Below are positions 1-64,000 of a DNA stretch of 64,000 bases, piece by piece. A program made the position numbers and the translations under genes. The DNA is from Anaerocolumna cellulosilytica (GTDB lineage: Bacteria > Bacillota > Clostridia > Lachnospirales > Lachnospiraceae), in the NCBI RefSeq assembly GCF_014218335.1, contig NZ_AP023367.1:3963501-4027500 (forward strand), written 5' to 3'. Numbering within the stretch: position 1 is the first letter of the stretch; each line of letters begins with the position of its first letter. The notes under the pieces were generated by a model. The model was not told where the DNA came from. It saw nothing but the letters and a program-made list of their open reading frames with translations, and did no database searches.

Positions 1-422
1 ATATCTAAGAAGCGTGAACCATTGTAGTACCTAATCATATCTTTAACTTCACCGTCATTAAAAGTACTTATAAGATTTAGTGGCTGTTTTTGACTTCTTA
101 CTCTGTCAACTGGATTGTCTGTAATATATCTCTCATTAACACAGTAAGTAAAGAAAGCACGAAAGCATTTAATCAATCCGTTAATGTAGCTCTCTTTCAA
201 TCCCTTATCAGCCAGATAATTTACATAAGCTTGAATTACCTTATGGCTTACTTCACATACCTCTGTTAACTCGTATTCTACCTCAATGTAGCGGAAGAAA
301 GATAGATTATTATTCTTGTAGCTCTTTGTTGTTCGTTCTGACAACTTGCGTAGTTTACAGTCGAATAAAAATTCCGTTAATACCTCTTGTAACGATAGTT
401 TCTCTTTGAGAGATTTAGACAT
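1..422 (-). CDS. Tyrosine recombinase/phage integrase, N-terminal part (cut by window edge)
   Basis: The frame is open from an ATG at 422 to the window edge, with a strong GGAGG ribosome site just upstream. The roughly 140 visible residues look like the SAM-like core-binding domain of tyrosine recombinases: an amphipathic start, then SERTTKSYKNNNLSFFRYIE, then a helix pair ending in ITDNPVDRVR, the usual linker into the catalytic domain. The catalytic R-H-R-Y residues would lie outside the window, so activity cannot be judged. It could be a XerC/D-like enzyme or the integrase of a mobile element. The phased repeats just upstream favour an element integrase. Confidence 0.75.
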   Translation of the reverse strand, partial: MSKSLKEKLSLQEVLTEFLFDCKLRKLSERTTKSYKNNNLSFFRYIEVEYELTEVCEVSHKVIQAYVNYLADKGLKESYINGLIKCFRAFFTYCVNERYITDNPVDRVRSQKQPLNLISTFNDGEVKDMIRYYNGSRFLD

Positions 423-523
423 AAAAATAACCTCCATACATTCCGCCAGTGACGGTGTACAGAGGTTCTAGTAGTATATGCTATTACAGTTTTCAAAATG
501 TCCAGTACATCATCACTGGGCAA

Positions 524-563
524 TAAATCACTGTTAAATCACTTTGTAAATCATTAATAAATC
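524..563. repeat. Four phased TAAATC direct repeats
   Basis: TAAATC occurs at 524, 535, 547 and 558, so the copies are 11, 12 and 11 bp apart, about one helical turn. They lie between the end of yebC and the start of the recombinase gene. Nearby is an interrupted inverted repeat (CCAGT/ACTGG, 502-519). Same-face repeats beside an integrase gene are typical of arm-type binding sites, but that role is inferred. Confidence 0.5.
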
Positions 564-603
564 GCTTCAAATACCGATAAATAAAGGCTTCCAGACTTCC
601 AAC

Positions 604-1332
604 CTACTCATCCCAGTTATGATATACTTCCTGCACATCATCATCTTCATCCAGTAAGTCCAGAGTACGGTTCATCATCTTAATATCCTGTTCATTGGTC
701 AATGCTACCCAAGTTTGGGGAATCATAGTTACATCTGCCTGCACCATAGGTATTCCAGCCGTTTCTAAAGCTTCACGAACAACGCTGAAGGAATCCGGAT
801 CAGTAAGCACTTCAAAGCTGTCTTCTTCCTCAGCGAAATCTTCTGCGCCGGCATCAAGAGCAATCATCATCAGTTCATCTGCTTCCAGACTGCATTCTTC
901 CTTATCTATAATAATCTGACCTTTTTTATCAAACATAAAGGATACACAGCCAGGAGTTCCAACATTACCGTTTCCTTTTGTAAATGCATTTCTTACGTTG
1001 GAAGCTGTACGGTTTTTATTATCGGTAAGCGCTTCAACGATAATAGCTATACCATTAGGTCCATAGCCTTCATAAGTAACTAACTCATAATTTACTGCGT
1101 TTGCATCTCCGGCTGCCTTTTTAATACTTCTATCAATGGTATCATTAGGCATGTTATTGGATTTTGCCTTCGCTATTATGTCTTTTAAACGGCTGTTACT
1201 GTTAGGATCAGGTCCGCCTTCTTTAACAGCTACTGCAATTTCTCTACCTAATTTAGTGAATATCTTTCCCTTGGCAGAGTCGTTTTTTTCTTTTTTATGC
1301 TTAATATTGGCAAACTTGGAATGTCCTGACAT
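604..1332 (-). CDS. yebC: YebC/PmpR/TACO1-family protein
   Basis: This 242-residue protein begins [20 protein letters not shown], the diagnostic start of the YebC/TACO1 family. The frame extends upstream, but the ATG at 1332 has an AAAGGAG site and matches the family start. The family has been described as DNA-binding regulators (PmpR) and, more recently, as ribosome-associated factors that relieve stalling; the sequence does not say which applies here. The three-domain YebC architecture is full length. It follows argR with a perfect inverted repeat between them. Confidence 0.93.
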
Positions 1333-1393
1333 ATTCTTTCTCCTTTTACGTATTTCTTTAAAAAATTGCTGTATTATATTTTCTGATACAACT

Positions 1394-1433
1394 ACGTGGT
1401 AAAATAAATCCACAGTAGATTATTTTACCACGT
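1394..1433. terminator. Inverted repeat between argR and yebC, probable terminator
   Basis: A perfect 13-bp stem (ACGTGGTAAAATA with TATTTTACCACGT) closes a 14-nt loop. The minus-strand copy is not followed by a clean U-run, so termination downstream of argR may be weak or the element may act as a processing stem. Confidence 0.45.
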
Positions 1434-1444
1434 TGCTTTTCATT

Positions 1445-1906
1445 TTACAAGCTTTTTGAGTTTATGAGTTTGTTTAATTTTTCCATAACCCCTACAGTTT
1501 CTTCTGTCGTTTTAATAACGCACATTACGGTATCATCGCCTGCGATACATCCCATGATTCCCTGTATATGTAATGCATCCAAAGCTGCAGCTACCGCCAT
1601 TGCCATACCGGATACAGTTTTAACTATAATTATATTCTGCGCCATATCCATTGACAAGAAACCATCCCTTAAAACACGTACATATTTTTCACTTAAACCG
1701 GTTTCTGTATTATTTAGAACAATGTATTTTTGTCTTCCGTCATCTACTGCAACCTTCGTTAATTTTAATTCACGTATATCTCTGGAAATAGTTGCCTGGG
1801 TAACATTATATCCTGCCTTAGTCAGCAAATCCGCTAATTCTTCCTGTGTTTCAATATCGTGCTTATTAATAAGCTCGATAATTTTACTTTGTCTTCCAAC
1901 CTTCAT
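1445..1906 (-). CDS. argR: Arginine repressor ArgR/AhrC
   Basis: The protein has 153 residues, the usual ArgR length. The N-terminal winged helix-turn-helix includes TQEELADLL and TQATISRDIRELKL. The C-terminal oligomerisation and arginine-binding domain includes GCIAGDDTVMCV. It would repress arginine biosynthesis and activate catabolism when arginine is bound. The start lies 2 bp past the nadK stop, and its GGAG site lies inside the last nadK codons, so the two are probably translationally coupled. The order nadK-argR is common in clostridia, where recN often follows; here yebC follows instead. Confidence 0.95.
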   Translation of the reverse strand: MKVGRQSKIIELINKHDIETQEELADLLTKAGYNVTQATISRDIRELKLTKVAVDDGRQKYIVLNNTETGLSEKYVRVLRDGFLSMDMAQNIIIVKTVSGMAMAVAAALDALHIQGIMGCIAGDDTVMCVIKTTEETVGVMEKLNKLINSKSL

Positions 1907-1908
1907 AT

Positions 1909-2775
1909 CTATTCTCCGCCTTGTCCGATTTTTGTTCTAAGAATTCCAAAAAAGCCCTTTTGGTTTATCTTTACCAGTTTGGTTTCTTCTCTTGCCTGAT
2001 TTATTGTAATCATATCATCCGCTCGAAGTAAAAATGCCATCCTACCATCAAAAGTGGCAATCGCTTCATCTTCCTGGGTCTTCTTACTTTCATTGATTTG
2101 TACTCTTATTTCATCTGTTGAGGATACCACAATACTTCTTGCGCTTAAAGTATGAGGGCATATGGGTGTTATAACTACCATTTTGGCATCAGGTTTAACC
2201 ACCGGTCCTCCGGCCGACAGATTGTAGCCTGTAGAACCTGTGGGTGTGGATATTACTACACCATCACCGCGATAACGGTCTACCAGTTCATCATTAATAT
2301 ATATGCTAACACTAATTATTCTGGAAAATCCACTTCTTGTAATTACAATATCATTTAGTACAACTCCGCTGTCTACTTCCTCTTTATCTCTGGTTATGCT
2401 TCCTGTAAGCATCATTCGTCTTTCAAAACTGCATTTATCCCTAAATAACGCATCCAGTGCCTCATAAAGATTGTGTTTTTCAATTTCCGCTAAAAATCCA
2501 AGGGTTCCTAAGTTAATTCCAAGTATGGGAAGCCCTTTATCCAACAGATCATTAGCAGCTTGTATAATGGTTCCGTCACCACCAACTACGATGGCACACT
2601 CCGTATCTGGCTCAATTACCGTTGTATCCGTAAAATGATTGTTACAGCATATGGGGTCTTGTCCATCTAGAAGTTTACAATTCTTTTTGTTTTTTTTCAT
2701 GTATTCCACTATTTTTGTGGTTATTTCCAGATTAATGTCCTTATCCCGATTTGTAATCAGACAAAATTTATCCAT
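1909..2775 (-). CDS. nadK: NAD kinase
   Basis: This 288-residue protein carries the NAD kinase signatures: GGDGT near residue 66, the NLGTLGFLAE strand, and GSTGYNLSAGGP in the C-terminal beta-sandwich. It phosphorylates NAD to NADP using ATP or polyphosphate. An AGGAG site precedes the ATG. It stands between tlyA and argR on the same strand, and the 173-bp gap to tlyA contains an inverted repeat, so it may have its own promoter. Confidence 0.95.
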   Translation of the reverse strand: MDKFCLITNRDKDINLEITTKIVEYMKKNKKNCKLLDGQDPICCNNHFTDTTVIEPDTECAIVVGGDGTIIQAANDLLDKGLPILGINLGTLGFLAEIEKHNLYEALDALFRDKCSFERRMMLTGSITRDKEEVDSGVVLNDIVITRSGFSRIISVSIYINDELVDRYRGDGVVISTPTGSTGYNLSAGGPVVKPDAKMVVITPICPHTLSARSIVVSSTDEIRVQINESKKTQEDEAIATFDGRMAFLLRADDMITINQAREETKLVKINQKGFFGILRTKIGQGGE

Positions 2776-2812
2776 TTAGTGCTCCTATATATTGCATACT
2801 TGTATATTCAAT

Positions 2813-2842
2813 ACTCACTAAGTCAGCCTGAATTTAGTGAGT
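2813..2842. repeat. Inverted repeat upstream of nadK
   Basis: ACTCACTAA and TTAGTGAGT form a perfect 9-bp dyad with a 12-nt spacer, 38 bp upstream of the nadK start. No U-run follows on the minus strand, so an operator or leader hairpin for nadK-argR is as likely as a terminator for tlyA. Confidence 0.35.
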
Positions 2843-2948
2843 TTCTGAAACATTTATTCTGTAAAACAGTTAAAATTCTCTGTAAAAACTGACTATTAAA
2901 TGTTTAATTATACAATATCACTGCTATTGTATCATAAAGGATATATTA

Positions 2949-3812
2949 TTACAAGTTTAAACTGGTATGAGCCAGCCGTACAATCTGGGCTATAAATTCG
3001 GTCAATACTTTCATATTCTCATTACATACATATTCTTGGGCTTCCGCTAAGGTCAACTCTTTTTCTTCTTTGGAGCGTTCATCTGCCTTTTGAATATGTA
3101 ATAAATATTCAATATTGCCTTCCGGTCCTTTTATTGGTGAAAAATTAAGGTTTAATATTTGAAATCCTAATCCTGCCACATATGTTGTTATCTTCTCGAT
3201 TACTTCTCTATGAACACTTTCCTCTCTTACTACCCCTTTTTTTCCTACCTTCTCTCTGCCAGCTTCAAATTGAGGCTTTATTAGACAAACAATTTCTCCT
3301 CGATCCTTAAGCAGATTTCTTACAGGTAATAATACTTTCGTTAAAGAAATAAAAGCTACATCAATTGATATAAAATCGATTGAATCCTGTATTTGTGACG
3401 ATTCTAAATATCGGACATTTGTTTTTTCCATGGAAATTACTCTCTCATCCTGTCGAAGCTTCCAAGCAAGCTGATTCGTTCCTACATCAACAGCATATAC
3501 TTTTACGGCACCGTTTTGCAGCATGCAGTCAGTAAATCCCCCTGTAGAAGAGCCTACATCCATACAGATTTTGCCTTCCAGGTTAAGATTATAATGCTCA
3601 ATTGCTTTTTCTAGTTTGAAACCACCACGACTTACATATTTCATGGCAAGTCCTTTAACCTCAATCTGCACACCATCTGCAAAGGTACTGCCGGCTTTAT
3701 CCTCTCTTTGACCGTCAACAAATACATTTCCAGCCATAATATAGGCTTTCGCTTTTTCTCTGGATTCAGCCAAATTTCTTTTCACTAGTAAAACATCTAA
3801 ACGTTCTTTCAC
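2949..3812 (-). CDS. tlyA: TlyA-family 16S/23S rRNA 2'-O-methyltransferase (hemolysin-like)
   Basis: The sequence has an N-terminal S4 RNA-binding domain (KERLDVLLVKRNLAESREKA) followed by an FtsJ-like Rossmann methyltransferase domain with the SAM-binding DVGSSTGGFTDCML. I place the start at the GTG at 3812: the upstream ATG at 3824 would put the GGAGGG ribosome site inside the gene, and family members begin with KERLDVLL. This gives 287 residues. TlyA proteins methylate rRNA ribose and were first named hemolysins. It lies downstream of dxs, an arrangement common in Gram-positive bacteria. Confidence 0.9.
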   Translation of the reverse strand: MKERLDVLLVKRNLAESREKAKAYIMAGNVFVDGQREDKAGSTFADGVQIEVKGLAMKYVSRGGFKLEKAIEHYNLNLEGKICMDVGSSTGGFTDCMLQNGAVKVYAVDVGTNQLAWKLRQDERVISMEKTNVRYLESSQIQDSIDFISIDVAFISLTKVLLPVRNLLKDRGEIVCLIKPQFEAGREKVGKKGVVREESVHREVIEKITTYVAGLGFQILNLNFSPIKGPEGNIEYLLHIQKADERSKEEKELTLAEAQEYVCNENMKVLTEFIAQIVRLAHTSLNL

Positions 3813-3886
3813 GGTTCCCTCCATATGCAGACATTACTTGCCGGGAAGGTCTGCAAAATCAACTGCTAAATATTCACTGCTGATAT

Positions 3887-5818
3887 TTAAGCGTTGCTAT
3901 TTATAAATTCTAATATTTTTAATTTTATAGATTCTGAATCCATACCTAATTTTTCCTTTAGAACTGCTACATCTCCCTGTTCAATAAACTGATCCGGCAA
4001 AGATATATTTAACTGGTTTATCTCACGGTAATTATGTTCCATTAAAAAGCCAGTTATTCTTTCTCCAAAACCACCTAATTTAACATTTTCTTCTAATGTG
4101 ACCCAGCTTCCATGGTTTACTGCCAGTCTATGGAGTAATTCCTCGTCAAATGGCTTAATGAATCTCATGTTTACAAGCGTAACTTTATGCCCTGACCCTA
4201 ATAATGCACGGCTCACGTTTTCCGCTGTCTCAACCATACTGCCTACTGCAAGTAATACAATATTCTTCTTGTTCGCCTGGCTTTTGCCCATCTCTTTTAA
4301 TTCCTTTGGCAAAGACTCTGATATTTCATATATAATCTCACCTTTCCCATATTCTATGGGCTGTTTATACTCCTTAAGTCCCTGATAAGCCTTTCCTCTT
4401 GGATAACGTATAGCTATTGGTCCTTGGAAGCTTCCTGCATATATCAGCATTTCCTTAAGCTCCCAGGCATTTTTAGGCGCAACAAAAGTCAAGGAAGGCA
4501 TATGAGATAAATAGGATATGTCAAATATTCCTTGATGTGTCTCACCATCGTTACCAACCAGACCCGCTCTGTCAATAGCAAATACAACAGGTAAATTACT
4601 GATGCATACATCATGCAGAATCTGGTCATAGGCTCTTTGTAAAAAGGTTGAATATATAGCAACAAAAGGCTTCATTCCGCCTACTGCAAGACCGGCAGCA
4701 TAAGTAACTGCATGTTCCTCTGCAATGCCAACATCAAAGAAGCGTTCCGGATAACTTTTCATAAATTTGTTTAAACCGGTACCGCTTGGCATAGCTGCTG
4801 TAATAGCAACGATTTTTTCATTGCACTTGCCAAGTTCTGTTATTGTATCTGAAAATACCTCCGTATAAGTGGTATCCTTTTTGCTGTTAAAGTTTTCTCC
4901 GGTTTTTACATCAAAAGCTTCTACTCCATGAAATTTACTTGGATTTTGTTCTGCTGGCTTATAGCCTTTACCCTTTTTAGTAACTACATGAATCAATACC
5001 GCTTCCTTAACTTTGGAAGCACTAGCAAATGCTGTCATTAACTGGTTAATATCGTGTCCGTCAATTGGACCGATATAAGTAATCCCCATGTCTTCAAACA
5101 GCATTCCAGGTATTACAAGACGCTTTAAGGAATCTTTGGATTTTTTTAATTTATCCATAATTGCATTTCCGATTCCCGGTATCTTTTTTAAAAAATTCTC
5201 CACAGAGCTTTTAAAATTATTATATTTTGTATCTGTCCTTAGCTGACCTAAGTAGTTAGCCATTCCACCAACATTTTCCGATATGGACATGTTATTGTCA
5301 TTTAATACAATTGTGAGATTTGAGTGCAACCCTTCCGCATTGTTTAATGCTTCAAAAGCCATACCACCCGAAAGAGCTCCATCACCGATTACTGCAACCA
5401 CACGATAATCCTCGCCACTTAGTTCCCTTGCATTTACAAGTCCCATAGCTGCTGAGATAGAAGTAGAACTATGACCCGTATCAAATGCATCACAGATACT
5501 CTCCTTCTTTTTTGGAAACCCGCTTAGCCCCTCATAGGTTCTTAAGGTGGTAAACTCCTTTTTTCTTCCGGTTAAAAGTTTATGGGTATATGCCTGATGT
5601 CCTACATCCCACACCAGCCTGTCTTTAGGAAAATCCAAGTACAAATGCAGTGCCATAGTCAACTCTACTGCTCCCAGATTTGAAGCTAGATGTCCTCCAG
5701 TTTTACTGATATTTTGAACCAGAAATTTTCTTATTTCAGCTGCTAGTTTTTTGTATTCAGCAGAATCTATCTTTTTTATATCATTAGCCTGATTTATTTC
5801 ATCTAAGATATGTGTCAA
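3887..5818 (-). CDS. dxs: 1-deoxy-D-xylulose-5-phosphate synthase
   Basis: This 643-residue enzyme joins pyruvate and glyceraldehyde 3-phosphate, the first step of the MEP isoprenoid pathway. The thiamine-diphosphate motif runs from VIGDGALSGGMAFEALNNA to a downstream NDN. The transketolase-like pyrimidine domain follows (FFDVGIAEEHAVTYAAGLA), then the C-terminal domain. The start appears to be TTG at 5818 with an AAGGTGA site; no suitable ATG lies near it. It follows ispA by 45 bp, so prenyl chain synthesis and the first MEP step are transcribed together. Confidence 0.95.
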   Translation of the reverse strand: MTHILDEINQANDIKKIDSAEYKKLAAEIRKFLVQNISKTGGHLASNLGAVELTMALHLYLDFPKDRLVWDVGHQAYTHKLLTGRKKEFTTLRTYEGLSGFPKKKESICDAFDTGHSSTSISAAMGLVNARELSGEDYRVVAVIGDGALSGGMAFEALNNAEGLHSNLTIVLNDNNMSISENVGGMANYLGQLRTDTKYNNFKSSVENFLKKIPGIGNAIMDKLKKSKDSLKRLVIPGMLFEDMGITYIGPIDGHDINQLMTAFASASKVKEAVLIHVVTKKGKGYKPAEQNPSKFHGVEAFDVKTGENFNSKKDTTYTEVFSDTITELGKCNEKIVAITAAMPSGTGLNKFMKSYPERFFDVGIAEEHAVTYAAGLAVGGMKPFVAIYSTFLQRAYDQILHDVCISNLPVVFAIDRAGLVGNDGETHQGIFDISYLSHMPSLTFVAPKNAWELKEMLIYAGSFQGPIAIRYPRGKAYQGLKEYKQPIEYGKGEIIYEISESLPKELKEMGKSQANKKNIVLLAVGSMVETAENVSRALLGSGHKVTLVNMRFIKPFDEELLHRLAVNHGSWVTLEENVKLGGFGERITGFLMEHNYREINQLNISLPDQFIEQGDVAVLKEKLGMDSESIKLKILEFINSNA

Positions 5819-5863
5819 AACTTCACCTTCATTTCATTTAGATTGCCCTTCGGGTATACCAGA

Positions 5864-6769
5864 CTATTTTTCTCTGGTTATCAGCTTTTGTATAAGGTTC
5901 TCAAAAAATAAATTGTTTCGTTTCAAGACAGTAAATCCCTCTAAACCTCTTTTAGACAATTCTTCAACCTTTTGCTTTGCTGTTTCCATACCCACAACCG
6001 TCACATAGGTTATCTTCTCATTCTTTTCATCACTGTGTACAGGCTTTCCAAGGACTTCCGTAGTCGAAACAATATCAAGTATATCATCCTGTATCTGAAA
6101 AGCCAGTCCAATATCAGCCGCCATCTGCTTGGTAATGGAAACCTCTTTTTCATCTGCTCCGGCTAGTATTGCTCCTATCATCATAGAAGCTTCCATTAGT
6201 GCGCCTGTTTTTAAATGATACATTTCTTCTATTTTATACAAATTATCAGAATCTGTTTCAATTATTCCTTCCATATCGATAACCTGACCACCAATCATTC
6301 CATAGATGCCTGCTTTTTGTGCTAATATCGATAACGCTTTTGCTGTCTTTTCAAGTTCTGCTGTCCTTTTAAATGACAGACAGGCTGTTTCAAAGGCAAG
6401 GTTTAGCAAACCGTCTCCTGCTAATATGCCCATTGCTTCGCCATATACAACATGCGTGGTTTTTCTGCCTCTTCTATATTCATCGTTGTCCATAGCTGGT
6501 AAATCATCGTGTACCAGAGAATAGGTATGAATCATCTCCATGGCAGCTAAAAACGGTTCTATTAATTCCGCATCCTTGCCTCCAAATAGATAGTAAGTTT
6601 CCAGCATAAACATAGGTCTTAGTCTTTTGCCGCCTGCTAGTATACTATAGTTCATTGCTTCAAATATTTTTTTCTGCTTTTTTTCTCCCCTCGGCAGATA
6701 CTTTTTTATGACTGTTTCAAGATAAGATGTCTTATCCTCCAGTTCCTTGTTAAAGTCAATAGGATTCAT
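5864..6769 (-). CDS. ispA: Polyprenyl (farnesyl/geranyl) diphosphate synthase
   Basis: This 301-residue trans-isoprenyl diphosphate synthase has both Asp-rich metal sites: HDDLPAMDNDEYRRG (first) and FQIQDDILD (second). It condenses isopentenyl diphosphate with allylic diphosphates to make C15 (or C20) chains for undecaprenyl and quinone synthesis. The two-residue insertion in the first Asp motif (DDxxxxD) is typical of bacterial FPP synthases. It sits between xseB and dxs, the standard clostridial order. Confidence 0.93.
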   Translation of the reverse strand: MNPIDFNKELEDKTSYLETVIKKYLPRGEKKQKKIFEAMNYSILAGGKRLRPMFMLETYYLFGGKDAELIEPFLAAMEMIHTYSLVHDDLPAMDNDEYRRGRKTTHVVYGEAMGILAGDGLLNLAFETACLSFKRTAELEKTAKALSILAQKAGIYGMIGGQVIDMEGIIETDSDNLYKIEEMYHLKTGALMEASMMIGAILAGADEKEVSITKQMAADIGLAFQIQDDILDIVSTTEVLGKPVHSDEKNEKITYVTVVGMETAKQKVEELSKRGLEGFTVLKRNNLFFENLIQKLITREK

Positions 6770-6825
6770 ATTCCACCTTTACAAGCCACTTAAAGGCTTA
6801 AATCATAACGTGGCAGCCCTTTCAT

Positions 6826-7023
6826 CTATTCTTCTGCTTTTTCGCTTAGTACAATTAATTGCTTCTCTACTTTATCTATCGAGCTATTGCAATACTTTAA
6901 CAGTTTCATACCTTCCTGATAGAGTTCAAAAGAACTTTCCAGGCTTATATCTTCCTGCTCCAGCTTAAGTATAATTTCATTTAATTCCTGGAACGCGGTT
7001 TCCAAAGTTTTTTCTTCTTTCAT
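6826..7023 (-). CDS. xseB: Exodeoxyribonuclease VII small subunit
   Basis: This 65-residue protein, all helical in appearance, contains the family core LETAFQELNEIILKLEQEDISLESSFELYQEG. It forms the regulatory part of exonuclease VII with XseA, which degrades single-stranded DNA. The frame is open 39 bp further upstream, but the ATG at 7023 follows a GGGAG site and fits the family length. The in-frame extension is part of a repeated leader motif and is probably not translated. Confidence 0.92.
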   Translation of the reverse strand: MKEEKTLETAFQELNEIILKLEQEDISLESSFELYQEGMKLLKYCNSSIDKVEKQLIVLSEKAEE

Positions 7024-7028
7024 ATGAA

Positions 7029-7056
7029 CTCCCATCTGTGTGCTTGCACACATTAT
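7029..7056 (-). repeat. Leader repeat, copy 1 (upstream of xseB)
   Basis: Read on the minus strand this is a GTGTGCAAGCACAC dyad followed by AGATGGGAG, which supplies the xseB ribosome site. A near-identical copy stands at 13694-13721. The tail ACAGATNGGAG recurs before spoIIIAB, spoIIIAA and pheA. The small hairpin could tune ribosome access; this is inference. Confidence 0.45.
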
Positions 7057-7091
7057 AATCAAGATGTTAAAAACAGCATTTGTTTTTAACC

Positions 7092-8300
7092 CTATGTTCT
7101 ATCCTTTTTTACGATTTCATTTACAGTCGCTTTAATATCACCATCTGTAACACTAATATTTATCTGTTCACCAATCGCAGTTTTTTCCAGCCGGTTAATA
7201 ACCTTATTCTCTTGATTTAATACAAATGAATACCCTTTGCTTAATTTCTTAAGCGGAGATAAACCGTCCAGTTTCTCTGCATATATTTCCATACTGTGTC
7301 TTTTTCTTGTAATCGTCTGTTTCAGAAATCGGTTTAAATTCTGTTCTATGTCTATCAGTTGCTGACGTTTTTGCCTTACCTGATAGATAGGGCTGGCATA
7401 TTCTAAACGCATTAATAATTGTTTTAATTCGTTGCGTGCAAGATTCATCTGCCGCTCCATATTCCGGTTTAGAGAACGGTTCATATTCTCTAACTCATAG
7501 AAAATCCCCCTAATATCCGGAACCGCAAGCTCTGCGGCAGCAGAAGGAGTCGGTGCTCTTAAGTCAGCAACAAAATCAGCTATCGTAACATCTGTTTCGT
7601 GACCAACCGCAGATATAACCGGAGTTTTACAATGGTAAATTGCACGGGCTACAACTTCTTCATTGAATGCCCATAAATCTTCAATAGAACCGCCGCCTCT
7701 GCCAGCTATAATAATATCTACTCCCATACTATCCAGCCTCTTAATACCTGCGGCTATGGTGACGGCAGCACCATCTCCCTGTACCTGTGCCGGATATAGG
7801 ATTAACTGGACATAAGGATTTCTTCTGGTTGATATATTAATCATATCCTGTAGGGCAGCACCTGTTCTTGCTGTTACAATTCCAATTTTTTTAGGAAATA
7901 ATGGTAGTGTCTTCTTAATGGAGGGGTCAAATAATCCTTCCTGTTCCAGTTCTGCTCTCAGCTGTTCATATTTCTGATAAAGTATCCCGGAACCATCAAG
8001 AACAATTTCCTTTGCATAAAGCTGGTACTTTCCATCTCTTTCATAAACACTGATTTGACCCAATGCTATGATACTTTGTCCTTCTTTTAACTGGAACTTA
8101 AGCCCGCTTCTCTGACCTGCAAACATAACACACGCCATCTGACCTTTATCATCCTTTAAAGTAAAATAGATGTGACCGGAGGTATGATACTTGCAATTGG
8201 ATACTTCACCCTTTAAATATATATTATTTAAGACATAATCCCTAACAAACATATTCTTAATATACGAATTCACCTGAGTTACTGTGTACACCTGATTCAT
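7092..8300 (-). CDS. xseA: Exodeoxyribonuclease VII large subunit
   Basis: This 402-residue protein has an N-terminal OB fold (YTVTQVNSYIKNMF through GHIYFTLKDDKGQMACVMF) and the exonuclease VII catalytic domain with GIVTARTGAALQDMI, GRGGGSIEDLWAFNEE and SAVGHETDVTIADFVAD. With XseB it degrades single-stranded DNA from both ends. A TTG-initiated extension of three codons exists, but the ATG at 8300 is better spaced from AAAGG. It is 69 bp ahead of xseB on the same strand. Confidence 0.94.
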   Translation of the reverse strand: MNQVYTVTQVNSYIKNMFVRDYVLNNIYLKGEVSNCKYHTSGHIYFTLKDDKGQMACVMFAGQRSGLKFQLKEGQSIIALGQISVYERDGKYQLYAKEIVLDGSGILYQKYEQLRAELEQEGLFDPSIKKTLPLFPKKIGIVTARTGAALQDMINISTRRNPYVQLILYPAQVQGDGAAVTIAAGIKRLDSMGVDIIIAGRGGGSIEDLWAFNEEVVARAIYHCKTPVISAVGHETDVTIADFVADLRAPTPSAAAELAVPDIRGIFYELENMNRSLNRNMERQMNLARNELKQLLMRLEYASPIYQVRQKRQQLIDIEQNLNRFLKQTITRKRHSMEIYAEKLDGLSPLKKLSKGYSFVLNQENKVINRLEKTAIGEQINISVTDGDIKATVNEIVKKDRT

Positions 8301-8419
8301 TGGTACCAACCTTTCCGCTGTACTATAATGCTATAAGCTTACTGTTACTAAATACAATGTCGCAGGCAATCCAATTATTGGAGTTGTCATTATAGCACTG
8401 TCATTGCAGTTTTATATTA

Positions 8420-8815
8420 CTAAACTACCTTTGCCAATACTCCGTTAACAAAAGCACCTGAAGAATCTCCTCCAAATATTTTAGCAATTTCTACTGCTTC
8501 GTTAATTGCTACCTTATCCGGCACTGTTTCGTCGAATTTTATTTCAAATATAGCAAGCCTCATAATCGTCAAATCAACTTTACCCATGCGGTTTAACTTC
8601 CATCCGCTGGAGGCTTCCTCTAAAATCTTGTCTATCTCTGAAATATTTGTAAGAATGTTTTGGAATCTTTCTTTTAAATATAGTAAATCCTTTTCCTTAG
8701 GTTCTTCTAAAGATTCAAAATATAAATCTATCTGTTCATTCATTTCAACTTCATCATGAAAATCCTTACGGAATAGCATTCTAAATAGATGTTCTCTTAT
8801 TTCTCTTCTGCTCAT
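8420..8815 (-). CDS. nusB: Transcription antitermination factor NusB
   Basis: This 131-residue protein starts [20 protein letters not shown] and ends with the conserved segment [32 protein letters not shown], both typical of NusB. It binds BoxA RNA with S10 (NusE) to support rRNA antitermination. The ATG at 8815 fits the family; a TTG four codons earlier is possible. It lies upstream of xseA and downstream of asp23, separated from the latter by a terminator. Confidence 0.94.
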
Positions 8816-8940
8816 TATTAAATCCAATGTATATCACAGGTTGCCCCGGATACTGCCACTTACATGCCTAAAAGAATGAAAATGTGGCTTCCTTTCACTT
8901 TATAATTTTCTTTCGGCGATACTACTGATAAACACATAAA

Positions 8941-8971
8941 CAACCCTTAAATAGCAATTATCTAAGGGTTG
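8941..8971 (-). terminator. Terminator downstream of asp23
   Basis: A CAACCCTTA/TAAGGGTTG stem with a 13-nt loop is followed by TTTAT on the minus strand, 29 bp past the asp23 stop codon. The short U-run suggests partial read-through into nusB. Confidence 0.6.
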
Positions 8972-8999
8972 CATAGGATTAGACACTATTCGGTTTGTC

Positions 9000-9389
9000 T
9001 TATTTATTCTTATCTATATTTACACCTGAAATACGCACATTAACCTCAGACACAACCAGTCCTGTCATATTCTCAATGGCTGCTTTTACTTTTTCCTGCA
9101 CCTGCTTGGAGGTATTTGGTATACTGTAGCCATACTCCAAGGTCAGGGATAAATCTACTGCCACGGAATTAGAACTTACAACAATCTTTACACCCTTAGA
9201 AAGAGTTTTCATTCCCAGTTTGCTAACCAGTTCATTGGTAATATTACTGGACATAGCAGCAACACCTTCCACTTCCGTGGCTGCAAGCCCAGCTATAGTA
9301 GCTACAACCTCATCAGCTATCTGAACCTCTCCTATGTTACTGTCTGCATGTATTTGATAAGTATTTCTATTATCTTGCTCCTTAACCAC
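9000..9389 (-). CDS. Asp23/Gls24-family envelope stress response protein
   Basis: This 129-residue protein has the Asp23/Gls24 (DUF322) core: GEVQIADEVVATIAGLAATEVEGV, then SLTLEYGYSIPNTSKQVQEKVKAAIENMTGL and the end VSEVNVRISGVNID. Such proteins associate with the membrane through AmaP-like partners and respond to envelope or alkaline stress. The start is GTG at 9389, 7 bp after a strong GGAGGTAATAA site. In clostridia a copy regularly precedes nusB, as here. Confidence 0.9.
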   Translation of the reverse strand: MVKEQDNRNTYQIHADSNIGEVQIADEVVATIAGLAATEVEGVAAMSSNITNELVSKLGMKTLSKGVKIVVSSNSVAVDLSLTLEYGYSIPNTSKQVQEKVKAAIENMTGLVVSEVNVRISGVNIDKNK

Positions 9390-9456
9390 TTGTTATTACC
9401 TCCTAAGTTTACACAATGCAATCCTATGTGTACCATAAATAATGCTTATAACCCTT

Positions 9457-9484
9457 ATTATATCAAACTTGTTCTTATTTGCAA
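9457..9484 (-). promoter_or_regulatory. Sigma-A type promoter for asp23
   Basis: On the minus strand TTGCAA (9484-9479) and TATAAT (9462-9457) are 16 bp apart, about 70 bp upstream of the GTG start. It is the only good promoter-like pair I see in the 400-bp gap, and could also serve the genes through xseA. Confidence 0.55.
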
Positions 9485-9670
9485 ACCATTTTATGCATAA
9501 TTTTATAAACAAGACCCTGCCTGACTTTAGATATATTATTGCCAATTCACAGAAGGTAATTCTTCCTTTTGTATATTAGAGCATATTGTATGCCAAATCT
9601 GCTTGCAGCTATAGCATACATTAAATCAATGTATAAACATGCCTTTTCCTCTTATTAATACTAGCATCAA

Positions 9671-9742
9671 TAAAAAAGCAGAAAAATTCTGCTGCATTTT
9701 TAGCTCTTTATTTTAATGCCAATAAATACAGCAGAATCTGCT
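9671..9742 (-). terminator. Terminator of the spoIIIA operon (two related hairpins)
   Basis: The minus strand gives GCAGAATTTTTCTGC followed directly by TTTTTTATTG, a classic intrinsic terminator (9678-9692). A second short dyad AGCAGA/TCTGCT lies at 9730-9742. The two arms ATTCTGCTG (9686-9694) and CAGCAGAAT (9729-9737) can also pair with each other, so alternative folds exist. The element sits about 50-110 bp past the spoIIIAH stop codon. Confidence 0.75.
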
Positions 9743-9790
9743 ACACTTTACTATATGTAAGTCGCATTTCAAAGTAAACCTTTATTCTTC

Positions 9791-10594
9791 CTATTCTGTT
9801 GCAACTACAGGCGCTATTACTATATCTTTTGCTTCAGCACCTGTGTTTCTTTTTACGATATCCGTTATTTTAGCTACATCCTGCTCTGTCAAGCTGGTAG
9901 CATTAATAACTACATCCACACCATTTTCACGAATCGTTACTAATGCATCACTAAAGCCTTTTGCTTCAAGCAGCGTCTCTGTTGCATTTTCTTGTTCTGC
10001 AATCGTAGTCATACTTATCATCTTATTAATCGCTTCTTCTTTTGATGCCTCTGATAAATTGGTATTGTTGATGATTGCTGTAAGCTGTTCCTGATTCTTG
10101 GCTCTTAATTGTTCTCTTTCTAATAGTTTAGAGGCAAAGAAATCCGGGGTTGTAGTAGTACTCACAAGCACTGCTTCACCAGGAGCACTTGTTTCTTCTT
10201 TATCCTCAGTATCCTCTTTCTTTTTATCATCAGTTACAACTTCCCCTTTATCAGTAACTTCATAGGTTGCTACCTCTTCCGTATCCTTACTGCCATCTGC
10301 GGTTTCTTTACCTTCTTCACCTTTTGCAGTTTCTTTTGTATCTGTCTCGCCGTCTGTAGCAATATCCAGCTCCTTATCACTTATAAGGCTGTCATCCAGG
10401 GTAAATAAATCACTTTTGGTAACATCATCTCCCATAGTTTCTGCAGTCGTATCGTAATCCAACACTTCACCTGTACCCACATCTACAACGTTCTCATCAT
10501 GATTCCTTTCAGAAAAATTCAGATACCCTGCAATCGCTATCATAATTGCCAGAGCCGTTATGATGATTTGATTTTTCTTAAATATATTTTTCAT
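9791..10594 (-). CDS. spoIIIAH: Stage III sporulation protein AH
   Basis: This 267-residue protein has one N-terminal membrane helix (IIITALAIMIAIAGYLNF), a long acidic Thr/Asp/Glu-rich stretch (about residues 35-145), and a C-terminal YscJ/FliF-like ring-building domain (EREQLRAKNQEQLTAIINN through GVDVVINATSLTEQDV). SpoIIIAH sits in the mother-cell membrane and binds SpoIIQ or its clostridial equivalent across the intermembrane space to form the feeding channel. It is about 50 residues longer than the B. subtilis protein (218), the extra length being in the acidic stretch. Last gene of the operon. Confidence 0.93.
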   Translation of the reverse strand: MKNIFKKNQIIITALAIMIAIAGYLNFSERNHDENVVDVGTGEVLDYDTTAETMGDDVTKSDLFTLDDSLISDKELDIATDGETDTKETAKGEEGKETADGSKDTEEVATYEVTDKGEVVTDDKKKEDTEDKEETSAPGEAVLVSTTTTPDFFASKLLEREQLRAKNQEQLTAIINNTNLSEASKEEAINKMISMTTIAEQENATETLLEAKGFSDALVTIRENGVDVVINATSLTEQDVAKITDIVKRNTGAEAKDIVIAPVVATE

Positions 10595-10618
10595 ACTGTC
10601 CTCCTTTTAAATTCTCTC

Positions 10619-11230
10619 CTAATTCATTTTCATTACTTTAACTTTATGTGCAGGTACGTTAAATAATACCTGTACAGCATCCATTATTTCTGTTTTTATT
10701 TGAATATTACCGCCACCTTCTGCTATTACCAGAATTCCTTCAAATTCCGGAGCCAGTTCCTTTAGTATATATGGCATACTGGTTCCATCTCCTCCGTTAA
10801 CTAAAACAGTGGTGTCATCTCTGCTTACATTACTGCTATCCCTATTTCCGCCCTCCCCGTCAACTTCATTCATACTCTCTTGCGTATATGGTTTATCTTT
10901 TAAGACAATTTCTTCTTTAGAGCCTTTTAGAGTTATCATTACATCGACAGAACCGATTCCTTCTACTTTTGCCAGAATACTCTCTAAACGGTTCTCTAAG
11001 TCATTTACATATATTGTTGTTTCATCTCCTGTCTTTACGGATTTCATATTATTTTCAGTTACGGTCTCCAAAATTCCCGTATTATCTTTTTTTGTTCCTT
11101 TTGATGATAGTAAATCCGGAAATGATAATAAAAGCAGAAAGATTCCTGCCATAAGCAGCATTACAAGTCTTGCAGGCCCTATTTCTTTAATAGTAATTTT
11201 TTTCTTATCTTTTACCTTTTCCTTATCCAT
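10619..11230 (-). CDS. spoIIIAG: Stage III sporulation protein AG
   Basis: This 203-residue protein has a cytoplasmic Lys-rich start, one membrane helix (ARLVMLLMAGIFLLLLSF), and a ring-building domain containing LENRLESILAKVEGIGSVDVMITL, EGILVIAEGGGNIQIK and the final VPAHKVKVMKMN. In B. subtilis SpoIIIAG makes a large ring in the channel between mother cell and forespore. Position, length and motifs all match. An AGGAG site lies 7 bp before the ATG. Confidence 0.94.
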   Translation of the reverse strand: MDKEKVKDKKKITIKEIGPARLVMLLMAGIFLLLLSFPDLLSSKGTKKDNTGILETVTENNMKSVKTGDETTIYVNDLENRLESILAKVEGIGSVDVMITLKGSKEEIVLKDKPYTQESMNEVDGEGGNRDSSNVSRDDTTVLVNGGDGTSMPYILKELAPEFEGILVIAEGGGNIQIKTEIMDAVQVLFNVPAHKVKVMKMN

Positions 11231-11261
11231 ATTTTCTCCTATTACAGTACGACAGAAGAGA

Positions 11262-11900
11262 TTACTCCTGTATACTAATATTTATATTATCAGGGTTTAT
11301 ATTATAGAAGTCCGACAACAGGTTTTTTGTATTAATTTCCATGGGAGACAAGTAATTTCTATTAATTTCTCTATCTTCCTTTTGTTGCTTTGATATTTTA
11401 ATCTTGTCTATTTTTACGCTATCTACTTTTATTACCTCCTGTCCTTTCATTTCTACCTCCTGCTCCTTATAATTAATGCTCGCATTAATTTCTAGAGCTG
11501 CCAAATTGCCAAAATTCTCACTAGTTTCGTCTTCTTCAATTACCACTTTGATTTCCCCAGGATATACTTTTTCTTGTTCTAAAAGTCTTGTTACCTGTAC
11601 TTTTATTTGTTCCTTATACTCTCCTAAAATAGCCTCCAACTGCTGATTTTCTTTACCCTCAAGCCTCACCTTTATTCCCTCTGCATCTGCTAACAAAGTG
11701 TTGGTAGTAAAATAATAATCCAGAGTACTGTCTAACTGGAAAAGTTTTAACAATGGTGATATTACCAGTATTACAAGGATTATGCCAGTTACCAGGTTTA
11801 TATATTTTTTGTAGGAACTTTTCCCCAAAAGATTGGTAACTATGGTAGTAAGTACAAGAAATATAACGATGTTTTTAACCCATGAATATATTTCATTCAA
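11262..11900 (-). CDS. spoIIIAF: Stage III sporulation protein AF
   Basis: This 212-residue protein has two N-terminal membrane helices (NIVIFLVLTTIVTNLLG and YINLVTGIILVILVISPLL) followed by a soluble region, the SpoIIIAF layout. The final part keeps the family signature of a short strand ending in ITIQE-like residues (here NINISIQE). The start appears to be TTG at 11900: a GGGGGG site precedes it by 9 bp, an in-frame stop lies just upstream, and no ATG is nearby. Low initiation efficiency could be meaningful for channel stoichiometry, but that is speculation. Confidence 0.9.
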   Translation of the reverse strand: MNEIYSWVKNIVIFLVLTTIVTNLLGKSSYKKYINLVTGIILVILVISPLLKLFQLDSTLDYYFTTNTLLADAEGIKVRLEGKENQQLEAILGEYKEQIKVQVTRLLEQEKVYPGEIKVVIEEDETSENFGNLAALEINASINYKEQEVEMKGQEVIKVDSVKIDKIKISKQQKEDREINRNYLSPMEINTKNLLSDFYNINPDNINISIQE

Positions 11901-12017
11901 CCATCAACACCCCCCTTCTTTTAATCTTCCTTCATCAATTGTAGTCTCTTTTTTCAGTGACTGAATGTGGAATAAATACCTCTCCCACACATTTCATAGA
12001 TGTCTGACATTATTCAT

Positions 12018-13178
12018 TTAGTTTGTAGTTGCAGCAATTATGGTAATCGTTAATAAAAACAGAATAGCACCTACAATAACCGTCTGAAGTAACAGCACAC
12101 AGGCATCGGCAGAAGCAGTCACACATTTTAGCATACGCTTGTCCGATATGGGCTGGACGGCTGCACTGCTGACCCGGTATATTAAGGTGGTAACAGCAAG
12201 CTTTATAATAGGAACTGCGCAGACAGTTATTATAACGATAACGCCTGCAACACCTATAGCATTTTTTAAGAGGATACCTGCTCCGATTACACTTTCTGTC
12301 ACACCGCCAAGGGCGTTTCCTATTCCGGGTATCGCACCGGCAAGTTTTAAAAGAGTCGATTTTTTAATGCTGTCTGCAACCGGTAGTATTAAACCTTGTA
12401 TGGCATTAAAACCTACCACCAGACCTATAAGAGTTTTTAAACTCCACCTGATTACCTCTGATATTAAATCTGCGAGCTTTGACAGTAAATCTTCCTTGGA
12501 TAAATTATTTGCCATAGATATAACAAGATAAATATTTATCATAGGTATCAGAATATGAACCAGCAACATATCAACAAAGGTAATTAAAAACAGACTTACT
12601 TGGTAATAAACCATAGAAGTTGCGGCACTGGAGCAAAAGGCCACCGATATAAAATATGCAGGCACCAGTGCTTTCATAAAATCCAAAATAGCACTTATAG
12701 TATTCGCAGCCAACGTGGCTGCTGATATAAAAGAAGCTGTCAAAATGGAGAACAGAAGAAGATATGCTACATAAAAACCAGTCTCCGCTACCTGCGTATT
12801 CTGAAAGGCGTAAGAAAAGTTGGTGAAAACAGCTGCAATTACTGCTATTGATATAAGTCCCGTAAAGGTACTTATATTACTCTTAACCTCTTTTACAAGA
12901 GCATCTTTTAAATCCTTAAGTATCTGCTCCAGTGAAGACTTACGATTTCCTGTCAGTATATCCGTAACATAGTCTTCAAAATTAATTTTGTCATTGGTAG
13001 TCAGTACCTGGTCAATTACTTTTTGTATTTCATCGTATTCAATATCTTTGGTAATATCAGTTTTTGCAGGGCTTGTACCAGAAGTAGTCGCTTTTACCGT
13101 AGCTGGTGTAAACATACATAGTACAAAATAGATTCCTGCAAGAATAAGCCAAATCTTTTTCCTGTCGCAGCAGTTCAT
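12018..13178 (-). CDS. spoIIIAE: Stage III sporulation protein AE
   Basis: This 386-residue polytopic protein begins with a signal-like helix (IWLILAGIYFVLCMF), then a short extracellular segment (TKDIEYDEIQKVIDQVL) and about seven further hydrophobic helices. Conserved segments include KTLIGLVVGFNAIQGLI, IPGIGNALGGVTESVIG and RVSSAAVQPISDKRM. SpoIIIAE is an essential membrane component of the SpoIIIA-SpoIIQ channel and resembles an export permease. Strong GGAGG ribosome site; 117 bp before spoIIIAF. Confidence 0.94.
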   Translation of the reverse strand: MNCCDRKKIWLILAGIYFVLCMFTPATVKATTSGTSPAKTDITKDIEYDEIQKVIDQVLTTNDKINFEDYVTDILTGNRKSSLEQILKDLKDALVKEVKSNISTFTGLISIAVIAAVFTNFSYAFQNTQVAETGFYVAYLLLFSILTASFISAATLAANTISAILDFMKALVPAYFISVAFCSSAATSMVYYQVSLFLITFVDMLLVHILIPMINIYLVISMANNLSKEDLLSKLADLISEVIRWSLKTLIGLVVGFNAIQGLILPVADSIKKSTLLKLAGAIPGIGNALGGVTESVIGAGILLKNAIGVAGVIVIITVCAVPIIKLAVTTLIYRVSSAAVQPISDKRMLKCVTASADACVLLLQTVIVGAILFLLTITIIAATTN

Positions 13179-13204
13179 ATGTATACCTCCTTATGTCAGC
13201 CGGC

Positions 13205-13588
13205 TTAAGCTGTTAAAAACTGGTTTATGGTATCCAGTAAGGCTAACAATATAGGCATTCCTGTTGCAAGAATGGTAAGCTTGCCTACCAATTCAATTTG
13301 ATTTGCAACGGCAGTATGTCCACAATCTTTACAGATGTTTGAGGAGAATTCTGCTATATAAGTAATTCCGATAATCTTTATTAAAATAGATATGTAGTTT
13401 TCATTCAGATTAATGTAGGTCTGAATCTTTTTGATTGTGGAAATTATAATTTCTAACTTACCCACTCCTAAGTAAAAAATTAATATACAGCCAGCCAGGC
13501 TTATGTACAAGGCATACTCTGATTTGCTGTTCTTAAAAATAATCGCCATTAGAACAACTACTATTCCCACCAAAGCAATCTGAATCAT
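13205..13588 (-). CDS. spoIIIAD: Stage III sporulation protein AD
   Basis: This 127-residue protein has four hydrophobic segments; IIGITYIAEFSSNICKDCGH is the conserved SpoIIIAC/AD signature. I place the start at the ATG at 13588 (MIQIALVG), the usual family start; a second in-frame ATG at 13600 follows an AAAGGG site with almost no spacing. It belongs to the channel complex made in the mother cell. Unlike most spoIIIA operons, about 200 bp separate it from spoIIIAC. Confidence 0.93.
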   Translation of the reverse strand: MIQIALVGIVVVLMAIIFKNSKSEYALYISLAGCILIFYLGVGKLEIIISTIKKIQTYINLNENYISILIKIIGITYIAEFSSNICKDCGHTAVANQIELVGKLTILATGMPILLALLDTINQFLTA

Positions 13589-13790
13589 ATTAATAACCAT
13601 GCCCTTTCTGTTACCTGCAAACTTTGAACCACTGGTACAAATTTGCGTGTGAAAGAAAAAAACTCCAAAAATGCTTTCTGTTTTTTCTACCTGCTCCCAT
13701 CTGTTTGTGCTTGCACATATTGTTTATACTTGCGTATATTACTTTTACTTGCACACATGCAAGATTATGCTGTTCATCCAGATCAACTAG
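13580..13790 (-). repeat. Repeat-bearing gap between spoIIIAC and spoIIIAD
   Basis: This gap, where the two genes usually abut, holds three things. At its spoIIIAD end is a roughly 48-bp segment about 79 percent identical to the leader of the glycosyltransferase gene at 27854 (core TTTGCAGGTA, then CAGAAAGGG, then ATG). At 13694-13721 is copy 2 of the xseB leader repeat. At 13734-13764 are further TGCAAGTA/TTGCACAC units. A 35-codon frame crosses it without a ribosome site and is probably not a gene. Confidence 0.5.
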
Positions 13791-13985
13791 TTATAAGGTA
13801 AATAAATTTTCAATTGTCTGAAATAGCTCGGATATTAATGGCACAATCCAAAATAAGACCAGGATAAGTCCGGCTAAAGTGGTAAGAAAAGCCTGCTCAT
13901 CCCTTCCGGATTGTTTTAGGATCTGATTTAGTACCGAAACCAGGATACCTACTGCCGCAATTCGAAATATCAGGTTGATATCCAT
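13791..13985 (-). CDS. spoIIIAC: Stage III sporulation protein AC
   Basis: This is a 64-residue, two-helix membrane protein. SVLNQILKQSGRDEQAFLTT is the diagnostic SpoIIIAC segment between the helices. The frame runs 33 bp further upstream, but the ATG at 13985 has a GGAGG site at ideal distance and matches family length. It is part of the SpoIIIA channel assembly. Confidence 0.94.
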   Translation of the reverse strand: MDINLIFRIAAVGILVSVLNQILKQSGRDEQAFLTTLAGLILVLFWIVPLISELFQTIENLFTL

Positions 13986-14076
13986 GTTAACCTCCATTCC
14001 TATGCATTTTAGCTCCATATGCGGATATCTGAAGCTTGTGTACTCTATGAGAAAAATACGTATAGTATCATTAGTC

Positions 14077-14604
14077 TTACAGCATTATAATTGTAATAAA
14101 TATCCCTCCTAAAATCCCCAGAGAATTATATAGGTAGGATTTTTCTTTTACATTCTTTGAAATGTCTTTTATTTCATCTTCGAGCTGAGATATATATAAA
14201 TCAATCGTATTTATCTGCATGTCCTTATCTAAATAACCAAGATTTTCACCAAATTGTGCAAGGTTATTTAAATCCTTTTTACTTAAGGAGGTGTTGCCAA
14301 GTTCCTTCCCCACTGCCTCCTTCCATATGGTGCAAAAAGATATACCACCTAATTCATTCAATCTGTCTGCGATATTCGCCAGAAACTTTTTATACTTTCC
14401 ATCGTGTCTCACAGATAAGGCTTGTACTGCTTCAGGCAATGGTGTATTGGCATACCGGATATCACCGCGCAATAAAAATATTAATCGCTTTAAATCTCTT
14501 AAATCTTGTATTCTTCCTTTTAATTCACTGCTGAAATACCAACCCATTCCCGCTGAGGAAGTAAGTATCAGCACACATCCTACAAATTTAATTACCGTAA
14601 TCAT
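14077..14604 (-). CDS. spoIIIAB: Stage III sporulation protein AB
   Basis: This 175-residue protein has an N-terminal membrane helix (FVGCVLILTSSAGMGWYF), a helical soluble body with the conserved SELKGRIQDLRDLKRLIFLLRGDIRYANTPL region (given here as a description of residues 28-58), and a C-terminal helix (SLGILGGIFITIIML). SpoIIIAB resembles type II secretion GspF-like helical domains and is thought to work with the SpoIIIAA ATPase. An AGGAG site precedes the ATG as part of the ACAGATAGGAG leader motif. Confidence 0.92.
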   Translation of the reverse strand: MITVIKFVGCVLILTSSAGMGWYFSSELKGRIQDLRDLKRLIFLLRGDIRYANTPLPEAVQALSVRHDGKYKKFLANIADRLNELGGISFCTIWKEAVGKELGNTSLSKKDLNNLAQFGENLGYLDKDMQINTIDLYISQLEDEIKDISKNVKEKSYLYNSLGILGGIFITIIML

Positions 14605-14650
14605 ATAAACTCCTATCTGTGCATTCCGGCACGAATATTATGTACCCGGG

Positions 14651-15598
14651 TCAGTAAATCTTGACGCCCTTTTCGTCAAAGATTTCTTTCAAGTGTCCTA
14701 CCTCTCCATGATTATCTAGCAATATATATCTTTCAAATAGTTTCTCCTTAACAAGCTTTCCAAGAATTGGTTTGCTTATAATATCCTCCAGTGAATTACC
14801 GTGAACAGTTGCTATAAGTTTGCAGCCACAGTTCATTACGTATTCAATGGCTTCAATATCTTCAACAGAACCAACCTCATCCACTGCAATAACCCTTGGT
14901 GACATTGAACGAATCAACATTAGCATTCCCTTGGCTTTCGGACAACAATCCAAGACATCCGTTCGCATCCCTAAATCATTTTGAGGTATTCCCATATAGC
15001 ATGCCCCTATTTCTGACCTTTCATCCACAACTCCCACCGGTATCCCCTTCCGGTTCTTTGTCCCATCCGAAAGCTGCCTGATGACATCCCGTAACATTGT
15101 GGTCTTACCGCACCTGGGGGGAGATACAATCAAGGTATGATAGCACTCTTCCTGTTCATCGGTTATATAAGGAAGTACCTTGTCAGCACAGCCCTTTACC
15201 TGATGAGACAGCCTGATATTAATGAATGAGATATGCTTCATACTTTTTACTCTGTTTTCTTCAAGAACTGCTTTTCCAGCAATACCTATCCTATGCCCTC
15301 CTGTTATGGTAATAAAACCCTGTTTTAACTCTTCTTCAAAGGCATATAGGGAATAATTGCTGATATATTCCATGGTCTCTCGGATTTCATTTTTCGTAAT
15401 AATATAAGGAATAGTTTCTGCGAGAGCCAGTTCAGCTTCAGCGGTAATAAAGTATTCTCTGTTGTCATAGATTACAAGCAGTGGTGCATTTACTCTTAAC
15501 CGAATTTCCTGTAATAAATCATAATTCAGATTTAACTTTGACAAGATGGTACGAAGCTTAATGGAAAATATTTTTAACAGCTCGTCTTTATTATTCAT
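14651..15598 (-). CDS. spoIIIAA: Stage III sporulation protein AA (secretion-type ATPase)
   Basis: This 315-residue cytosolic ATPase has the Walker A SPPRCGKTTMLRD near residue 160 and the Walker B-like segment RVIAVDEVGSVEDIEAIEY near 230. The N-terminal half contains LQEIRLRVNAPL and GITGGHRIGIAGK-like features of the family. It resembles GspE/VirB11 secretion ATPases and powers the mother cell-forespore channel. It is the first gene of the spoIIIA operon; its ATG overlaps the stop of a possible 16-codon upstream frame. Confidence 0.95.
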   Translation of the reverse strand: MNNKDELLKIFSIKLRTILSKLNLNYDLLQEIRLRVNAPLLVIYDNREYFITAEAELALAETIPYIITKNEIRETMEYISNYSLYAFEEELKQGFITITGGHRIGIAGKAVLEENRVKSMKHISFINIRLSHQVKGCADKVLPYITDEQEECYHTLIVSPPRCGKTTMLRDVIRQLSDGTKNRKGIPVGVVDERSEIGACYMGIPQNDLGMRTDVLDCCPKAKGMLMLIRSMSPRVIAVDEVGSVEDIEAIEYVMNCGCKLIATVHGNSLEDIISKPILGKLVKEKLFERYILLDNHGEVGHLKEIFDEKGVKIY

Positions 15599-15676
15599 TT
15601 CAACTCCAATCTGTGTGCTCCAGCGCTATTTGCGATTACACACATGTAAATCAGGATTCCTTCCTCCTTTTAAAAC

Positions 15677-15704
15677 AATATATGTCCTCATATAAAAAAT
15701 ATGA
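15677..15704 (-). promoter_or_regulatory. Possible sigma-E promoter of the spoIIIA operon
   Basis: On the minus strand TCATATT (15704-15698) and CATATATT (15684-15677) are 13 bp apart, close to the sigma-E pattern of a -35 with ATA and a -10 of CATANNNT. The site is about 80 bp upstream of spoIIIAA, and spoIIIA is a known sigma-E operon in Bacillus and clostridia. The region is AT-rich, so a chance match is possible. Confidence 0.4.
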
Positions 15705-15811
15705 CCTTATATTTTACTTGCAAATTAAAATTAAATATATTATTCTTTTACTAATAAAATAACAGTTTGGCAATTGAGTATGCTAATATAAAGGCAGCAG
15801 GAGGAAACGGC

Positions 15812-16576
15812 ATGGAATACGGATTAATCGGAGAAAAATTAGGACATAGTTTTTCAAAACCAATTCATGAAAGATTAGCAGAATATGAATATGAAATTAC
15901 TCCCCTAACAAGAGAGGCTTTTAAGGAGTTTATGAATAAGAGAGCCTTTAAGGGTATTAATGTAACCATTCCGTATAAAAGTGAGGTAATACCCTATCTG
16001 GATGAAATAGATGAAAAGGCTTTAAAAATCGGAGCCGTTAATACGATTGTGAACAGAACCGGCAAATTAATAGGATTTAATACCGATGTATTGGGATTTC
16101 AATATACCTTGGAATACAACCGTATTGAAGTTGACGGTAAGAAAGTGCTTGTACTTGGTAATGGCGGTGCTTCCAAAGCCGTAATCGCAGCATTGGAGCT
16201 AGGCAAAGCCGGTGAAATAATTATTGTAAAACATAGAAAAAGTGATGGTGTTTTAACCTATGAAGAATGTAAGAAAATCCATTCTGATGCAGAACTTATT
16301 ATAAATACCAGCCCCGTGGGTATGTATCCGAATATAGGTGAAAGCCCCATTGACTTAAGCTTTTACCCTAACTGTACCGCTGTAATTGATATAATTTATA
16401 ACCCTTTAAAGACAAAGTTATTACAGCAGGCAGAAGAACTAGGCAAACAGGCTGTTAACGGTATGGAAATGCTGATAGCGCAGGCTAAATATGCTGTTGA
16501 GATTTTTCTTAATAAAGAAATACCAGATGCAGAGATTACTATAATCCATAAAGAGACTTTAGATAACTTGGTATAA
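15812..16576 (+). CDS. aroE: Shikimate dehydrogenase
   Basis: This 254-residue protein starts MEYGLIGEKLGHSFSKPIHE, the shikimate-binding start. It contains the catalytic Lys region GINVTIPYKSEV, the Asp of NTDVLGF, the NADP-binding loop VLGNGGASKAVIAAL and the C-terminal GMEMLIAQA. It reduces 3-dehydroshikimate to shikimate with NADPH. The frame is open upstream to 15767, but the ATG at 15812 follows AGGAGG and matches the family. It is a single gene divergent from spoIIIA and followed by a strong terminator. Confidence 0.95.
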   Translation: MEYGLIGEKLGHSFSKPIHERLAEYEYEITPLTREAFKEFMNKRAFKGINVTIPYKSEVIPYLDEIDEKALKIGAVNTIVNRTGKLIGFNTDVLGFQYTLEYNRIEVDGKKVLVLGNGGASKAVIAALELGKAGEIIIVKHRKSDGVLTYEECKKIHSDAELIINTSPVGMYPNIGESPIDLSFYPNCTAVIDIIYNPLKTKLLQQAEELGKQAVNGMEMLIAQAKYAVEIFLNKEIPDAEITIIHKETLDNLV

Positions 16577-16590
16577 GCCAACCCATAACA

Positions 16591-16637
16591 TAAGAATACC
16601 GGAACTGCGTCTAAATATGTCAGTTCCGGTATTCTTA
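16591..16637. terminator. Bidirectional terminator between aroE and degV
   Basis: A perfect 17-bp stem (TAAGAATACCGGAACTG with its complement) closes a 13-nt loop between the converging aroE and degV genes. The plus-strand copy is followed by TTGTTCC. Confidence 0.8.
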
Positions 16638-16716
16638 TTGTTCCAGGATATAACGAAAAATGTTTGTTTGGAATGTGGGTAGTACATAGGAGACAAGGGG
16701 TTTTTTAAGTCACACT

Positions 16717-17589
16717 CTAACGCTCTGTTCCAAAGAAATACAATGCGATGGTACCGGGTCCTGAGTGAGCTCCAATAACAGGTCCAATCGGTGTAATTAC
16801 AATCTCCTTTACCTGTAATTCTTCCTTGATTTGGCTTGCAAGATACTCTGCATCCTCATAAGAATCACCGTGTCCGATAAATACTACCTGGTCTTTAGGA
16901 TTTATGGAAGTATCCTTCATATGTTCAAATAAAGCATTTAACGATTTTTTACGGCCTCTTACTTTCTCCACCGGTATTAGATGACCTTCATTATCCACAT
17001 GCAATACAGGCTTTATGTTCAAAGCTGTACCGATACCCGCACTTAATGCACTTACTCGGCCGCCTCGTTTCAGATGATTCAAATCATCTACGGTAAACCA
17101 GTGACATAAATGCAGTGCATTATCCAAAAGCCACTTGCTTAATTCTTCAAAACTTAATCCTTCTTTCTTTTTCTTAGCTGCAGTATATACTAAAAGTCCT
17201 TCTCCTGCTGAGGCTGCCTTAGAATCAATACATTCAACTTTTGTATCCGGGTAACGTTCTAAAAGTTCTTCCTTTGCCAATAACGAGGAATTATAAGTAC
17301 CGCTAAGTCCTGATGAAAAACCAATGTATAAGATATCTTTCCCTTCCTTTATAAATGGTTCAAAAAATTCTATAAAAGCTTCCGTGTTAATTAAAGAAGT
17401 TACTGATTTTTCTCCATTTCTCAACCGGTCATAAAATGCATGAAAATCCATCTCTCTTCCATCCGGATAGTGGGTGTAACTCTTTCCACTAAGTTCAAAG
17501 GTCATGGGCATAACCTGTATTCCCAGTTCGTCTGCAATTTCTTGAGGTAAATCAGACGTTGATTCTGTAATAATAATATAGTCTTTCAT
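16717..17589 (-). CDS. DegV-family fatty-acid-binding protein (paralogue 1)
   Basis: This 290-residue protein has the DegV two-domain layout: IITESTSDLPQEIADELGIQ at the start, SVTSLINTEAFIEFFEPF, then the lipid-contact segment GFSSGLSGTYNSS and ECIDSKAASAGEGLLVY, with GPVIGAHSGPGTIALYF near the end. DegV proteins bind fatty acids and some (FakB) present them to the FakA kinase; no fakA is visible here. It resembles the protein at 54182 closely in length and motifs. Single gene, convergent with aroE. Confidence 0.88.
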   Translation of the reverse strand: MKDYIIITESTSDLPQEIADELGIQVMPMTFELSGKSYTHYPDGREMDFHAFYDRLRNGEKSVTSLINTEAFIEFFEPFIKEGKDILYIGFSSGLSGTYNSSLLAKEELLERYPDTKVECIDSKAASAGEGLLVYTAAKKKKEGLSFEELSKWLLDNALHLCHWFTVDDLNHLKRGGRVSALSAGIGTALNIKPVLHVDNEGHLIPVEKVRGRKKSLNALFEHMKDTSINPKDQVVFIGHGDSYEDAEYLASQIKEELQVKEIVITPIGPVIGAHSGPGTIALYFFGTER

Positions 17590-17803
17590 AATCTATACCC
17601 ATCCTATATTACACTTTTGCTGTAATATTGCCGCCACTCATTAGCATAAAGTCGGCATCCTTTCTTTCAGATTTTTCACCAAACAGGTAATACATGCTTT
17701 TTATCAGCCTGCTTTTTGGATATTTCTTTACTTATTTTATCACTTTTAACAGGTTATTACAACTTGTTTTGCCCTTGGTAACAGTTTCAGACTCATTTTG
17801 AGA

Positions 17804-17860
17804 CAAAAAAGAAGCACAAGGTTTTTCCTCTCTTTCAAGAATTTAAAACCTCATGCTTCT
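17804..17860 (-). terminator. Terminator of the leuBCD operon
   Basis: On the minus strand AGAAGCATGAGGTTTT pairs with AAAACCTTGTGCTTCT and is followed by TTTTTTG. It lies about 20 bp past the leuD stop codon. Confidence 0.8.
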
Positions 17861-17881
17861 GCTTTTTAAATAATAATTCCA

Positions 17882-18364
17882 TTAACTGTTTATATAATTA
17901 ATAAGTCCTTCTGCTTTTATAATCTTTTGCATAAATTCTGGAAATGCCTGCCCTTGATAACTGGTATCCTTTGTAATATTATAAATCATACCATTATCAA
18001 AGTCGATTTCTACTTCATCTCCTGCTTCAATGGCTTTTGCTGCTTCAGGACATTCTATAATTGGAAGTCCGATATTAATAGCATTTCGATAAAATATTCT
18101 GGCAAAGGTCTCAGCGATTACACAATGAATCCCTGCTGCCTTAATGGCAATAGGTGCATGTTCTCTGGAGGAACCGCAGCCAAAATTCTTATTAGCGACC
18201 ATAATATCACCTAACTTAACCCTGCCAACAAATTCCGGATCAATGTCCTCCATACATTTTTTTGCTAATTCAGCCGGATCAGAGGAATTTAGATACCTTG
18301 CGGGTATAATAACATCTGTATCAACATTGTCTCCATATTTGTGTACCGTACCATGTGCTTTCAT
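17882..18364 (-). CDS. leuD: 3-isopropylmalate dehydratase small subunit
   Basis: This 160-residue protein begins with [20 protein letters not shown] and carries [19 protein letters not shown], the swivel-domain signature of LeuD. With LeuC it isomerises 2-isopropylmalate to 3-isopropylmalate. The length and the [20 protein letters not shown] segment match the archaeal/clostridial type of small subunit. The ATG at 18364 fits the family; a TTG four codons earlier is possible. Third gene of leuB-leuC-leuD. Confidence 0.95.
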
Positions 18365-18476
18365 AGTTCTGTCCAATCCGCAGATATTTCTGCGGTAATA
18401 CCACTTTAAAAGATTGAAAGAATACTATTGTGGCTCCTTTCATAAAATTTTCTTTCAACCGCTTTGTTCCTCTACT

Positions 18477-19742
18477 TTATAAACCCAGTTCCTTAGGTCC
18501 TGAAATCTTGCCGGTTACGGCACTTGCCGCTGCTACCGCAGGACTAGCCAAATATACTTCAGATTCTACATGTCCCATACGTCCGACAAAATTACGGTTT
18601 GTCGTTGCTACTGCTCGTTCTCCTGCTGCAAGTATACCCATATGTCCGCCAAGACATGGACCGCAGGTGGGGGTGCTTACAACTGCTCCTGCCTTAATAA
18701 AGGTTGATAACAATCCCTCTTCCATTGCCTGCAAATAAATTGCCTGTGTTGCCGGGAATACAATTACACGCATACCCTTTGCAACCTTTCTTCCTGCAAG
18801 AACCTTAGCTGCTGTCCTTAAATCTTCAATTCTGCCATTGGTACAGGAACCAATTACCACCTGGTCTATCTTAATGTCTCCCACTTCGTCAATCGTTCGG
18901 GTGTTCTCCGGCAAATGTGGAAATGCTACTGTGGGTTTTAAAGCTGATAAATCAATAACATAAGTTTCATCATATACAGCATCGTCATCTGCTTCATAGA
19001 CCTTATAAGCTTTTGAAGAGTGTTCTTTTATGTATTCAAGAACTTTCTCATCTACCGGAAATATTCCATTTTTTGCTCCGGCTTCTATTGCCATATTTGC
19101 CATGGAAAAACGGTCATCCATGGTCAGATGGCTGATACCCTCTCCCGTAAATTCCATAGATTTATACAAAGCACCATCTACTCCGATTTTTCCGATAATG
19201 TGCAGAATAATATCTTTTCCGCTTACCCACTCAGCGGGTTTTCCTACCAGTTCAAACTTAAGAGCGGATGGTACCTTAAACCATGCCTTACCGGTTGCCA
19301 TTCCTGCTGCCATGTCCGTGCTTCCTACACCGGTGGAAAATGCCCCAAGTGCACCATAAGTACAGGTATGGGAATCGGCTCCTATCACTACATCACCTGC
19401 TACTACAAGCCCTTTTTCAGGTAATAATGCATGCTCAATCCCCATCTCACCAATTTCAAAATAATTGGTAATGTCATGCTCATAGGCAAAATCCCTTACA
19501 CATTTACAGTGTTCAGCCGATTTAATATCCTTATTGGGTGTGAAATGATCAGGAACCAAGGCGATTTTATCCTTATCAAAAACCCCATTGCCTTTAACCT
19601 TTTGCATTTCTTTAATGGCAACAGGCGCTGTCACGTCATTTCCCAAAACTAAATCCAAGTCTGCTTCAATTAACTGACCGGCAGTTACATTATCAAGTCT
19701 AGCATGAGCCGCCAATATCTTTTGGGTCATAGTCATTCCCAT
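18477..19742 (-). CDS. leuC: 3-isopropylmalate dehydratase large subunit
   Basis: This 421-residue aconitase-family protein starts [19 protein letters not shown]. The three [4Fe-4S] Cys ligands sit in VIGSCTNGR (one) and [12 protein letters not shown] (two). Other family blocks are [37 protein letters not shown] and [10 protein letters not shown]. With LeuD it catalyses the second step of leucine synthesis. The 421-residue length is the archaeal/clostridial type rather than the 470-residue enterobacterial type. A GGAGG site precedes the ATG. Confidence 0.96.
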
Positions 19743-19823
19743 ATTCTATTCCTCCCTTTTCCTTCCATATATTGATTAGGGCTTTTGACACCTTAATCCT
19801 AGTTAATTGTAAATCGTTACTGT

Positions 19824-20909
19824 CTATCTTATTTCTTCTGCTATCAAATCACCCATTTTATCAGTGCCTACCAGTTTTTTTCCTTCTGATAATATGTCCA
19901 CTGTACGATATTCCTTTTTTAAGACTTTCTGAACTGCCGTTTCCACCGCTGCTGCTTCCTCCTCCAAGTCAAAGGAATAACGCAGCATCATGGCAGCAGA
20001 TAGTATAGTTGCTATTGGATTCGCCTTATTCTGACCTGCTATATCCGGTGCAGAGCCATGGCTTGGTTCATATAATCCTAGTTTGCTATTGCCAAGGCTT
20101 GCAGAGGATAACATTCCTATGGAACCAGTCACCATACTAGCTTCATCCGATAAGATATCTCCAAACATATTCTCAGTTAGGATTACATCGAATTGCCCTG
20201 GATTCTTTACCAACTGCATGGCACAATTATCTACTAACATATCACTTAGTTCTACATCCGGATAATCCGCTGACACTTCTTTAACAACCTGTCTCCAAAG
20301 TCTGGAAGTGTCTATTACGTTAGCCTTGTCAACACTACAGACTTTCTTCTTTCGCTTTCTGGCTATTTCAAACCCCCACTTTGCAATTCGTCGTATTTCT
20401 TCTTCATCATAAGCCAAGGTATCGTACGCTTTTCGCAGTCCATTTTCCTCATAGGTTTTTCGCTCTCCAAAATAGAGTCCTCCGGTTAGCTCTCTGACTA
20501 CTACAAAGTCGAAACCTTCTCGGATAATTTCATCTCGTAAGGGACAGGCAGCTTTTAGTTCCTCAAACAATAGGGCAGGACGCAGATTAGCAAAAAGTTC
20601 AAGCCCCTTTCTTAACTGAAGCAAACCGGCTTCAGGACGCTGGTTCGGAGGCAGGGAATACCAATTGGATTGTCCTACATGACCGCCTACTGCACCTAAA
20701 AGGACAGAATCACTTTTCTTCGCAGTCTCCAAAGCCTCTTCTGTTAATGGCACACCTGTTGCATCAATGGAAACACCACCCATTAAAACCTCTGTATAAC
20801 AGAATTGATGTCCATATTTTTTCCCCACCGTATCTAACACTTTTTTTGCTTCCCGGATGATTTCAGGACCGATACCATCCCCCGGTATAACTGCTATGTT
20901 ATATTTCAT
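19824..20909 (-). CDS. leuB: 3-isopropylmalate dehydrogenase
   Basis: This 361-residue beta-decarboxylating dehydrogenase starts [18 protein letters not shown] and carries [43 protein letters not shown] and [20 protein letters not shown], the NAD-type LeuB signatures. It converts 3-isopropylmalate to 2-isocaproate (4-methyl-2-oxopentanoate). First gene of leuBCD; leuA is not in the window. A LysR-type regulator is transcribed divergently from a 117-bp shared spacer. Confidence 0.96.
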
Positions 20910-20972
20910 ATCTTGCCCTTCTCCTTTTCGTTCACTATATTTATTGCTATTTTACCATAATCTTTGATATAA

Positions 20973-21001
20973 TTGAAATACATATAAAGAATATCTACTA
21001 T
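20973..21001 (+). promoter_or_regulatory. Promoter of the LysR-type regulator
   Basis: TTGAAA (20973-20978) and TACTAT (20996-21001) are 17 bp apart, 26 bp upstream of the ATG. On the other strand a TAAAAT at about 20952 with a weak TTCAAT -35 could serve leuB, so divergent promoters would overlap here, as is usual for LysR-controlled operons. Confidence 0.55.
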
Positions 21002-21026
21002 AACTTGAAGTTATGAAAGGAACATT

Positions 21027-21968
21027 ATGGACTTTAATTTAACCAATTATAAAATCTTTAACACCGTTGCTTCTACAGGCAATATCTCACATGCTGCTAA
21101 AGAATTGTATATCAGTCAACCTGCTATCAGTAAAGCTATTAGTAAACTTGAAGAAAGTTTAGGTGTTCCCTTATTTATAAGATCTTCGAGGGGTGTACGT
21201 CTTACAGGAGAAGGAGAAATATTATATGAATATACCAAATCTGCTTTTCTCACCCTTTCTCAAGGGGAACGAAACCTCCGCCGAATTCATGAACTTGGAA
21301 TGGGGCACCTGCGCATCGGAGTCAGTGCTACTCTATGCAAATATATTCTGCTGCCATATTTAAAAAACTTCGTTCTAACCTATCCCCATGTAAAAGTTTC
21401 CATTGAATGTCAATCTACCTTTAAAACTCTTGAACTTTTGGAGCAGAATAAAATTGATATAGGATTAATCGGACTTCCGGAAGATCTTAAAAATCTGGAT
21501 TTTTATCCCGTCAAAAAAATTGAAGATATTTTTGTGGCTACTAAATCTTATTTAGAAAATTTAAGACTAAGGGAATCTTCTGTAATGCCAGCTTATAGCT
21601 CTATCAATAACGAAAGCATCTCCCTGCCCTCTTCTTTCATTTTTAAAACTGCTAATATTATGCTATTGGATGAAAAAAATATGACCAGATTGTTTATAGA
21701 TAATTATTTTACCAAAAATCAGATTGAAACAAATCAAATTCTTGAGATCAGTAACATGGATTTGTTAATAGAATTTGCAAAGATAAGTCTTGGTGTATCC
21801 TGTGTAATAAAAGAATTCGTTGAGACAGAGCTAAAGCAGGAGCTTTTGGTGGAAATCCCTCTAGAAAATCCCTTAAAAGCCAGAGAAATCGGCTTTGCTT
21901 ATAAAAAATCTGCACAGTTAACACAGACCTTAGAAAAATTTATACAGTTTTATAGAACCACCTCTTAA
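21027..21968 (+). CDS. LysR-family transcriptional regulator
   Basis: This 313-residue protein has an N-terminal helix-turn-helix (NYKIFNTVASTGNISHAAKE, then QPAISKAISKLEESLGVPLF) and a periplasmic-binding-like effector domain starting near MGHLRIGVSATLCKYILLPY. Its position, divergent from leuBCD across a short spacer, makes it the likely regulator of leucine synthesis, by analogy with other LysR genes next to leu operons. The effector cannot be read from sequence. Confidence 0.85.
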   Translation: MDFNLTNYKIFNTVASTGNISHAAKELYISQPAISKAISKLEESLGVPLFIRSSRGVRLTGEGEILYEYTKSAFLTLSQGERNLRRIHELGMGHLRIGVSATLCKYILLPYLKNFVLTYPHVKVSIECQSTFKTLELLEQNKIDIGLIGLPEDLKNLDFYPVKKIEDIFVATKSYLENLRLRESSVMPAYSSINNESISLPSSFIFKTANIMLLDEKNMTRLFIDNYFTKNQIETNQILEISNMDLLIEFAKISLGVSCVIKEFVETELKQELLVEIPLENPLKAREIGFAYKKSAQLTQTLEKFIQFYRTTS

Positions 21969-22043
21969 GGGAATAAACATCCGGTACACATTATAAGAAT
22001 CTGCATATTATGAAGATAATAACAGATTCCTCAAAAGGCAGAT

Positions 22044-22538
22044 ATGATAGTATTTAATTCTTATTCAGGAACTATACTAACAATTGAAGATATTCAGTTG
22101 GATTCCAGAGAATCCTTTGGCTGCAATAAATTGATTACTATTGAAGACCAGGACAAAAATATTATTGATTTAATCGTTACCCCCGGAACCTATTTTGTTG
22201 ATTTAGCCATGGCTGAGGAAGGGGATACAATTACTGCTTATTTCGACGCAAATGCACCTGTTCCTTTAATTTATCCCCCCAGATTCCGTGCCCTGATAAT
22301 TATCGTGGGTACAGATGAAGTCAATTCTAAAGTTGACTATTTCAACCGTCAATTATCAAGCAGTGACGGTATGCTCCGATTAAACATCTCTGATACGACC
22401 ATAATTATACTTCAGAACGGCCAGCCATTTTATCAAGATCCAGGCAATCATTTTCTCATTGTCTTGTATGGTCCTTCAACCCGAAGCATACCTGCTCAGA
22501 CAACCCCCTACACTATAATTGTATTATGCCAAGAGTAA
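22044..22538 (+). CDS. Conserved hypothetical protein, beta-rich
   Basis: I do not recognise this 164-residue protein. It has no signal peptide, membrane helix or Cys-rich motif. The pattern of short alternating strands (SGTILTIEDIQLD, LITIEDQDKNIIDLIV, TPGTYFVDLAMAEEGDTITA, LIIIVGTDEV) suggests a small barrel or beta-sandwich in two halves. An AAAAGGCAGAT site precedes the ATG, and a hairpin follows the stop. It lies 75 bp after the LysR gene on the same strand and may share its transcript. Confidence 0.6.
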   Translation: MIVFNSYSGTILTIEDIQLDSRESFGCNKLITIEDQDKNIIDLIVTPGTYFVDLAMAEEGDTITAYFDANAPVPLIYPPRFRALIIIVGTDEVNSKVDYFNRQLSSSDGMLRLNISDTTIIILQNGQPFYQDPGNHFLIVLYGPSTRSIPAQTTPYTIIVLCQE

Positions 22539-22585
22539 CCCAGTAATAAGATACTGTTGCAATTAAGACTGGCAAACAGTGGAAA

Positions 22586-22628
22586 CTCTATGTTTCAACC
22601 AGCAGTACATTAGGAAAAAAACATAGAG
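22586..22628 (+). terminator. Terminator after the hypothetical gene at 22044
   Basis: CTCTATGTTT and AAACATAGAG form a 10-bp stem with a 23-nt A-rich loop, followed by CTTCTTCTG on the plus strand. The poor U-run makes it a moderate candidate. Confidence 0.5.
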
Positions 22629-22735
22629 CTTCTTCTGTTATAAATTTTAGTTTTTTACAATACTGTTCGTATAGTTCCTATATTAAAGAATATTAACTAG
22701 ATAACTCATACCAGATTATCAGTTTAGTTCCGACT

Positions 22736-23815
22736 TTATAGCATGTATTTTTTATAAGTATCAAAGGCAGATGGCAAGGTATATACTTCTTCGATTTCTT
22801 TTCTGTCTGCCCATACTAAGCTTTCCAGCCAGATATCATGATTGGTTGAAGTTTCATTTACAATTTCATCGTCGGGCAGTACAATAAGATATCCCATCAT
22901 ATGCCACTCAATATGAGAAAATATATGCTTTCCTGCTCCAAGGGGTTCTATCGATTCAAACCGGACACCTGCTTTAATTAAATACTCCTCTACAACTTCT
23001 ATAAGACACCTTCCCTCTACATAGGGCAACTCCCATAGACCTGCTAGTAGTCCCTTGGAGGGTCGTTTTTGCAATGCATATTTTCCTGCCTTTTTAAAAA
23101 CCAGTAGAGTTTTTTCCTCCAGCTTCCTGGGCTTTTTTTCCGGTTTAACAGGAATCTTCATTTCATTCTTATTTTTGTACCCCTGACACAGATGTACCAC
23201 CGGACATTTCTGGCACAAAGGTTTGCCTCCTGGAATGCATACCGTAGCTCCAAGTTCCATAATTGCCTGGTTAAAATCACCCGGCCTTTCTAAAGGCATT
23301 ATCTCGCGCAAATCCTGCTCCAATGTACTTTTTACTTTGCTGCTGGTAATATCATCAAAGCTGTTGGCAAGACGTTTCATAACCCGCAGTACATTGCCGT
23401 CTACTGCCGGTTCCGGTATCTGAAAGGCAATGGATGCAATTGCTCCTGCTGTATACGTGCCGATGCCAGGAAGCTTTAGTAAAGCCTGATAATCAGCCGG
23501 CATAACACCGTCATAGTCTTCAAGCAAATGCTTAGCAGCCTTTTGTAGATTTCTGGCACGGTTATAATACCCCAGTCCTTCCCACAATTTTAGAAGTTTT
23601 TCCTCTGGTACCTCTGCAAGCGCTTTTATATCGGGCAAATCTTTTATAAATCTTTCAAAATATGCTTTTACTGCTTCAACTCTCGTTTGCTGTAGCATTA
23701 TTTCAGATATCCACACAAAATAGGGTTTGGGATTGGATCTCCAGGGTAATATTCTTGCATTCAAATCATACCAATCCAGTAAATACTCGATTGTATCCGA
23801 ATAGTTATATGTCAT
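22736..23815 (-). CDS. mutY: A/G-specific adenine glycosylase MutY
   Basis: This 359-residue protein has WRSNPKPYFVWISEIMLQQT with the catalytic Glu, the helix-hairpin-helix LLKLPGIGTYTAGAIASIAF, the catalytic Asp in AVDGNVLRVMKR, and a [4Fe-4S] site spaced C-x7-C-x2-C-x5-C around residue 195-213. A C-terminal Nudix-like domain (from about 230) recognises 8-oxoG opposite A. It removes adenine mispaired with 8-oxoguanine. The ATG at 23815 is chosen because GGAG lies inside the four-codon longer frame. Confidence 0.93.
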   Translation of the reverse strand: MTYNYSDTIEYLLDWYDLNARILPWRSNPKPYFVWISEIMLQQTRVEAVKAYFERFIKDLPDIKALAEVPEEKLLKLWEGLGYYNRARNLQKAAKHLLEDYDGVMPADYQALLKLPGIGTYTAGAIASIAFQIPEPAVDGNVLRVMKRLANSFDDITSSKVKSTLEQDLREIMPLERPGDFNQAIMELGATVCIPGGKPLCQKCPVVHLCQGYKNKNEMKIPVKPEKKPRKLEEKTLLVFKKAGKYALQKRPSKGLLAGLWELPYVEGRCLIEVVEEYLIKAGVRFESIEPLGAGKHIFSHIEWHMMGYLIVLPDDEIVNETSTNHDIWLESLVWADRKEIEEVYTLPSAFDTYKKYML

Positions 23816-23920
23816 AGTTATCTCCATTCTTCCAAAACTCTGCGAATCCGGGAGTAATCTGTCAACAACTACATATAGAGAATGTACTTGTTCACACGTA
23901 AACCAAGATGTTAGTGAAAA

Positions 23921-23979
23921 TAAACCCCTGTCTTTCCTGCAAGGTTTAACCTACTTACAATGGAAAGACATGGGGTTTA
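23921..23979 (-). terminator. Terminator of ilvN-ilvC
   Basis: TAAACCCC-TGTCTTTCC pairs with GGAAAGACA-TGGGGTTTA, with one bulged base, around a 24-nt loop. It lies 40 bp past the ilvC stop codon and also faces the mutY start. Confidence 0.65.
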
Positions 23980-24019
23980 TCAATTATCTATTTTATGTTA
24001 TCGATACAACTAATTTGTT

Positions 24020-25048
<1,029 letters not shown>

Positions 25049-25133
25049 TTAAATTATTATGAACAAAGAGTATCCTCTTTGAAATAATCACATCTTTACT
25101 TATTTAACTTGTTAAAGTATCCCCTTAACAATA

Positions 25134-25153
25134 ACGTTCGGCATGCCGAACGT
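25134..25153. repeat. Perfect 20-bp palindrome between ilvN and ilvC
   Basis: ACGTTCGGCATGCCGAACGT is self-complementary with no spacer. No U-run follows on either strand, so a protein-binding operator or an RNA-processing stem is more likely than a terminator. It is G+C-rich in an AT-rich gap. Confidence 0.6.
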
Positions 25154-25181
25154 ATATACTGTCTATGCTTTACTTTTTAAA

Positions 25182-25685
25182 TCAATCATCCAGATAATCC
25201 GCTATATCGCCTGAACCTCTGGTTAACCCTGTAATACCTGTGCGAACCATTTCTTTAATGGTATAGCCTTCCAGTAATTTTATAAAAGCATCTATCTTAG
25301 CCTGATTCCCCGTAAGTTCAATCATCAGGGATTCCAAAGCTACATCTACTATCTTTGCCCTGAAAATATCAGCAACTGCAATAATTGCCTGTCTCTCTTT
25401 AACTGTAGACAGGACTTTTACCAATATCAACTCTCTGCAAACGGATTCGTCAGGTAAAAGTTCCTTTACTTCCTTGACATCTTCCAATTTTAACAGTTGC
25501 TTCCTGATTTGTTCCAAAATCTGATCATCCCCGTTGACTACTACAGTCATTCGGGAAAAAACCGGGTTCTCTGTCTCACCTACTGTAAGACTGTCAATAT
25601 TGTAGCCTCTCCTGCTGAATAACCCGGAAACACGGCTTAATACACCTGCCGTATTATCCACCAGGATGGATAATACCATCTTCAT
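25182..25685 (-). CDS. ilvN: Acetolactate synthase small (regulatory) subunit
   Basis: This 167-residue protein has the ACT domain LSILVDNTAGVLSRVSGLFS followed by RRGYNIDSLTVGETE, and the C-terminal IlvH/IlvN domain with ELTGNQAKIDAFIKLL. It confers valine feedback control on the catalytic subunit. No ilvB is adjacent; ilvN stands directly before ilvC. A GGAGG site and a near-consensus promoter precede it. Confidence 0.95.
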   Translation of the reverse strand: MKMVLSILVDNTAGVLSRVSGLFSRRGYNIDSLTVGETENPVFSRMTVVVNGDDQILEQIRKQLLKLEDVKEVKELLPDESVCRELILVKVLSTVKERQAIIAVADIFRAKIVDVALESLMIELTGNQAKIDAFIKLLEGYTIKEMVRTGITGLTRGSGDIADYLDD

Positions 25686-25726
25686 TTTGGACCTCCTGTC
25701 ATTTCTTTTGTATATAAATTGTATTC

Positions 25727-25755
25727 ATTGTAACAATATGAATATAAATTGTCAA
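25727..25755 (-). promoter_or_regulatory. Sigma-A promoter of ilvN-ilvC
   Basis: On the minus strand TTGACA (25755-25750) and TACAAT (25732-25727) are exactly 17 bp apart, about 40 bp before the ilvN ATG. The short leader leaves no room for a T-box, so control probably acts at the promoter or between the two genes. Confidence 0.8.
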
Positions 25756-25840
25756 TATTTAAAACTTGATATTTCATGGGGTTTTTTGGATTTTAACTTC
25801 AATTTGGTTACATCTTAACGCATTTGATACCCTTAAATCG

Positions 25841-26800
25841 TTATAGAATTAGCAATAATCCAAGGTTTCTTAAAAATCCAGACTTCAAATATCCATGTTT
25901 CATCACCACAGCCCGACGCAAAATCCAGTTGTAATTGTAAAGATTAGCAAATGTATAAATTTGCAGTTTTTGCTGTGGCTCTAACTCTTTATGGTACATC
26001 CTGTAAAATGTACCTGCCTGCTTTACTGTGGATAGCAAGGTTTCACGTTGCTCTTTAAACGATAGAATACGTTTTTCAACATAACCTATAAAATTCTGGT
26101 CTCCCACCAAATTATTCCCATGCTGCCGATATGCCATTGTTGCCTTGTGCAGATATCCTATATTGCCGCAGCTTGCTGCTATCAGACCAATCCACCAGTC
26201 ATGGTAACGGATATGCATATGTGACTTTACAGTTACCTTACTTGCTAAAGAATAATTAATCATAGTAGTACAACCAATCAATTTATTTTCCATAAGCAGA
26301 TGAGGCAAATCTAATTTTTTTGTATCTAAGTGATTGGAGTGGTGAAACGAAGGGTGTATTGTCATCAACGCAGAATCTACTACATTAACATCTGTAAAAA
26401 CTGCTGCCGGTATGCTTCTTCCATGTTTTTTTTCTAGTTTCAGCATACAGCTTACGGTGTCTGCTATTTTATTCGAATACCAGACATCGTCCTGATCACA
26501 GAACATAAAATAAGAGTCGTTGGTACGATCCCCTTCATTAACTACATAGCAGAGACCATTCAAAAAGTTATGCGTTACACCCAGATTCCTGCTGTTTTTT
26601 ATATACTTTATTTTATCCGGATAATCTATCTGATGCTTTCTGACTATGCTTTGTGTTTCATCCGTAGAACCGTCATCAAATACCCATAAAATCCAATTAG
26701 TATAGTCATTATTGAGTATCGATTCTAATTGTTCTCCAATGAATTTGCCGCCATTATAAGCCGCCATAATAATGTTAACATACTTCATTCTCTGCTCCAT
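25841..26800 (-). CDS. Family 2 glycosyltransferase (rhamnosyltransferase-like)
   Basis: This 319-residue GT-A protein starts VNIIMAAYNGGKFIGEQLES, with DDGSTDET for nucleotide-sugar contact and FMFCDQDDVWYSNKIADTVS containing the metal-binding acids. The latter pattern is typical of RgpB-like rhamnosyltransferases. It has no clear membrane helices and probably works at the inner membrane face on a cell-surface polysaccharide. Donor and acceptor are unknown. It lies 40 bp after a second GT2 gene on the same strand. Confidence 0.82.
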   Translation of the reverse strand: MEQRMKYVNIIMAAYNGGKFIGEQLESILNNDYTNWILWVFDDGSTDETQSIVRKHQIDYPDKIKYIKNSRNLGVTHNFLNGLCYVVNEGDRTNDSYFMFCDQDDVWYSNKIADTVSCMLKLEKKHGRSIPAAVFTDVNVVDSALMTIHPSFHHSNHLDTKKLDLPHLLMENKLIGCTTMINYSLASKVTVKSHMHIRYHDWWIGLIAASCGNIGYLHKATMAYRQHGNNLVGDQNFIGYVEKRILSFKEQRETLLSTVKQAGTFYRMYHKELEPQQKLQIYTFANLYNYNWILRRAVVMKHGYLKSGFLRNLGLLLIL

Positions 26801-26840
26801 CCCTGTAAATTATATCAACCTTAAATATCGCTTAAATAAT

Positions 26841-27854
26841 TCATTTTATATCATCTTCCCAATATCCAGGATTCATACTTAGTTTCTTAATAAATTCCAA
26901 AGGTAACTTTTTAAAATTTCTTCCGGCCTTATATCCAAAATACTTAAAAGCACTTTGCAGAATTAAGTCCGGAATCAAATAATACTTTCCTTCTTTGCAT
27001 AAATAATTTAAAGTCCGCTTTACTAACTTGATGCCTTCATTTTCCGACTTTACCGCTTTAAATATTTCTCTATACTGTTCCTGCGATACGGCTAAATCAA
27101 AATTCCTTTTAAACTGCTGTCTGTAGTTATAAACATGGGAATGATATACCCTTGCATCTGCCTGATATGCAATAGAATAGCCAGCTCTAATAATCCCGGC
27201 TGCCATAATCATATCTTCATTAAAAATGGTCTTTAATACAAAGCCACCCAGTTCCTCATAAACCTTTTTACGATAAACTGCACATACATTGGAACAAAAA
27301 TAGGTCTTTATTCCAAGAATCGGTAAGTCTTTCTCTGACTTTAAGTAACTTTCTAAGGGATAATTAAACTCTCTGGTATAACTTTCAATTATTCCGGATT
27401 TGGGGTTAGGTAGCTGTCTGGCATAGGCTGCGGCTACTGCCTTCTCTTTAAAAGGTACGATTAAATTTTCGATTAAATGACTGTCAGCAGGCACCGCATC
27501 CTGAGTCATAAACACAACAAATGCAGCATTTGATAATGACGCTCCTAAATTTCTTGTTCCGCCATGGTCAAAGTCAGCCTTTTTTACGGCTGTATAATGT
27601 ATGTTACAATCCTCTGTCTTAAGACTTTTTACAAAATCAATAGCTTCTCTGGAGGAAATAGCCGCCGCACTGTCTGCCGGCTCTTCCAAGGTATGAAGCA
27701 AAAATATAGTATTCGGCTTTCTGCTCTGTTTCACTAATCGCTCTATTAACTGCCTGAATTTTCCATCCGGTTTATAAACCGGAATAATAACATCTATTTT
27801 TTCATTTTCTTGACTATCAGGTGCATCTATTAACCATTCTTTTGTCTCTTCCAT
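26841..27854 (-). CDS. Family 2 glycosyltransferase
   Basis: This 337-residue GT2 protein has IDVIIPVYKPDGKFRQLIER, then FDHGGTRNLGASLSNAAFVV and FMTQDAVPADSHLIENLIVP with the acidic metal site, and a later FNEDMIMAAGIIRAGYSIAY acceptor loop. This pattern resembles rhamnosyltransferases that extend surface polysaccharides. The start at 27854 follows AAAGGG by 11 bp; an out-of-frame ATG lies between. The leader is shared with spoIIIAD. Confidence 0.82.
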   Translation of the reverse strand: MEETKEWLIDAPDSQENEKIDVIIPVYKPDGKFRQLIERLVKQSRKPNTIFLLHTLEEPADSAAAISSREAIDFVKSLKTEDCNIHYTAVKKADFDHGGTRNLGASLSNAAFVVFMTQDAVPADSHLIENLIVPFKEKAVAAAYARQLPNPKSGIIESYTREFNYPLESYLKSEKDLPILGIKTYFCSNVCAVYRKKVYEELGGFVLKTIFNEDMIMAAGIIRAGYSIAYQADARVYHSHVYNYRQQFKRNFDLAVSQEQYREIFKAVKSENEGIKLVKRTLNYLCKEGKYYLIPDLILQSAFKYFGYKAGRNFKKLPLEFIKKLSMNPGYWEDDIK

Positions 27855-27905
27855 TAATGGTCATACCCTTTCTGGTACCTGCAAATTTTGATTCGCAGAC
27901 ACAAA
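27855..27905 (-). repeat. Leader element shared with spoIIIAD
   Basis: On the minus strand, about 48 bp ending in TTTGCAGGTA, CAGAAAGGG and ATG are roughly 79 percent identical by hand alignment to the segment before spoIIIAD (about 13590-13645). A weaker match stands before the ABC ATPase gene at 42372. Function unknown. Confidence 0.45.
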
Positions 27906-28009
27906 TTTATGTAAGAAATCGTTCTTATAGCACACGAAATCTTTATAAGTATATACTTTTAGCGCTTCCTTCTAAGTTAATCATACCGAAGTGTATGGCA
28001 ACTGTCAAG

Positions 28010-28064
28010 AAGGCTGTTCCAATCTTCACAAGCAATCCGCTTAGAGAATATTAGAAACAGCCTT
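28010..28064 (-). terminator. Possible terminator downstream of the htrA-like gene
   Basis: AAGGCTGTT and AACAGCCTT form a 9-bp stem with a long loop. The minus-strand copy ends CTTCTTG, a poor U-run, so strength is doubtful. Confidence 0.4.
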
Positions 28065-28096
28065 TTAAACACTATTACTGATATATAACTCGATAT

Positions 28097-29398
28097 TTAA
28101 TTCTTTGGTTTAAAGCCAAAGGTAATATTGAGGACTTTTTCCTCATAAGAACCATTTACTAACGATTTAACTGTAATTGTTCCTTCTGACCCGGCTTTGG
28201 TATAATTCAAGGCATCCTGTAGTTCAGATAATGATTCTACTTTTGTATTGTTAACAGCAACGACAATATCTCCAATTACAATTCCGGCTTTTGCTGCCGC
28301 AGAATCGTCAGCAATTTCACCTACATAAATACCTACCGGCATATTAAAACTTTGCGAATAAGAACTGGTCACATCTTTTCCGCCAATGCCCAAATAAGCC
28401 TTCTCACTGTCTTCTAGTTCTGTACGATTCATCAAATCGCTGATAACAGGTATTGCGTCTGTGATTGGAATTGCGTAACCAATACTTTCGACACTATCAT
28501 CTACATATTTTACTGAATTAATTCCAATTACTTCACCTTTTGAATTCAAAAGAGCTCCGCCGCTGTTTCCGGGATTTATAGCAGCATCTGTCTGAAGCAC
28601 CTTCAAGGTTATATTGTCTACCGTAACCTCTCTGTCCAAGGCGCTCACATACCCTACGGTTATTGACTGTCCGTAGCCTAAGGCATTTCCAATGGCAATA
28701 GCCATTTCACCTAGCTTTACAGAGTCAGAATCCCCTAACGTTGCAATTTTAATATTGTCAAACGTACCTTCTTCCAAATCATTAACATCTACTGCAACTA
28801 CTGCCAAATCAGATGCCGGTGCGGTTCCTTTAACAGTCGCCTGTGCAGTGGTATCATCTGCGAAAACAATCTCTACTGCGTTTGCACCTTTTATAACATG
28901 GTTATTGGTCGCAATTAAGATTTCTGAGTCATTCTGCCCGATTATAATTCCTGAACCGCTTCCATCTACTTCCTGATTATATTGCCTTCCAAAAAAGTCA
29001 TTCGTTACATTATTTATCTTTGCATTGATTGCAACTATGGATGGCATAACATTATTTACTACGGTTGAGACATCACTGCCGGTACTATTTGATATTCCAG
29101 TTTCTACTGTACTTACACCATTTGCAGTATCATTGGAAGTCGGCTCAGATGTATTTTGGCTAATTTCTGTATTGCTGCCCTGCTTATTAAAGATACTGTT
29201 ATAGCCCTGAAAAGATACTCCGGCTACTAATCCAAATACACCTGCCGTTATTACAATCTTACTAAAATATCCTGCTACACTTTTTTTCTTTTTAGATTCC
29301 ACATCTTTTATTACTGCATACCCTTCAATAATCTTAGAACCTGCTCCATTGTCATAATATTTATTATCCTCTTTGTTAAAACGATTGAATTCATCCAT
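28097..29398 (-). CDS. HtrA/DegP-like membrane-anchored serine protease with PDZ domain
   Basis: This 433-residue protein has a cytoplasmic start, one membrane helix (FSKIVITAGVFGLVAGVSF), a Ser/Thr/Asn-rich linker, and a trypsin-like domain with the catalytic His in ATNNHVIKGA, Asp in ASDLAVVAVD and Ser in NPGNSGGALLN. A single PDZ domain follows (about 335-430; GIVIGDIVVAVNNTKVESL). This is the Gram-positive HtrA layout for surface protein quality control. Single gene, with no two-component system next to it. Confidence 0.92.
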   Translation of the reverse strand: MDEFNRFNKEDNKYYDNGAGSKIIEGYAVIKDVESKKKKSVAGYFSKIVITAGVFGLVAGVSFQGYNSIFNKQGSNTEISQNTSEPTSNDTANGVSTVETGISNSTGSDVSTVVNNVMPSIVAINAKINNVTNDFFGRQYNQEVDGSGSGIIIGQNDSEILIATNNHVIKGANAVEIVFADDTTAQATVKGTAPASDLAVVAVDVNDLEEGTFDNIKIATLGDSDSVKLGEMAIAIGNALGYGQSITVGYVSALDREVTVDNITLKVLQTDAAINPGNSGGALLNSKGEVIGINSVKYVDDSVESIGYAIPITDAIPVISDLMNRTELEDSEKAYLGIGGKDVTSSYSQSFNMPVGIYVGEIADDSAAAKAGIVIGDIVVAVNNTKVESLSELQDALNYTKAGSEGTITVKSLVNGSYEEKVLNITFGFKPKN

Positions 29399-29547
29399 AA
29401 TTCATTCTCCTTTCAAACTTTAGTTCTATGTTGTTTTTCTGTGTTATTAATTTTTTATAACTAAAGTTTAGCAAAAAATTATGTCCACTTTGTGATTACA
29501 ATTTGAAGAAAGAGTGAAATTACTTATTGTTAAATTATTTTTTCGGA

Positions 29548-30699
29548 TTATAATACAATCTTTGAGGTAGTTTTATAATTACCAAGTATTCTTATACGAG
29601 TTGCCTCTTCCTGTATTCCATATAAAGCATTTTTAACAGCCGGCTCAGCTATATTTCCTTCAAAATCTACAAAGAACCTGTATTCAAAGTTCTTTCCTTC
29701 TAAAGGCCTGGATTCAATTTTTGTCATGTTTAAATTATTGTATATTATATGTGAAAGCATATTATAGAGAGAACCGCTCTCATGAGGTAATTCAAAACAT
29801 ATGCTGATTTTATTGGAATTTTTCAAATACCTTTTATCTCTTGCAATGACTATAAATCTTGTAGAATTATTTTCTTCATGGTTTAACTTTTCTTGCAATA
29901 CAGACAGTCCGTATACATTTGCTGCTTTTTTGCTGGCAATTGCTCCTTGTGTTATATCCTGTTCTTCTAAAACCTTCTTAGCACTATCCGCAGTGCTGAT
30001 ACATTCGACCGATTTAAGCCCTTCTCTGCTCAGTATGAATTTACTGCATTGGAGCAGTCCCTGCGTATGAGAATAGACTGTTCGTATATTATCCAAAGAG
30101 GAACCCGGTAGCCCTAATAAAGCATGATCTACTTTCACCACATGCTCACCAATAATAATATTATCAAATTCTACTAGTAAATCATAGATATCAGTTATTC
30201 CACCTGTAGAGGTATTCTCTATCGGAAGTACTCCATAATCTACATGACCATCTTTGATATCTTCCATAACTTGTTTAAAGGTCGGTGCATAAACTCTCTT
30301 AATATCAGTGCCAAAGTATTCTTCCATGGCCTGTTCGGTATAAGACCCCTTTACGCCAAAGCACACTACCTTTGTTTCTTCCGTTATATGCAGTTGTGCA
30401 ATTTCCTGAAAAGTATTTTCTCCATATTCCTTACTAATTAAACCATATTGTAACTTCCGGCTGATCGACATAATCTGAGAGAATAATTCCTGTATTGCTT
30501 GCCGATTAAACTCATTTCCTGCAAGCTCCTTTAATGTATTAAGTTTTACCTTCTCTCTTTCTTTATCAAATACCTTCTTACCGGTTTGTATTTTATATTC
30601 TGCAACATCTCTGGCAATCTTCATTCTATGTTCAAATAATTCAGCTATTTGCTTATCTACCTTATCAATTTCCATTCTGCTTTGGGTTAAATCAATCAT
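29548..30699 (-). CDS. pheA: Bifunctional chorismate mutase/prephenate dehydratase
   Basis: This 383-residue protein has an N-terminal AroQ chorismate mutase (residues 1-85; VDKQIAELFEHRMKIARDVA), a prephenate dehydratase domain (about 110-290; PIENTSTGGITDIYDLL and the active-site STRFIVIA) and a C-terminal ACT domain with TKIESRPLEG for phenylalanine feedback. It turns chorismate into phenylpyruvate. An ATAGGAG site precedes the ATG, within the recurring ACAGATAGGAG leader motif. Confidence 0.94.
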   Translation of the reverse strand: MIDLTQSRMEIDKVDKQIAELFEHRMKIARDVAEYKIQTGKKVFDKEREKVKLNTLKELAGNEFNRQAIQELFSQIMSISRKLQYGLISKEYGENTFQEIAQLHITEETKVVCFGVKGSYTEQAMEEYFGTDIKRVYAPTFKQVMEDIKDGHVDYGVLPIENTSTGGITDIYDLLVEFDNIIIGEHVVKVDHALLGLPGSSLDNIRTVYSHTQGLLQCSKFILSREGLKSVECISTADSAKKVLEEQDITQGAIASKKAANVYGLSVLQEKLNHEENNSTRFIVIARDKRYLKNSNKISICFELPHESGSLYNMLSHIIYNNLNMTKIESRPLEGKNFEYRFFVDFEGNIAEPAVKNALYGIQEEATRIRILGNYKTTSKIVL

Positions 30700-30856
30700 A
30701 GTATGCTCCTATCTGTCGTATAGTACTCTATTTTTGAGGTGAATATATATTCATTATTATATTCAATTATCCATGACTTTTCAATCGTAAGTTCCCTTTC
30801 CTCAAAACAGAACGAGGAAACCACAAAGATAGTACTCTTTATAGTAGAATCTGGTA

Positions 30857-32191
30857 TTACAATAAATATTCAGAATTTTTAACTGCTTCTCTTATTTCTT
30901 GCAGGTGAGAAAGTGAGCCAAAAGCAATTATTATATCTTCCTTTTTAGCCGCTTTTAATGCTGACCAAACTGCATTTGCACTGGTTACGGAATCTATTAC
31001 ATTCTTATTATAGTTAACTGCTGCTCTTGCAAGTGCCGCAGAAGATAACCCTCTTTGATTGTTCGGTGTTAATGTATATATTTTGTAGGCTAAATGCGCC
31101 GTATGCTTTAAAATAGCATCATATTCCTTATCAGCAAAAACTCCCATGATAAAATAAATACGTTTCCCTTTAAAATATTGTTTTATATTTTCAGCCAGAT
31201 TAACTGCTGCATCTTCATTATGTGCCCCATCCAGTAAAAAAAGCGGATGCATTGCTATAGGTTCTAATCTACCACTCCAACAAGTTTGATAAAGTCCTTC
31301 TCTTATCTGCTGTTCCGTTATCTTATACCCTTTTTTAATTAATACCTCCAAAGACAATAAAGCCAATGTTGCATTTTTTACCTGATGTTCACCGAGAAGC
31401 CTTATATACAGATTCTTTCTTTCACCATAAGAAAAAGTAGTCCCTTCTAAATTCTGCCGGCTTATTTCTATTTTATTAAATTCAGCTATTAAGAGGTCTA
31501 CCTTCAATTCTTTTGCTCTTGCTTTAATTACAGTACTCGCTTCCTCCGCCTGTTCATAAGAAACAACTGGAATACCAGGTTTAATAATTCCTGCCTTTTC
31601 CCAGGCGATTTCGGCTAAGGTATTACCAAGGTATGTCATATGGTCCATACTGATAGATGTTATAACCGCACATTCTGTTGTATCAATAACATTAGTAGCA
31701 TCTAATCTGCCTCCAAGACCCACTTCCAGTACGACCAAATCACATTGCTTTTTACGAAAATACATCATTGCAAGTGCTGTTTCGACTTCAAATATGGTAG
31801 GATGGTTTTTTCCTTCTGATGTCAGGTTCTGACACACTTCTTTTATCTGACCTGCTTCTTCTGTAATATCTTCTTTTGTAATAAACACAGAGGATACCTT
31901 CCTTGATTCAGTATTTCCGTCCGAACCAGCTTCAAATATCTGAAATTTCTCCTCATAACAGAATACAGCAGGTGAGATATATCGCCCTACCTTATAGCCA
32001 GCAGCAGCCATACAATACGTTATGAAAGCTGCCGTTGATCCTTTTCCATTCGTTCCGGCTATATGAACAAATTTCAAATCCTTTTGAGGGTTAAAAAGCC
32101 CTTCTAAAAGAAGCTTCATATTATCAAGCCCTAGTACACTGCCGTATCCTTCACAATCCTTTAAAAACCGGGTGGCTTCTTCATAAGTCAT
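30857..32191 (-). CDS. folC: Folylpolyglutamate synthase/dihydrofolate synthase
   Basis: This 444-residue Mur-ligase-family enzyme has the P-loop HIAGTNGKGSTAAFI, VLEVGLGGRLDATN, SISMDHMTYLGNTLAEIAWE and LLDGAHNEDA. It adds glutamate to folates and, in many bacteria, also makes dihydrofolate from dihydropteroate. The ATG at 32191 has an AAGGAG site; an in-frame GTG further upstream would put that site inside the gene. It follows the methyltransferase gene by 10 bp. Confidence 0.92.
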   Translation of the reverse strand: MTYEEATRFLKDCEGYGSVLGLDNMKLLLEGLFNPQKDLKFVHIAGTNGKGSTAAFITYCMAAAGYKVGRYISPAVFCYEEKFQIFEAGSDGNTESRKVSSVFITKEDITEEAGQIKEVCQNLTSEGKNHPTIFEVETALAMMYFRKKQCDLVVLEVGLGGRLDATNVIDTTECAVITSISMDHMTYLGNTLAEIAWEKAGIIKPGIPVVSYEQAEEASTVIKARAKELKVDLLIAEFNKIEISRQNLEGTTFSYGERKNLYIRLLGEHQVKNATLALLSLEVLIKKGYKITEQQIREGLYQTCWSGRLEPIAMHPLFLLDGAHNEDAAVNLAENIKQYFKGKRIYFIMGVFADKEYDAILKHTAHLAYKIYTLTPNNQRGLSSAALARAAVNYNKNVIDSVTSANAVWSALKAAKKEDIIIAFGSLSHLQEIREAVKNSEYLL

Positions 32192-32201
32192 GTTTTTCTC
32201 C

Positions 32202-33404
32202 TTATTTTTCGTCACAAACCTGGAATATATAAAATTTTAAGTAATAAGATTCGTCAGCTGCCCACAAAATTGGATGATCCGGTGCTTGTGTTCTATATTC
32301 AACCTGTCTTAATCTTTTATGTGTATTCTTAGCTGCTTGTCCTATGGTTTCCGAAAATAATTCCGGTGTCATAAAATGAGAACAGGAACAAGTCGCTAAA
32401 TACCCTCCGTTTTTAATTAGTTTCATGGCACGAAGGTTAATTTCTCTATAACCCTTTACAGCATTCTTTACAGAATTTCTGGATTTTGTAAACGCCGGAG
32501 GATCAAGGATTACGACATCAAACTTTTTATTTTCTTTTTCATATTCCGGCAATAAATCGAAAACATCGGTACATATAAATTCTACTCTATCCTGTAAGCC
32601 ATTTAAAACAGCATTTTCTCTTGCTTGTGCAACACCAAGTTCAGATGCGTCTACTCCGATTACACTTTTTGCACCAGCTAATCCTGCATTTAGGGCAAAG
32701 GAGCCGGTATGTGTGAAACAATCCAGTACTTCTGCATTTTTACAGATTTTTTTAATTGCTTCTCTATTATATTTCTGATCTAAAAAGAAACCTGTCTTTT
32801 GTCCGTCTGCAACATCAACCAAATATTTTACTCCATTTTCAACAATTTCTACTTTGGTATCAAATGCTTCACCAAGGAAGCCTTTTACCCGTTCCATACC
32901 TTCCTGAAGCCTGACTTTCGCATCACTTCTTTCGTATACGCCCCTTATGAGAATACCGTCTGTTTTTAATATGTTTTTTAAGAGATCTACTAGGGTATTC
33001 TTCATTCTGTCTATGCCCAGCGCTAAAGATTGCACCACAAGGACATCCGTAAATTTATCGATTACAATACCCGGTAAAAAATCTGCTTCTCCAAAGACAA
33101 TACGACAGCTGCTTACATCTACTGTCTTTTTTCTGTACTCCCAGGCCACTTTTAACCGCTCTTCTAAAAATGCCTCTGTAATCTCCTGTCCCTTTGCCCT
33201 TGCCATAACACGAACCGTTATCTTGGAATTTGTATTTATAAAGCCACAGCCCATGTAATAATTATCAAAATCATGCACCGTTACTATATCACCGTTGTTA
33301 AATTCTCCTTCAATTTTGTCAATTTCGTTGTCGTATACCCACATGCCTCCGGCTTTTAAGGTTCTGCCTTCACCCTTTTTTAACTTAACGATTGCTTTTT
33401 CCAT
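32202..33404 (-). CDS. Class I SAM-dependent rRNA methyltransferase (RlmI-like)
   Basis: This 400-residue protein has an N-terminal PUA-like domain (about 1-75; LKKGEGRTLKAGGMWVYDNE), then a central domain and a Rossmann fold with VLDCFTHTGSFALNAGLAGA and the catalytic VVILDPPAFTKSR. This matches the RlmI/YccW 23S rRNA m5C1962 methyltransferase group. A HTGSFALNAG-type SAM loop and the final LKFYIFQV segment fit. It is upstream of folC in an apparent two-gene unit. Confidence 0.88.
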   Translation of the reverse strand: MEKAIVKLKKGEGRTLKAGGMWVYDNEIDKIEGEFNNGDIVTVHDFDNYYMGCGFINTNSKITVRVMARAKGQEITEAFLEERLKVAWEYRKKTVDVSSCRIVFGEADFLPGIVIDKFTDVLVVQSLALGIDRMKNTLVDLLKNILKTDGILIRGVYERSDAKVRLQEGMERVKGFLGEAFDTKVEIVENGVKYLVDVADGQKTGFFLDQKYNREAIKKICKNAEVLDCFTHTGSFALNAGLAGAKSVIGVDASELGVAQARENAVLNGLQDRVEFICTDVFDLLPEYEKENKKFDVVILDPPAFTKSRNSVKNAVKGYREINLRAMKLIKNGGYLATCSCSHFMTPELFSETIGQAAKNTHKRLRQVEYRTQAPDHPILWAADESYYLKFYIFQVCDEK

Positions 33405-33558
33405 GAATTATCTCCGCTTTCTTTATTCAATTACGCTGAAACAATTATACCATAGACACCTTAATTGTCAACGCAGGCAGCCCGTAATATGCAATCTTAA
33501 AGAACAGGTTTTATATAAATTCTAATTTGTAATTACTTGGTGATTCATTGCATGTACC

Positions 33559-34802
33559 AAGACAAACGCATGAATATATTTAAAGGTTTATAAGAATAAG
33601 GGAAAAGTGTATAATCATTCCAAGGGGGATGAAAAAATGCACAAGACATTGAAATATTTAGAACAAGTAGAAGATTTAAGACAGAAGAAAAAAATTCTTT
33701 ACAAGATGAGTGATATTATAGCGCTGGTATTCTTTGCAATGCTGGCAAATGCAGACGAATGGATAGCAATAGAAATATTTGGGAAAGAACATGAGAAGTT
33801 TCTGCGAAGATATTTGGAGCTTCCAAACGGCATTCCTTCTCACGATACGATTCAACGTGTATTTAGCATGGTATCCCCAGAGTTTCTTCAGAAATTCCAA
33901 CTGCTTTGGAATGAGATGCTAAGTAGCGGAGAAGGAGAAAAAATCAAAAAAATCCTCGCCATTGACGGAAAAACACAATGTGGAAATAGGAACAAAGACC
34001 AGAATGCAAACCATATTGTCAGTGCAGTGGACGAGAAAGGAATCTGCCTTGGGCAAAAGCGAGTAGAAGAAAAGACCAATGAAATTACAGCGATTCCTGA
34101 ACTGCTTGACGATTTGAACGTGAAAGGTCATATCATTACAACGGATGCAATGGGAACGCAAACGCAGATTGTAAAGAAGATATGGAAAAAGAAAGCCGAT
34201 TACGTGCTAGCCCTAAAAGGAAATCAGGGAAGACTTCATGAGGATGTGAAATTATATTTTGATGATGTTGGATTATTGGAGCAGTGTGCCTATACAAAGA
34301 CAATAGAGAAAGCGCGAGGCGGCATAGAGAAGCGCGAATACTGGCAGAGTGTAGATATTGCATGGCTAGAGCAGAAGAAGGACTGGGCAGGGCTGAAATC
34401 CATTGCAATGACACGCAATACTATAGTCAGAAACGAGGTAGAGATAACGGAAACCCGATATTTTATAAGTAGTCTACCACTAGAGGTCAGCGAAATTGCC
34501 CGAGCGATTCGGGGACATTGGATGGTGGAAAGTTTTCATTGGCATCTGGATGTAACCTTTCGAGAGGATGACAACCACACCCTTGAAAAGCAGGCAGCAT
34601 TTAATTTAAATATCATGAGAAAACTGGCATTGAACGTATTAAGGATATATGAATTAAGGAAAACGCCCATGAGCCTGAAAATGAAACGCTTTGCAATTGG
34701 AACGAATCCTGAAAGACACTTGGAAAACATTCTGAATCTGTAATACTTAAAAAAGATACATTCAAGTGCTTGTTAATAGAACACATTCATGCGTTTGTCG
34801 TG
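33559..34802 (+). mobile_element. ISAs1-family insertion sequence, apparently complete
   Basis: The 1,244-bp element is flanked by an 11-bp direct repeat TTGCATGTACC (33548-33558 and 34803-34813). Its ends carry an inverted repeat with the perfect core GACAAACGCATGAAT (33561-33575; complement at 34785-34799). It encodes one full-length transposase. The direct repeats are identical, which suggests recent insertion. Confidence 0.85.
33637..34743 (+). CDS. ISAs1-family DDE transposase
   Basis: This 368-residue protein has the DUF4338-like N-terminal region (MHKTLKYLEQVEDLRQKKKI, DIIALVFFAMLANADEW, IPSHDTIQRVFSMVSPEFL) and a DDE core: ILAIDGKTQCGN with the first Asp, GHIITTDAMGTQTQIVKKI with the second, and the final SFHWHLDVTFREDDNHT region with the Glu. 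These blocks are diagnostic of ISAs1. The ATG at 33637 follows a GGGGGATG site; the frame is open ten codons earlier. No frameshift or stop is present. Confidence 0.9.
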   Translation: MHKTLKYLEQVEDLRQKKKILYKMSDIIALVFFAMLANADEWIAIEIFGKEHEKFLRRYLELPNGIPSHDTIQRVFSMVSPEFLQKFQLLWNEMLSSGEGEKIKKILAIDGKTQCGNRNKDQNANHIVSAVDEKGICLGQKRVEEKTNEITAIPELLDDLNVKGHIITTDAMGTQTQIVKKIWKKKADYVLALKGNQGRLHEDVKLYFDDVGLLEQCAYTKTIEKARGGIEKREYWQSVDIAWLEQKKDWAGLKSIAMTRNTIVRNEVEITETRYFISSLPLEVSEIARAIRGHWMVESFHWHLDVTFREDDNHTLEKQAAFNLNIMRKLALNVLRIYELRKTPMSLKMKRFAIGTNPERHLENILNL

Positions 34803-34951
34803 TTGCATGTACCTCAAAATCTTTTCATATTCTAAAATATTTGTTATAATAACTTTTAGTTGCTATTTGCACTAAGAATAAGTGTACATTAATGAGAGCG
34901 TTTCAATCCTAACTGTTAAACGCCACCTAAATCCGAGAAAGGAGAACAATT

Positions 34952-36130
34952 ATGTTAAAAGCCGTTATCTTTGATATGGATGGAGTAATTATAGATAGTG
35001 AACCCTTACATGCACAAGCCGCAGTTAATGCCTTAAAAAATATAGGGGTGGATATTACCATTCCATACTGTTATGGATTTATTGGTTCTACCACAGCCTT
35101 TATGCTAGAGACCATAATTAGGGATTACAACCTTCCCCTGACGTGCGAAGAATTGTTAGAGTTATATAAAAAAGCAAAACATACACTGATTTTAGAAGAG
35201 GGCTATACTCCTGTTCCCTATGTGCAGGAGCTCATTGAGAAGCTTTATCACCATGGCTATAAGCTTGCTATTGCCTCTTCCTCTTCCGAAAAAGAAATAG
35301 CGGACGTTGTGAGTGTTTTAGGTATTAAAAAATACTTTCATAAGCTTGTCAGCGGAACAACTGTATCAAATCCAAAACCAGCTCCCGATGTTTTTATAAA
35401 AGCTTTAAAAGAACTAGGGTTAGGTAATAAGGATTGTATAGTTATTGAAGATTCCTATAACGGTGTAACTGCAGCAAATGCTGCTGGTATCCCTGCTATA
35501 GGCTTTGTTAATCCAAATTCCGGCAACCAGAATCTGTCTGGGGCAGCCGTATTAATTGAGGGTTTTGATGAGATAACTCCTGATTTTATCCATAATGTAT
35601 ATCAACGAGCCCATGGGGAACCGGTTACGATTGCTGTTACTAATCGTTTAATCATTCGTGAGCTGGCCGTATCTGATATACCAGTAATCTATACTATTTA
35701 TCAGAATCCAGAAGTCAAAAAATATGTTACTGATATTGACGATTATCTTGATATAGAGATAGAAAAACATAAGGCCTATATAAGAAATGTTTATAATTTT
35801 TACGGCTATGGTTTATGGGGTGTCTTTCAAAAAGACACTAAAAATTTAATTGGCCGATGCGGAATACAGGATACTAAAATTAATGGCAGAGATGAAATAG
35901 AGCTGGGCTATTTACTAGACTATAACCACTGGGGTTTTGGTTATGCTGTGGAATGCATAAAAGCTATCATAGATTATAGTTTTACTACTCTAGGCTTTGG
36001 GCGCCTTGTTGCAGTTATACACCCTAAGAACACCAAATCTGTAAATGTTGCCCTCAGAGTTGGAATGCACCAAGAAAATACTATTTTAAAAAATGGATTG
36101 TCTTATGATATCTATGTTATAGAAAATTAA
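34952..36130 (+). CDS. HAD-family hydrolase fused to a GNAT acetyltransferase
   Basis: Residues 1 to about 213 form a beta-phosphoglucomutase-like HAD phosphatase: MLKAVIFDMDGVIIDSEPLH (nucleophile Asp and acid Asp), ASSSSEKEI (motif II), and CIVIEDSYNGVTAANAAG (motif IV). From about residue 223 a RimJ/RimL-like GNAT domain follows: TNRLIIRELAVSDIPVIYTI, ELGYLLDYNHWGFGYAVECI and FGRLVAVIHPKNTKSVNVAL. One ATG with AAAGGAG precedes the gene; no internal start is obvious. It lies just outside the ISAs1 right end. Confidence 0.88.
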   Translation: MLKAVIFDMDGVIIDSEPLHAQAAVNALKNIGVDITIPYCYGFIGSTTAFMLETIIRDYNLPLTCEELLELYKKAKHTLILEEGYTPVPYVQELIEKLYHHGYKLAIASSSSEKEIADVVSVLGIKKYFHKLVSGTTVSNPKPAPDVFIKALKELGLGNKDCIVIEDSYNGVTAANAAGIPAIGFVNPNSGNQNLSGAAVLIEGFDEITPDFIHNVYQRAHGEPVTIAVTNRLIIRELAVSDIPVIYTIYQNPEVKKYVTDIDDYLDIEIEKHKAYIRNVYNFYGYGLWGVFQKDTKNLIGRCGIQDTKINGRDEIELGYLLDYNHWGFGYAVECIKAIIDYSFTTLGFGRLVAVIHPKNTKSVNVALRVGMHQENTILKNGLSYDIYVIEN

Positions 36131-36183
36131 TAAGAGTAAAATCATTAATTTAACTAATTCATGACTTTATTGATGTGACTATC

Positions 36184-36222
36184 AAAAAAATGGTACTAAG
36201 AAAAATCTTAGCACCATTTTTT
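36184..36222. terminator. Bidirectional terminator after the HAD-GNAT gene
   Basis: AAAAAAATGGTACTAAG pairs with CTTAGCACCATTTTTT (one mismatch) around a 6-nt loop, with T-runs on both strands. It serves the converging HAD-GNAT and lipoprotein genes. Confidence 0.85.
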
Positions 36223-36251
36223 GAATAAACTAGCTTTAAAATACACATTTT

Positions 36252-36623
36252 TTATCTTGTAGTTTTATTGTTGTTGCCTTCGATTGCATCTTCAACATCG
36301 TCAGCAGCGTTCTTGGCACCATTTTCTATATCCTGTGTGGCGTCATTGATTTTATCACCAACTGTTTTATCATTCGCTCCAGTTGCTCCAGTTGGTGCTG
36401 CTGTCGTCCCAGTACCGGCTCCACCACCAGTTGTTCCAGTTCCGCTGCCATTTGTTCCTGTTCCACCTGAAGGTGTTACCGTTGTACCGCCCGTTGTTCC
36501 TGATGGAGTTATTGTTCCTGTACCTGTACCGTTATTAGTACCTGTATTATTATCAGTTGTTGTACAAGCAGTCAAAAATGTAAGGCAGCATACCGCTAAT
36601 AATAAATATAAACTTTTTTTCAT
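36252..36623 (-). CDS. Small Gly/Thr-rich lipoprotein
   Basis: This 123-residue protein starts MKKSLYLLLAVCCLTFLTAC, a type II signal peptide with lipobox LTAC; Cys20 would be lipidated. Residues 21-85 are low-complexity Gly/Thr/Pro/Ser repeats, probably a flexible linker through the wall. The last 40 residues (DKINDATQDIENGAKNAADD onward) look like an amphipathic helix. Function unknown. An AGGAGGAG site precedes the ATG. Confidence 0.75.
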   Translation of the reverse strand: MKKSLYLLLAVCCLTFLTACTTTDNNTGTNNGTGTGTITPSGTTGGTTVTPSGGTGTNGSGTGTTGGGAGTGTTAAPTGATGANDKTVGDKINDATQDIENGAKNAADDVEDAIEGNNNKTTR

Positions 36624-36724
36624 GGGTACTCCTCCTAAAAAATGATTTAATTTTACTCATTTAGTATTCCACAAATACATGCATTTATGCATATATCATT
36701 ACCGTTATTTGCCACTTCATGTAA

Positions 36725-37516
36725 TTATCTAAATTTTTTATCATTATTAAATTCTAACATGTTATTGCGAAACCTAATAGGAAGATTATTTCTCTGCAAT
36801 TTATAATTTTGGCGTTCTTTAATAGCAATAGATTCAAAAAAGACTTTCCACAATTCCTGAAACTCATCTTCCTGCACAGAAAATTGCTCCAGTCTATTCA
36901 AATTAAGGTTATCAGCATATGTATAAACCCATGATAAGCCGGTACGATGTAAGATTGCGGTTTTTCTCTTTTCATCATATATTATGAAATTCTCCGTATT
37001 CATTCGGTCAGAAAAATGGGGTGCCAAATGTCTTAACACATCATTTTTCGGGCAGATTTTTGAGTATAGTATACCATTTTCAATTTCATGAAATCTTACA
37101 AATCCAAGATAATGATGTACTTCATTATTAAGATTACGATTCATATCAAAGATTTTTGATACGATATCATTTCCGAGATAGTTAACAACAGACGATCCCA
37201 TAGAAAAACCTAATATCAAAAAACGGTATATTAAATCACCTTTTTCCTTTTCATCAGAACAAGAAGCTGTAAATACATATTCATACGCCTCTTGGGATAT
37301 TTTGCTTTTTATTGATCTATCAACTTTAGATGCTTTTTCTGAATCGGTTTTGACTGCAATATATTCAGAAAATAATTCATAATTCACAGAACCATCTTCT
37401 GATTGTAACTCTATTCTTATATTCGTGTGTCCATGCCGGCTGTTCCAAGCATCATAAATTGCTGTGAATATGCCATCAATACTATCCTCACAGACAAATA
37501 TTTTTTTTACCGTCAT
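36725..37516 (-). CDS. Putative DNA-metabolism protein (DUF4130/TIGR03915 type)
   Basis: This 263-residue protein starts MTVKKIFVCEDSIDGIFTAI and has VHHYLGFVRFHEIENGILYS and RHLAPHFSDRMNTENFIIYD, the pattern of the DUF4130 family that occurs next to a radical SAM protein (TIGR03916) and is fused elsewhere to uracil-DNA-glycosylase domains. The role in DNA repair or modification is inferred from that linkage. The ATG at 37516 fits the family; TTG or ATG starts up to 7 codons earlier are possible. It lies 83 bp after its radical SAM partner. Confidence 0.85.
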   Translation of the reverse strand: MTVKKIFVCEDSIDGIFTAIYDAWNSRHGHTNIRIELQSEDGSVNYELFSEYIAVKTDSEKASKVDRSIKSKISQEAYEYVFTASCSDEKEKGDLIYRFLILGFSMGSSVVNYLGNDIVSKIFDMNRNLNNEVHHYLGFVRFHEIENGILYSKICPKNDVLRHLAPHFSDRMNTENFIIYDEKRKTAILHRTGLSWVYTYADNLNLNRLEQFSVQEDEFQELWKVFFESIAIKERQNYKLQRNNLPIRFRNNMLEFNNDKKFR

Positions 37517-37599
37517 TATACCTGCCATTCTGCGCAAAATCTGCGCTTATAAATCTAAGAAAATCTTAATATTACACTATCTCCTTTTGCATATATATA

Positions 37600-39048
37600 T
37601 TAACCAATGCCACTTTTAAACTCCTGTAAATTAGGAGCTGAAAAGTTCACGTCATCAAACAGGGATAATTGTTGAAACGAAATACCGCCATCAATTCCAT
37701 AGGGCAGCCTTTCCTTTACAGAAATCAATTGATTTGTAATATAATTTTCATCTATCTTTGTTTGATACATCATCTTCCCATTACAGGTTATAAAATATAA
37801 AGCACGTTTTAATACGACACCTATTTTCTTCAAATCTTCAAAATTTAATGCCGATACTCTTCTTGCCTTCACGATACGCTGGGCAGATTTTACTCCAACT
37901 CCCGGAATTCTAAGTAAAGTATAATAATCTGCTTTGTTAATTTCTATTGGAAACTGTTCCAAATGTCCAATTGCCCAATTACATTTGGGATCAATCAATA
38001 CATTAAAGTTCGGTCTTTGTTCTGACAATAATTCAGAAGCTTCAAATCCATAGAACCTTAACAGCCAGTCTGCCTGATACAAACGGTGCTCTCTTAGAAG
38101 CGGAGGTGAAGTCAGTGAAGGTAAGTTACTATCCTGGTTAACACTAATATAAGCAGAATAAAACACTCGCTTTAAATCAAACTTTTGATATAATGCTTCA
38201 GCTACGGACATAATCTGGTAATCATTTTCCGGAGTGGCTCCAATAATCATTTGGGTACTTTGTCCTGCCGGAACAAAACCTCTGTTAATAGCAGGTCTTT
38301 TCACCAATCCTAAGACTGACGATTTCTCCGGTACCATCGCCTTATTATCCTCTAATTCATCTTGCATAAGGTACTTGGATTTTAGTTTTTTATCACTGAT
38401 ACGCCCAAATATAGGGCTTTCCATTGACTCAATCCGCCCTAGTTGTATCTGTTTCATTGGTTTCAAAATATTTTTCCGGCTTTTATGAGGTGCTAGTTGC
38501 TTTAAACTTTCCGTAGTAGGTAACTCCAGATTGACGCTCATACGGTCTGCATACCAGCCTGCCATTTCAATTATGGAAGAATCCGCTCCCGGTACAGCTT
38601 TACAATGAATGTATCCGTTGAAATGATAATCTTCTCTCAACATTTTTAATGTTTTACAAATCAGTTCCATGGTATGATTAGGGTTGATTAAAACGCCTGA
38701 GCTTAAAAATAATCCTTCAATATAGTTTCTACGATAAAATTCTATGGTGAGATCACATACTTCTTCGGGTGTAAAAGAAGCTCTTACAATATCATTAGAC
38801 GCTCTATTAAAGCAATATTTGCAGTCAAATATACATTCATTGGTAAATAATATTTTTAACAAAGATATACATCTTCCATCAGCTGAAAAGGTGTGGCAGA
38901 TTCCACTGGCAACAGAGGTACCAAGGCTGCCTGCTATTCCTTTACGGTCTACACCGCTGGAAGTACAGGCAACATCATATTTTGCAGCATCGGATAGTAT
39001 CTCTAGTTTTTTCTGTACTGACATATTTTCCTGAATAATAACACTCAT
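37600..39048 (-). CDS. Putative DNA modification/repair radical SAM protein (TIGR03916 type)
   Basis: This 482-residue protein has the radical-SAM cluster motif CIFDCKYC (C-x3-C-x2-C) near residue 75, later blocks LFLSSGVLINPNHTMELICK, NLELPTTESLKQLAPHKSRK and QMIIGATPENDYQIM, and a C-terminal helix-hairpin-helix DYYTLLRIPGVGVKSAQRIV for DNA binding. It pairs with the downstream DUF4130-type gene. Two LexA-like boxes lie upstream, suggesting SOS control. The substrate is not established. Confidence 0.9.
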   Translation of the reverse strand: MSVIIQENMSVQKKLEILSDAAKYDVACTSSGVDRKGIAGSLGTSVASGICHTFSADGRCISLLKILFTNECIFDCKYCFNRASNDIVRASFTPEEVCDLTIEFYRRNYIEGLFLSSGVLINPNHTMELICKTLKMLREDYHFNGYIHCKAVPGADSSIIEMAGWYADRMSVNLELPTTESLKQLAPHKSRKNILKPMKQIQLGRIESMESPIFGRISDKKLKSKYLMQDELEDNKAMVPEKSSVLGLVKRPAINRGFVPAGQSTQMIIGATPENDYQIMSVAEALYQKFDLKRVFYSAYISVNQDSNLPSLTSPPLLREHRLYQADWLLRFYGFEASELLSEQRPNFNVLIDPKCNWAIGHLEQFPIEINKADYYTLLRIPGVGVKSAQRIVKARRVSALNFEDLKKIGVVLKRALYFITCNGKMMYQTKIDENYITNQLISVKERLPYGIDGGISFQQLSLFDDVNFSAPNLQEFKSGIG

Positions 39049-39075
39049 TTGTTTTCATCACCTTTTTACTTTTTG

Positions 39076-39089
39076 CAAACATTTGTTTG
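39076..39089 (-). promoter_or_regulatory. LexA-like (SOS) box 1
   Basis: Read on the minus strand this is CAAACAAATGTTTG, one base from the Gram-positive LexA pattern CGAAC-N4-GTTYG. It is 28 bp upstream of the radical SAM start codon. Confidence 0.55.
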
Positions 39090-39130
39090 TATTAGTATAA
39101 CATTTTATCGAAAGCTTTGCAAGTATTTTC

Positions 39131-39144
39131 AGAACGAATGTTTG
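39131..39144 (-). promoter_or_regulatory. LexA-like (SOS) box 2
   Basis: Read on the minus strand this is CAAACATTCGTTCT; on the plus strand AGAAC-GAAT-GTTTG. It is one base from the consensus and 41 bp beyond box 1. It abuts the end of the exporter permease gene upstream. Confidence 0.5.
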
Positions 39145-40305
39145 TTAATTTGATTGTCTCCATTGCTTCCCTGCTACCAGGGCAACTGAAAAAACTGCCA
39201 CTGCAAAACCAAATTGTATGCCAATAAATTTAAAAATATCTATCATGTCCATAAATGCATAAGATTGTAGTACAGCAATTGAATCATTGGCTCTTACAAA
39301 CCAGTATAGAGGAGAAAACTGTGCAAGCTTTAAGACCCCTTTATCTAACATTGTTTGGGGTATAAAGGCTCCACTGATAAAACTTAACCCCAGTGGCAGT
39401 ATAAATGACAGCATATTATTAACTTCTTTCCTCTTAACCAATATAGCAGATAAAAAGCCGATACTTAATGCACCCAACGAAAATATAAAGAAATTGAACC
39501 AGAACATTAGAACTGACAAATCTATATATTTGTCAGGAGCAAGCAGTATTCCAAGCAGTATAATAAATATATCCCATGCTATTACAAAAATTATATTACC
39601 TGCAATTAATTGTAAATCCATGCTTTTAAAATTCATAGGCGTCACAAGATTCCTTCGTCTGATGTGTACATTATAAAAAGTCAGCATAACCATTCCAACA
39701 CCTAAAAAACTAGAAGCTAAAAGTATATAAGAAGCGAAATTAAAATATTTATTATGAAAACTGTAATTCCTGCCTATATGATTATAGTTTATGGATACAG
39801 TCGCCTCAGTATTCATGTCCTGATTCACATAATTAACCACATTCTGCTCTGAAAGTATCGGATTTGCATATAGGTATACTTTTGCAGTTGTTATATAACG
39901 ATTTATTGCTTGGTCAATTGCAGTCTCATAAAGACCTCCTGAAATGGTTTTTTTCTCAACATTGACATCCTTACCTTTCATTATATCCTCACCAAAACCA
40001 TACGGTATTGTCAGCATATATTCTGCTTTTCGAAAAATCAAGACATCAATTAATTCATTTTCCTCTCCTTCCAGTTCAATAAAATTGCAATAGTTACTCA
40101 GATAAGCTAAAAAATTCTGTACAAAGACACTATCAGAATCATAATTTACTAAGGCTGTATTAACCTTTGTTTCCTCAAAATTCAAAGGATCCTTTGCCTG
40201 TCCTAGGGATATTACTGTTATAAGGATGACAAAAACAATGGCATAGAGTGCTAACGATAAGGATGAATTTTTTAATATTTTAAAATAGATTTTAAATACT
40301 TGCAT
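39145..40305 (-). CDS. ABC-2 type exporter permease (second subunit)
   Basis: This 386-residue protein has an N-terminal membrane helix (SLALYAIVFVILITVISLG), a large extracellular domain of about 150 residues (YDSDSVFVQNFLAYLSNY and onward), and five C-terminal helices including ASYILLASSFLGVGMVMLTF and ISGAFIPQTMLDKGVLKLAQ. This is the YhgE/LnrN-like ABC-2 permease layout. It overlaps the preceding permease gene by 14 bp, implying translational coupling. Substrate unknown. Confidence 0.85.
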   Translation of the reverse strand: MQVFKIYFKILKNSSLSLALYAIVFVILITVISLGQAKDPLNFEETKVNTALVNYDSDSVFVQNFLAYLSNYCNFIELEGEENELIDVLIFRKAEYMLTIPYGFGEDIMKGKDVNVEKKTISGGLYETAIDQAINRYITTAKVYLYANPILSEQNVVNYVNQDMNTEATVSINYNHIGRNYSFHNKYFNFASYILLASSFLGVGMVMLTFYNVHIRRRNLVTPMNFKSMDLQLIAGNIIFVIAWDIFIILLGILLAPDKYIDLSVLMFWFNFFIFSLGALSIGFLSAILVKRKEVNNMLSFILPLGLSFISGAFIPQTMLDKGVLKLAQFSPLYWFVRANDSIAVLQSYAFMDMIDIFKFIGIQFGFAVAVFSVALVAGKQWRQSN

Positions 40306-41419
40306 AATCCTTCCTCCGTATTTCTAAATAAGTAATTACTATGAAAATTCCTGTCAGCACCCCCAATATAGACAGATTCAGCTGATACCTGTCGTAGCCG
40401 TCATAAAAATATAAGGAATAAAAGGCATCGGTTATTAAATTTGAGGGATTTATAAATCCTAACAGCGGTATATTATTAGTAATAAAGTATTTCATATCCA
40501 CTATTAACATGCCGGATAAAAAGCTCCCTCCTAATACTACAATATACAAAATGGCACTTCTTACTTTTATATTTGCTTTCACAATTACACAGACCATAGC
40601 ACCCAAGGTAACCCCGCAGATAGAACCTAAAAGACATACACACATCAATCTTAAAATCTCTCCTCCAAGCGCAATCATTAAGACCTTATTTAGAAAAAGT
40701 AATAAAAGTAATATGCTTAAAAAATGTATTGTAAAAGAAGCTGTCAGGTTGCATAATAACAGCTTTAACTTATGCACTGGTGCTGCCTGCAGCCTAGCTG
40801 CTACCGGAGATTGATTTGCCTCAATATTCCTCATTTCGAGAAATCCATACTTACTTCCAAACATACATGCAAGTGCAATTAAAGTATAAAAATAAATTAG
40901 AGTTGTATTCGGATTATCACCGCTGCCATCTATTATATAGTTTCTGTTATCAGCCATTATCTCAGATACATCTTCTTGTAAGCTCTGATTTAAACTGCCT
41001 GCCCTTTTTGCTGTCTGCTTACTTTGCAGATAGGTATCCAAAAAAGCCTTTATTATGGTCTGATAATACCCATTGCTGTTAACAACTAATGCCGTCTCTT
41101 CATCCGTATAAACAATCCCCTCCACTTGCCTTTCCTGTAAAAGAGTTTCTGCCTCCATCTGATTAACTTTTATCAGCCAAAATAAAGGAGTATCTTCACT
41201 GGCACGGGCTCTCTCCATAACCTGTAATAAATCATCCGAGAATGTATAATCCCCCACCACCGCAACCGGTATTGTCTCAATTGCTTTATCTTTTGACAGA
41301 TTATAAAATCCCATATAAAAAAACAGAGATAGAAGGATTGGAAAGGCAAAAGACCAAAAAAGCATATCGTAATTTCGAATCAAACATTTCAGTCTGGATT
41401 TATATAGTCTGTAATACAT
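40292..41419 (-). CDS. ABC-2 type exporter permease (first subunit)
   Basis: This 375-residue protein begins with MYYRLYKSRLKCLIRNYDML and a helix (FWSFAFPILLSLFFYMGFY), then an extracellular domain, then five helices including TTLIYFYTLIALACMFGSKY and SILLLLLFLNKVLMIALG, ending in a cytosolic LEIRRKDYASI tail. It is the ABC-2 permease partner of the gene at 39145. AAAGGTGG ribosome site. It follows the ATPase gene by 20 bp. Confidence 0.85.
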   Translation of the reverse strand: MYYRLYKSRLKCLIRNYDMLFWSFAFPILLSLFFYMGFYNLSKDKAIETIPVAVVGDYTFSDDLLQVMERARASEDTPLFWLIKVNQMEAETLLQERQVEGIVYTDEETALVVNSNGYYQTIIKAFLDTYLQSKQTAKRAGSLNQSLQEDVSEIMADNRNYIIDGSGDNPNTTLIYFYTLIALACMFGSKYGFLEMRNIEANQSPVAARLQAAPVHKLKLLLCNLTASFTIHFLSILLLLLFLNKVLMIALGGEILRLMCVCLLGSICGVTLGAMVCVIVKANIKVRSAILYIVVLGGSFLSGMLIVDMKYFITNNIPLLGFINPSNLITDAFYSLYFYDGYDRYQLNLSILGVLTGIFIVITYLEIRRKDYASI

Positions 41420-41439
41420 CTTACCACCTTTGAGAATGC

Positions 41440-42372
41440 TTAATCTCTCAATTCCTTTCCTGTTATTTCAAGAAAAACATCGTTAAGCGTGGGAAGTTCC
41501 GTGTAAATTTTCCCAAAGTTTATATCGTTGTTCTGCAAATAATCCAAGATATGAATCAGGTTATTTTTTCCTTTATTGGACTTTATATATAAGATACTAT
41601 CCTTGTAATCTGCCTGTGCCACATTGGGTATGTGTGATATTTGCCTTATCTGCTCTTCTTTTAAATTGTAAGCTTCCACTGTTATTTTTTCACCGAGGGA
41701 TATCATATTTTTAAGCTCATCCTTTGTGCCGGAAGCTATAATCTTTCCTTTATCTATAATTGATATCCTACTGCAAAGCTGTTCGACTTCTTCCATGTAA
41801 TGACTTGTATATATAATAGTGGCTCCCTCTTTATTCAAATTTTTAATCCCCTCCAAAATCTTATTCCTGCTTTGAGGGTCAACTGCCACAGTAGGTTCGT
41901 CTAATATTACAAGTTTAGGTTTATGAGCTATACCGCAGGCAATATTTAATCTTCGAAGTAAGCCTCCACTTAATTTTTTCGGATAAAACTTTGTAAAATC
42001 CCCCAAGGATACAAAATCAATGGCCTCCTCAGTTAGTCTTCTTACCTGATTTTTATCATTTATATACAGACTGCAAAAATAAGATATGTTTTCATATACA
42101 GTCAATTCTTCAAATACTGCAATATTTTGCATGATTATTCCAATTTGTTTTTTAATTTCATAGGCATCCGGAGACATCTTTTTACCAAATATTTCAATGT
42201 TCCCCTTATCATAACTTAATAACGATAAGATGCAATTTATTGCTGTTGTTTTTCCAGAACCGTTTGGACCAAGCAAACCATATATTTCGCCCTTTTCAAC
42301 CGTGAGGTTAAAATGATCCAGGGCAACCAGTCTATCATAACGTTTTACCAAGTTTTTTACCTCTACTATCAT
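41440..42372 (-). CDS. ABC exporter ATP-binding protein
   Basis: This 310-residue ATPase has Walker A LLGPNGSGKTTAINC, Q-loop IGIIMQNIAVFEELTVYENI, signature LSGGLLRRLNIACGI (L in place of the usual Q), Walker B LVILDEPTVAVDP and H-loop IIYTSHYMEEVEQLC. A C-terminal extension of about 90 residues is typical of drug and antibiotic exporters (DrrA-like). Two in-frame ATGs (42384 and 42372) are possible; the second is better spaced from AAAGG. It starts the three-gene exporter operon. Confidence 0.9.
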   Translation of the reverse strand: MIVEVKNLVKRYDRLVALDHFNLTVEKGEIYGLLGPNGSGKTTAINCILSLLSYDKGNIEIFGKKMSPDAYEIKKQIGIIMQNIAVFEELTVYENISYFCSLYINDKNQVRRLTEEAIDFVSLGDFTKFYPKKLSGGLLRRLNIACGIAHKPKLVILDEPTVAVDPQSRNKILEGIKNLNKEGATIIYTSHYMEEVEQLCSRISIIDKGKIIASGTKDELKNMISLGEKITVEAYNLKEEQIRQISHIPNVAQADYKDSILYIKSNKGKNNLIHILDYLQNNDINFGKIYTELPTLNDVFLEITGKELRD

Positions 42373-42493
42373 ATGATTAACCATACCTTTCTCAATGCCT
42401 GTAAACTTAGGGCTGCGTCTATACCCATGTGTAATAACTATAGTATATTTTATATTTTACTCCCAGTGAACCGTGTCACTTTAATTATTGACA

Positions 42494-42579
42494 AATGTAA
42501 CAGTATCACAAAGCTTCCTTCCGTGCAACCATTGATTTCTAATACAGCTTTTGGTATGATAATACTAATCTGTTACATT
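42494..42579. promoter_or_regulatory. Dyad flanking the sensor-kinase promoter
   Basis: AATGTAACAG (42494-42503) and CTGTTACATT (42570-42579) are exact inverted copies 66 bp apart, one upstream and one just downstream of the kinase promoter. In a divergent exporter/two-component region this is a good candidate for response-regulator binding. An AGTG/CACT dyad also lies at about 42466-42481. Confidence 0.45.
42532..42560 (+). promoter_or_regulatory. Sigma-A promoter of the two-component operon
   Basis: TTGATT (42532-42537) and TATGAT (42555-42560) are 17 bp apart, about 60 bp upstream of the kinase ATG. Confidence 0.65.
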
Positions 42580-42628
42580 AGTGGCAATATTTGCAGATAG
42601 ATAGTTCTATAGCATAGTGGGAGGGCCT

Positions 42629-43729
42629 ATGGCAGAAATTCAAGATAAGCTTCTATTATTTTTTAGCTGTTTTATTCTATATCTCTTAGAAGTACACTGG
42701 GAATATTCTATTATTCCAGTGCTCTTGGCTGTTATCACTTCCAGTCTGAGCACTTATATGGAGGATCGGCGTTTGAAGTTGGGATTCTTTCTTATCTATA
42801 TTGCCTGCTGTCAGCTAATTCCTTATTGCTTCGTATTTTTGCCTTTAATGATTTATGATATTGCCTATTACGACTACCAATTTTTAAGTCTGCTAATTTT
42901 ATTTCCGTTTTTTTTAAATTTTAATTATTTCTCACCAGCAATTATTGCTATTACCATTTTGTTTTTTATACTTAGCTGGATTATTAAATACCGCTCTTTA
43001 ACCTATCAAAGAATTAGGCTAGAATATAATGAGTTACAGGATACCTCCAAAGAGCTGGCACTATTGCAAGAGCAAAAAAATCAAAGTATTTTAGAAAACC
43101 AGGATTATGAAATAAATGTTGCCACACTAAATGAGCGTAATCGTATCTCAAAGGATATTCATGATAACATTGGGCATTTACTGTCCCGATCCTTATTACA
43201 GTTAGGTGCATTGCTAACAATTACAAGAGAAGAAACTACAAGAGAAGGCTTAACTGCCTTAAAAGATTCTATCTCAAGTGGTATGGACAGTATACGTTCT
43301 AGTATCCATAACATGCATGATGAGTCGATTGATTTATACACTGTAATAGATACTCTTGTGAAAGATTTTACTTTTTGTAAAATTAATTTTGAATATGATT
43401 TAAAATCCTCACCGGACATAAAGTTGAAATATACATTTATTGCCATTGTAAAAGAAGGCCTTGCAAATATTATTAAGCATTCAAACGCCACGAAAGTTCT
43501 CATAAGCCTAAGAGAACATCCTGCTATGTATCAGCTGATTCTGTCTGACAATGGAATGATTGAAGACCCAAAACAACTACGCTTAAAAAGACTTTTTGAA
43601 AATCAAGTTTACCAGGAAGGAATGGGTATACAAAATATTACTGATCGTGTGAAAAGCTTTCAAGGAAATATTAATTTTAGCTTTGATGAAGGGTTTCGTA
43701 TATTTATTTCTATACCAAAAAATAAATAA
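42629..43729 (+). CDS. Sensor histidine kinase (HisKA_3, NarL-type partner)
   Basis: This 366-residue kinase has about five N-terminal membrane helices (residues 1-125), a coiled-coil linker (LEYNELQDTSKELALLQEQK), the phospho-acceptor His in RISKDIHDNIGHLLSRSL, and a HATPase with N-box IVKEGLANIIKHSNATKVLI and GMGIQNITDRVKSFQG. No large extracellular sensor loop exists, so the signal is probably sensed in the membrane, as in LiaS/LnrJ-type kinases next to ABC exporters. The ATG at 42629 follows GGGAGG; the frame starts at a GTG four codons earlier. Confidence 0.9.
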   Translation: MAEIQDKLLLFFSCFILYLLEVHWEYSIIPVLLAVITSSLSTYMEDRRLKLGFFLIYIACCQLIPYCFVFLPLMIYDIAYYDYQFLSLLILFPFFLNFNYFSPAIIAITILFFILSWIIKYRSLTYQRIRLEYNELQDTSKELALLQEQKNQSILENQDYEINVATLNERNRISKDIHDNIGHLLSRSLLQLGALLTITREETTREGLTALKDSISSGMDSIRSSIHNMHDESIDLYTVIDTLVKDFTFCKINFEYDLKSSPDIKLKYTFIAIVKEGLANIIKHSNATKVLISLREHPAMYQLILSDNGMIEDPKQLRLKRLFENQVYQEGMGIQNITDRVKSFQGNINFSFDEGFRIFISIPKNK

Positions 43730-43750
43730 TACGTCCAAGGGAGGAGATTT

Positions 43751-44374
43751 ATGAAAGTATTGCTTGTGGATGATGATAAATTAGTTTGTCAATCTTTAAA
43801 AATTATACTGGCTGCAGATTCTGACATTGAAGTTATCGGAATGGGGCATAACGGTCAGGAGGGTATCAGTTTATATGAAAGCTTAAACCCGGATGTACTG
43901 CTTATGGATATCCGTATGGATGTAATGTCAGGTCTGGATGCCGGCGAAATCCTATTAAAAAAGTATCCAGAAGCCAAAATATTATATCTAACTACTTTTT
44001 TAGATGATGACTATATCATTAAAGCGTTAAATATCGGAGCCAAAGGTTATATGATGAAACAAGACTTTGACAGTATCATTCCCGCTCTTCGCGCCGTTCA
44101 CAAAGGGCAAAATGTGTATGGTAATGAAATTATAACTAAGCTTCCGAACCTTTTACACCAGTCCAGTCCTATCACCGATTATTCGTCCTATGGTCTAACT
44201 GAAAAGGAATATGAAATCATCTGTAAGATAGCCGATGGATTGTCTAATAAGGAGATTTCAGAAATTCTATTTCTGAGTGAAGGAACGATTCGAAATTACA
44301 TCAGTTTAATACTTGAAAAGTTATCTCTTCGAGATAGAACGCAAATAGCTATCTTTTACTATAAAAATCGTTAG
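43751..44374 (+). CDS. NarL/LuxR-family response regulator
   Basis: This 207-residue regulator has a receiver domain (LLVDDDKLVCQSLKIIL; phospho-acceptor Asp in DVLLMDIRMD; TTFLDDDYI; KGYMMKQ) and a C-terminal LuxR helix-turn-helix (LTEKEYEIICKIADGLSNKE then LSEGTIRNYISLILEKL). It lies 21 bp after its kinase. The partner exporter is divergent. This set resembles the LnrJK-LnrLMN (linearmycin) arrangement of Bacillus, though there all five genes run one way. Confidence 0.92.
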   Translation: MKVLLVDDDKLVCQSLKIILAADSDIEVIGMGHNGQEGISLYESLNPDVLLMDIRMDVMSGLDAGEILLKKYPEAKILYLTTFLDDDYIIKALNIGAKGYMMKQDFDSIIPALRAVHKGQNVYGNEIITKLPNLLHQSSPITDYSSYGLTEKEYEIICKIADGLSNKEISEILFLSEGTIRNYISLILEKLSLRDRTQIAIFYYKNR

Positions 44375-44413
44375 TTTTTTCGGTTATTTCTCCTGATATA
44401 AAAATACGCAAAA

Positions 44414-44458
44414 AGCTCCAAGATTTTCATTTCTATAAGACTTGAAAATCTTGGAGCT
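44414..44458. terminator. Terminator between the response regulator and the Opp operon
   Basis: A perfect 16-bp stem (AGCTCCAAGATTTTCA and complement) with a 13-nt loop. On the minus strand TTTTTGCG follows, so it mainly terminates the Opp operon and the small gene at 44572; it also lies after the response regulator gene. Confidence 0.8.
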
Positions 44459-44571
44459 CTATTACTTATTACATATATTTATTAACCATTCATTATGAAC
44501 TGTAAACGAGTTCTACCAGTACATTGAGCTTTTAAAAAAGACGACTCTAAATATATATTATTCTATTCCCT

Positions 44572-44871
44572 CTAAAAGAACAGCCAGGCAACTAAAACAA
44601 ACAAACCTAGTATTAAAGCAATAGCAGGGACAAAAATCAAAAATGCAGCAATCATTAAGGCAGGTAAATCATTCTTTTCAATATCCAGATAATCCTCTTT
44701 CGATGACTTTTCAAAAGACTTTTTCTTTTTTCTTTTAAAAACTTCTGGTTGATCCGGCTGATCAAATATTGATTGCTCTATCTCATAATCCTGTTCACCT
44801 TTATCATTTTTATCTTTATTTTGTTGTGTCAGCCAATCCATGGCTCTGTCTACTTTTTTCTGAAATAGCAT
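44572..44871 (-). CDS. Small membrane-anchored hypothetical protein
   Basis: I do not recognise this 99-residue protein. Its first 65 residues are highly charged (KKKKSFEKSSKEDYLDIE), and its end is one long hydrophobic hairpin (LPALMIAAFLIFVPAIALIL and beyond, about residues 69-99). It starts 18 bp after the oppF stop on the same strand with a GGAGAG site and ends before a strong terminator, so it is the last gene of the Opp operon and may be an accessory subunit. Confidence 0.65.
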   Translation of the reverse strand: MLFQKKVDRAMDWLTQQNKDKNDKGEQDYEIEQSIFDQPDQPEVFKRKKKKSFEKSSKEDYLDIEKNDLPALMIAAFLIFVPAIALILGLFVLVAWLFF

Positions 44872-44889
44872 AATACTCTCTCCAGTCTA

Positions 44890-46434
44890 CTACATCAATT
44901 TATGATGACAAGCTACAAAATGTCCAGGTCTGGCTTCTTCAAATTCTGGAACAACTTTTTTACAAATATCAGTTGCATATCTGCAACGAGTATGGAATTT
45001 GCAGCCTGATGGTGGTTTAATAGGGCTTGGTATATCACCTTCGAGAATAATGGTCTCTTTCTTTGTATCCACATCTGTTGTAGGAATAGCCGATAATAGA
45101 GCTTCCGTATATGGATGGGTAGGATGTGCAAAGATTTCTTCCGTTGTTGCAAGCTCTACAATATTACCTAAATACATAACACCTACTCTATCACTAATAT
45201 ATTTAATAACACTTAAGTCATGTGATATGAAAAGATAGGTAAGATTCTCCTCTTCCTTCAAATCCAATAATAGATTAATTATCTGTGACTGAATAGAAAC
45301 ATCCAGCGCTGATACAGCTTCATCGCATACTACGAATTTGGGCTTTAGAGCTAATGATCTCGCTATACCGATACGTTGTCTTTGGCCACCAGAGAACTGA
45401 TGGGGATAACGATGGATAAAATATGGCGCAAGACCACATTTCTCCATAATATTCAAAACATATTCTTGAAGCTTTTCATCATTCTTGTCAAAATATTTAT
45501 GTGCCAATAAGCCTTCTGATATAATCTGTCCAACGGTCATTCTTGGATTCAATGAAGAATATGGATCCTGGAATATTAACTGTAAATCTTTTCTCAAGAA
45601 TCTCATTTCTTCAGCCGTAAGCCTTGCAAGATTAATTCCCTTGTCCCTATACACTTCATACTTATCAAAATCCGTATTACTCTTGTGTTTTTTCATTAGT
45701 TCATAAATACCGGAACGTATGGTAGTTAACTGGCTCTCTATTACCTTTAATTCACTTTCCAGTTTACTAATTCTATTCTTAGCGGATGCCGTTGTTGCTT
45801 CAATCTGATCTTTACTTTTTCCTTTTTCCTTTAATGTGGATTTTGTACCGTCCAGAGAAATCTGCTCTTCATTAATCTTTCTCTTTAATTTCTGATACTC
45901 AACACCTTGTTTATATTCTTTTAACAATATATCAGATATAGGAGTTAAATCATCTACCGTATAAAAGCCCCCGATTAACTGAACAATATCAAGAAATGCA
46001 TCACGAGCACTCTTTTCTGCTGTATGCAACTGCTCTAGGGCCGCATATTTTTCATCTCCATCAGGTAAGGCTTCATACGCTTTACGTGCACTGTCCTCTT
46101 TATCCCTTAACCCTTGCAATGTCTGTTTTCTGGATACAAGGTTTTTTAAAATATCTTCCACATAGCCTGGTGCAATTTCATCAATATCACGACCGTAATA
46201 CATGGTGCGACCATCTGTCTGGCTATATAACTGCAACAGTGTACGGCCAAGTGTAGATTTACCACAACCACTTTCACCAACTAAACCAAGCGTTTCACCC
46301 TCATATATGTCAAGTGTTACATCATCATTTGCTCTTACATATAATCTTTCCTTTTGACCAAAAGATTTCTTTATCGGAAAGTATTGCTTTAAGTTTTGTA
46401 CTTTAATTAAGACTTTTTTCTTATTATTTTCCAT
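44890..46434 (-). CDS. oppF: Oligopeptide ABC importer ATP-binding protein OppF with coiled-coil insertion
   Basis: This 514-residue ATPase has Walker A LVGESGCGKSTLGR (about 51-64), Q-loop QLIFQDPYSSLNPRMTVGQI (about 285-304), signature SGGQRQRIGIARSLAL, Walker B VVCDEAVSALD, and the Opp-type C-terminal region ending in the Cys-rich GCKFHTRCRYATDICKKVVP. Between Walker A and the Q-loop about 185 residues (86-270) are inserted. They are rich in Lys, Glu, Leu and Ala with long heptad-like stretches. The usual length is about 320 residues. It overlaps oppD by 11 bp. Confidence 0.9.
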   Translation of the reverse strand: MENNKKKVLIKVQNLKQYFPIKKSFGQKERLYVRANDDVTLDIYEGETLGLVGESGCGKSTLGRTLLQLYSQTDGRTMYYGRDIDEIAPGYVEDILKNLVSRKQTLQGLRDKEDSARKAYEALPDGDEKYAALEQLHTAEKSARDAFLDIVQLIGGFYTVDDLTPISDILLKEYKQGVEYQKLKRKINEEQISLDGTKSTLKEKGKSKDQIEATTASAKNRISKLESELKVIESQLTTIRSGIYELMKKHKSNTDFDKYEVYRDKGINLARLTAEEMRFLRKDLQLIFQDPYSSLNPRMTVGQIISEGLLAHKYFDKNDEKLQEYVLNIMEKCGLAPYFIHRYPHQFSGGQRQRIGIARSLALKPKFVVCDEAVSALDVSIQSQIINLLLDLKEEENLTYLFISHDLSVIKYISDRVGVMYLGNIVELATTEEIFAHPTHPYTEALLSAIPTTDVDTKKETIILEGDIPSPIKPPSGCKFHTRCRYATDICKKVVPEFEEARPGHFVACHHKLM

Positions 46435-47419
46435 TGCTTCTAACCCCTTTCTCAGGATAAAAACAACGAGTTTGATGATCCTGTTCGATGGAAACTAAAG
46501 CTGGTTCTTCTTCGCGGCATTTATCCGTAGCATACTTACATCTAGGAGCAAATTTACATCCCTTTGGCAAATCCAAAGGATGAGGCACAGCACCAGGAAT
46601 TGCTTCCAAGCGTACACCAGAAGGTGTATCCAGTCTTGGAATCGAAAACATAAGTCCTTCTGTATATGGATGAGAATATTTTGAATCCTTACCAAATATA
46701 ACTTTTGCAGGTGCCATTTCTACTACCTGTCCACAGTACATAACAGCAACATCATCAGCCATCTCGTTAATTACACCCAAATCATGGGTAATGAATAAAA
46801 TAGAAGTCCCATTTTCATTCTTTAATTGATTCATTAATTTTAAAATCTGTGCCTGAATAGTAACATCCAGTGCAGTAGTAGGTTCATCAGCAATCAAAAG
46901 TTTGGGCTTGCAGGCAAGTGCCATAGCTATCATGACACGCTGTCTCATACCACCAGAAAGCTGATGAGGATATTGCTTTGCCACCGCTTCCGGATTGGGG
47001 ATATTAACTTGAGCTAACATCTCAACAACCTTTTTTGCAGCTTCTTTTTTATTTAAACCCTGATGAATTCTAAATGGTTCGGCTACCTGACGTTCAATTG
47101 TAAACACAGGGTTTAAGGATGTCATCGGTTCCTGGAAGATAACTGAGATATCATTTCCTCTGATTTTACTCATTTCTTTCACCGAAACATCTGCAAGGTT
47201 CTTACCATCAAAAATAACTTCCCCGCTATCGATTCTTCCGTTTCCATCTAATAGTTTTAATATACTCATTGCAGAAACACTTTTACCGCTGCCACTTTCA
47301 CCAACAACACCAAGGGTTTTTCCTGCATTAACAAAATAAGATACACCGTTAACAGCTTTTACGGTACCTTTTTTTGTATCAAAGAATGTATGCAAATCAC
47401 GTAATTCTAATAATGCCAT
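46424..47419 (-). CDS. oppD: Oligopeptide ABC importer ATP-binding protein OppD
   Basis: This 331-residue ATPase has Walker A VVGESGSGKSVSAMSIL, Q-loop VIFQEPMTSLNPVFTIERQV, signature LSGGMRQRVMIAMALA, Walker B LLIADEPTTALDVTIQAQIL and H-loop FITHDLGVI. The C-terminal Cys motif GCKFAPRCKYATDKCREEEP can hold a [4Fe-4S] cluster, as in Dpp/Opp ATPases. Length is normal, unlike its partner OppF. The ATG at 47419 is better spaced from GGGGG than the one at 47425. It follows oppC. Confidence 0.93.
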   Translation of the reverse strand: MALLELRDLHTFFDTKKGTVKAVNGVSYFVNAGKTLGVVGESGSGKSVSAMSILKLLDGNGRIDSGEVIFDGKNLADVSVKEMSKIRGNDISVIFQEPMTSLNPVFTIERQVAEPFRIHQGLNKKEAAKKVVEMLAQVNIPNPEAVAKQYPHQLSGGMRQRVMIAMALACKPKLLIADEPTTALDVTIQAQILKLMNQLKNENGTSILFITHDLGVINEMADDVAVMYCGQVVEMAPAKVIFGKDSKYSHPYTEGLMFSIPRLDTPSGVRLEAIPGAVPHPLDLPKGCKFAPRCKYATDKCREEEPALVSIEQDHQTRCFYPEKGVRSNGK

Positions 47420-47431
47420 TTTCATTTCCCC

Positions 47432-49261
47432 CTAACGTTCCTGAGATTTCGGATCGATTGCATCACGCAGACCGTCACCGGTTAAGTTAATACAGATTAC
47501 ACAAATACCTAAAATTATTGAGGTAAATACCCATCTCCACCAGAAATTTTGAATAACAATACTGTTGTTACTTCCATACAGCATATTACCCCAGGTTGGC
47601 TGAGGAGCCGGTACACCGAAGCCTAAATACGATAAGGTAGCCTCTATAAGCATACAGGTTGCAAAATCTAAGGTTGCAGATACAATGATAACAGATATTA
47701 CATTCGGTAATATATGTTTAAATACAATCGTCATCGATTTAATGCCAACTGCTTTTGCGGCAGTAACAAATTCCATTTCACGTGCTGCTAAAACCTGAGC
47801 ACGTACTAATCTGGAAAGACTCGGCCATTGGAGAACACCAAGTACTACCATCATAAGATAGATTCGCTGGGTGGAGGTTAGGGAATTGCCTAATAACGCT
47901 GACAATATCATGGCAAATGGCAAGAATGGAAGTGCTGATACTATCTCAACAACCCTCTGCAGTACCATATCCACTTTTCCTCCAAAGAAACCGGATAAGC
48001 TACCTATTATAACACCTATAAAGGTGGATATAACTACCGAAATCGCTCCGATAGTCATAGACATACGACCACCGTTTACAATTCTATTTAAGATATCTCT
48101 TCCTAATTCATCAGAACCAAGAATATAACCTTTTAACCCCCAAGGTAATACACTTCCATCTTCTGTAATAGCATAATTCTGATAGAATCCGGTATAAACA
48201 GCTTTTATATCTGCATCTGTAACTTTATCCGGTACTGTTGCCTGATTATAATTATCATATCCCCAAGCATACACATTTCCATTCTCAGTTAAGGCAGCAT
48301 AGTGGTATCTGCCTCCCTGTAATGAGGTAATCTTCTCATCAAAAGCTGGGAATCTGCCTTCACCACGTTCAGATACATTACCCCAGACATAAACCTGTCC
48401 CTGATCATCCACTGCTGCCATTGTGGAAGCTGTTGTAGCAATATCTATAATTTTACTCTTAAATTCTGGAACTTTGTTATAACTATTTTTTTGTGATCCA
48501 AGATAAACTGCCTGACCATCCTTTGTTAGTCCCATAACAGCATCCGAGGTTATCGCAACTTTTGTTAACTGCCCCTGATAAGGATGGGCTGTTAAGTAAT
48601 CATTATTGCTGGAGTTACCAAAGAAATAACTTTTACCATCTGCTGTTAGTACAACAGAACACTGATATCCTGCAACAATATCCACAATATTAGTCAAGCC
48701 TGCAACATCACTTGGTATGGCACACTGTCTCTGTCTGTCACTGCCCCAGGCAAATAACTTTCCTTCTTCATTTAAAGCCAAGATATGATCATATCCGGCA
48801 GAAACCCTTACTATTTTGCCCATTTGCTTTGGCACATATTTCAGATTGATGGTTTTGCTTATTTTGGTTTTTCCCCACATATATAACTGCCCGTCATCCG
48901 TAACAGCAATACTGAAAGTCGGTCCCACAGAAATTTGTTCTGCTTTACCGTTTAATGATTTAGGCACTTTCAGAAAACTCTGACCAGGTGCAACGTTTTG
49001 CTGGCTGGTTTCTGTATAAGATAAGTCCAATTTGAATATGAACGGCCCTACTATAACTCCGATAAAAATAAGTATAAAAACGATTAATCCTGTCATTGAA
49101 ATCTTGTTACTCTTAAAATTCTTAACAATGTTTCTGATAGGACCTTGCATCTGTTCCTCTTCTAACATTGAAAGTTTCTGCTTTCCAGTACCAAACATAT
49201 TAATAAATAGAAGGTGAAGGAAGCTTTTTTTCTTTTTCTTATTATTAGTTTCATTATTCAT
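47432..49261 (-). CDS. oppC: OppC-type ABC permease with an inserted RCC1-like seven-repeat domain
   Basis: This 609-residue protein is about twice the usual OppC length. Residues 1-57 are a charged cytosolic start and 58-80 are membrane helix 1 (MTGLIVFILIFIGVIVGPFI). About residues 105-378 hold seven repeats of roughly 40 residues with the RCC1 pattern, for example VRVSAGYDHILALNEEGKLF followed by AWG, and ITSLQGGRYHYAALTENGNV followed by YAWG. The normal OppC sequence resumes at LGSDELGRDILNRIVNGGRM, with five more helices and the EAA loop (EFVTAAKAVGIKSMTIVFKH). Topology puts the repeats outside the membrane. One ATG with GGAGG; no internal stop or frameshift. Confidence 0.92.
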   Translation of the reverse strand: MNNETNNKKKKKSFLHLLFINMFGTGKQKLSMLEEEQMQGPIRNIVKNFKSNKISMTGLIVFILIFIGVIVGPFIFKLDLSYTETSQQNVAPGQSFLKVPKSLNGKAEQISVGPTFSIAVTDDGQLYMWGKTKISKTINLKYVPKQMGKIVRVSAGYDHILALNEEGKLFAWGSDRQRQCAIPSDVAGLTNIVDIVAGYQCSVVLTADGKSYFFGNSSNNDYLTAHPYQGQLTKVAITSDAVMGLTKDGQAVYLGSQKNSYNKVPEFKSKIIDIATTASTMAAVDDQGQVYVWGNVSERGEGRFPAFDEKITSLQGGRYHYAALTENGNVYAWGYDNYNQATVPDKVTDADIKAVYTGFYQNYAITEDGSVLPWGLKGYILGSDELGRDILNRIVNGGRMSMTIGAISVVISTFIGVIIGSLSGFFGGKVDMVLQRVVEIVSALPFLPFAMILSALLGNSLTSTQRIYLMMVVLGVLQWPSLSRLVRAQVLAAREMEFVTAAKAVGIKSMTIVFKHILPNVISVIIVSATLDFATCMLIEATLSYLGFGVPAPQPTWGNMLYGSNNSIVIQNFWWRWVFTSIILGICVICINLTGDGLRDAIDPKSQER

Positions 49262-49277
49262 TGATTTCTTCCTCCTT

Positions 49278-50264
49278 CTATCGATTCACTCTGACACGAG
49301 GGTCAACTAAACCATAACTTAAGTCGATTACCAGATTACCAACTAAAGCTACTATCATATAAAACATCTGTACCGCTAATGCTATGTTGTAATCCTGATT
49401 ACGAAGTGCATCCATGTAGAAGGAACCCATACCATTTAAACTAAACATTTCTTCCACTACTAAGGAACCGGCGAAAATATTAATAAACCAACCAATAATT
49501 AATGTAATAACTGGAAGAAGGGCATTTCTCCATGCATGAGAGTAGATAACTACTTTTTCCCTAAGTCCTTTCGCCCTTGCCGTACGGATATAATCCATTC
49601 TTAAAGATTCAATCATAGCGGCACGAACATATCTGGTCATACCACCCAAGGAGCTAAGGGTCATTACAAACAAAGGCAATGCCAAATGATACATTCTGTC
49701 TACAAAAAATGCCAACCCGGTTCCTTTAAAATTGGGTGTGTTCATACCACTAACAGGAAACCAGCCTAAAGTAACAGCGAACAAAAATATACTAATCAAT
49801 GCAATAATAAATGGTGGCAGACTATACCCCACAATCGTACCAACCTGCACAGAATTGTCAAATAAAGAATTTCTCTTAACAGCACAAATAATGCCTAAAG
49901 GTATGGTAATACCCAAAGCCAGCATCATAGCAAATATGTTAATAAATATTGTATTTTTCATAGGCTCTTTAACTAAATCTATAACAGGTTTTTTATAACG
50001 GATAGAATTACCTAAATCGCCTTGTAAAACTCCGCCAATCCATTTTCCATATTTCACAATTGTAGGATCATCCAACCCCATCTGTGCTCTTAAACTTTCG
50101 TATCTACGTTGATATTCTTCTAAAGTTAACGTATTTTTGATGGGTTCTAATTCTGCCCTTGCAGGATCCCCGGGTATCAAATTATAAAGAAAGAACATAA
50201 CAAGTGACATGATAAAAAATACAAATACCATGAACATTATTCTTTTAGAAATATATTTTATCAT
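49278..50264 (-). CDS. oppB: Oligopeptide ABC importer permease OppB
   Basis: This 328-residue permease starts MIKYISKRIMFMVFVFFIMS and has LYNLIPGDPARAELEPIKNT, six helices, the EAA loop RMDYIRTARAKGLREKVVIY and the final ALVGNLVIDLSYGLVDPRVR, all typical of OppB/DppB. It has normal length and no insertion, in contrast to its OppC partner. It lies 17 bp upstream of oppC and 240 bp downstream of oppA, with a hairpin between. Confidence 0.94.
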   Translation of the reverse strand: MIKYISKRIMFMVFVFFIMSLVMFFLYNLIPGDPARAELEPIKNTLTLEEYQRRYESLRAQMGLDDPTIVKYGKWIGGVLQGDLGNSIRYKKPVIDLVKEPMKNTIFINIFAMMLALGITIPLGIICAVKRNSLFDNSVQVGTIVGYSLPPFIIALISIFLFAVTLGWFPVSGMNTPNFKGTGLAFFVDRMYHLALPLFVMTLSSLGGMTRYVRAAMIESLRMDYIRTARAKGLREKVVIYSHAWRNALLPVITLIIGWFINIFAGSLVVEEMFSLNGMGSFYMDALRNQDYNIALAVQMFYMIVALVGNLVIDLSYGLVDPRVRVNR

Positions 50265-50446
50265 TTCTATACCTACCTTTATCTAAAATTATCTCTATGC
50301 ATTTTTACTTTCGTTATCTTAATATTATTTCACATACATGAAAAATAGGCTTCTTCACCAAGTTTAGAAAATACTTTTTAAAGCCCTTATGTGTAGTCTA
50401 ACCTCACCGTATTCACTAAGCACAGTGAAGAATACTATTATTCATA

Positions 50447-50479
50447 AAGAAATAGGGTATACGAAATACCCTATTTCTT
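50447..50479 (-). terminator. Attenuating terminator between oppA and oppB
   Basis: AAGAAATAGGGTAT and ATACCCTATTTCTT form a perfect 14-bp stem with a 5-nt loop, followed by TTTATG on the minus strand, 25 bp after the oppA stop. It probably makes binding-protein mRNA more abundant than transporter mRNA. Confidence 0.75.
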
Positions 50480-50503
50480 ATGCTATATATTTACAACGCT
50501 ATC

Positions 50504-52435
50504 CTATTCCTGTACGTAAGAATAAATAAGTGCTTCTGTTAAATCCCAAATACTGTTAGGATTATAGTTTTGAAGTTTTGCGTTGTAGAAGTCATGATAG
50601 ACATTAGAGTAAAGTGGTAGGTCTGGTAATAATTCATTCCATTTTTCAACGAAAGATACAAAGTTTTTTCTATATCCATCTCTGTCTGAAGGATCAACTA
50701 ATACCATTTTCTTAGCTGTCTGATATAAATCTTCATCTACAATGTAGTTGTTATTATATCCAGCTTCAATCTGTTTCGGATCTGTTGTATAATATTGTGC
50801 CTGATCGTAAACAGGAGTAAAGCCTGTAGCTAAGTTGTACATACTGTAAGTAGGTACTCCATATTTAGCATCGATGGAACCATCACGATATAAGTAGTTT
50901 AATAATTCAGTAAAGGTCATTACTGTCTGGTTAATCTGGATACCTGCTGCTGCAAGATCGGGATTTTCCTGTAGTTTAACAACTAAAAGTTCAGATACAG
51001 CATTTGCTTCTGAGGAAGCCCATTCAATGATAAGAGGCATTAAAGTACCATCTTCTAATTTCTTGTAACGAACACCGGAAGTATAATCTTTTCCGTCTTT
51101 GTCATATACCCAGCCGCCATCTTCTAATAACTTGATAGCATCTTCTAAGCTATATGCATAAGAGTTTAAGTTTGTTGCTAATTCAGGAGATTCCTGAACC
51201 ATCCACATTGCTGTTCCATAAGGTCCGTTAACAACAGAACCAAAACCGCCTGTGAAAGCTTTCGCAAAATCATTACGGTCTAATAAGTGAGCAATAGCCT
51301 GACGAACTTCAACAAACTGTGTAGGTCCGAAGTCACAAACAAATGCTAATTTACCATATCCGTTACGATCATAAGAAGTATAAGAAAATCCACCAGCATC
51401 TACTAAATCAAGACCGGCATTGATTTCGTCACCGCTTGCCATAGCATTTAATATATCTACAGAACCAGTTCTTAATTCATCTAAAGCTGTTTCAGTAGTA
51501 ACTTTTTTATAGATAATTGTCTGAATCTTTGCAGTCTGTCCTTCGTAATTTCCTTTGAATAAAGGATTTACATCTAAAACAGCTGTTTTAGAAGATTCAT
51601 CATAGCTTGTTAAATTATAAGGTCCTGCTGTAATACGAGGAACTGCAGTTCTGGCATCATTGATTTTGCTTTCATAAGCTTCTTTCGTAAAGTTATCAGA
51701 AATATAAGCACCTTTACCATCATCTACCACTGTTACAGTATCATCTGTCCAGAAAGAAAGCTTAGTTGGATACGTACTAGCTAAATCTAATTCATAAAAG
51801 TAAGGAAGATTTTCCTTTGCAATTGTAACTGCAAAGTTCTTTTCGTCAAGCAAGCGAACACCGATAAATTCTTTTGATTCTCCGGCTGCAAATTCCTTGT
51901 AGCCAGTAAAGTACTGTCCAGCGTTATTTTTTCCGCCCATATCTCCTACTACTTTAGAAGACCATAATAAAATGGTTGCAACATAATCAGCTGCTGTAAC
52001 AGCTGAACCATCATTCCATACCTGACCATCTTTTAAAGTCCATGTATAGGTCTTAGAACCATCTTCATTAGCATCAACTTTAGGTTCTTCAACAACAGCA
52101 GTATTAACAACAAATTCACCACCTGTTGTAAGACTGGAAGTCGCATTTGTCATCTGTCCACTGATTAACTGGAATACATCATAGTCAGCTGCACCGTTCT
52201 GAAAATAAGGAACGAAATCCCCGCCTAATTCAGTTGTGCTACCGATAATAATCTGTCCTGTTGGTTCTGCAGGAGCTCCTGCTTCCGCTTCAGGTGTTGT
52301 TGTAGGATCAGTTCCTTCAACAGGCACTGTAGTAGGTTCTTCTGTAGATACACCTGTGTCATTTCCATTACTGCAACCAACGATAGAAATCATCATCACA
52401 GCTACTAGTAAAACTGAAAGTAACTTTTTTAACAT
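50504..52435 (-). CDS. oppA: Oligopeptide-binding lipoprotein OppA
   Basis: This 643-residue SBP family 5 lipoprotein has a signal peptide with lipobox ISIVGC (Cys21), an acidic Thr/Pro/Glu-rich linker, then KTYTWTLKDGQVWNDGSAVT, the family signature. Further blocks are ITAGPYNLTSYDESSKTAVL and FVEVRQAIAHLLDRNDFAKA. It would deliver peptides to OppBC on the outside face. It is longer than the common 540 residues. The predicted promoter lies about 240 bp upstream, so the mRNA has a long leader. Confidence 0.93.
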   Translation of the reverse strand: MLKKLLSVLLVAVMMISIVGCSNGNDTGVSTEEPTTVPVEGTDPTTTPEAEAGAPAEPTGQIIIGSTTELGGDFVPYFQNGAADYDVFQLISGQMTNATSSLTTGGEFVVNTAVVEEPKVDANEDGSKTYTWTLKDGQVWNDGSAVTAADYVATILLWSSKVVGDMGGKNNAGQYFTGYKEFAAGESKEFIGVRLLDEKNFAVTIAKENLPYFYELDLASTYPTKLSFWTDDTVTVVDDGKGAYISDNFTKEAYESKINDARTAVPRITAGPYNLTSYDESSKTAVLDVNPLFKGNYEGQTAKIQTIIYKKVTTETALDELRTGSVDILNAMASGDEINAGLDLVDAGGFSYTSYDRNGYGKLAFVCDFGPTQFVEVRQAIAHLLDRNDFAKAFTGGFGSVVNGPYGTAMWMVQESPELATNLNSYAYSLEDAIKLLEDGGWVYDKDGKDYTSGVRYKKLEDGTLMPLIIEWASSEANAVSELLVVKLQENPDLAAAGIQINQTVMTFTELLNYLYRDGSIDAKYGVPTYSMYNLATGFTPVYDQAQYYTTDPKQIEAGYNNNYIVDEDLYQTAKKMVLVDPSDRDGYRKNFVSFVEKWNELLPDLPLYSNVYHDFYNAKLQNYNPNSIWDLTEALIYSYVQE

Positions 52436-52557
52436 AAATGTCCTCCTTAAAAATATAGTATTGTTTCGTCGTTTTTAGGAGCATTTTAGATTCTATTCAA
52501 ACTATGTATTCTATCGCTTCAACTCGGTAAAGAGATAAAGAATTAAAGTATGATATT

Positions 52558-52603
52558 AAAAAGGCTCTTCTACATCCATTTGGTTGAATGCTTTAGAAAA
52601 GCC
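52558..52603 (-). terminator. Terminator-like hairpin inside the oppA leader
   Basis: On the minus strand GGCTTTTCTA pairs with TAGAAGAGCC (one G-U) around a 21-nt loop that can form an inner GCATTC/GGATGT stem, then TTTTTAAT. It lies about 70 nt after the predicted start of transcription and 120 nt before oppA. It could end a short RNA or attenuate oppA. Confidence 0.6.
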
Positions 52604-52677
52604 CCGTTGCAAATCTTTTTTATGCATCTTTATCAAACAACAATCTCAGACAATTCGTATTGCCTTCAACAAAGTGT

Positions 52678-52706
52678 ATTATATAATACAATCCTACACT
52701 TGTCAA
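52678..52706 (-). promoter_or_regulatory. Consensus sigma-A promoter upstream of oppA
   Basis: On the minus strand TTGACA (52706-52701) and TATAAT (52683-52678) are exactly 17 bp apart, a perfect match. The nearest gene downstream is oppA, about 240 bp away, across the terminator-like hairpin. Confidence 0.85.
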
Positions 52707-53065
52707 GCAAAGCTTGTTAATAACTGATATACTAATTTTGATAATTGTATTTTTATGTTGATAGCTCGCTAAAATGCATAAAAAATACATTTCTGTGAAA
52801 ACTTATTACTTACCATTCTATGCAACAAAAATACAATTTATTATTATCACTTTATTTGCTGCTATTACAGCACTAGTCTTCCCTGTAAAATTTTCGAATT
52901 AAAATGTATATAAATTCTTTTAATAAATATTACAAAACTATGTAAAAACCTTAATTCTAAATATATACTCTACATGAAAAAATTGATACTTCCCTTATTT
53001 GCCAACATATAAGCTGTAGTATTTAACATTTGTTTAAATAACGGATTTATACATCCTATCATATT
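52707..53065. other. AT-rich intergenic stretch with no gene
   Basis: This 360-bp stretch between the oppA promoter and the tRNA terminator is very AT-rich. I see no reading frame with a ribosome site, no repeat and no convincing promoter in it. Confidence 0.5.
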
Positions 53066-53093
53066 AAAAAAGCACCCGGTCGAGTGCTTTTTT
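53066..53093 (-). terminator. Terminator of the tRNA pair
   Basis: AAAAAAGCAC pairs with GTGCTTTTTT around an 8-nt loop; the minus-strand copy ends in a T-run. It lies 26 bp past the tRNA-Thr 3' end. Confidence 0.85.
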
Positions 53094-53118
53094 ATAAATG
53101 TTCACACGTTTTAAAATA

Positions 53119-53191
53119 AGCTGGAAATGGGATTTGAACCCACGGCTTCCTCATTACGAGTGAGGTACTCTACCAACTGAGTTATTCCAGC
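53119..53191 (-). tRNA. tRNA-Thr (anticodon CGT)
   Basis: The 73-nt sequence folds as a cloverleaf: acceptor GCTGGAA/TTCCAGC, anticodon stem CCTCA/TGAGG with loop CTCGTAA, and T arm with GGTTCAAATCC. Anticodon CGT reads ACG. No CCA is encoded. Confidence 0.93.
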
Positions 53192-53206
53192 AGATTCCTA
53201 AAAAAA

Positions 53207-53280
53207 TCGAGGTGACGGGATTCGAACCCACGGCCTCTGCGTCCCGAACGCAGCGCTCTACCAATCTGAGCCACACCTCG
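53207..53280 (-). tRNA. tRNA-Pro (anticodon CGG)
   Basis: The 74-nt sequence folds as a cloverleaf: acceptor CGAGGTG/CACCTCG, anticodon stem CTGCG/CGCAG with loop TTCGGGA, and T arm GGTTCGAATCC. Anticodon CGG reads CCG. It lies 15 nt before tRNA-Thr in one transcript. Confidence 0.93.
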
Positions 53281-53307
53281 TTACAATTTTGTTTGTCTTG
53301 CCAAATT

Positions 53308-53336
53308 ATTATGCTACTTTTTTTGCCAGAAGTCAA
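53308..53336 (-). promoter_or_regulatory. Promoter of the tRNA-Pro/tRNA-Thr operon
   Basis: On the minus strand TTGACT (53336-53331) and CATAAT (53313-53308) are 17 bp apart, about 28 bp before tRNA-Pro. Confidence 0.75.
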
Positions 53337-53512
53337 GACTAATCTAAAACATTTTTTATGAAATATCCATTGTTATTATAACACGACCAGACAGTTCTAT
53401 ATGTCTTATTTCAATAATAATAACTAATTTAATCAATACTTTGCATACAAATAAAATTGATAATACATTTTGCTACATAATCACTCTTTTTATTTATCAG
53501 CATATTATATTA

Positions 53513-53649
53513 ACGGAGAGAACTCCATCCGTTTATACCAAAAGACTGTAAAAATAATCGAAAAGAAAGGATATGCCACGCTTCTTTCATATATCCGATG
53601 TTGTGGCATTAACACATCTAAGTCTTATGTGTTATGGGTTGGTTCAAAT
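53513..53649 (+). ncRNA. Candidate structured leader RNA, copy A (before the ymaF-like gene)
   Basis: The leader contains a hairpin (AACGG/CCGTT, about 53513-53533), then AGAAAGGAT (53564) with GAAAG able to pair with CTTTC (53584-53588) while the loop GCCAC (53575-53579) pairs with GTGGC (53603-53607), forming an H-type pseudoknot. A hairpin ACACAT/ATGTGT follows. A similar leader precedes the recombinase gene at 56870. Not matched to any RNA family I know. Confidence 0.4.
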
Positions 53650-54027
53650 ATGGATAATCCGTTTAATAATTTAAACTCCCCTCATAAAGGGTGTGATTGC
53701 AACCATAATAAGCAAAAGCATGTTCATGAAGTGCTTGGAAGCGTTGAAATAGCCGAACCTCAAGAAAATCCACATAACCACAGATTTGCTACTGTATCAG
53801 GAGAAGCAATTCCTTATGGCTGCGACCATTTTCATGAGGTCAAATTTAGAACTGATTTCTATGAAGAACATTTTCATGAATTCTGCGGAAGAACTTCGGG
53901 TGCTATTCCAGTTGGTGGTGGAAGACACGTGCACTTCCTGGAATCAGTAACTTCTGTTAATGATGGTCACAAGCATAAATTCAGAGTAGCCACCTTAATC
54001 GAAGATCCTATTAGCGAACGCTGTTAG
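53650..54027 (+). CDS. YmaF-like His-rich protein
   Basis: This 125-residue protein has repeated His/Cys patterns: CDCNHNKQKHVHEVLGS, ENPHNHRFATVSGEAIP, CDHFHEVKFRTDFYEEHFHE, GGGRHVHFLESVTSVNDGHK. These match the YmaF family (PF12788) of spore-forming Firmicutes, of unknown function and probably metal-binding. The frame is open 60 codons further upstream, but that part overlaps the structured leader and I take the ATG at 53650 as start, with only a weak GGGTTGG site. A terminator follows. Confidence 0.75.
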   Translation: MDNPFNNLNSPHKGCDCNHNKQKHVHEVLGSVEIAEPQENPHNHRFATVSGEAIPYGCDHFHEVKFRTDFYEEHFHEFCGRTSGAIPVGGGRHVHFLESVTSVNDGHKHKFRVATLIEDPISERC

Positions 54028-54057
54028 TTGCTAATCTTTTACCTAGATAATTTAAAA

Positions 54058-54089
54058 GCCACTGCATCTATTATTTGAGATGCCGTGGC
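54058..54089 (+). terminator. Terminator of the ymaF-like gene
   Basis: GCCACTGCATCT pairs with AGATGCCGTGGC (one mismatch) around a short loop, followed by AATTTTATTG, 30 bp past the stop codon. Confidence 0.75.
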
Positions 54090-54181
54090 AATTTTATTGC
54101 TATCATTACTTCAACGAATATGCTTCTATATGTTTATATATACACAGCTATAAGAAATTTTGGCTCTCTACCTACTGCTGT

Positions 54182-55051
54182 CTATCTTTCTTCTCCTAAG
54201 TAACAAATACCAATAGCTCCTGGTCCGGAATGGGCTCCTATGCTTGGACTGATCGTATTGATCATAATATTATTTATGTGTAATCTTTCTTTAATTAACT
54301 CTGCAATATAGGCAGCGTCCTCAGCAGCATCACCATGAACAATACATATTGGGTTATTTCCGTTCTTATGGTTACCCATCTGGGTCTCCATACGATTTAC
54401 AATCGTTGACAAGGACTTTTTACGTCCTCTGACTGTTCCTCCCGGAACTAATGCACCATCCTTATTCACCACTAATATTGGCTTTACATTAATCATACTG
54501 CCAACTATGGCTGTCATCTTTGACACCCTTCCCCCTCTTTGCAAATGAAACAAATCGTCCACTGTAAACTGGACACAAAATTTCAATTTATTCTCCTCAA
54601 TCCAAGCAGCAACTTCATCAATCCCCATGCCTGCTTCCTTTAGCTGAACAGCCTTCATAACTACTAAGCCTTCACCTAAAGAAACATTTAAAGAGTCTAA
54701 AACAACGATTTTTGCCTCCTGATTTTCTTCACACAATTCCCTTGCTCCCGCAGCCACATTGCTATGTCCACCGCTTAAAGCTGAGGAAAAACTAATATGC
54801 AATACATCTAATCCTTTGTCTAAATAAGACTGAAAGGTTTCCCGTATAACAGCAGGATTGCTTGCCATAGTGGTCGGCATTACACCTGCCCTCATTTTAT
54901 CATAAAATTCCTTTGGTGTTAAATTTAACTCATCACCATAAGTTACTCCATTAATATCGTAATAATGCGGTATAATACCTATGGCTTTCTCTTTTATATA
55001 TTCCGGTAATAAATCACAGTTTGAATCTGCTGTAATGACAAAATCCTTCAT
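54182..55051 (-). CDS. DegV-family fatty-acid-binding protein (paralogue 2)
   Basis: This 289-residue protein matches the DegV layout: FVITADSNCDLLPEYIKEKA, PTTMASNPAVIRETFQSYLD, HISFSSALSGGHSNVAAGA, VLDSLNVSLGEGLVVMKAVQ and SPSIGAHSGPGAIGICYLGE. It shares blocks such as FTVDDL-HL-RGGRVS and VRGRKKSL with the protein at 16717 and is clearly its closest paralogue here. It binds acyl chains by family inference. A single gene on the minus strand, convergent with ymaF. Confidence 0.88.
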   Translation of the reverse strand: MKDFVITADSNCDLLPEYIKEKAIGIIPHYYDINGVTYGDELNLTPKEFYDKMRAGVMPTTMASNPAVIRETFQSYLDKGLDVLHISFSSALSGGHSNVAAGARELCEENQEAKIVVLDSLNVSLGEGLVVMKAVQLKEAGMGIDEVAAWIEENKLKFCVQFTVDDLFHLQRGGRVSKMTAIVGSMINVKPILVVNKDGALVPGGTVRGRKKSLSTIVNRMETQMGNHKNGNNPICIVHGDAAEDAAYIAELIKERLHINNIMINTISPSIGAHSGPGAIGICYLGEER

Positions 55052-55320
55052 TATCGATCTCCTTATCTTCTTTTTTTCTTTTACGGGATATTCGAAATCA
55101 TTTTTGTTTTCACAAAAAACGAATATTACTAGGGTTTTCTCATTAACTGCTTGCTGTTAATGCATTATTATGTAAACAACTTCTTCCTTATTTTACATGA
55201 TATAATACAACAATGCAACTAATATTTACTAGCTTATTCATCCTTATTTTATTATTACTTTATAAACAATTTATAATTTTATATTTTTTTACTTTATTCC
55301 ATATATTCCCCTTAAAAGTA
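55052..55320. other. Divergent intergenic stretch without a gene
   Basis: AT-rich DNA between degV and the split ABC operon. The only structure I see is a CATTAAC/GTTAATG dyad at 55141-55162. No reading frame with a ribosome site. Confidence 0.45.
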
Positions 55321-55348
55321 ACCCTATCCCTACACTAATCATATATTA
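55321..55348 (+). promoter_or_regulatory. Possible sigma-K promoter of the split ABC operon
   Basis: AC (55321-55322), a 17-bp spacer, and CATATATTA (55340-55348) match the sigma-K pattern AC-N17-CATANNNTA exactly. The ATG is 27 bp downstream with AGGAGGA between. The pattern has low information in AT-rich DNA, so this is suggestive only. Confidence 0.35.
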
Positions 55349-55374
55349 TTATATAAAAAAATCAGGAGGAATAT

Positions 55375-56007
55375 ATGGGAGAACTTTTAAGAATCGACAA
55401 CGTAGGCTACACCTACCATAGTCTGGAAGGAGAAACCCCCGCACTGCAAAATATCTCTTTTCATGTAAATGATTGTGAATTTCTTGCTATTGTCGGCCCC
55501 AGTGGATGCGGTAAATCAACACTTCTTTCATTGATTGCCGGATTAATCGTCCCTGATACTGGTAATATATATATAAATAATAAAGATGTTAAAGCTTCCG
55601 GCAAAAATATAGGATATATGCTTCAAAAGGATCACTTGTTAGAATGGCGATCCACTCTTCGTAATCTAACCTTAGGTCTGGAAATACAACACAAACTTGC
55701 AGACAGCAGCTACATTTTAATCAATGATATGCTTGCTACCTACGGATTAATAACTTTTAAAAATGCAAGACCCTCCGAGCTTTCCGGCGGAATGCGTCAA
55801 AGAGCCGCTTTAATTAGAACCTTATTATTAGAGCCCGATATCCTGCTTTTAGACGAACCTTTTTCTGCTTTGGATTACCAAACCCGTATTGAGGTATCTG
55901 ATGATATATGGGGAATCATACGAAAAGAGAAAAAGACAGCTATCTTAATTACCCACGACATATCAGAAGCTATCGATACTAAAATACTATGCGAAATACT
56001 CCCCTAG
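55375..56007 (+). CDS. ABC importer ATP-binding protein, 5' part (interrupted gene)
   Basis: This SsuB/TauB/ThiZ-like ATPase has Walker A IVGPSGCGKSTLLSLIAG, Q-loop GYMLQKDHLLEWRSTLRNLT, signature LSGGMRQRAALIRTLL, Walker B ILLLDEPFSALD and H-loop ILITHDISEA. True homology ends at residue 198. The last 12 residues and stop (56007) come from an inserted element, giving a 210-residue truncated protein. Joining at GAAGC (55966-55970) to 58530 restores a 257-residue ATPase, the normal length. The interrupted form keeps all nucleotide-binding motifs but lacks the C-terminal 60 residues. Confidence 0.9.
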   Translation: MGELLRIDNVGYTYHSLEGETPALQNISFHVNDCEFLAIVGPSGCGKSTLLSLIAGLIVPDTGNIYINNKDVKASGKNIGYMLQKDHLLEWRSTLRNLTLGLEIQHKLADSSYILINDMLATYGLITFKNARPSELSGGMRQRAALIRTLLLEPDILLLDEPFSALDYQTRIEVSDDIWGIIRKEKKTAILITHDISEAIDTKILCEILP

Positions 56008-56077
56008 AATTGACTGTTCTAATCACCTTTTTATTATTTTGTCATATAATGTAAAAAAAGAAAGGAGTATGCAGAAT

Positions 56078-56326
56078 ATGCCTGAATACAATAAAAAGGT
56101 TAATGATCAATCCTATTGCCCATCCTGTAATAATTGGCCTGGTTATCCCAGGTCTGATAAATGGAGACCTGGATACGGCCCCGGGTATGGTTCCGGCCCA
56201 TGGGGTTCCGGCTACGGTCCCGGTAAGAGACCTTGGGATTCTGGCTCATGGGGTCCTGGCTATGGTGGTCCTCATAAGCGCCCATGGGGCTCCGGTCCGT
56301 GGGGTCCTGGTTCTGGAAGGTGGTAA
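56078..56326 (+). CDS. Gly/Pro/Trp/Tyr-rich small protein
   Basis: The protein has 82 residues from the ATG at 56078, which is well spaced from AAAGGAG; an ATG at 56069 is also in frame. After a short polar start with SYCPSCNN, residues 25-82 are repeats of the form GPGYGSGPWGSGYGPG and RPWGSGPWGPG. Low-complexity Gly/Tyr/Pro proteins are common in spore coats and exosporia, but no family can be named. It is the first gene in the intervening element. Confidence 0.65.
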   Translation: MPEYNKKVNDQSYCPSCNNWPGYPRSDKWRPGYGPGYGSGPWGSGYGPGKRPWDSGSWGPGYGGPHKRPWGSGPWGPGSGRW

Positions 56327-56353
56327 TCTAAAAGTAGTTTCCTAATAAAAATA

Positions 56354-56403
56354 GTTTAGAGGTTAACTGGCTGCTATGTAACTCGACTTGTTAACCCCTA
56401 AAC
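56354..56403 (-). terminator. Terminator between the two small genes of the element
   Basis: GTTTAGAGGTTAAC pairs with GTTAACCCCTAAAC (one mismatch) around a 22-nt loop. On the minus strand TATTTTTATT follows, so it chiefly ends the gene at 56418. Confidence 0.65.
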
Positions 56404-56417
56404 AACATTAGTTCTAT

Positions 56418-56624
56418 TTAGTTTTCAGATAAATACTTCTTTTTCTCCAAATGTTCTTGAAGCATTTCATATACTTTACTGCGTATGTGCTCTGGTTGCT
56501 TCATTAACTGGCTGAGCATTAAATCACTTACTATGTATGTGGCTTCTTCTTTCATTTTATTCATATTATTTATCTTTTCTTTTTCCTGCTCCGTTGAATC
56601 TTCATTCATAACCTGAATCACCAT
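56418..56624 (-). CDS. Small helical protein of unknown function
   Basis: This 68-residue protein, predicted all-helical, has a charged start (EDSTEQEKEKINNMNKMKEE) and an amphipathic second half (VSDLMLSQLMKQPEHIRSKV). A GCAGGA site precedes the ATG, and TATAAT lies about 30 bp upstream on the minus strand. I do not recognise it. It is the only gene in the element that runs against the recombinase, and could be a small regulator or directionality factor; this is a guess. Confidence 0.5.
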   Translation of the reverse strand: MVIQVMNEDSTEQEKEKINNMNKMKEEATYIVSDLMLSQLMKQPEHIRSKVYEMLQEHLEKKKYLSEN

Positions 56625-56783
56625 AGGCGAACGTCCTGCTCTGTTTTATATTATAATAGTATTTATTCCATAAGCCTGTACTTGTTTCATGTCTATGACA
56701 CTGTTATGGCAAATTAAGTATGAATCATATCTCTTCACGATATACTGTATAAGAGATAAGGTTGAAAGAAAATATAAATGTAT

Positions 56784-56869
56784 AGAAAGGATGCCACTCA
56801 GCGATTCTTTCGACCTGTTTTATTTGTGGCAGTATCGCAGGCAAACTTCGATATGTGATGGGTGTGAAT
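56784..56869 (+). ncRNA. Candidate structured leader RNA, copy B (before the recombinase)
   Basis: AGAAAGGAT (56784) starts the same arrangement as copy A: GAAAG pairs with CTTTC (56807-56811), and loop GCCAC (56793-56797) pairs with GTGGC (56826-56830). A following hairpin has stem TATCG/CGATA where copy A has ACACAT/ATGTGT, so stems are kept while sequence differs. The ATG follows 38 nt after the motif, against 41 in copy A. An ATCTCTT/AAGAGAT hairpin lies further upstream (56734-56763). Confidence 0.4.
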
Positions 56870-58531
56870 ATGAATATAGCAATCTACAGCCGGAAATCAA
56901 AGTATTCAGAAAAAGGTGATTCTATTGATAATCAAATACAATACTGTAAGGATTATGTAAAAATGCACTTAAAGCAAATTACCGAACCAAATTTTATAAT
57001 ATATGAAGACGAGGGCTTTTCTGCTGCCACTACCATACGACCCAGTTACCAAAAACTATTAGAAGATATAAAAGTCAAAAAGATTCAGGTTTTAATATGC
57101 TATCGCCTAGACCGTATTAACCGTAACGTATCTGATTTTTCAAAAACCTTAGAACTGTTAGAAGAATGCAACATATCTTTCATTTCAGCTACTGAAAATT
57201 TTGATACTTCGACTCCTATGGGCAAAGCCATGATATACATAGCTTCTGTTTTTGCTCAATTAGAAAGAGAAACCACCGCCGAAAGAGTAAGAGACAACAT
57301 GCTTGCCCTATCAAGAACCGGCAGGTGGTTAGGAGGTCTCTCACCGCTTGGATATCAATCCGAATCCATTTTATATATGGACGAATCTTTAAAAGAACGC
57401 CAGCTTTATCAATTGGTTCCAATTGAAAAGGAGCTTAATAAAGTGCTTCTAATTTTTTTAAAATATAAAGAGACACAGAGCCTTTCCCAATTAGAGACTT
57501 ATTGTCTAACCAATCACATTAAAACGCAGAAAAATTGTGACTTTACAAAAAACTCCTTATCTCTCTTATTACAAAATCCTACCTATTGCATTGCAGACAA
57601 AGAGGCTTATGACTATTTTTCAGGTCTTAACTGTATTATTCCCTTCTCTATAAGCGATTTTAACGGACAAAATGGAATTTTATGCTACAACCGTACAAAG
57701 CATCTGGCTGGAAACCGTCAAAAAAAACGACCTGCTAAGGAATGGATTGTTGCCATTGGGAAGCACCGGGGTATTATAACCGGTAAGGACTTTGCCTTCA
57801 CTCAAAATTTATTAAAACAAAATAGGACAAAAGGATCGCCTCGTAAAGATACTTCACAAATTGCTTTGTTTTCTGGATTAATCACATGCAGCTGCTGCGG
57901 CTCCAGGCTAAGGATTAAAAATATCCGACGAACTAAAGATAAAGTTACTTATTCTTATGTCTGTGAGATGAAAGTTCTATCAAAAGGCGCGCGGTGCCAG
58001 AACAAAAATCTACCCGGTGCTTCTTTTGATGAAAAACTTCTTACATTAATAAGAAATATCCTTCTGTATCTTAATATAACAGATACCGCCATTGATTTAT
58101 TACTGGAAAAAGAATATCTTATTAAGAGTGAAGCTGAAACTGCTGTTTTTCAAATCAACACCTTAAATCAGGAACTGACAGCTATTAATGATGAAATCTC
58201 TAATCTTCTTAAACAACTAAGTCAAAACAGTTCTCCCCTACTGGCAAAATACATCCTTCCACAGTTAGATAAGCTGGATGGGAAAAAAAAGCAATCCGAG
58301 GAGCGATTACATAACCTGACAATAGGTATTACAAAAGCTGATACACAATCTCCGGATGTACTGAAAACCTATACTACGTTAACTTCTGTGGAAACGCTGT
58401 TAGCTTGTCATGATGTCAAAAATCTTCGAGCGTTGGCTGAACTTTTTATTAAATCCATATATTGGGATGGTCAATCAGCAAGCATTAAACTTAATCTCCC
58501 CTCCTATGAGCATTTCTGTATTGATAGCTGA
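56870..58531 (+). CDS. Large serine recombinase (site-specific integrase/excisionase)
   Basis: This 553-residue protein has an N-terminal resolvase domain with the catalytic Ser in IAIYSRKSKYSEKGDSIDNQ, VLICYRLDRINRNVSDFSKT and FAQLERETTAERVRDNMLAL; a recombinase domain (about 165-290); a zinc ribbon (TCSCCGSRLRI and later YVCEMKV with RCQN); and a coiled-coil region (about 425-480). It is the enzyme expected to move or excise the surrounding element. The ATG at 56870 matches the usual start; its stop codon TGA includes the central GA of the right attachment site, so the gene is complete within the element. Confidence 0.93.
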   Translation: MNIAIYSRKSKYSEKGDSIDNQIQYCKDYVKMHLKQITEPNFIIYEDEGFSAATTIRPSYQKLLEDIKVKKIQVLICYRLDRINRNVSDFSKTLELLEECNISFISATENFDTSTPMGKAMIYIASVFAQLERETTAERVRDNMLALSRTGRWLGGLSPLGYQSESILYMDESLKERQLYQLVPIEKELNKVLLIFLKYKETQSLSQLETYCLTNHIKTQKNCDFTKNSLSLLLQNPTYCIADKEAYDYFSGLNCIIPFSISDFNGQNGILCYNRTKHLAGNRQKKRPAKEWIVAIGKHRGIITGKDFAFTQNLLKQNRTKGSPRKDTSQIALFSGLITCSCCGSRLRIKNIRRTKDKVTYSYVCEMKVLSKGARCQNKNLPGASFDEKLLTLIRNILLYLNITDTAIDLLLEKEYLIKSEAETAVFQINTLNQELTAINDEISNLLKQLSQNSSPLLAKYILPQLDKLDGKKKQSEERLHNLTIGITKADTQSPDVLKTYTTLTSVETLLACHDVKNLRALAELFIKSIYWDGQSASIKLNLPSYEHFCIDS

Positions 58532-58712
58532 AGCAGTTTCCATGGCTGACCGTATTATAGTTCTTTCAAACCGTCCCGGAACTGTAAAAAGTATTATTGA
58601 TGTCAATTTATCTGTTGAAGATAAAACTCCCTTTAAAGCCAGAAGCGCTCCTGAATTTAAGGATTATTTTAATCTAATCTGGAAGGAGTTAAGTCATTAT
58701 GAAAACAACTAA
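58530..58712 (+). pseudogene. ABC importer ATP-binding protein, 3' part (displaced C-terminus)
   Basis: The frame reads EAVSMADRIIVLSNRPGTVK and ends LIWKELSHYENN, the C-terminal segment of SsuB/TauB-type ATPases after the H-loop. It lacks its own start in the right place and is the continuation of the gene at 55375. Fusing residue 197 of that gene to GAA at 58530 keeps frame and gives 257 residues. It overlaps the permease start by 14 bp, as expected for an intact operon. Confidence 0.88.
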
Positions 58713-59523
58713 AAAAAAATTACTCAGCCAGACTCAGTTATCTATTTCTCCTTCTCATGAAGCTTACATCAGAGAACATCTGAAAAATATACAAAGAATC
58801 CGATTTTTTCAAGTTATTATTATCGTTGGTTTCATTGCCCTCTGGGAAGTATCAACCCGTGTGGGGCTGGTTGATTCTTTTATCTTCAGCAGTCCCTCAC
58901 GGGTGAGCAGAACTTTTTTTGAAATGGCAAGAGACGGCAGTATCTTCTATCACATTGGTGTTACCTTGCTGGAAACTTTCCTTAGTTTTACTCTGGTTAT
59001 CGTATTAGGTATTGCTCTTGCAATTCTTCTTTGGTGGAATCATAATCTAGCAAAAATCTTAGAACCCTACCTAGTTGTATTAAACAGTCTTCCCAAATCA
59101 GCTCTTGCCCCGGTTTTTATCGTGTGGCTAGGTAACAACATTAAGACAATAATAGTTGCAGCTGTCTCTGTTGCAGTATTTAGTACAGTTATAACTTTAT
59201 ATACAGCTTTTATAGGTGTTGAAGAAGATAAAGTCAAATTAATCCGTACCTTAGGAGGCAGTAAAAAAGACATCCTGCTAAAGGTGGTAATCCCCAGTAA
59301 TATACCTTCTATGATAAGTATCATGAAAGTAAATATCGGTTTGTCCCTGGTTGGTGTTATTATAGGAGAATTTTTAGCCGCAAAAGCAGGACTTGGTTAT
59401 CTCATTATCTATGGAAGCCAGGTTTTTAAACTAGATTGGGTTATTATGTCCATAGTTATCCTGTGTATATTAGCTACTGCCCTCTACCAGCTTTTATCAT
59501 ATTTTGAAAAAAGATATAAGTAA
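58699..59523 (+). CDS. ABC importer permease (SsuC/TauC/ThiX-like)
   Basis: This 274-residue permease has about six helices, including FFQVIIIVGFIALWEVSTRV and FTLVIVLGIALAILLWW, and the EAA-type loop EEDKVKLIRTLGGSKKDILL followed by KVVIPSNIPSMISIMKVNIG. The family imports sulfonates, nitrate, taurine or thiamine precursors; no substrate-binding protein gene is adjacent, so the substrate stays open. GGAAGGAG precedes the ATG. Its ATPase partner is the gene split by the intervening element. Confidence 0.88.
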   Translation: MKTTKKKLLSQTQLSISPSHEAYIREHLKNIQRIRFFQVIIIVGFIALWEVSTRVGLVDSFIFSSPSRVSRTFFEMARDGSIFYHIGVTLLETFLSFTLVIVLGIALAILLWWNHNLAKILEPYLVVLNSLPKSALAPVFIVWLGNNIKTIIVAAVSVAVFSTVITLYTAFIGVEEDKVKLIRTLGGSKKDILLKVVIPSNIPSMISIMKVNIGLSLVGVIIGEFLAAKAGLGYLIIYGSQVFKLDWVIMSIVILCILATALYQLLSYFEKRYK

Positions 59524-59560
59524 GTAATTTAAACACCGTTGTTTTTATAACAACAAAAAG

Positions 59561-59593
59561 TAGACCTTATGGATTATCCAATCCTTAGGGTCT
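59561..59593 (+). terminator. Terminator of the ABC operon
   Basis: TAGACCTTATGGATT pairs with AATCCTTAGGGTCTA, with two mismatched positions, followed by TTTCTT. It lies 37 bp past the permease stop. Confidence 0.75.
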
Positions 59594-59681
59594 ATTTCTT
59601 ATATAATTAAGCTCTATATAGTTATTTTTCATTATCCCCTGTAACATGAGGCTATGTTTAAGGAGATTCAAAACAAGTAAA

Positions 59682-60518
59682 TTAATAACTTACAACGATT
59701 CCGCCGTCACCTGCATACATAGTACTTACCCCTGCTGTTTCCACAATAACTACATCTTTAAAAGGAACTTTCTTTAACACTTCTTCTTTTACAAAAAGTG
59801 CCCTTTCATAGTTGTTGCAGTGTGCGATTCCAAGCGTTCTCTTTTCCGGTTCACTCACATCTTTTTCTATATGTTTTGCCATAAGCAGCAAGGCTTTCTG
59901 TATTCCCCTTGCCTGATCAAGCTTGCGAATACTTCCATCGTCATTACCAACCATAATTGGCTTAATATTTAAGACACTGGTAAGGATTGCCTGTATACCA
60001 TTTAATCTACCGTTTTTTCTAAGGGTATCCAGATTCTCAAGTACAAACTTCGTACTTAACGTATCCCGATAATTTTGTATGAGTTGTGTAACTTCCTGAA
60101 ATTTTTTACCTGCCTCTACATATTCCTTTATTTTCCTCGTAATCAATGTCTGTCCAACCGAAGCAGAACAGGAATTTATTACCAGAATATTTTTAGCAGG
60201 ATACTCTTCAAGATACAGCTTTTTGCCAAGTTCAGCACTATTATAAGATCCGCTTAGTTTATCAGATAAAGTAACTACATAGATATCCTCTTCTCCCCCA
60301 TATAATTCCATATATGCCTCAGGAGAAGGACAAGCAGATTTCGGACTGTTGGGGCTGGCATCAACCAGTCTTAAAAATTCTTTTTGGTTAAAAGTAGTAT
60401 CGTCTATGATTAATGTATCATCAACTTGTAAAGTTAAAGGAACTAACTGTAAATGCTTATCCTGTCTCATTTCTTCTGTTAAGTCCGTGCAACTGTCTAT
60501 TATAATTCGGTATGCCAT
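59682..60518 (-). CDS. DegV-family fatty-acid-binding protein (paralogue 3)
   Basis: This 278-residue protein is the most divergent of the three DegV proteins here: YRIIIDSCTDLTEEMRQDKH, KSACPSPEAYMELYGGEEDI, VVTLSDKLSGSYNSAELGKK, VINSCSASVGQTLITRKIKE and TAGVSTMYAGDGGIVVSY. The loops that contact the acyl carboxylate (TLSDKLSGSYNSA) are conserved. A TTAGGAGG site precedes the ATG. It stands alone between the split ABC operon and htpG. Confidence 0.87.
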   Translation of the reverse strand: MAYRIIIDSCTDLTEEMRQDKHLQLVPLTLQVDDTLIIDDTTFNQKEFLRLVDASPNSPKSACPSPEAYMELYGGEEDIYVVTLSDKLSGSYNSAELGKKLYLEEYPAKNILVINSCSASVGQTLITRKIKEYVEAGKKFQEVTQLIQNYRDTLSTKFVLENLDTLRKNGRLNGIQAILTSVLNIKPIMVGNDDGSIRKLDQARGIQKALLLMAKHIEKDVSEPEKRTLGIAHCNNYERALFVKEEVLKKVPFKDVVIVETAGVSTMYAGDGGIVVSY

Positions 60519-60790
60519 TTTATGTCCTCCTAAAAATATCTCAACCTCTTATTACATATATTGGTAACAACAACCATGTTAATTTATATGCTTAACTATG
60601 ATATATGGTTTTCATTACTATCAATCATAGCATACTGAGTCATTTTTTTAAAGTCCTTTTCTATAATACTTTATAAATATTTTCTAAATTTTTTTGTATT
60701 ATTCTCATGCATATAATTCAATTTGAACAGTATAACCAGTACACAATCACTTAAATAAAGATTTTAACATTATGTCTGCATTATATAAAA

Positions 60791-60836
60791 CAGGCTTCCT
60801 ACCGTTGCGAAAGAATCAACAACGTTAGGAAGCCTG
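60791..60836 (-). terminator. Terminator of htpG
   Basis: CAGGCTTCCTACCGTTG pairs with CAACGTTAGGAAGCCTG (one mismatch) around a 12-nt loop, and TTTTATAT follows on the minus strand. It lies about 90 bp past the last htpG codon. The rest of the 60519-60925 gap holds no gene that I can see. Confidence 0.8.
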
Positions 60837-60925
60837 GTGTACATCTAATATGAAACGATTCTATAGAAACCATCCGCCCTAAGAGCTTGACAATCTTTCC
60901 ACTATAAGATCTACCATAGAATTAT

Positions 60926-61423
60926 TTAGTTACTAGTCAGCACCATCATAATATCGTTGCTTCTGGTGATAAATTTTGTCATATCTTCTGCTGCGAGAGG
61001 TCTATGGCTTAACATGGCAAGGTCATAAAGCTGTTCGCAAATCATGGATACATGTTCTGCCTCTTCATTATTAAAGATGTATTGCACCAGCTTGTTATTG
61101 GAATTTAAAACAAGGGTTTCACTGCTACCAAACATTCCTGGATCCATACCATACATGTTGTATTGTTTCATCATATCTTGCATTCTACGGCTTTCCTCAG
61201 AAAGAGTAATCATAGAAGATACTTTATCATTTTTCAGCTTCATTACTTTTACTTCTAATTTTTCCTTACTTAAAACTTTACGGAATAATTCTGTCAACTT
61301 TTCATTTTCAGTCTTTAAAGCTTCTTCATCATTTCCATCTTCTTTAAAGCTATCTGTGATATCCGCATCAATTCTCTGAAAACGATAGGATTGTTCCTGC
61401 TGTTCTAATTGTGTAATAAAAGG
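60926..61423 (-). pseudogene. htpG: HtpG C-terminal part, beyond an in-frame TAG
   Basis: The sequence continues directly from the upstream htpG frame after a single TAG (61424-61426), with no shift: PFITQLEQQEQSYRFQRIDA, then a helical C-terminal dimerisation domain with LSEESRRMQDMMKQYNMYGM and a final ITRSNDIMMVLTSN. This 165-residue part has no ribosome site of its own; an in-frame ATG at 61297 gives at most 123 residues. Without read-through it is probably not made. Confidence 0.85.
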
Positions 61424-62986
61424 CTAATCAATATTATGTGTAAGAATAAGAGCGTCAATTCCTTCTTCCTTAAACATATTGATGTACTGGCTCTGCTGCT
61501 GTTCATTAGTGACATAGAAGATGGTATCTTTTTTCTCTTCCTTATCAGCTTCTTCTTTGTCTTTCTCCTCGGCTGATTCTACCTTTTCAACAGGCTCCTC
61601 TGTGTTGTCATCTTTCTTAGAAGCTGCAACATACTCTGGCAAAGTAAGATATTTACCCTCTAAATTCTTAAAGATAATAAAATCCTTCATCTTATCTCTG
61701 AATTTATCATCCTTTAAGCAACCAAATTTAATAAATGGACTAATATCATCCCAGAACTTTTCATAACTTTCTCTCTCTGTTTTATACATACCGGATAATT
61801 TATCTGCAACCTTCTTTGTAATATAATCAGAGATTTTCTTAACGAATCCGTCATTTTGAAGTGCACTTCTGGATACGTTTAGAGGAAGGTCCGGGCAATC
61901 AATGGTTCCCTTTAACAGCATAAGGAATTCCGGAATTACTTCCTTAATATTATCTGCTATGAATACCTGGTTACTGTATAATTTAATGGTTCCTTCCAAT
62001 GTATCATATTCTGTATTTAACTTAGGAAAATACAAAATACCTTTTAAATTAAAAGGATAATCCATATTCAGGTGTATCCAGAATAAAGGTTCTTTATAAT
62101 CATGGAATACATTGCGATAAAATTCTTTGTACTCTTCTTCTGTACAGTCATTTGGGTGCTTTGTCCAAAGAGGCGTTGTATTATTTATCGGTTCAGGTTT
62201 TTTCTTCTCTTTCTTTTTGGGTTCCGCTGTTTCTTCATCCTTATCGGAATCATCACCAGCTTCTGCAACATTACCTTCTTCATCTACAGTAGCGTCAATA
62301 ATGTCTTCTGCTTTTTCTTCCTCTTCTTCACTTTCTTCCTCTTCCACCGGTGCATTAGCATTCAGGAAATAAATCTCAACTGGCATAAAGGAACAGTATT
62401 TCTGGATGACTTCTTTAGCACGGTATTCATTAGAAAATTCATAGCTGTCTTCATTCAGATACAGAGTAATTTCAGTGCCTCGAAGCTCACGACTGCCTTC
62501 ACCCATAGTAAATTCGGTACCGCCTTCAGATTCCCAGTGTACACTTTGTGCACCTTCTTGCCAAGACAATGTATCGATAGTTACTTTATCAGCAACCATG
62601 AAAGCAGAATAAAATCCAAGACCAAAATGTCCGATAATCTGTTCTTCGCTGGCTTTGTCCTTATATTTGTTTAAAAAGTCAGTTGCACCGGAAAAAGCAA
62701 TCTGGTTAATGTATTCTTTTACTTCATCCGCTGTCATACCAACACCGTTATCAATAAACTTTAATGTCTTTTCTTCCGGGTTCACAATGACTTCAATTTT
62801 AAATTTATTGTCTTCTGGTAAAGAAGTTTCTCCCATAAGCTCTAGCTTCTTTAATTTGGTAATTGCATCACTACCGTTAGATACTAATTCTCGAAAGAAA
62901 ATATCATGGTCGGAATATAGCCATTTTTTAATAATAGGAAAAATATTTTCGGAATTAATTGATAAACTGCCGTGTTCATTTGTCAT
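61424..62986 (-). CDS. htpG: Molecular chaperone HtpG (Hsp90), N-terminal and middle domains
   Basis: This 520-residue open part has the GHKL ATPase domain (RELVSNGSDAITKLKKLEL with the Mg-binding Asn, KFIDNGVGMTADEVKEYI, IGHFGLGFYSAFMVADKV) and the middle domain (TPLWTKHPNDCTEEEYKEFY, NVSRSALQNDGFVKKISDYI). Between them, residues 213-267 are an acidic/basic low-complexity linker that most bacterial HtpG proteins lack; a second acidic stretch lies near 470-495. The frame ends at a TAG where the family continues, so the dimerisation domain is lost. With the stop ignored the protein would be 686 residues. Confidence 0.92.
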   Translation of the reverse strand: MTNEHGSLSINSENIFPIIKKWLYSDHDIFFRELVSNGSDAITKLKKLELMGETSLPEDNKFKIEVIVNPEEKTLKFIDNGVGMTADEVKEYINQIAFSGATDFLNKYKDKASEEQIIGHFGLGFYSAFMVADKVTIDTLSWQEGAQSVHWESEGGTEFTMGEGSRELRGTEITLYLNEDSYEFSNEYRAKEVIQKYCSFMPVEIYFLNANAPVEEEESEEEEEKAEDIIDATVDEEGNVAEAGDDSDKDEETAEPKKKEKKKPEPINNTTPLWTKHPNDCTEEEYKEFYRNVFHDYKEPLFWIHLNMDYPFNLKGILYFPKLNTEYDTLEGTIKLYSNQVFIADNIKEVIPEFLMLLKGTIDCPDLPLNVSRSALQNDGFVKKISDYITKKVADKLSGMYKTERESYEKFWDDISPFIKFGCLKDDKFRDKMKDFIIFKNLEGKYLTLPEYVAASKKDDNTEEPVEKVESAEEKDKEEADKEEKKDTIFYVTNEQQQSQYINMFKEEGIDALILTHNID

Positions 62987-63007
62987 TTTTACGCTCTCCT
63001 TTACAAA

Positions 63008-63118
63008 TCTTCTCTCATATTTTTATTTCTCATTTTTTGAGAAATTCTTCTCATTCTGAGAAATTTTTCTCAGACGAGCTATTTTTCTCAGAATTAGAAT
63101 TTTTCTTATGAGAATAAT
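63008..63118 (-). repeat. TGAGAA-rich repeats in the htpG leader
   Basis: The transcribed strand holds five TGAGAA copies, most followed by A/T-rich AAAAT or AGAAT, and three inverted TTCTCA copies. They allow several short alternative hairpins just ahead of the ribosome site. The role is unknown; an RNA thermometer or a regulator-binding cluster are options. Confidence 0.5.
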
Positions 63119-63146
63119 ATTAATACGCTTGTTTAAATTTGTCAAG
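63119..63146 (-). promoter_or_regulatory. Promoter of htpG
   Basis: On the minus strand TTGACA (63146-63141) is followed at 16-17 bp by TTAAAT/TAAATA. It lies immediately downstream of the CIRCE element and about 130 bp before the htpG ATG. Confidence 0.6.
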
Positions 63147-63153
63147 AAGAAAT

Positions 63154-63180
63154 TAGCACTCATTTCACGTGAGTGCTAAC
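63154..63180. promoter_or_regulatory. CIRCE element (HrcA operator)
   Basis: TTAGCACTC, a 9-bp spacer and GAGTGCTAA match the CIRCE consensus exactly. HrcA bound here would repress htpG until heat shock. It lies 7 bp upstream of the -35 hexamer. Confidence 0.95.
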
Positions 63181-63190
63181 AAAATGAATT

Positions 63191-63688
63191 TTACATTTCT
63201 TCCACAGGAATTTCATGGTATTTCAAAAATAGTTTTAAATCAGAATCCCAAACATATTCTAAGGATTTATCTAGTGTAAAGGTCTTTAAAGAAGTGCCAG
63301 TAGTCAAAATTAAGACATTCTTTTCATAGCGAATATTTAGAAAGAGTCCATTAATTTCCTCTGGCGTAAATGCCAATCCTGATTTTTTCAAAACATTTTC
63401 TGTATAGGCAGGAGATAAAAGCATTACTAATTTTATAACTTTGGGCAGTTTGTTTCCTTTAACCAGGGAATATATAAAAGGTTTTATTTCACTCCAAAGG
63501 CTGTATTTTCTATCTCCTAAGACCTCCAGTTCATCATTATTATAATAATCACGGTTTAGTTTACCATCAATGTGTACTTGATGAAAAGTATATATTTCTG
63601 CTTCGGAAACCAGAAAATTATCAAAGATATTTTGGATAAGAAGGTTAGACATAAAGGCTTTTACGTCAATAATTTTTAATGAAACCAT
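63191..63688 (-). CDS. DUF5721-like hypothetical protein
   Basis: This 165-residue protein begins VSLKIIDVKAFMSNLLIQNI and contains FHQVHIDGKLNRDYYNNDEL, YSLWSEIKPFIYSLVKGNKL and DSDLKLFLKYHEIPVEE. I associate it with the DUF5721 family common in Lachnospiraceae; no function is known. No signal peptide or membrane helix. An AGGAGG site precedes the ATG. It is directly upstream of htpG, and the CIRCE element begins 11 bp past its stop. Confidence 0.75.
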   Translation of the reverse strand: MVSLKIIDVKAFMSNLLIQNIFDNFLVSEAEIYTFHQVHIDGKLNRDYYNNDELEVLGDRKYSLWSEIKPFIYSLVKGNKLPKVIKLVMLLSPAYTENVLKKSGLAFTPEEINGLFLNIRYEKNVLILTTGTSLKTFTLDKSLEYVWDSDLKLFLKYHEIPVEEM

Positions 63689-63768
63689 GCATATTTCCTC
63701 CTGTAATGCAAATACTATGAACCCATATAATTATTCATGGCAGGACTTTAAGCAAGGAGGATTAAATT

Positions 63769-63963
63769 ATGTACTTTGACCATTCCAAAAGAAGCTATTA
63801 TCGTTTTCCCAGTAAAAATCGTGTAACTGACTTTGACTCTCAAACCCCCTACTATTTCCCAGATAAGTACTCCTTTCGAGGAGACGATTTAATGGGAAGC
63901 CTGAGGGATGCAAATTACAATAATTACGAAGATGTTCAGGATAATCAAGGTGCATCCTTTTAG
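63769..63963 (+). CDS. Small Tyr/Asp-rich protein of unknown function
   Basis: This 64-residue protein has an excellent AAGGAGG site 7 bp before the ATG, which is the main reason to call it. It is rich in Tyr, Phe, Asp, Asn and Arg (KRSYYRFPSKNRVTDFDSQT) with no hydrophobic segment. It resembles small spore-associated or disordered proteins in composition only. It is divergent from the DUF5721-like gene. Confidence 0.6.
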   Translation: MYFDHSKRSYYRFPSKNRVTDFDSQTPYYFPDKYSFRGDDLMGSLRDANYNNYEDVQDNQGASF

Positions 63964-64000
63964 TGTATAATCAAAATACACATAACCTAAGCTTATAAGC

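Follow-up and report, generated by a model that had tools for sequence, protein, structure and literature searches.

Is the ABC ATPase gene of Anaerocolumna cellulosilytica that is split by a 2.56-kb insertion a dead gene, or is the insertion, as the original prediction proposed, a skin-like element that can be removed exactly so that the transporter ATPase gene becomes whole again? Excision is the best reading. It is supported by a split shared among species, purifying selection, a SigK-type promoter, co-occurrence with SigE/SigK-type genes, and relatives of the recombinase that lie with truncated sigK, yabG, yunB, dpaB and ytlA-type genes. On this sequence evidence we consider it highly probable that the locus contains a minimal skin-like element with three genes, and that a large serine recombinase (LSR), together with a small acidic directionality factor, excises it in the mother cell. 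The features of the locus are listed below, with positions in the window, that is, the whole analysed stretch of 64,000 nucleotides.

55321..55348, plus strand: candidate SigK-type promoter of the ATPase gene, AC-N17-CATATATTA
55375..55967, plus strand: SsuB/YtlC-type ABC ATPase gene, left part including the crossover dinucleotide (PF00005, 4.8e-32)
55966..58529, no strand: intervening element, 2,564 bp between two GA cores; codon-identical split in 9 of 15 congeneric genomes
55966..55979, no strand: left end of the element, core GA and inverted-repeat arm AGCTATCGATAC
56069..56326, plus strand: gene for a small Gly/Pro/Trp/Tyr-rich protein, 85 aa, first after the left end
56418..56624, minus strand: gene for a small acidic protein, 68 aa, pI 5.33, candidate recombination directionality factor
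56870..58531, plus strand: LSR (Resolvase 4.7e-34, Recombinase 8.4e-12, Zn ribbon 6.8e-10)
58518..58531, no strand: right end of the element, inverted-repeat arm GTATTGATAGCT and core GA; 11 of 12 arm positions complementary
58530..58712, plus strand: ATPase gene, right part; purifying selection in split species, junction as in intact species
58699..59523, plus strand: YtlD-type permease gene, intact here (PF00528, 1.6e-20)

The predicted halves of an SsuB-type ATPase indeed lie on both sides of the element, and the distance from core to core is 2,564 bp. The left part runs from 55375 to its interruption at the core GA 55966-55967, and the right part extends from the core GA 58530-58531 to 58712. 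When the element is removed in silico with the shared GAAGC as the joint, the frame is restored to the expected open protein of 257 aa, reading THDISEAVSMADR. The same THDISEAVSMADR is uninterrupted in all five intact congeners, and the joint is identical to theirs. The rejoined gene overlaps the permease gene (start at 58699) by 14 bases, again as predicted.

The ends had been described as a dyad around a non-palindromic central GA, with GAAGC as the site of recombination. The first part of this description stands. The outer 12-bp arms form an inverted repeat around the two-base core with 11 of 12 positions matching, and across eight species 70 of 96 arm positions match, a value equalled in none of 5000 arm shuffles. 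The second part probably needs narrowing, since in two species the identity across the junction is GA alone, and the crossover is likely to be GA rather than the whole GAAGC. The core GA at the right end is included in the stop codon TGA of the LSR (58529-58531).

The original prediction also called for comparison of the locus in sister strains. Among the 15 Anaerocolumna genomes the ATPase gene is split at the same codon in nine, intact in five and not found in one. Of the nine split genomes, the eight that could be measured have elements of 2500-2719 bp. A 5-bp repeat by itself means little, and the weight rests on this shared split, which rules out a chance repeat. An assembly artefact is unlikely, as several split genomes are single contigs. 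Outside Anaerocolumna, at least six genomes of another genus have the same ATPase site split with both halves present. In one genome from the order-wide search (G126) the ATPase match stops at residue 202; neither the right half of the ATPase nor an LSR was found in the stretch retrieved from it.

The predicted recombinase gene is present inside the element and encodes all three LSR domains. Its start is the ATG at 56870, matching the start in the congeners; an alternative GTG at 56855 is possible. The serine of the YSRKS motif, which we take to be the catalytic serine, is invariant in ten aligned proteins. In NCBIfam the best match is XisF, which scores 114 bits where the cut-off is 375. The genome encodes other LSRs, with just 23-28% identity to this one. 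Matches to the LSR were found in 104 of 50,697 phage records, and in one of these, Terrisporobacter phage TPELB_ph1 (37% identity over 98% of the LSR), the match place covers at least 80% of the protein.

A minus-strand counterpart of the 68-aa protein, picked by motif, occurs in all nine elements of the genus. It matches no Pfam or NCBIfam family. A profile of this protein finds relatives in 43 of 86 LSR loci, nine of these 43 holding seeds of the profile, and 36 of the 45 profile matches lie within 3 kb of an LSR. We regard it as a candidate directionality factor. A shared SigE or SigK promoter of the small acidic gene was considered and dropped, because the upstream alignment of the genus elements has no common box. 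The WGPG-rich ORF, judged by eye, lies next to the left end in all nine elements and is apparently frame-shifted in G006; a search of the 15 genomes with the 85-aa protein was insensitive, as it returned this copy only and missed those of the other elements. No phage structural or replication gene was recognised besides these three ORFs, and on this ground a prophage was rejected.

The upstream regions of the ATPase gene contain the motif AC-N16/17-CATANNNTA, starting 53-54 nt upstream of the start codon, in all 14 congeneric loci, both split and intact. In the control this motif occurred in 282 of 28,000 random 80-nt stretches. The loose SigK pattern is near chance in the window (9 observed, 5.65 expected) and is weak by itself within one window, so that only conservation counts. 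The ATPase orthologue was found in 77 of 117 sampled genomes having SigE/SigK-type genes and in none of 30 genomes without them (Fisher p 3e-12, relatedness ignored). The transporter is probably needed only during spore formation.

The gene is probably ytlC of the SigK-regulated YtlACD transporter, a putative orthologue of B. subtilis ytlC; the name is based on how papers annotate the gene, on its neighbours and on co-occurrence, and not on a comparison with YtlC of B. subtilis. The locus itself contains ATPase and permease genes of the YtlACD type and the SigK-type promoter, and three relatives have a gene for a ytlA-type substrate-binding protein upstream, at 1.3-4.7 kb from the split ATPase gene. 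Published accounts place ytlA, ytlC and ytlD within the B. subtilis SigK regulon (PMC3416734) and report C. difficile ytlC (CD1927) as SigK-dependent (PMC3789822). The main text of the paper on the B. subtilis mother-cell programme does not mention ytlA-D (PMC517825). With the conserved promoter, the restriction to genomes with SigE/SigK-type genes and the presumed ytlC orthology, the element appears to lie inside the coding region of a sporulation gene.

The proposed mechanism is as follows. As long as cells grow, the ATPase gene of the YtlACD-type importer would stay interrupted and silent. In the mother cell, where this gene would be transcribed by SigK, the LSR, steered by the small acidic protein, would join the ends of the element by recombination at the central GA, releasing a 2.56-kb circle and restoring the full ATPase frame. 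The forespore would retain the element, which would be inherited vertically because the mother cell dies.

One possibility is that excision restores the gene without any tie to sporulation, the element leaving and re-entering its site at random or under stress, as happens in active lysogeny. We consider this improbable, although several observations agree with it. Five of the 15 congeners are intact, and one of them, G007, is nested among split species, which suggests occasional precise loss. The contigs of the draft genome G011 break exactly at the core, which is compatible with a mixed population and is the one indirect hint of excision. The absence of a common sporulation promoter upstream of the small acidic gene points the same way. 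On the other hand, the ATPase gene itself has a SigK-type promoter, so that its restoration would matter in the mother cell only, and LSR relatives accompany other mother-cell genes.

Selection on the halves bears on the question of a dead gene. In close split pairs, dN/dS of the left and right parts of the ATPase is 0.027 and 0.067 (G008/G006) and 0.011 and 0.017 (G012/G014), and that of the LSR is 0.169 and 0.096. On both sides of the split, synonymous sites are near saturation and protein changes are rare. When all pairs are taken together, the right half is less constrained (median 0.133, maximum 0.238), though close to intact species (0.116). Both halves and the LSR are under purifying selection. 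It is very doubtful, then, that a selfish insertion killed the gene and left decaying remnants. The gene is physically broken and is the only copy found in the genome, the next best match being 39% identical; two observations may indicate decay: the right half of G011 has a gap of about 23 residues that keeps the frame, and the frame changes in the right part of the permease gene of G006. However, a pseudogene was rejected on the low dN/dS of the close split pairs, and the promoter is retained at all 14 loci. Separate translation of the halves and their assembly without DNA rearrangement, which would also agree with conservation of both, is scarcely credible, as the left ORF continues into variable tails, the right half, inspected by eye, shows neither a start codon nor a ribosome site at a constant place, apart from the internal Met of VSMADR, and three species have the permease broken as well, within its membrane domain.

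Developmental excision as proposed here has known parallels. Cyanobacterial heterocyst elements (nifD, fdxN/XisF) are excised in a terminally differentiated cell, rebuilding genes, in a different phylum and cell type. In Bacillota, the kind of element is known (skin, gin, vfbin, yin, SPbeta), and the target is new. The skin element in C. difficile sigK is described as having an LSR, as here, and a small acidic factor and a mother-cell target, as proposed here; its directionality factor CD1234 has 72 aa, pI 5.5, and is controlled by SigE and SpoIIID (PMC5025042). Skin has 19 genes and interrupts sigK, whereas the present element has three genes and interrupts the probable ytlC, and its excision is predicted. 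The gin element in B. cereus gerE is reported as a non-phage element with a serine recombinase and a directionality factor (a candidate here) in a sporulation gene, but it has 31 genes and three serine recombinases against one recombinase in 2.56 kb (PMC5595907). Elements yin (in yabG of C. botulinum) and vfbin (in spoVFB) likewise carry recombinases and interrupt sporulation genes; in contrast to the present genus-wide element they are prophage-like, and yin is described as unique to one strain (PMC10747680). Sporulation excision of SPbeta from B. subtilis spsM rebuilds a spore-envelope gene, as proposed here for a transporter, although SPbeta is a full active prophage (PMC4191935). Among the titles listed by searches of an open-access library on the topic and on the ytl genes, none concerns an element inserted into ytlC, ytlD or ytlA. 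A transporter without known function would join the small group of genes that DNA excision is presumed to activate during sporulation, and the results point to YtlACD as a function conserved late in sporulation. The element, with its three genes, also offers a new LSR, a candidate directionality factor and new att sets.

In three congeners (G006, G008 and G010) a second element interrupts the permease gene, and the recombinase of this second element differs from the LSR in the ATPase gene. Both elements are present in A. sedimenticola CBA3638, a cultured, non-pathogenic species. A truncated gene accompanies 56 of 80 named LSR relatives, many of these genes lying some kb away from the LSR. The truncated targets are ytlC, sigK (17 relatives), yunB (3), yabG (2), dpaB (2), ytlA, or an FAD oxidoreductase gene (13), the latter not established as a sporulation gene. 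The remaining 24 relatives have no assigned target, and a whole FAD oxidoreductase gene lies near six. We lean somewhat towards a broader reading, in which Clostridia would harbour a guild of serine recombinase elements in mother-cell genes, each largely keeping to one target as the hosts diverge. YtlACD would be a repeated target, with its ATPase, permease and binding-protein genes each split in some lineage. Some Anaerocolumna operons would have two elements with different recombinases, and if so, the transporter would work only after both separate excisions succeed. The question why such elements gather in mother-cell genes, where excision would have no cost to the lineage, becomes testable. 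The tree of the LSRs mostly tracks the target gene; the LSRs in ytlC do not form one single clade.

The ATPase gene starts at 55375 and is broken off behind the residues THDIS by the 2,564-bp element; the rest of the gene resumes at 58530, and its end overlaps the permease gene, which starts at 58699. As originally predicted, exact removal of the element in silico restores a single ATPase of 257 amino acids, and the recombinase gene lies inside the element. The element has three recognisable genes:

56069-56326, plus strand: WGPG-rich small protein, just inside the left end
minus strand: 68-aa acidic protein
plus strand: large serine recombinase (LSR), its stop codon including the right core GA

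By eye, the composition of the WGPG-rich gene is coat-like; such a gene stands at the left end of all nine elements of the genus. Elements of this kind are already known. Topical and ytl-gene searches of an open-access library found no published account of this target, of an element of three genes, of spread through a genus or of a doubly interrupted operon.

The ATPase gene is split at the identical codon in nine of the 15 Anaerocolumna genomes and whole in five. This comparison of congeners and the selection on the gene halves (see below) support the reading as a skin-like element. G011, counted as split, has the parts on separate contigs; G001 (63% complete) yielded only paralogue-level matches, and the ATPase orthologue was not found there. 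In these genomes, identity to the window's sequence is 82-91% for the left ATPase part, against 51-59% for the LSR. Two changes of state are required on a tree built from the ATPase left half, the permease part and DegV, which has partial branch support and several rows without parts; the intact G007 sits among split species. In the LSR tree, the nine genus proteins form one fully supported group, inside which the same close species fall together. The split is old, and much of the genus shares it. The congener G002 has an uninterrupted ATPase gene; its sigK is divided into two pieces that flank an LSR (C62:161476-170956).

NG86 estimates were made for eight split and five intact species, with G011 omitted because of a gap in the right half. 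There (L058, about 2540-2670) some 23 residues past the core are missing in frame, a real deletion or an assembly effect. Mean pN/pS in split species is 0.087/0.724 for the left and 0.149/0.614 for the right half. Synonymous sites are saturated in 18 (left) and 7 (right) of the 28 split pairs; the median ratios in the unsaturated pairs are 0.037 and 0.133 (range to 0.238), and those of intact species 0.028 and 0.116. In the close pairs G008/G006 and G012/G014, dN/dS is 0.012/0.452 and 0.002/0.188 for the left half, and 0.023/0.345 and 0.008/0.471 for the right. In the same pairs the LSR gives 0.169 and 0.096, which shows constraint on it as well. The split gene is still under selection; such low ratios would not be expected of halves with no possibility of being rejoined.

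The predicted dyad around the central GA was confirmed: in eight species, 70 of the 96 element-arm positions are complementary, a score that none of 5000 shuffles equalled. For the host arms of these species the score is 40 of 96 (0.0004 of shuffles). The sequence shared across the junction shrinks to the dinucleotide GA in G012 and G014, which points to GA as the likely crossover. The assembly of the draft genome G011 breaks exactly at the core, with ...ATATCAGA closing one contig and GATGCAATG... opening another; the presence of both excised and unexcised DNA could be the cause.

The ATPase gene is probably a sporulation gene. The pattern AC-N16/17-CATANNNTA, the SigK consensus, occurs at -53/-54 before the gene in all 14 loci, whether split or intact, and in 282 of 28,000 random 80-nt stretches. 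Among 147 genomes of the order, each at least 90% complete, 117 have SigE/SigK-type matches, and 77 of these carry an orthologue (E <=1e-59, a cut-off set at a gap in scores); none of the other 30 does. These counts ignore relatedness. The literature assigns ytlA, ytlC and ytlD to the SigK regulon (PMC3416734), describes CD1927 ytlC as SigK-dependent (PMC3789822) and gives the function of YtlCDA as unknown (PMC11466899); the main text of the B. subtilis mother-cell programme paper does not mention the three genes (PMC517825). The promoter is predicted to be of SigK type. A SigE promoter is a less likely alternative, since one of these sources gives CATATTAT as a mother-cell -10 box and ATA-N16-CATATATA for a SigE promoter (PMC3789822). 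A ytlA-type gene is found upstream of the split ATPase gene in L142 (~4.7 kb), L166 (~1.3 kb) and L170 (~2.3 kb).

Most likely, SigK would transcribe the transporter operon in the mother cell, where the LSR and the acidic protein would delete the element; the transporter would be made in the mother cell only, and the spore would retain the element. A SigK transcript made before excision would enter the WGPG-rich gene, and one may speculate that the small protein comes first. This resembles the skin element of C. difficile, where a 72-aa acidic factor under SigE and SpoIIID directs an LSR (PMC5025042); that precedent rests on experiments, whereas here excision and its timing are inferred. The gin element is a second experimental precedent (PMC5595907). 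A profile of the acidic protein was seeded with 12 proteins, seven of them from genus elements and five from other LSR loci. It matched 45 ORFs, spread over 43 of the 86 loci; nine of the 43 contain seeds, and 36 of the ORFs are no more than 3 kb from the LSR. The use of near-LSR ORFs as seeds biases this result upwards.

The same operon is interrupted twice in three congeners. In G006, G008 and G010 a second element, 2,141-3,621 bp long and with CGGTAG repeats, interrupts the permease gene as well, at VSV|AVFGS (L053, about 8576-10716; equivalent place in L051 and L052). Its different serine recombinase is 25-28% identical to the LSR. Joining the halves gives VSVAVFGS, as in intact relatives. 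The reading frame changes in the right permease part of G006, which may reflect either decay or an error in the sequence.

Outside Anaerocolumna, the six genomes listed with an orthologue from g93, a second genus of the order, all have the ATPase gene split at this site and keep both halves; a seventh stretch, from G126, has the left half only. The g93 elements are about 4.0-13.5 kb long, with the LSR at the right end. All six (L165-L170) carry, by eye, a minus-strand signal peptidase I-like ORF near the left end, and five a near-identical small helix-turn-helix-like ORF.

Among the best 80 of 309 LSR relatives from a scan of named genomes, a truncated gene was assigned if it adjoined the LSR or lay in the same extracted stretch. 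The targets are ytlC (17; both halves within the extracted stretch in nine, including L098, where the left piece ends at residue 178), sigK (17, L094 provisionally), an FAD oxidoreductase (13), yunB (3), yabG (2), dpaB (2) and a ytlA-type gene (2). References for the last four were locus pieces from this set, with yunB, yabG and dpaB identified by NCBIfam. The other 24 have no assigned target; in six of them the stretch includes an uninterrupted FAD oxidoreductase gene. In a quickly computed tree of 90 LSRs (44 of 87 branches starred), target labels cluster, with 18 changes versus 52.3 for shuffled labels; none of 200 shuffles came as low. At least five changes are required for the 27 LSRs that sit in ytlC. 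The Anaerocolumna branch stands apart from g93 and the other ytlC branches, so insertion at this site probably happened repeatedly.

Truncation of the FAD-dependent oxidoreductase gene beside an LSR occurs at two different sites over the 13 loci L087, L090, L109, L110, L115, L116, L118, L122, L125, L126, L130, L140 and L143; in several, a sulfide/dihydroorotate dehydrogenase-like gene adjoins. In L061 (3116-4939) a ytlC-type gene breaks off within its Walker A motif, next to an LSR in convergent orientation; genes of this kind thus have a second insertion site. In Sporanaerobium hydrogeniformans (L060, 6521-8760; genome shared with L132) the left half ends at the same site, the LSR is reversed, and the right half was not found within the stretch. 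In Petroclostridium sp. X23 (G061:C1, genome of L093) over 2 Mb separates the left half, on the minus strand at 4.36 Mb, from the right half, which lies with the LSR at 2.1 Mb.
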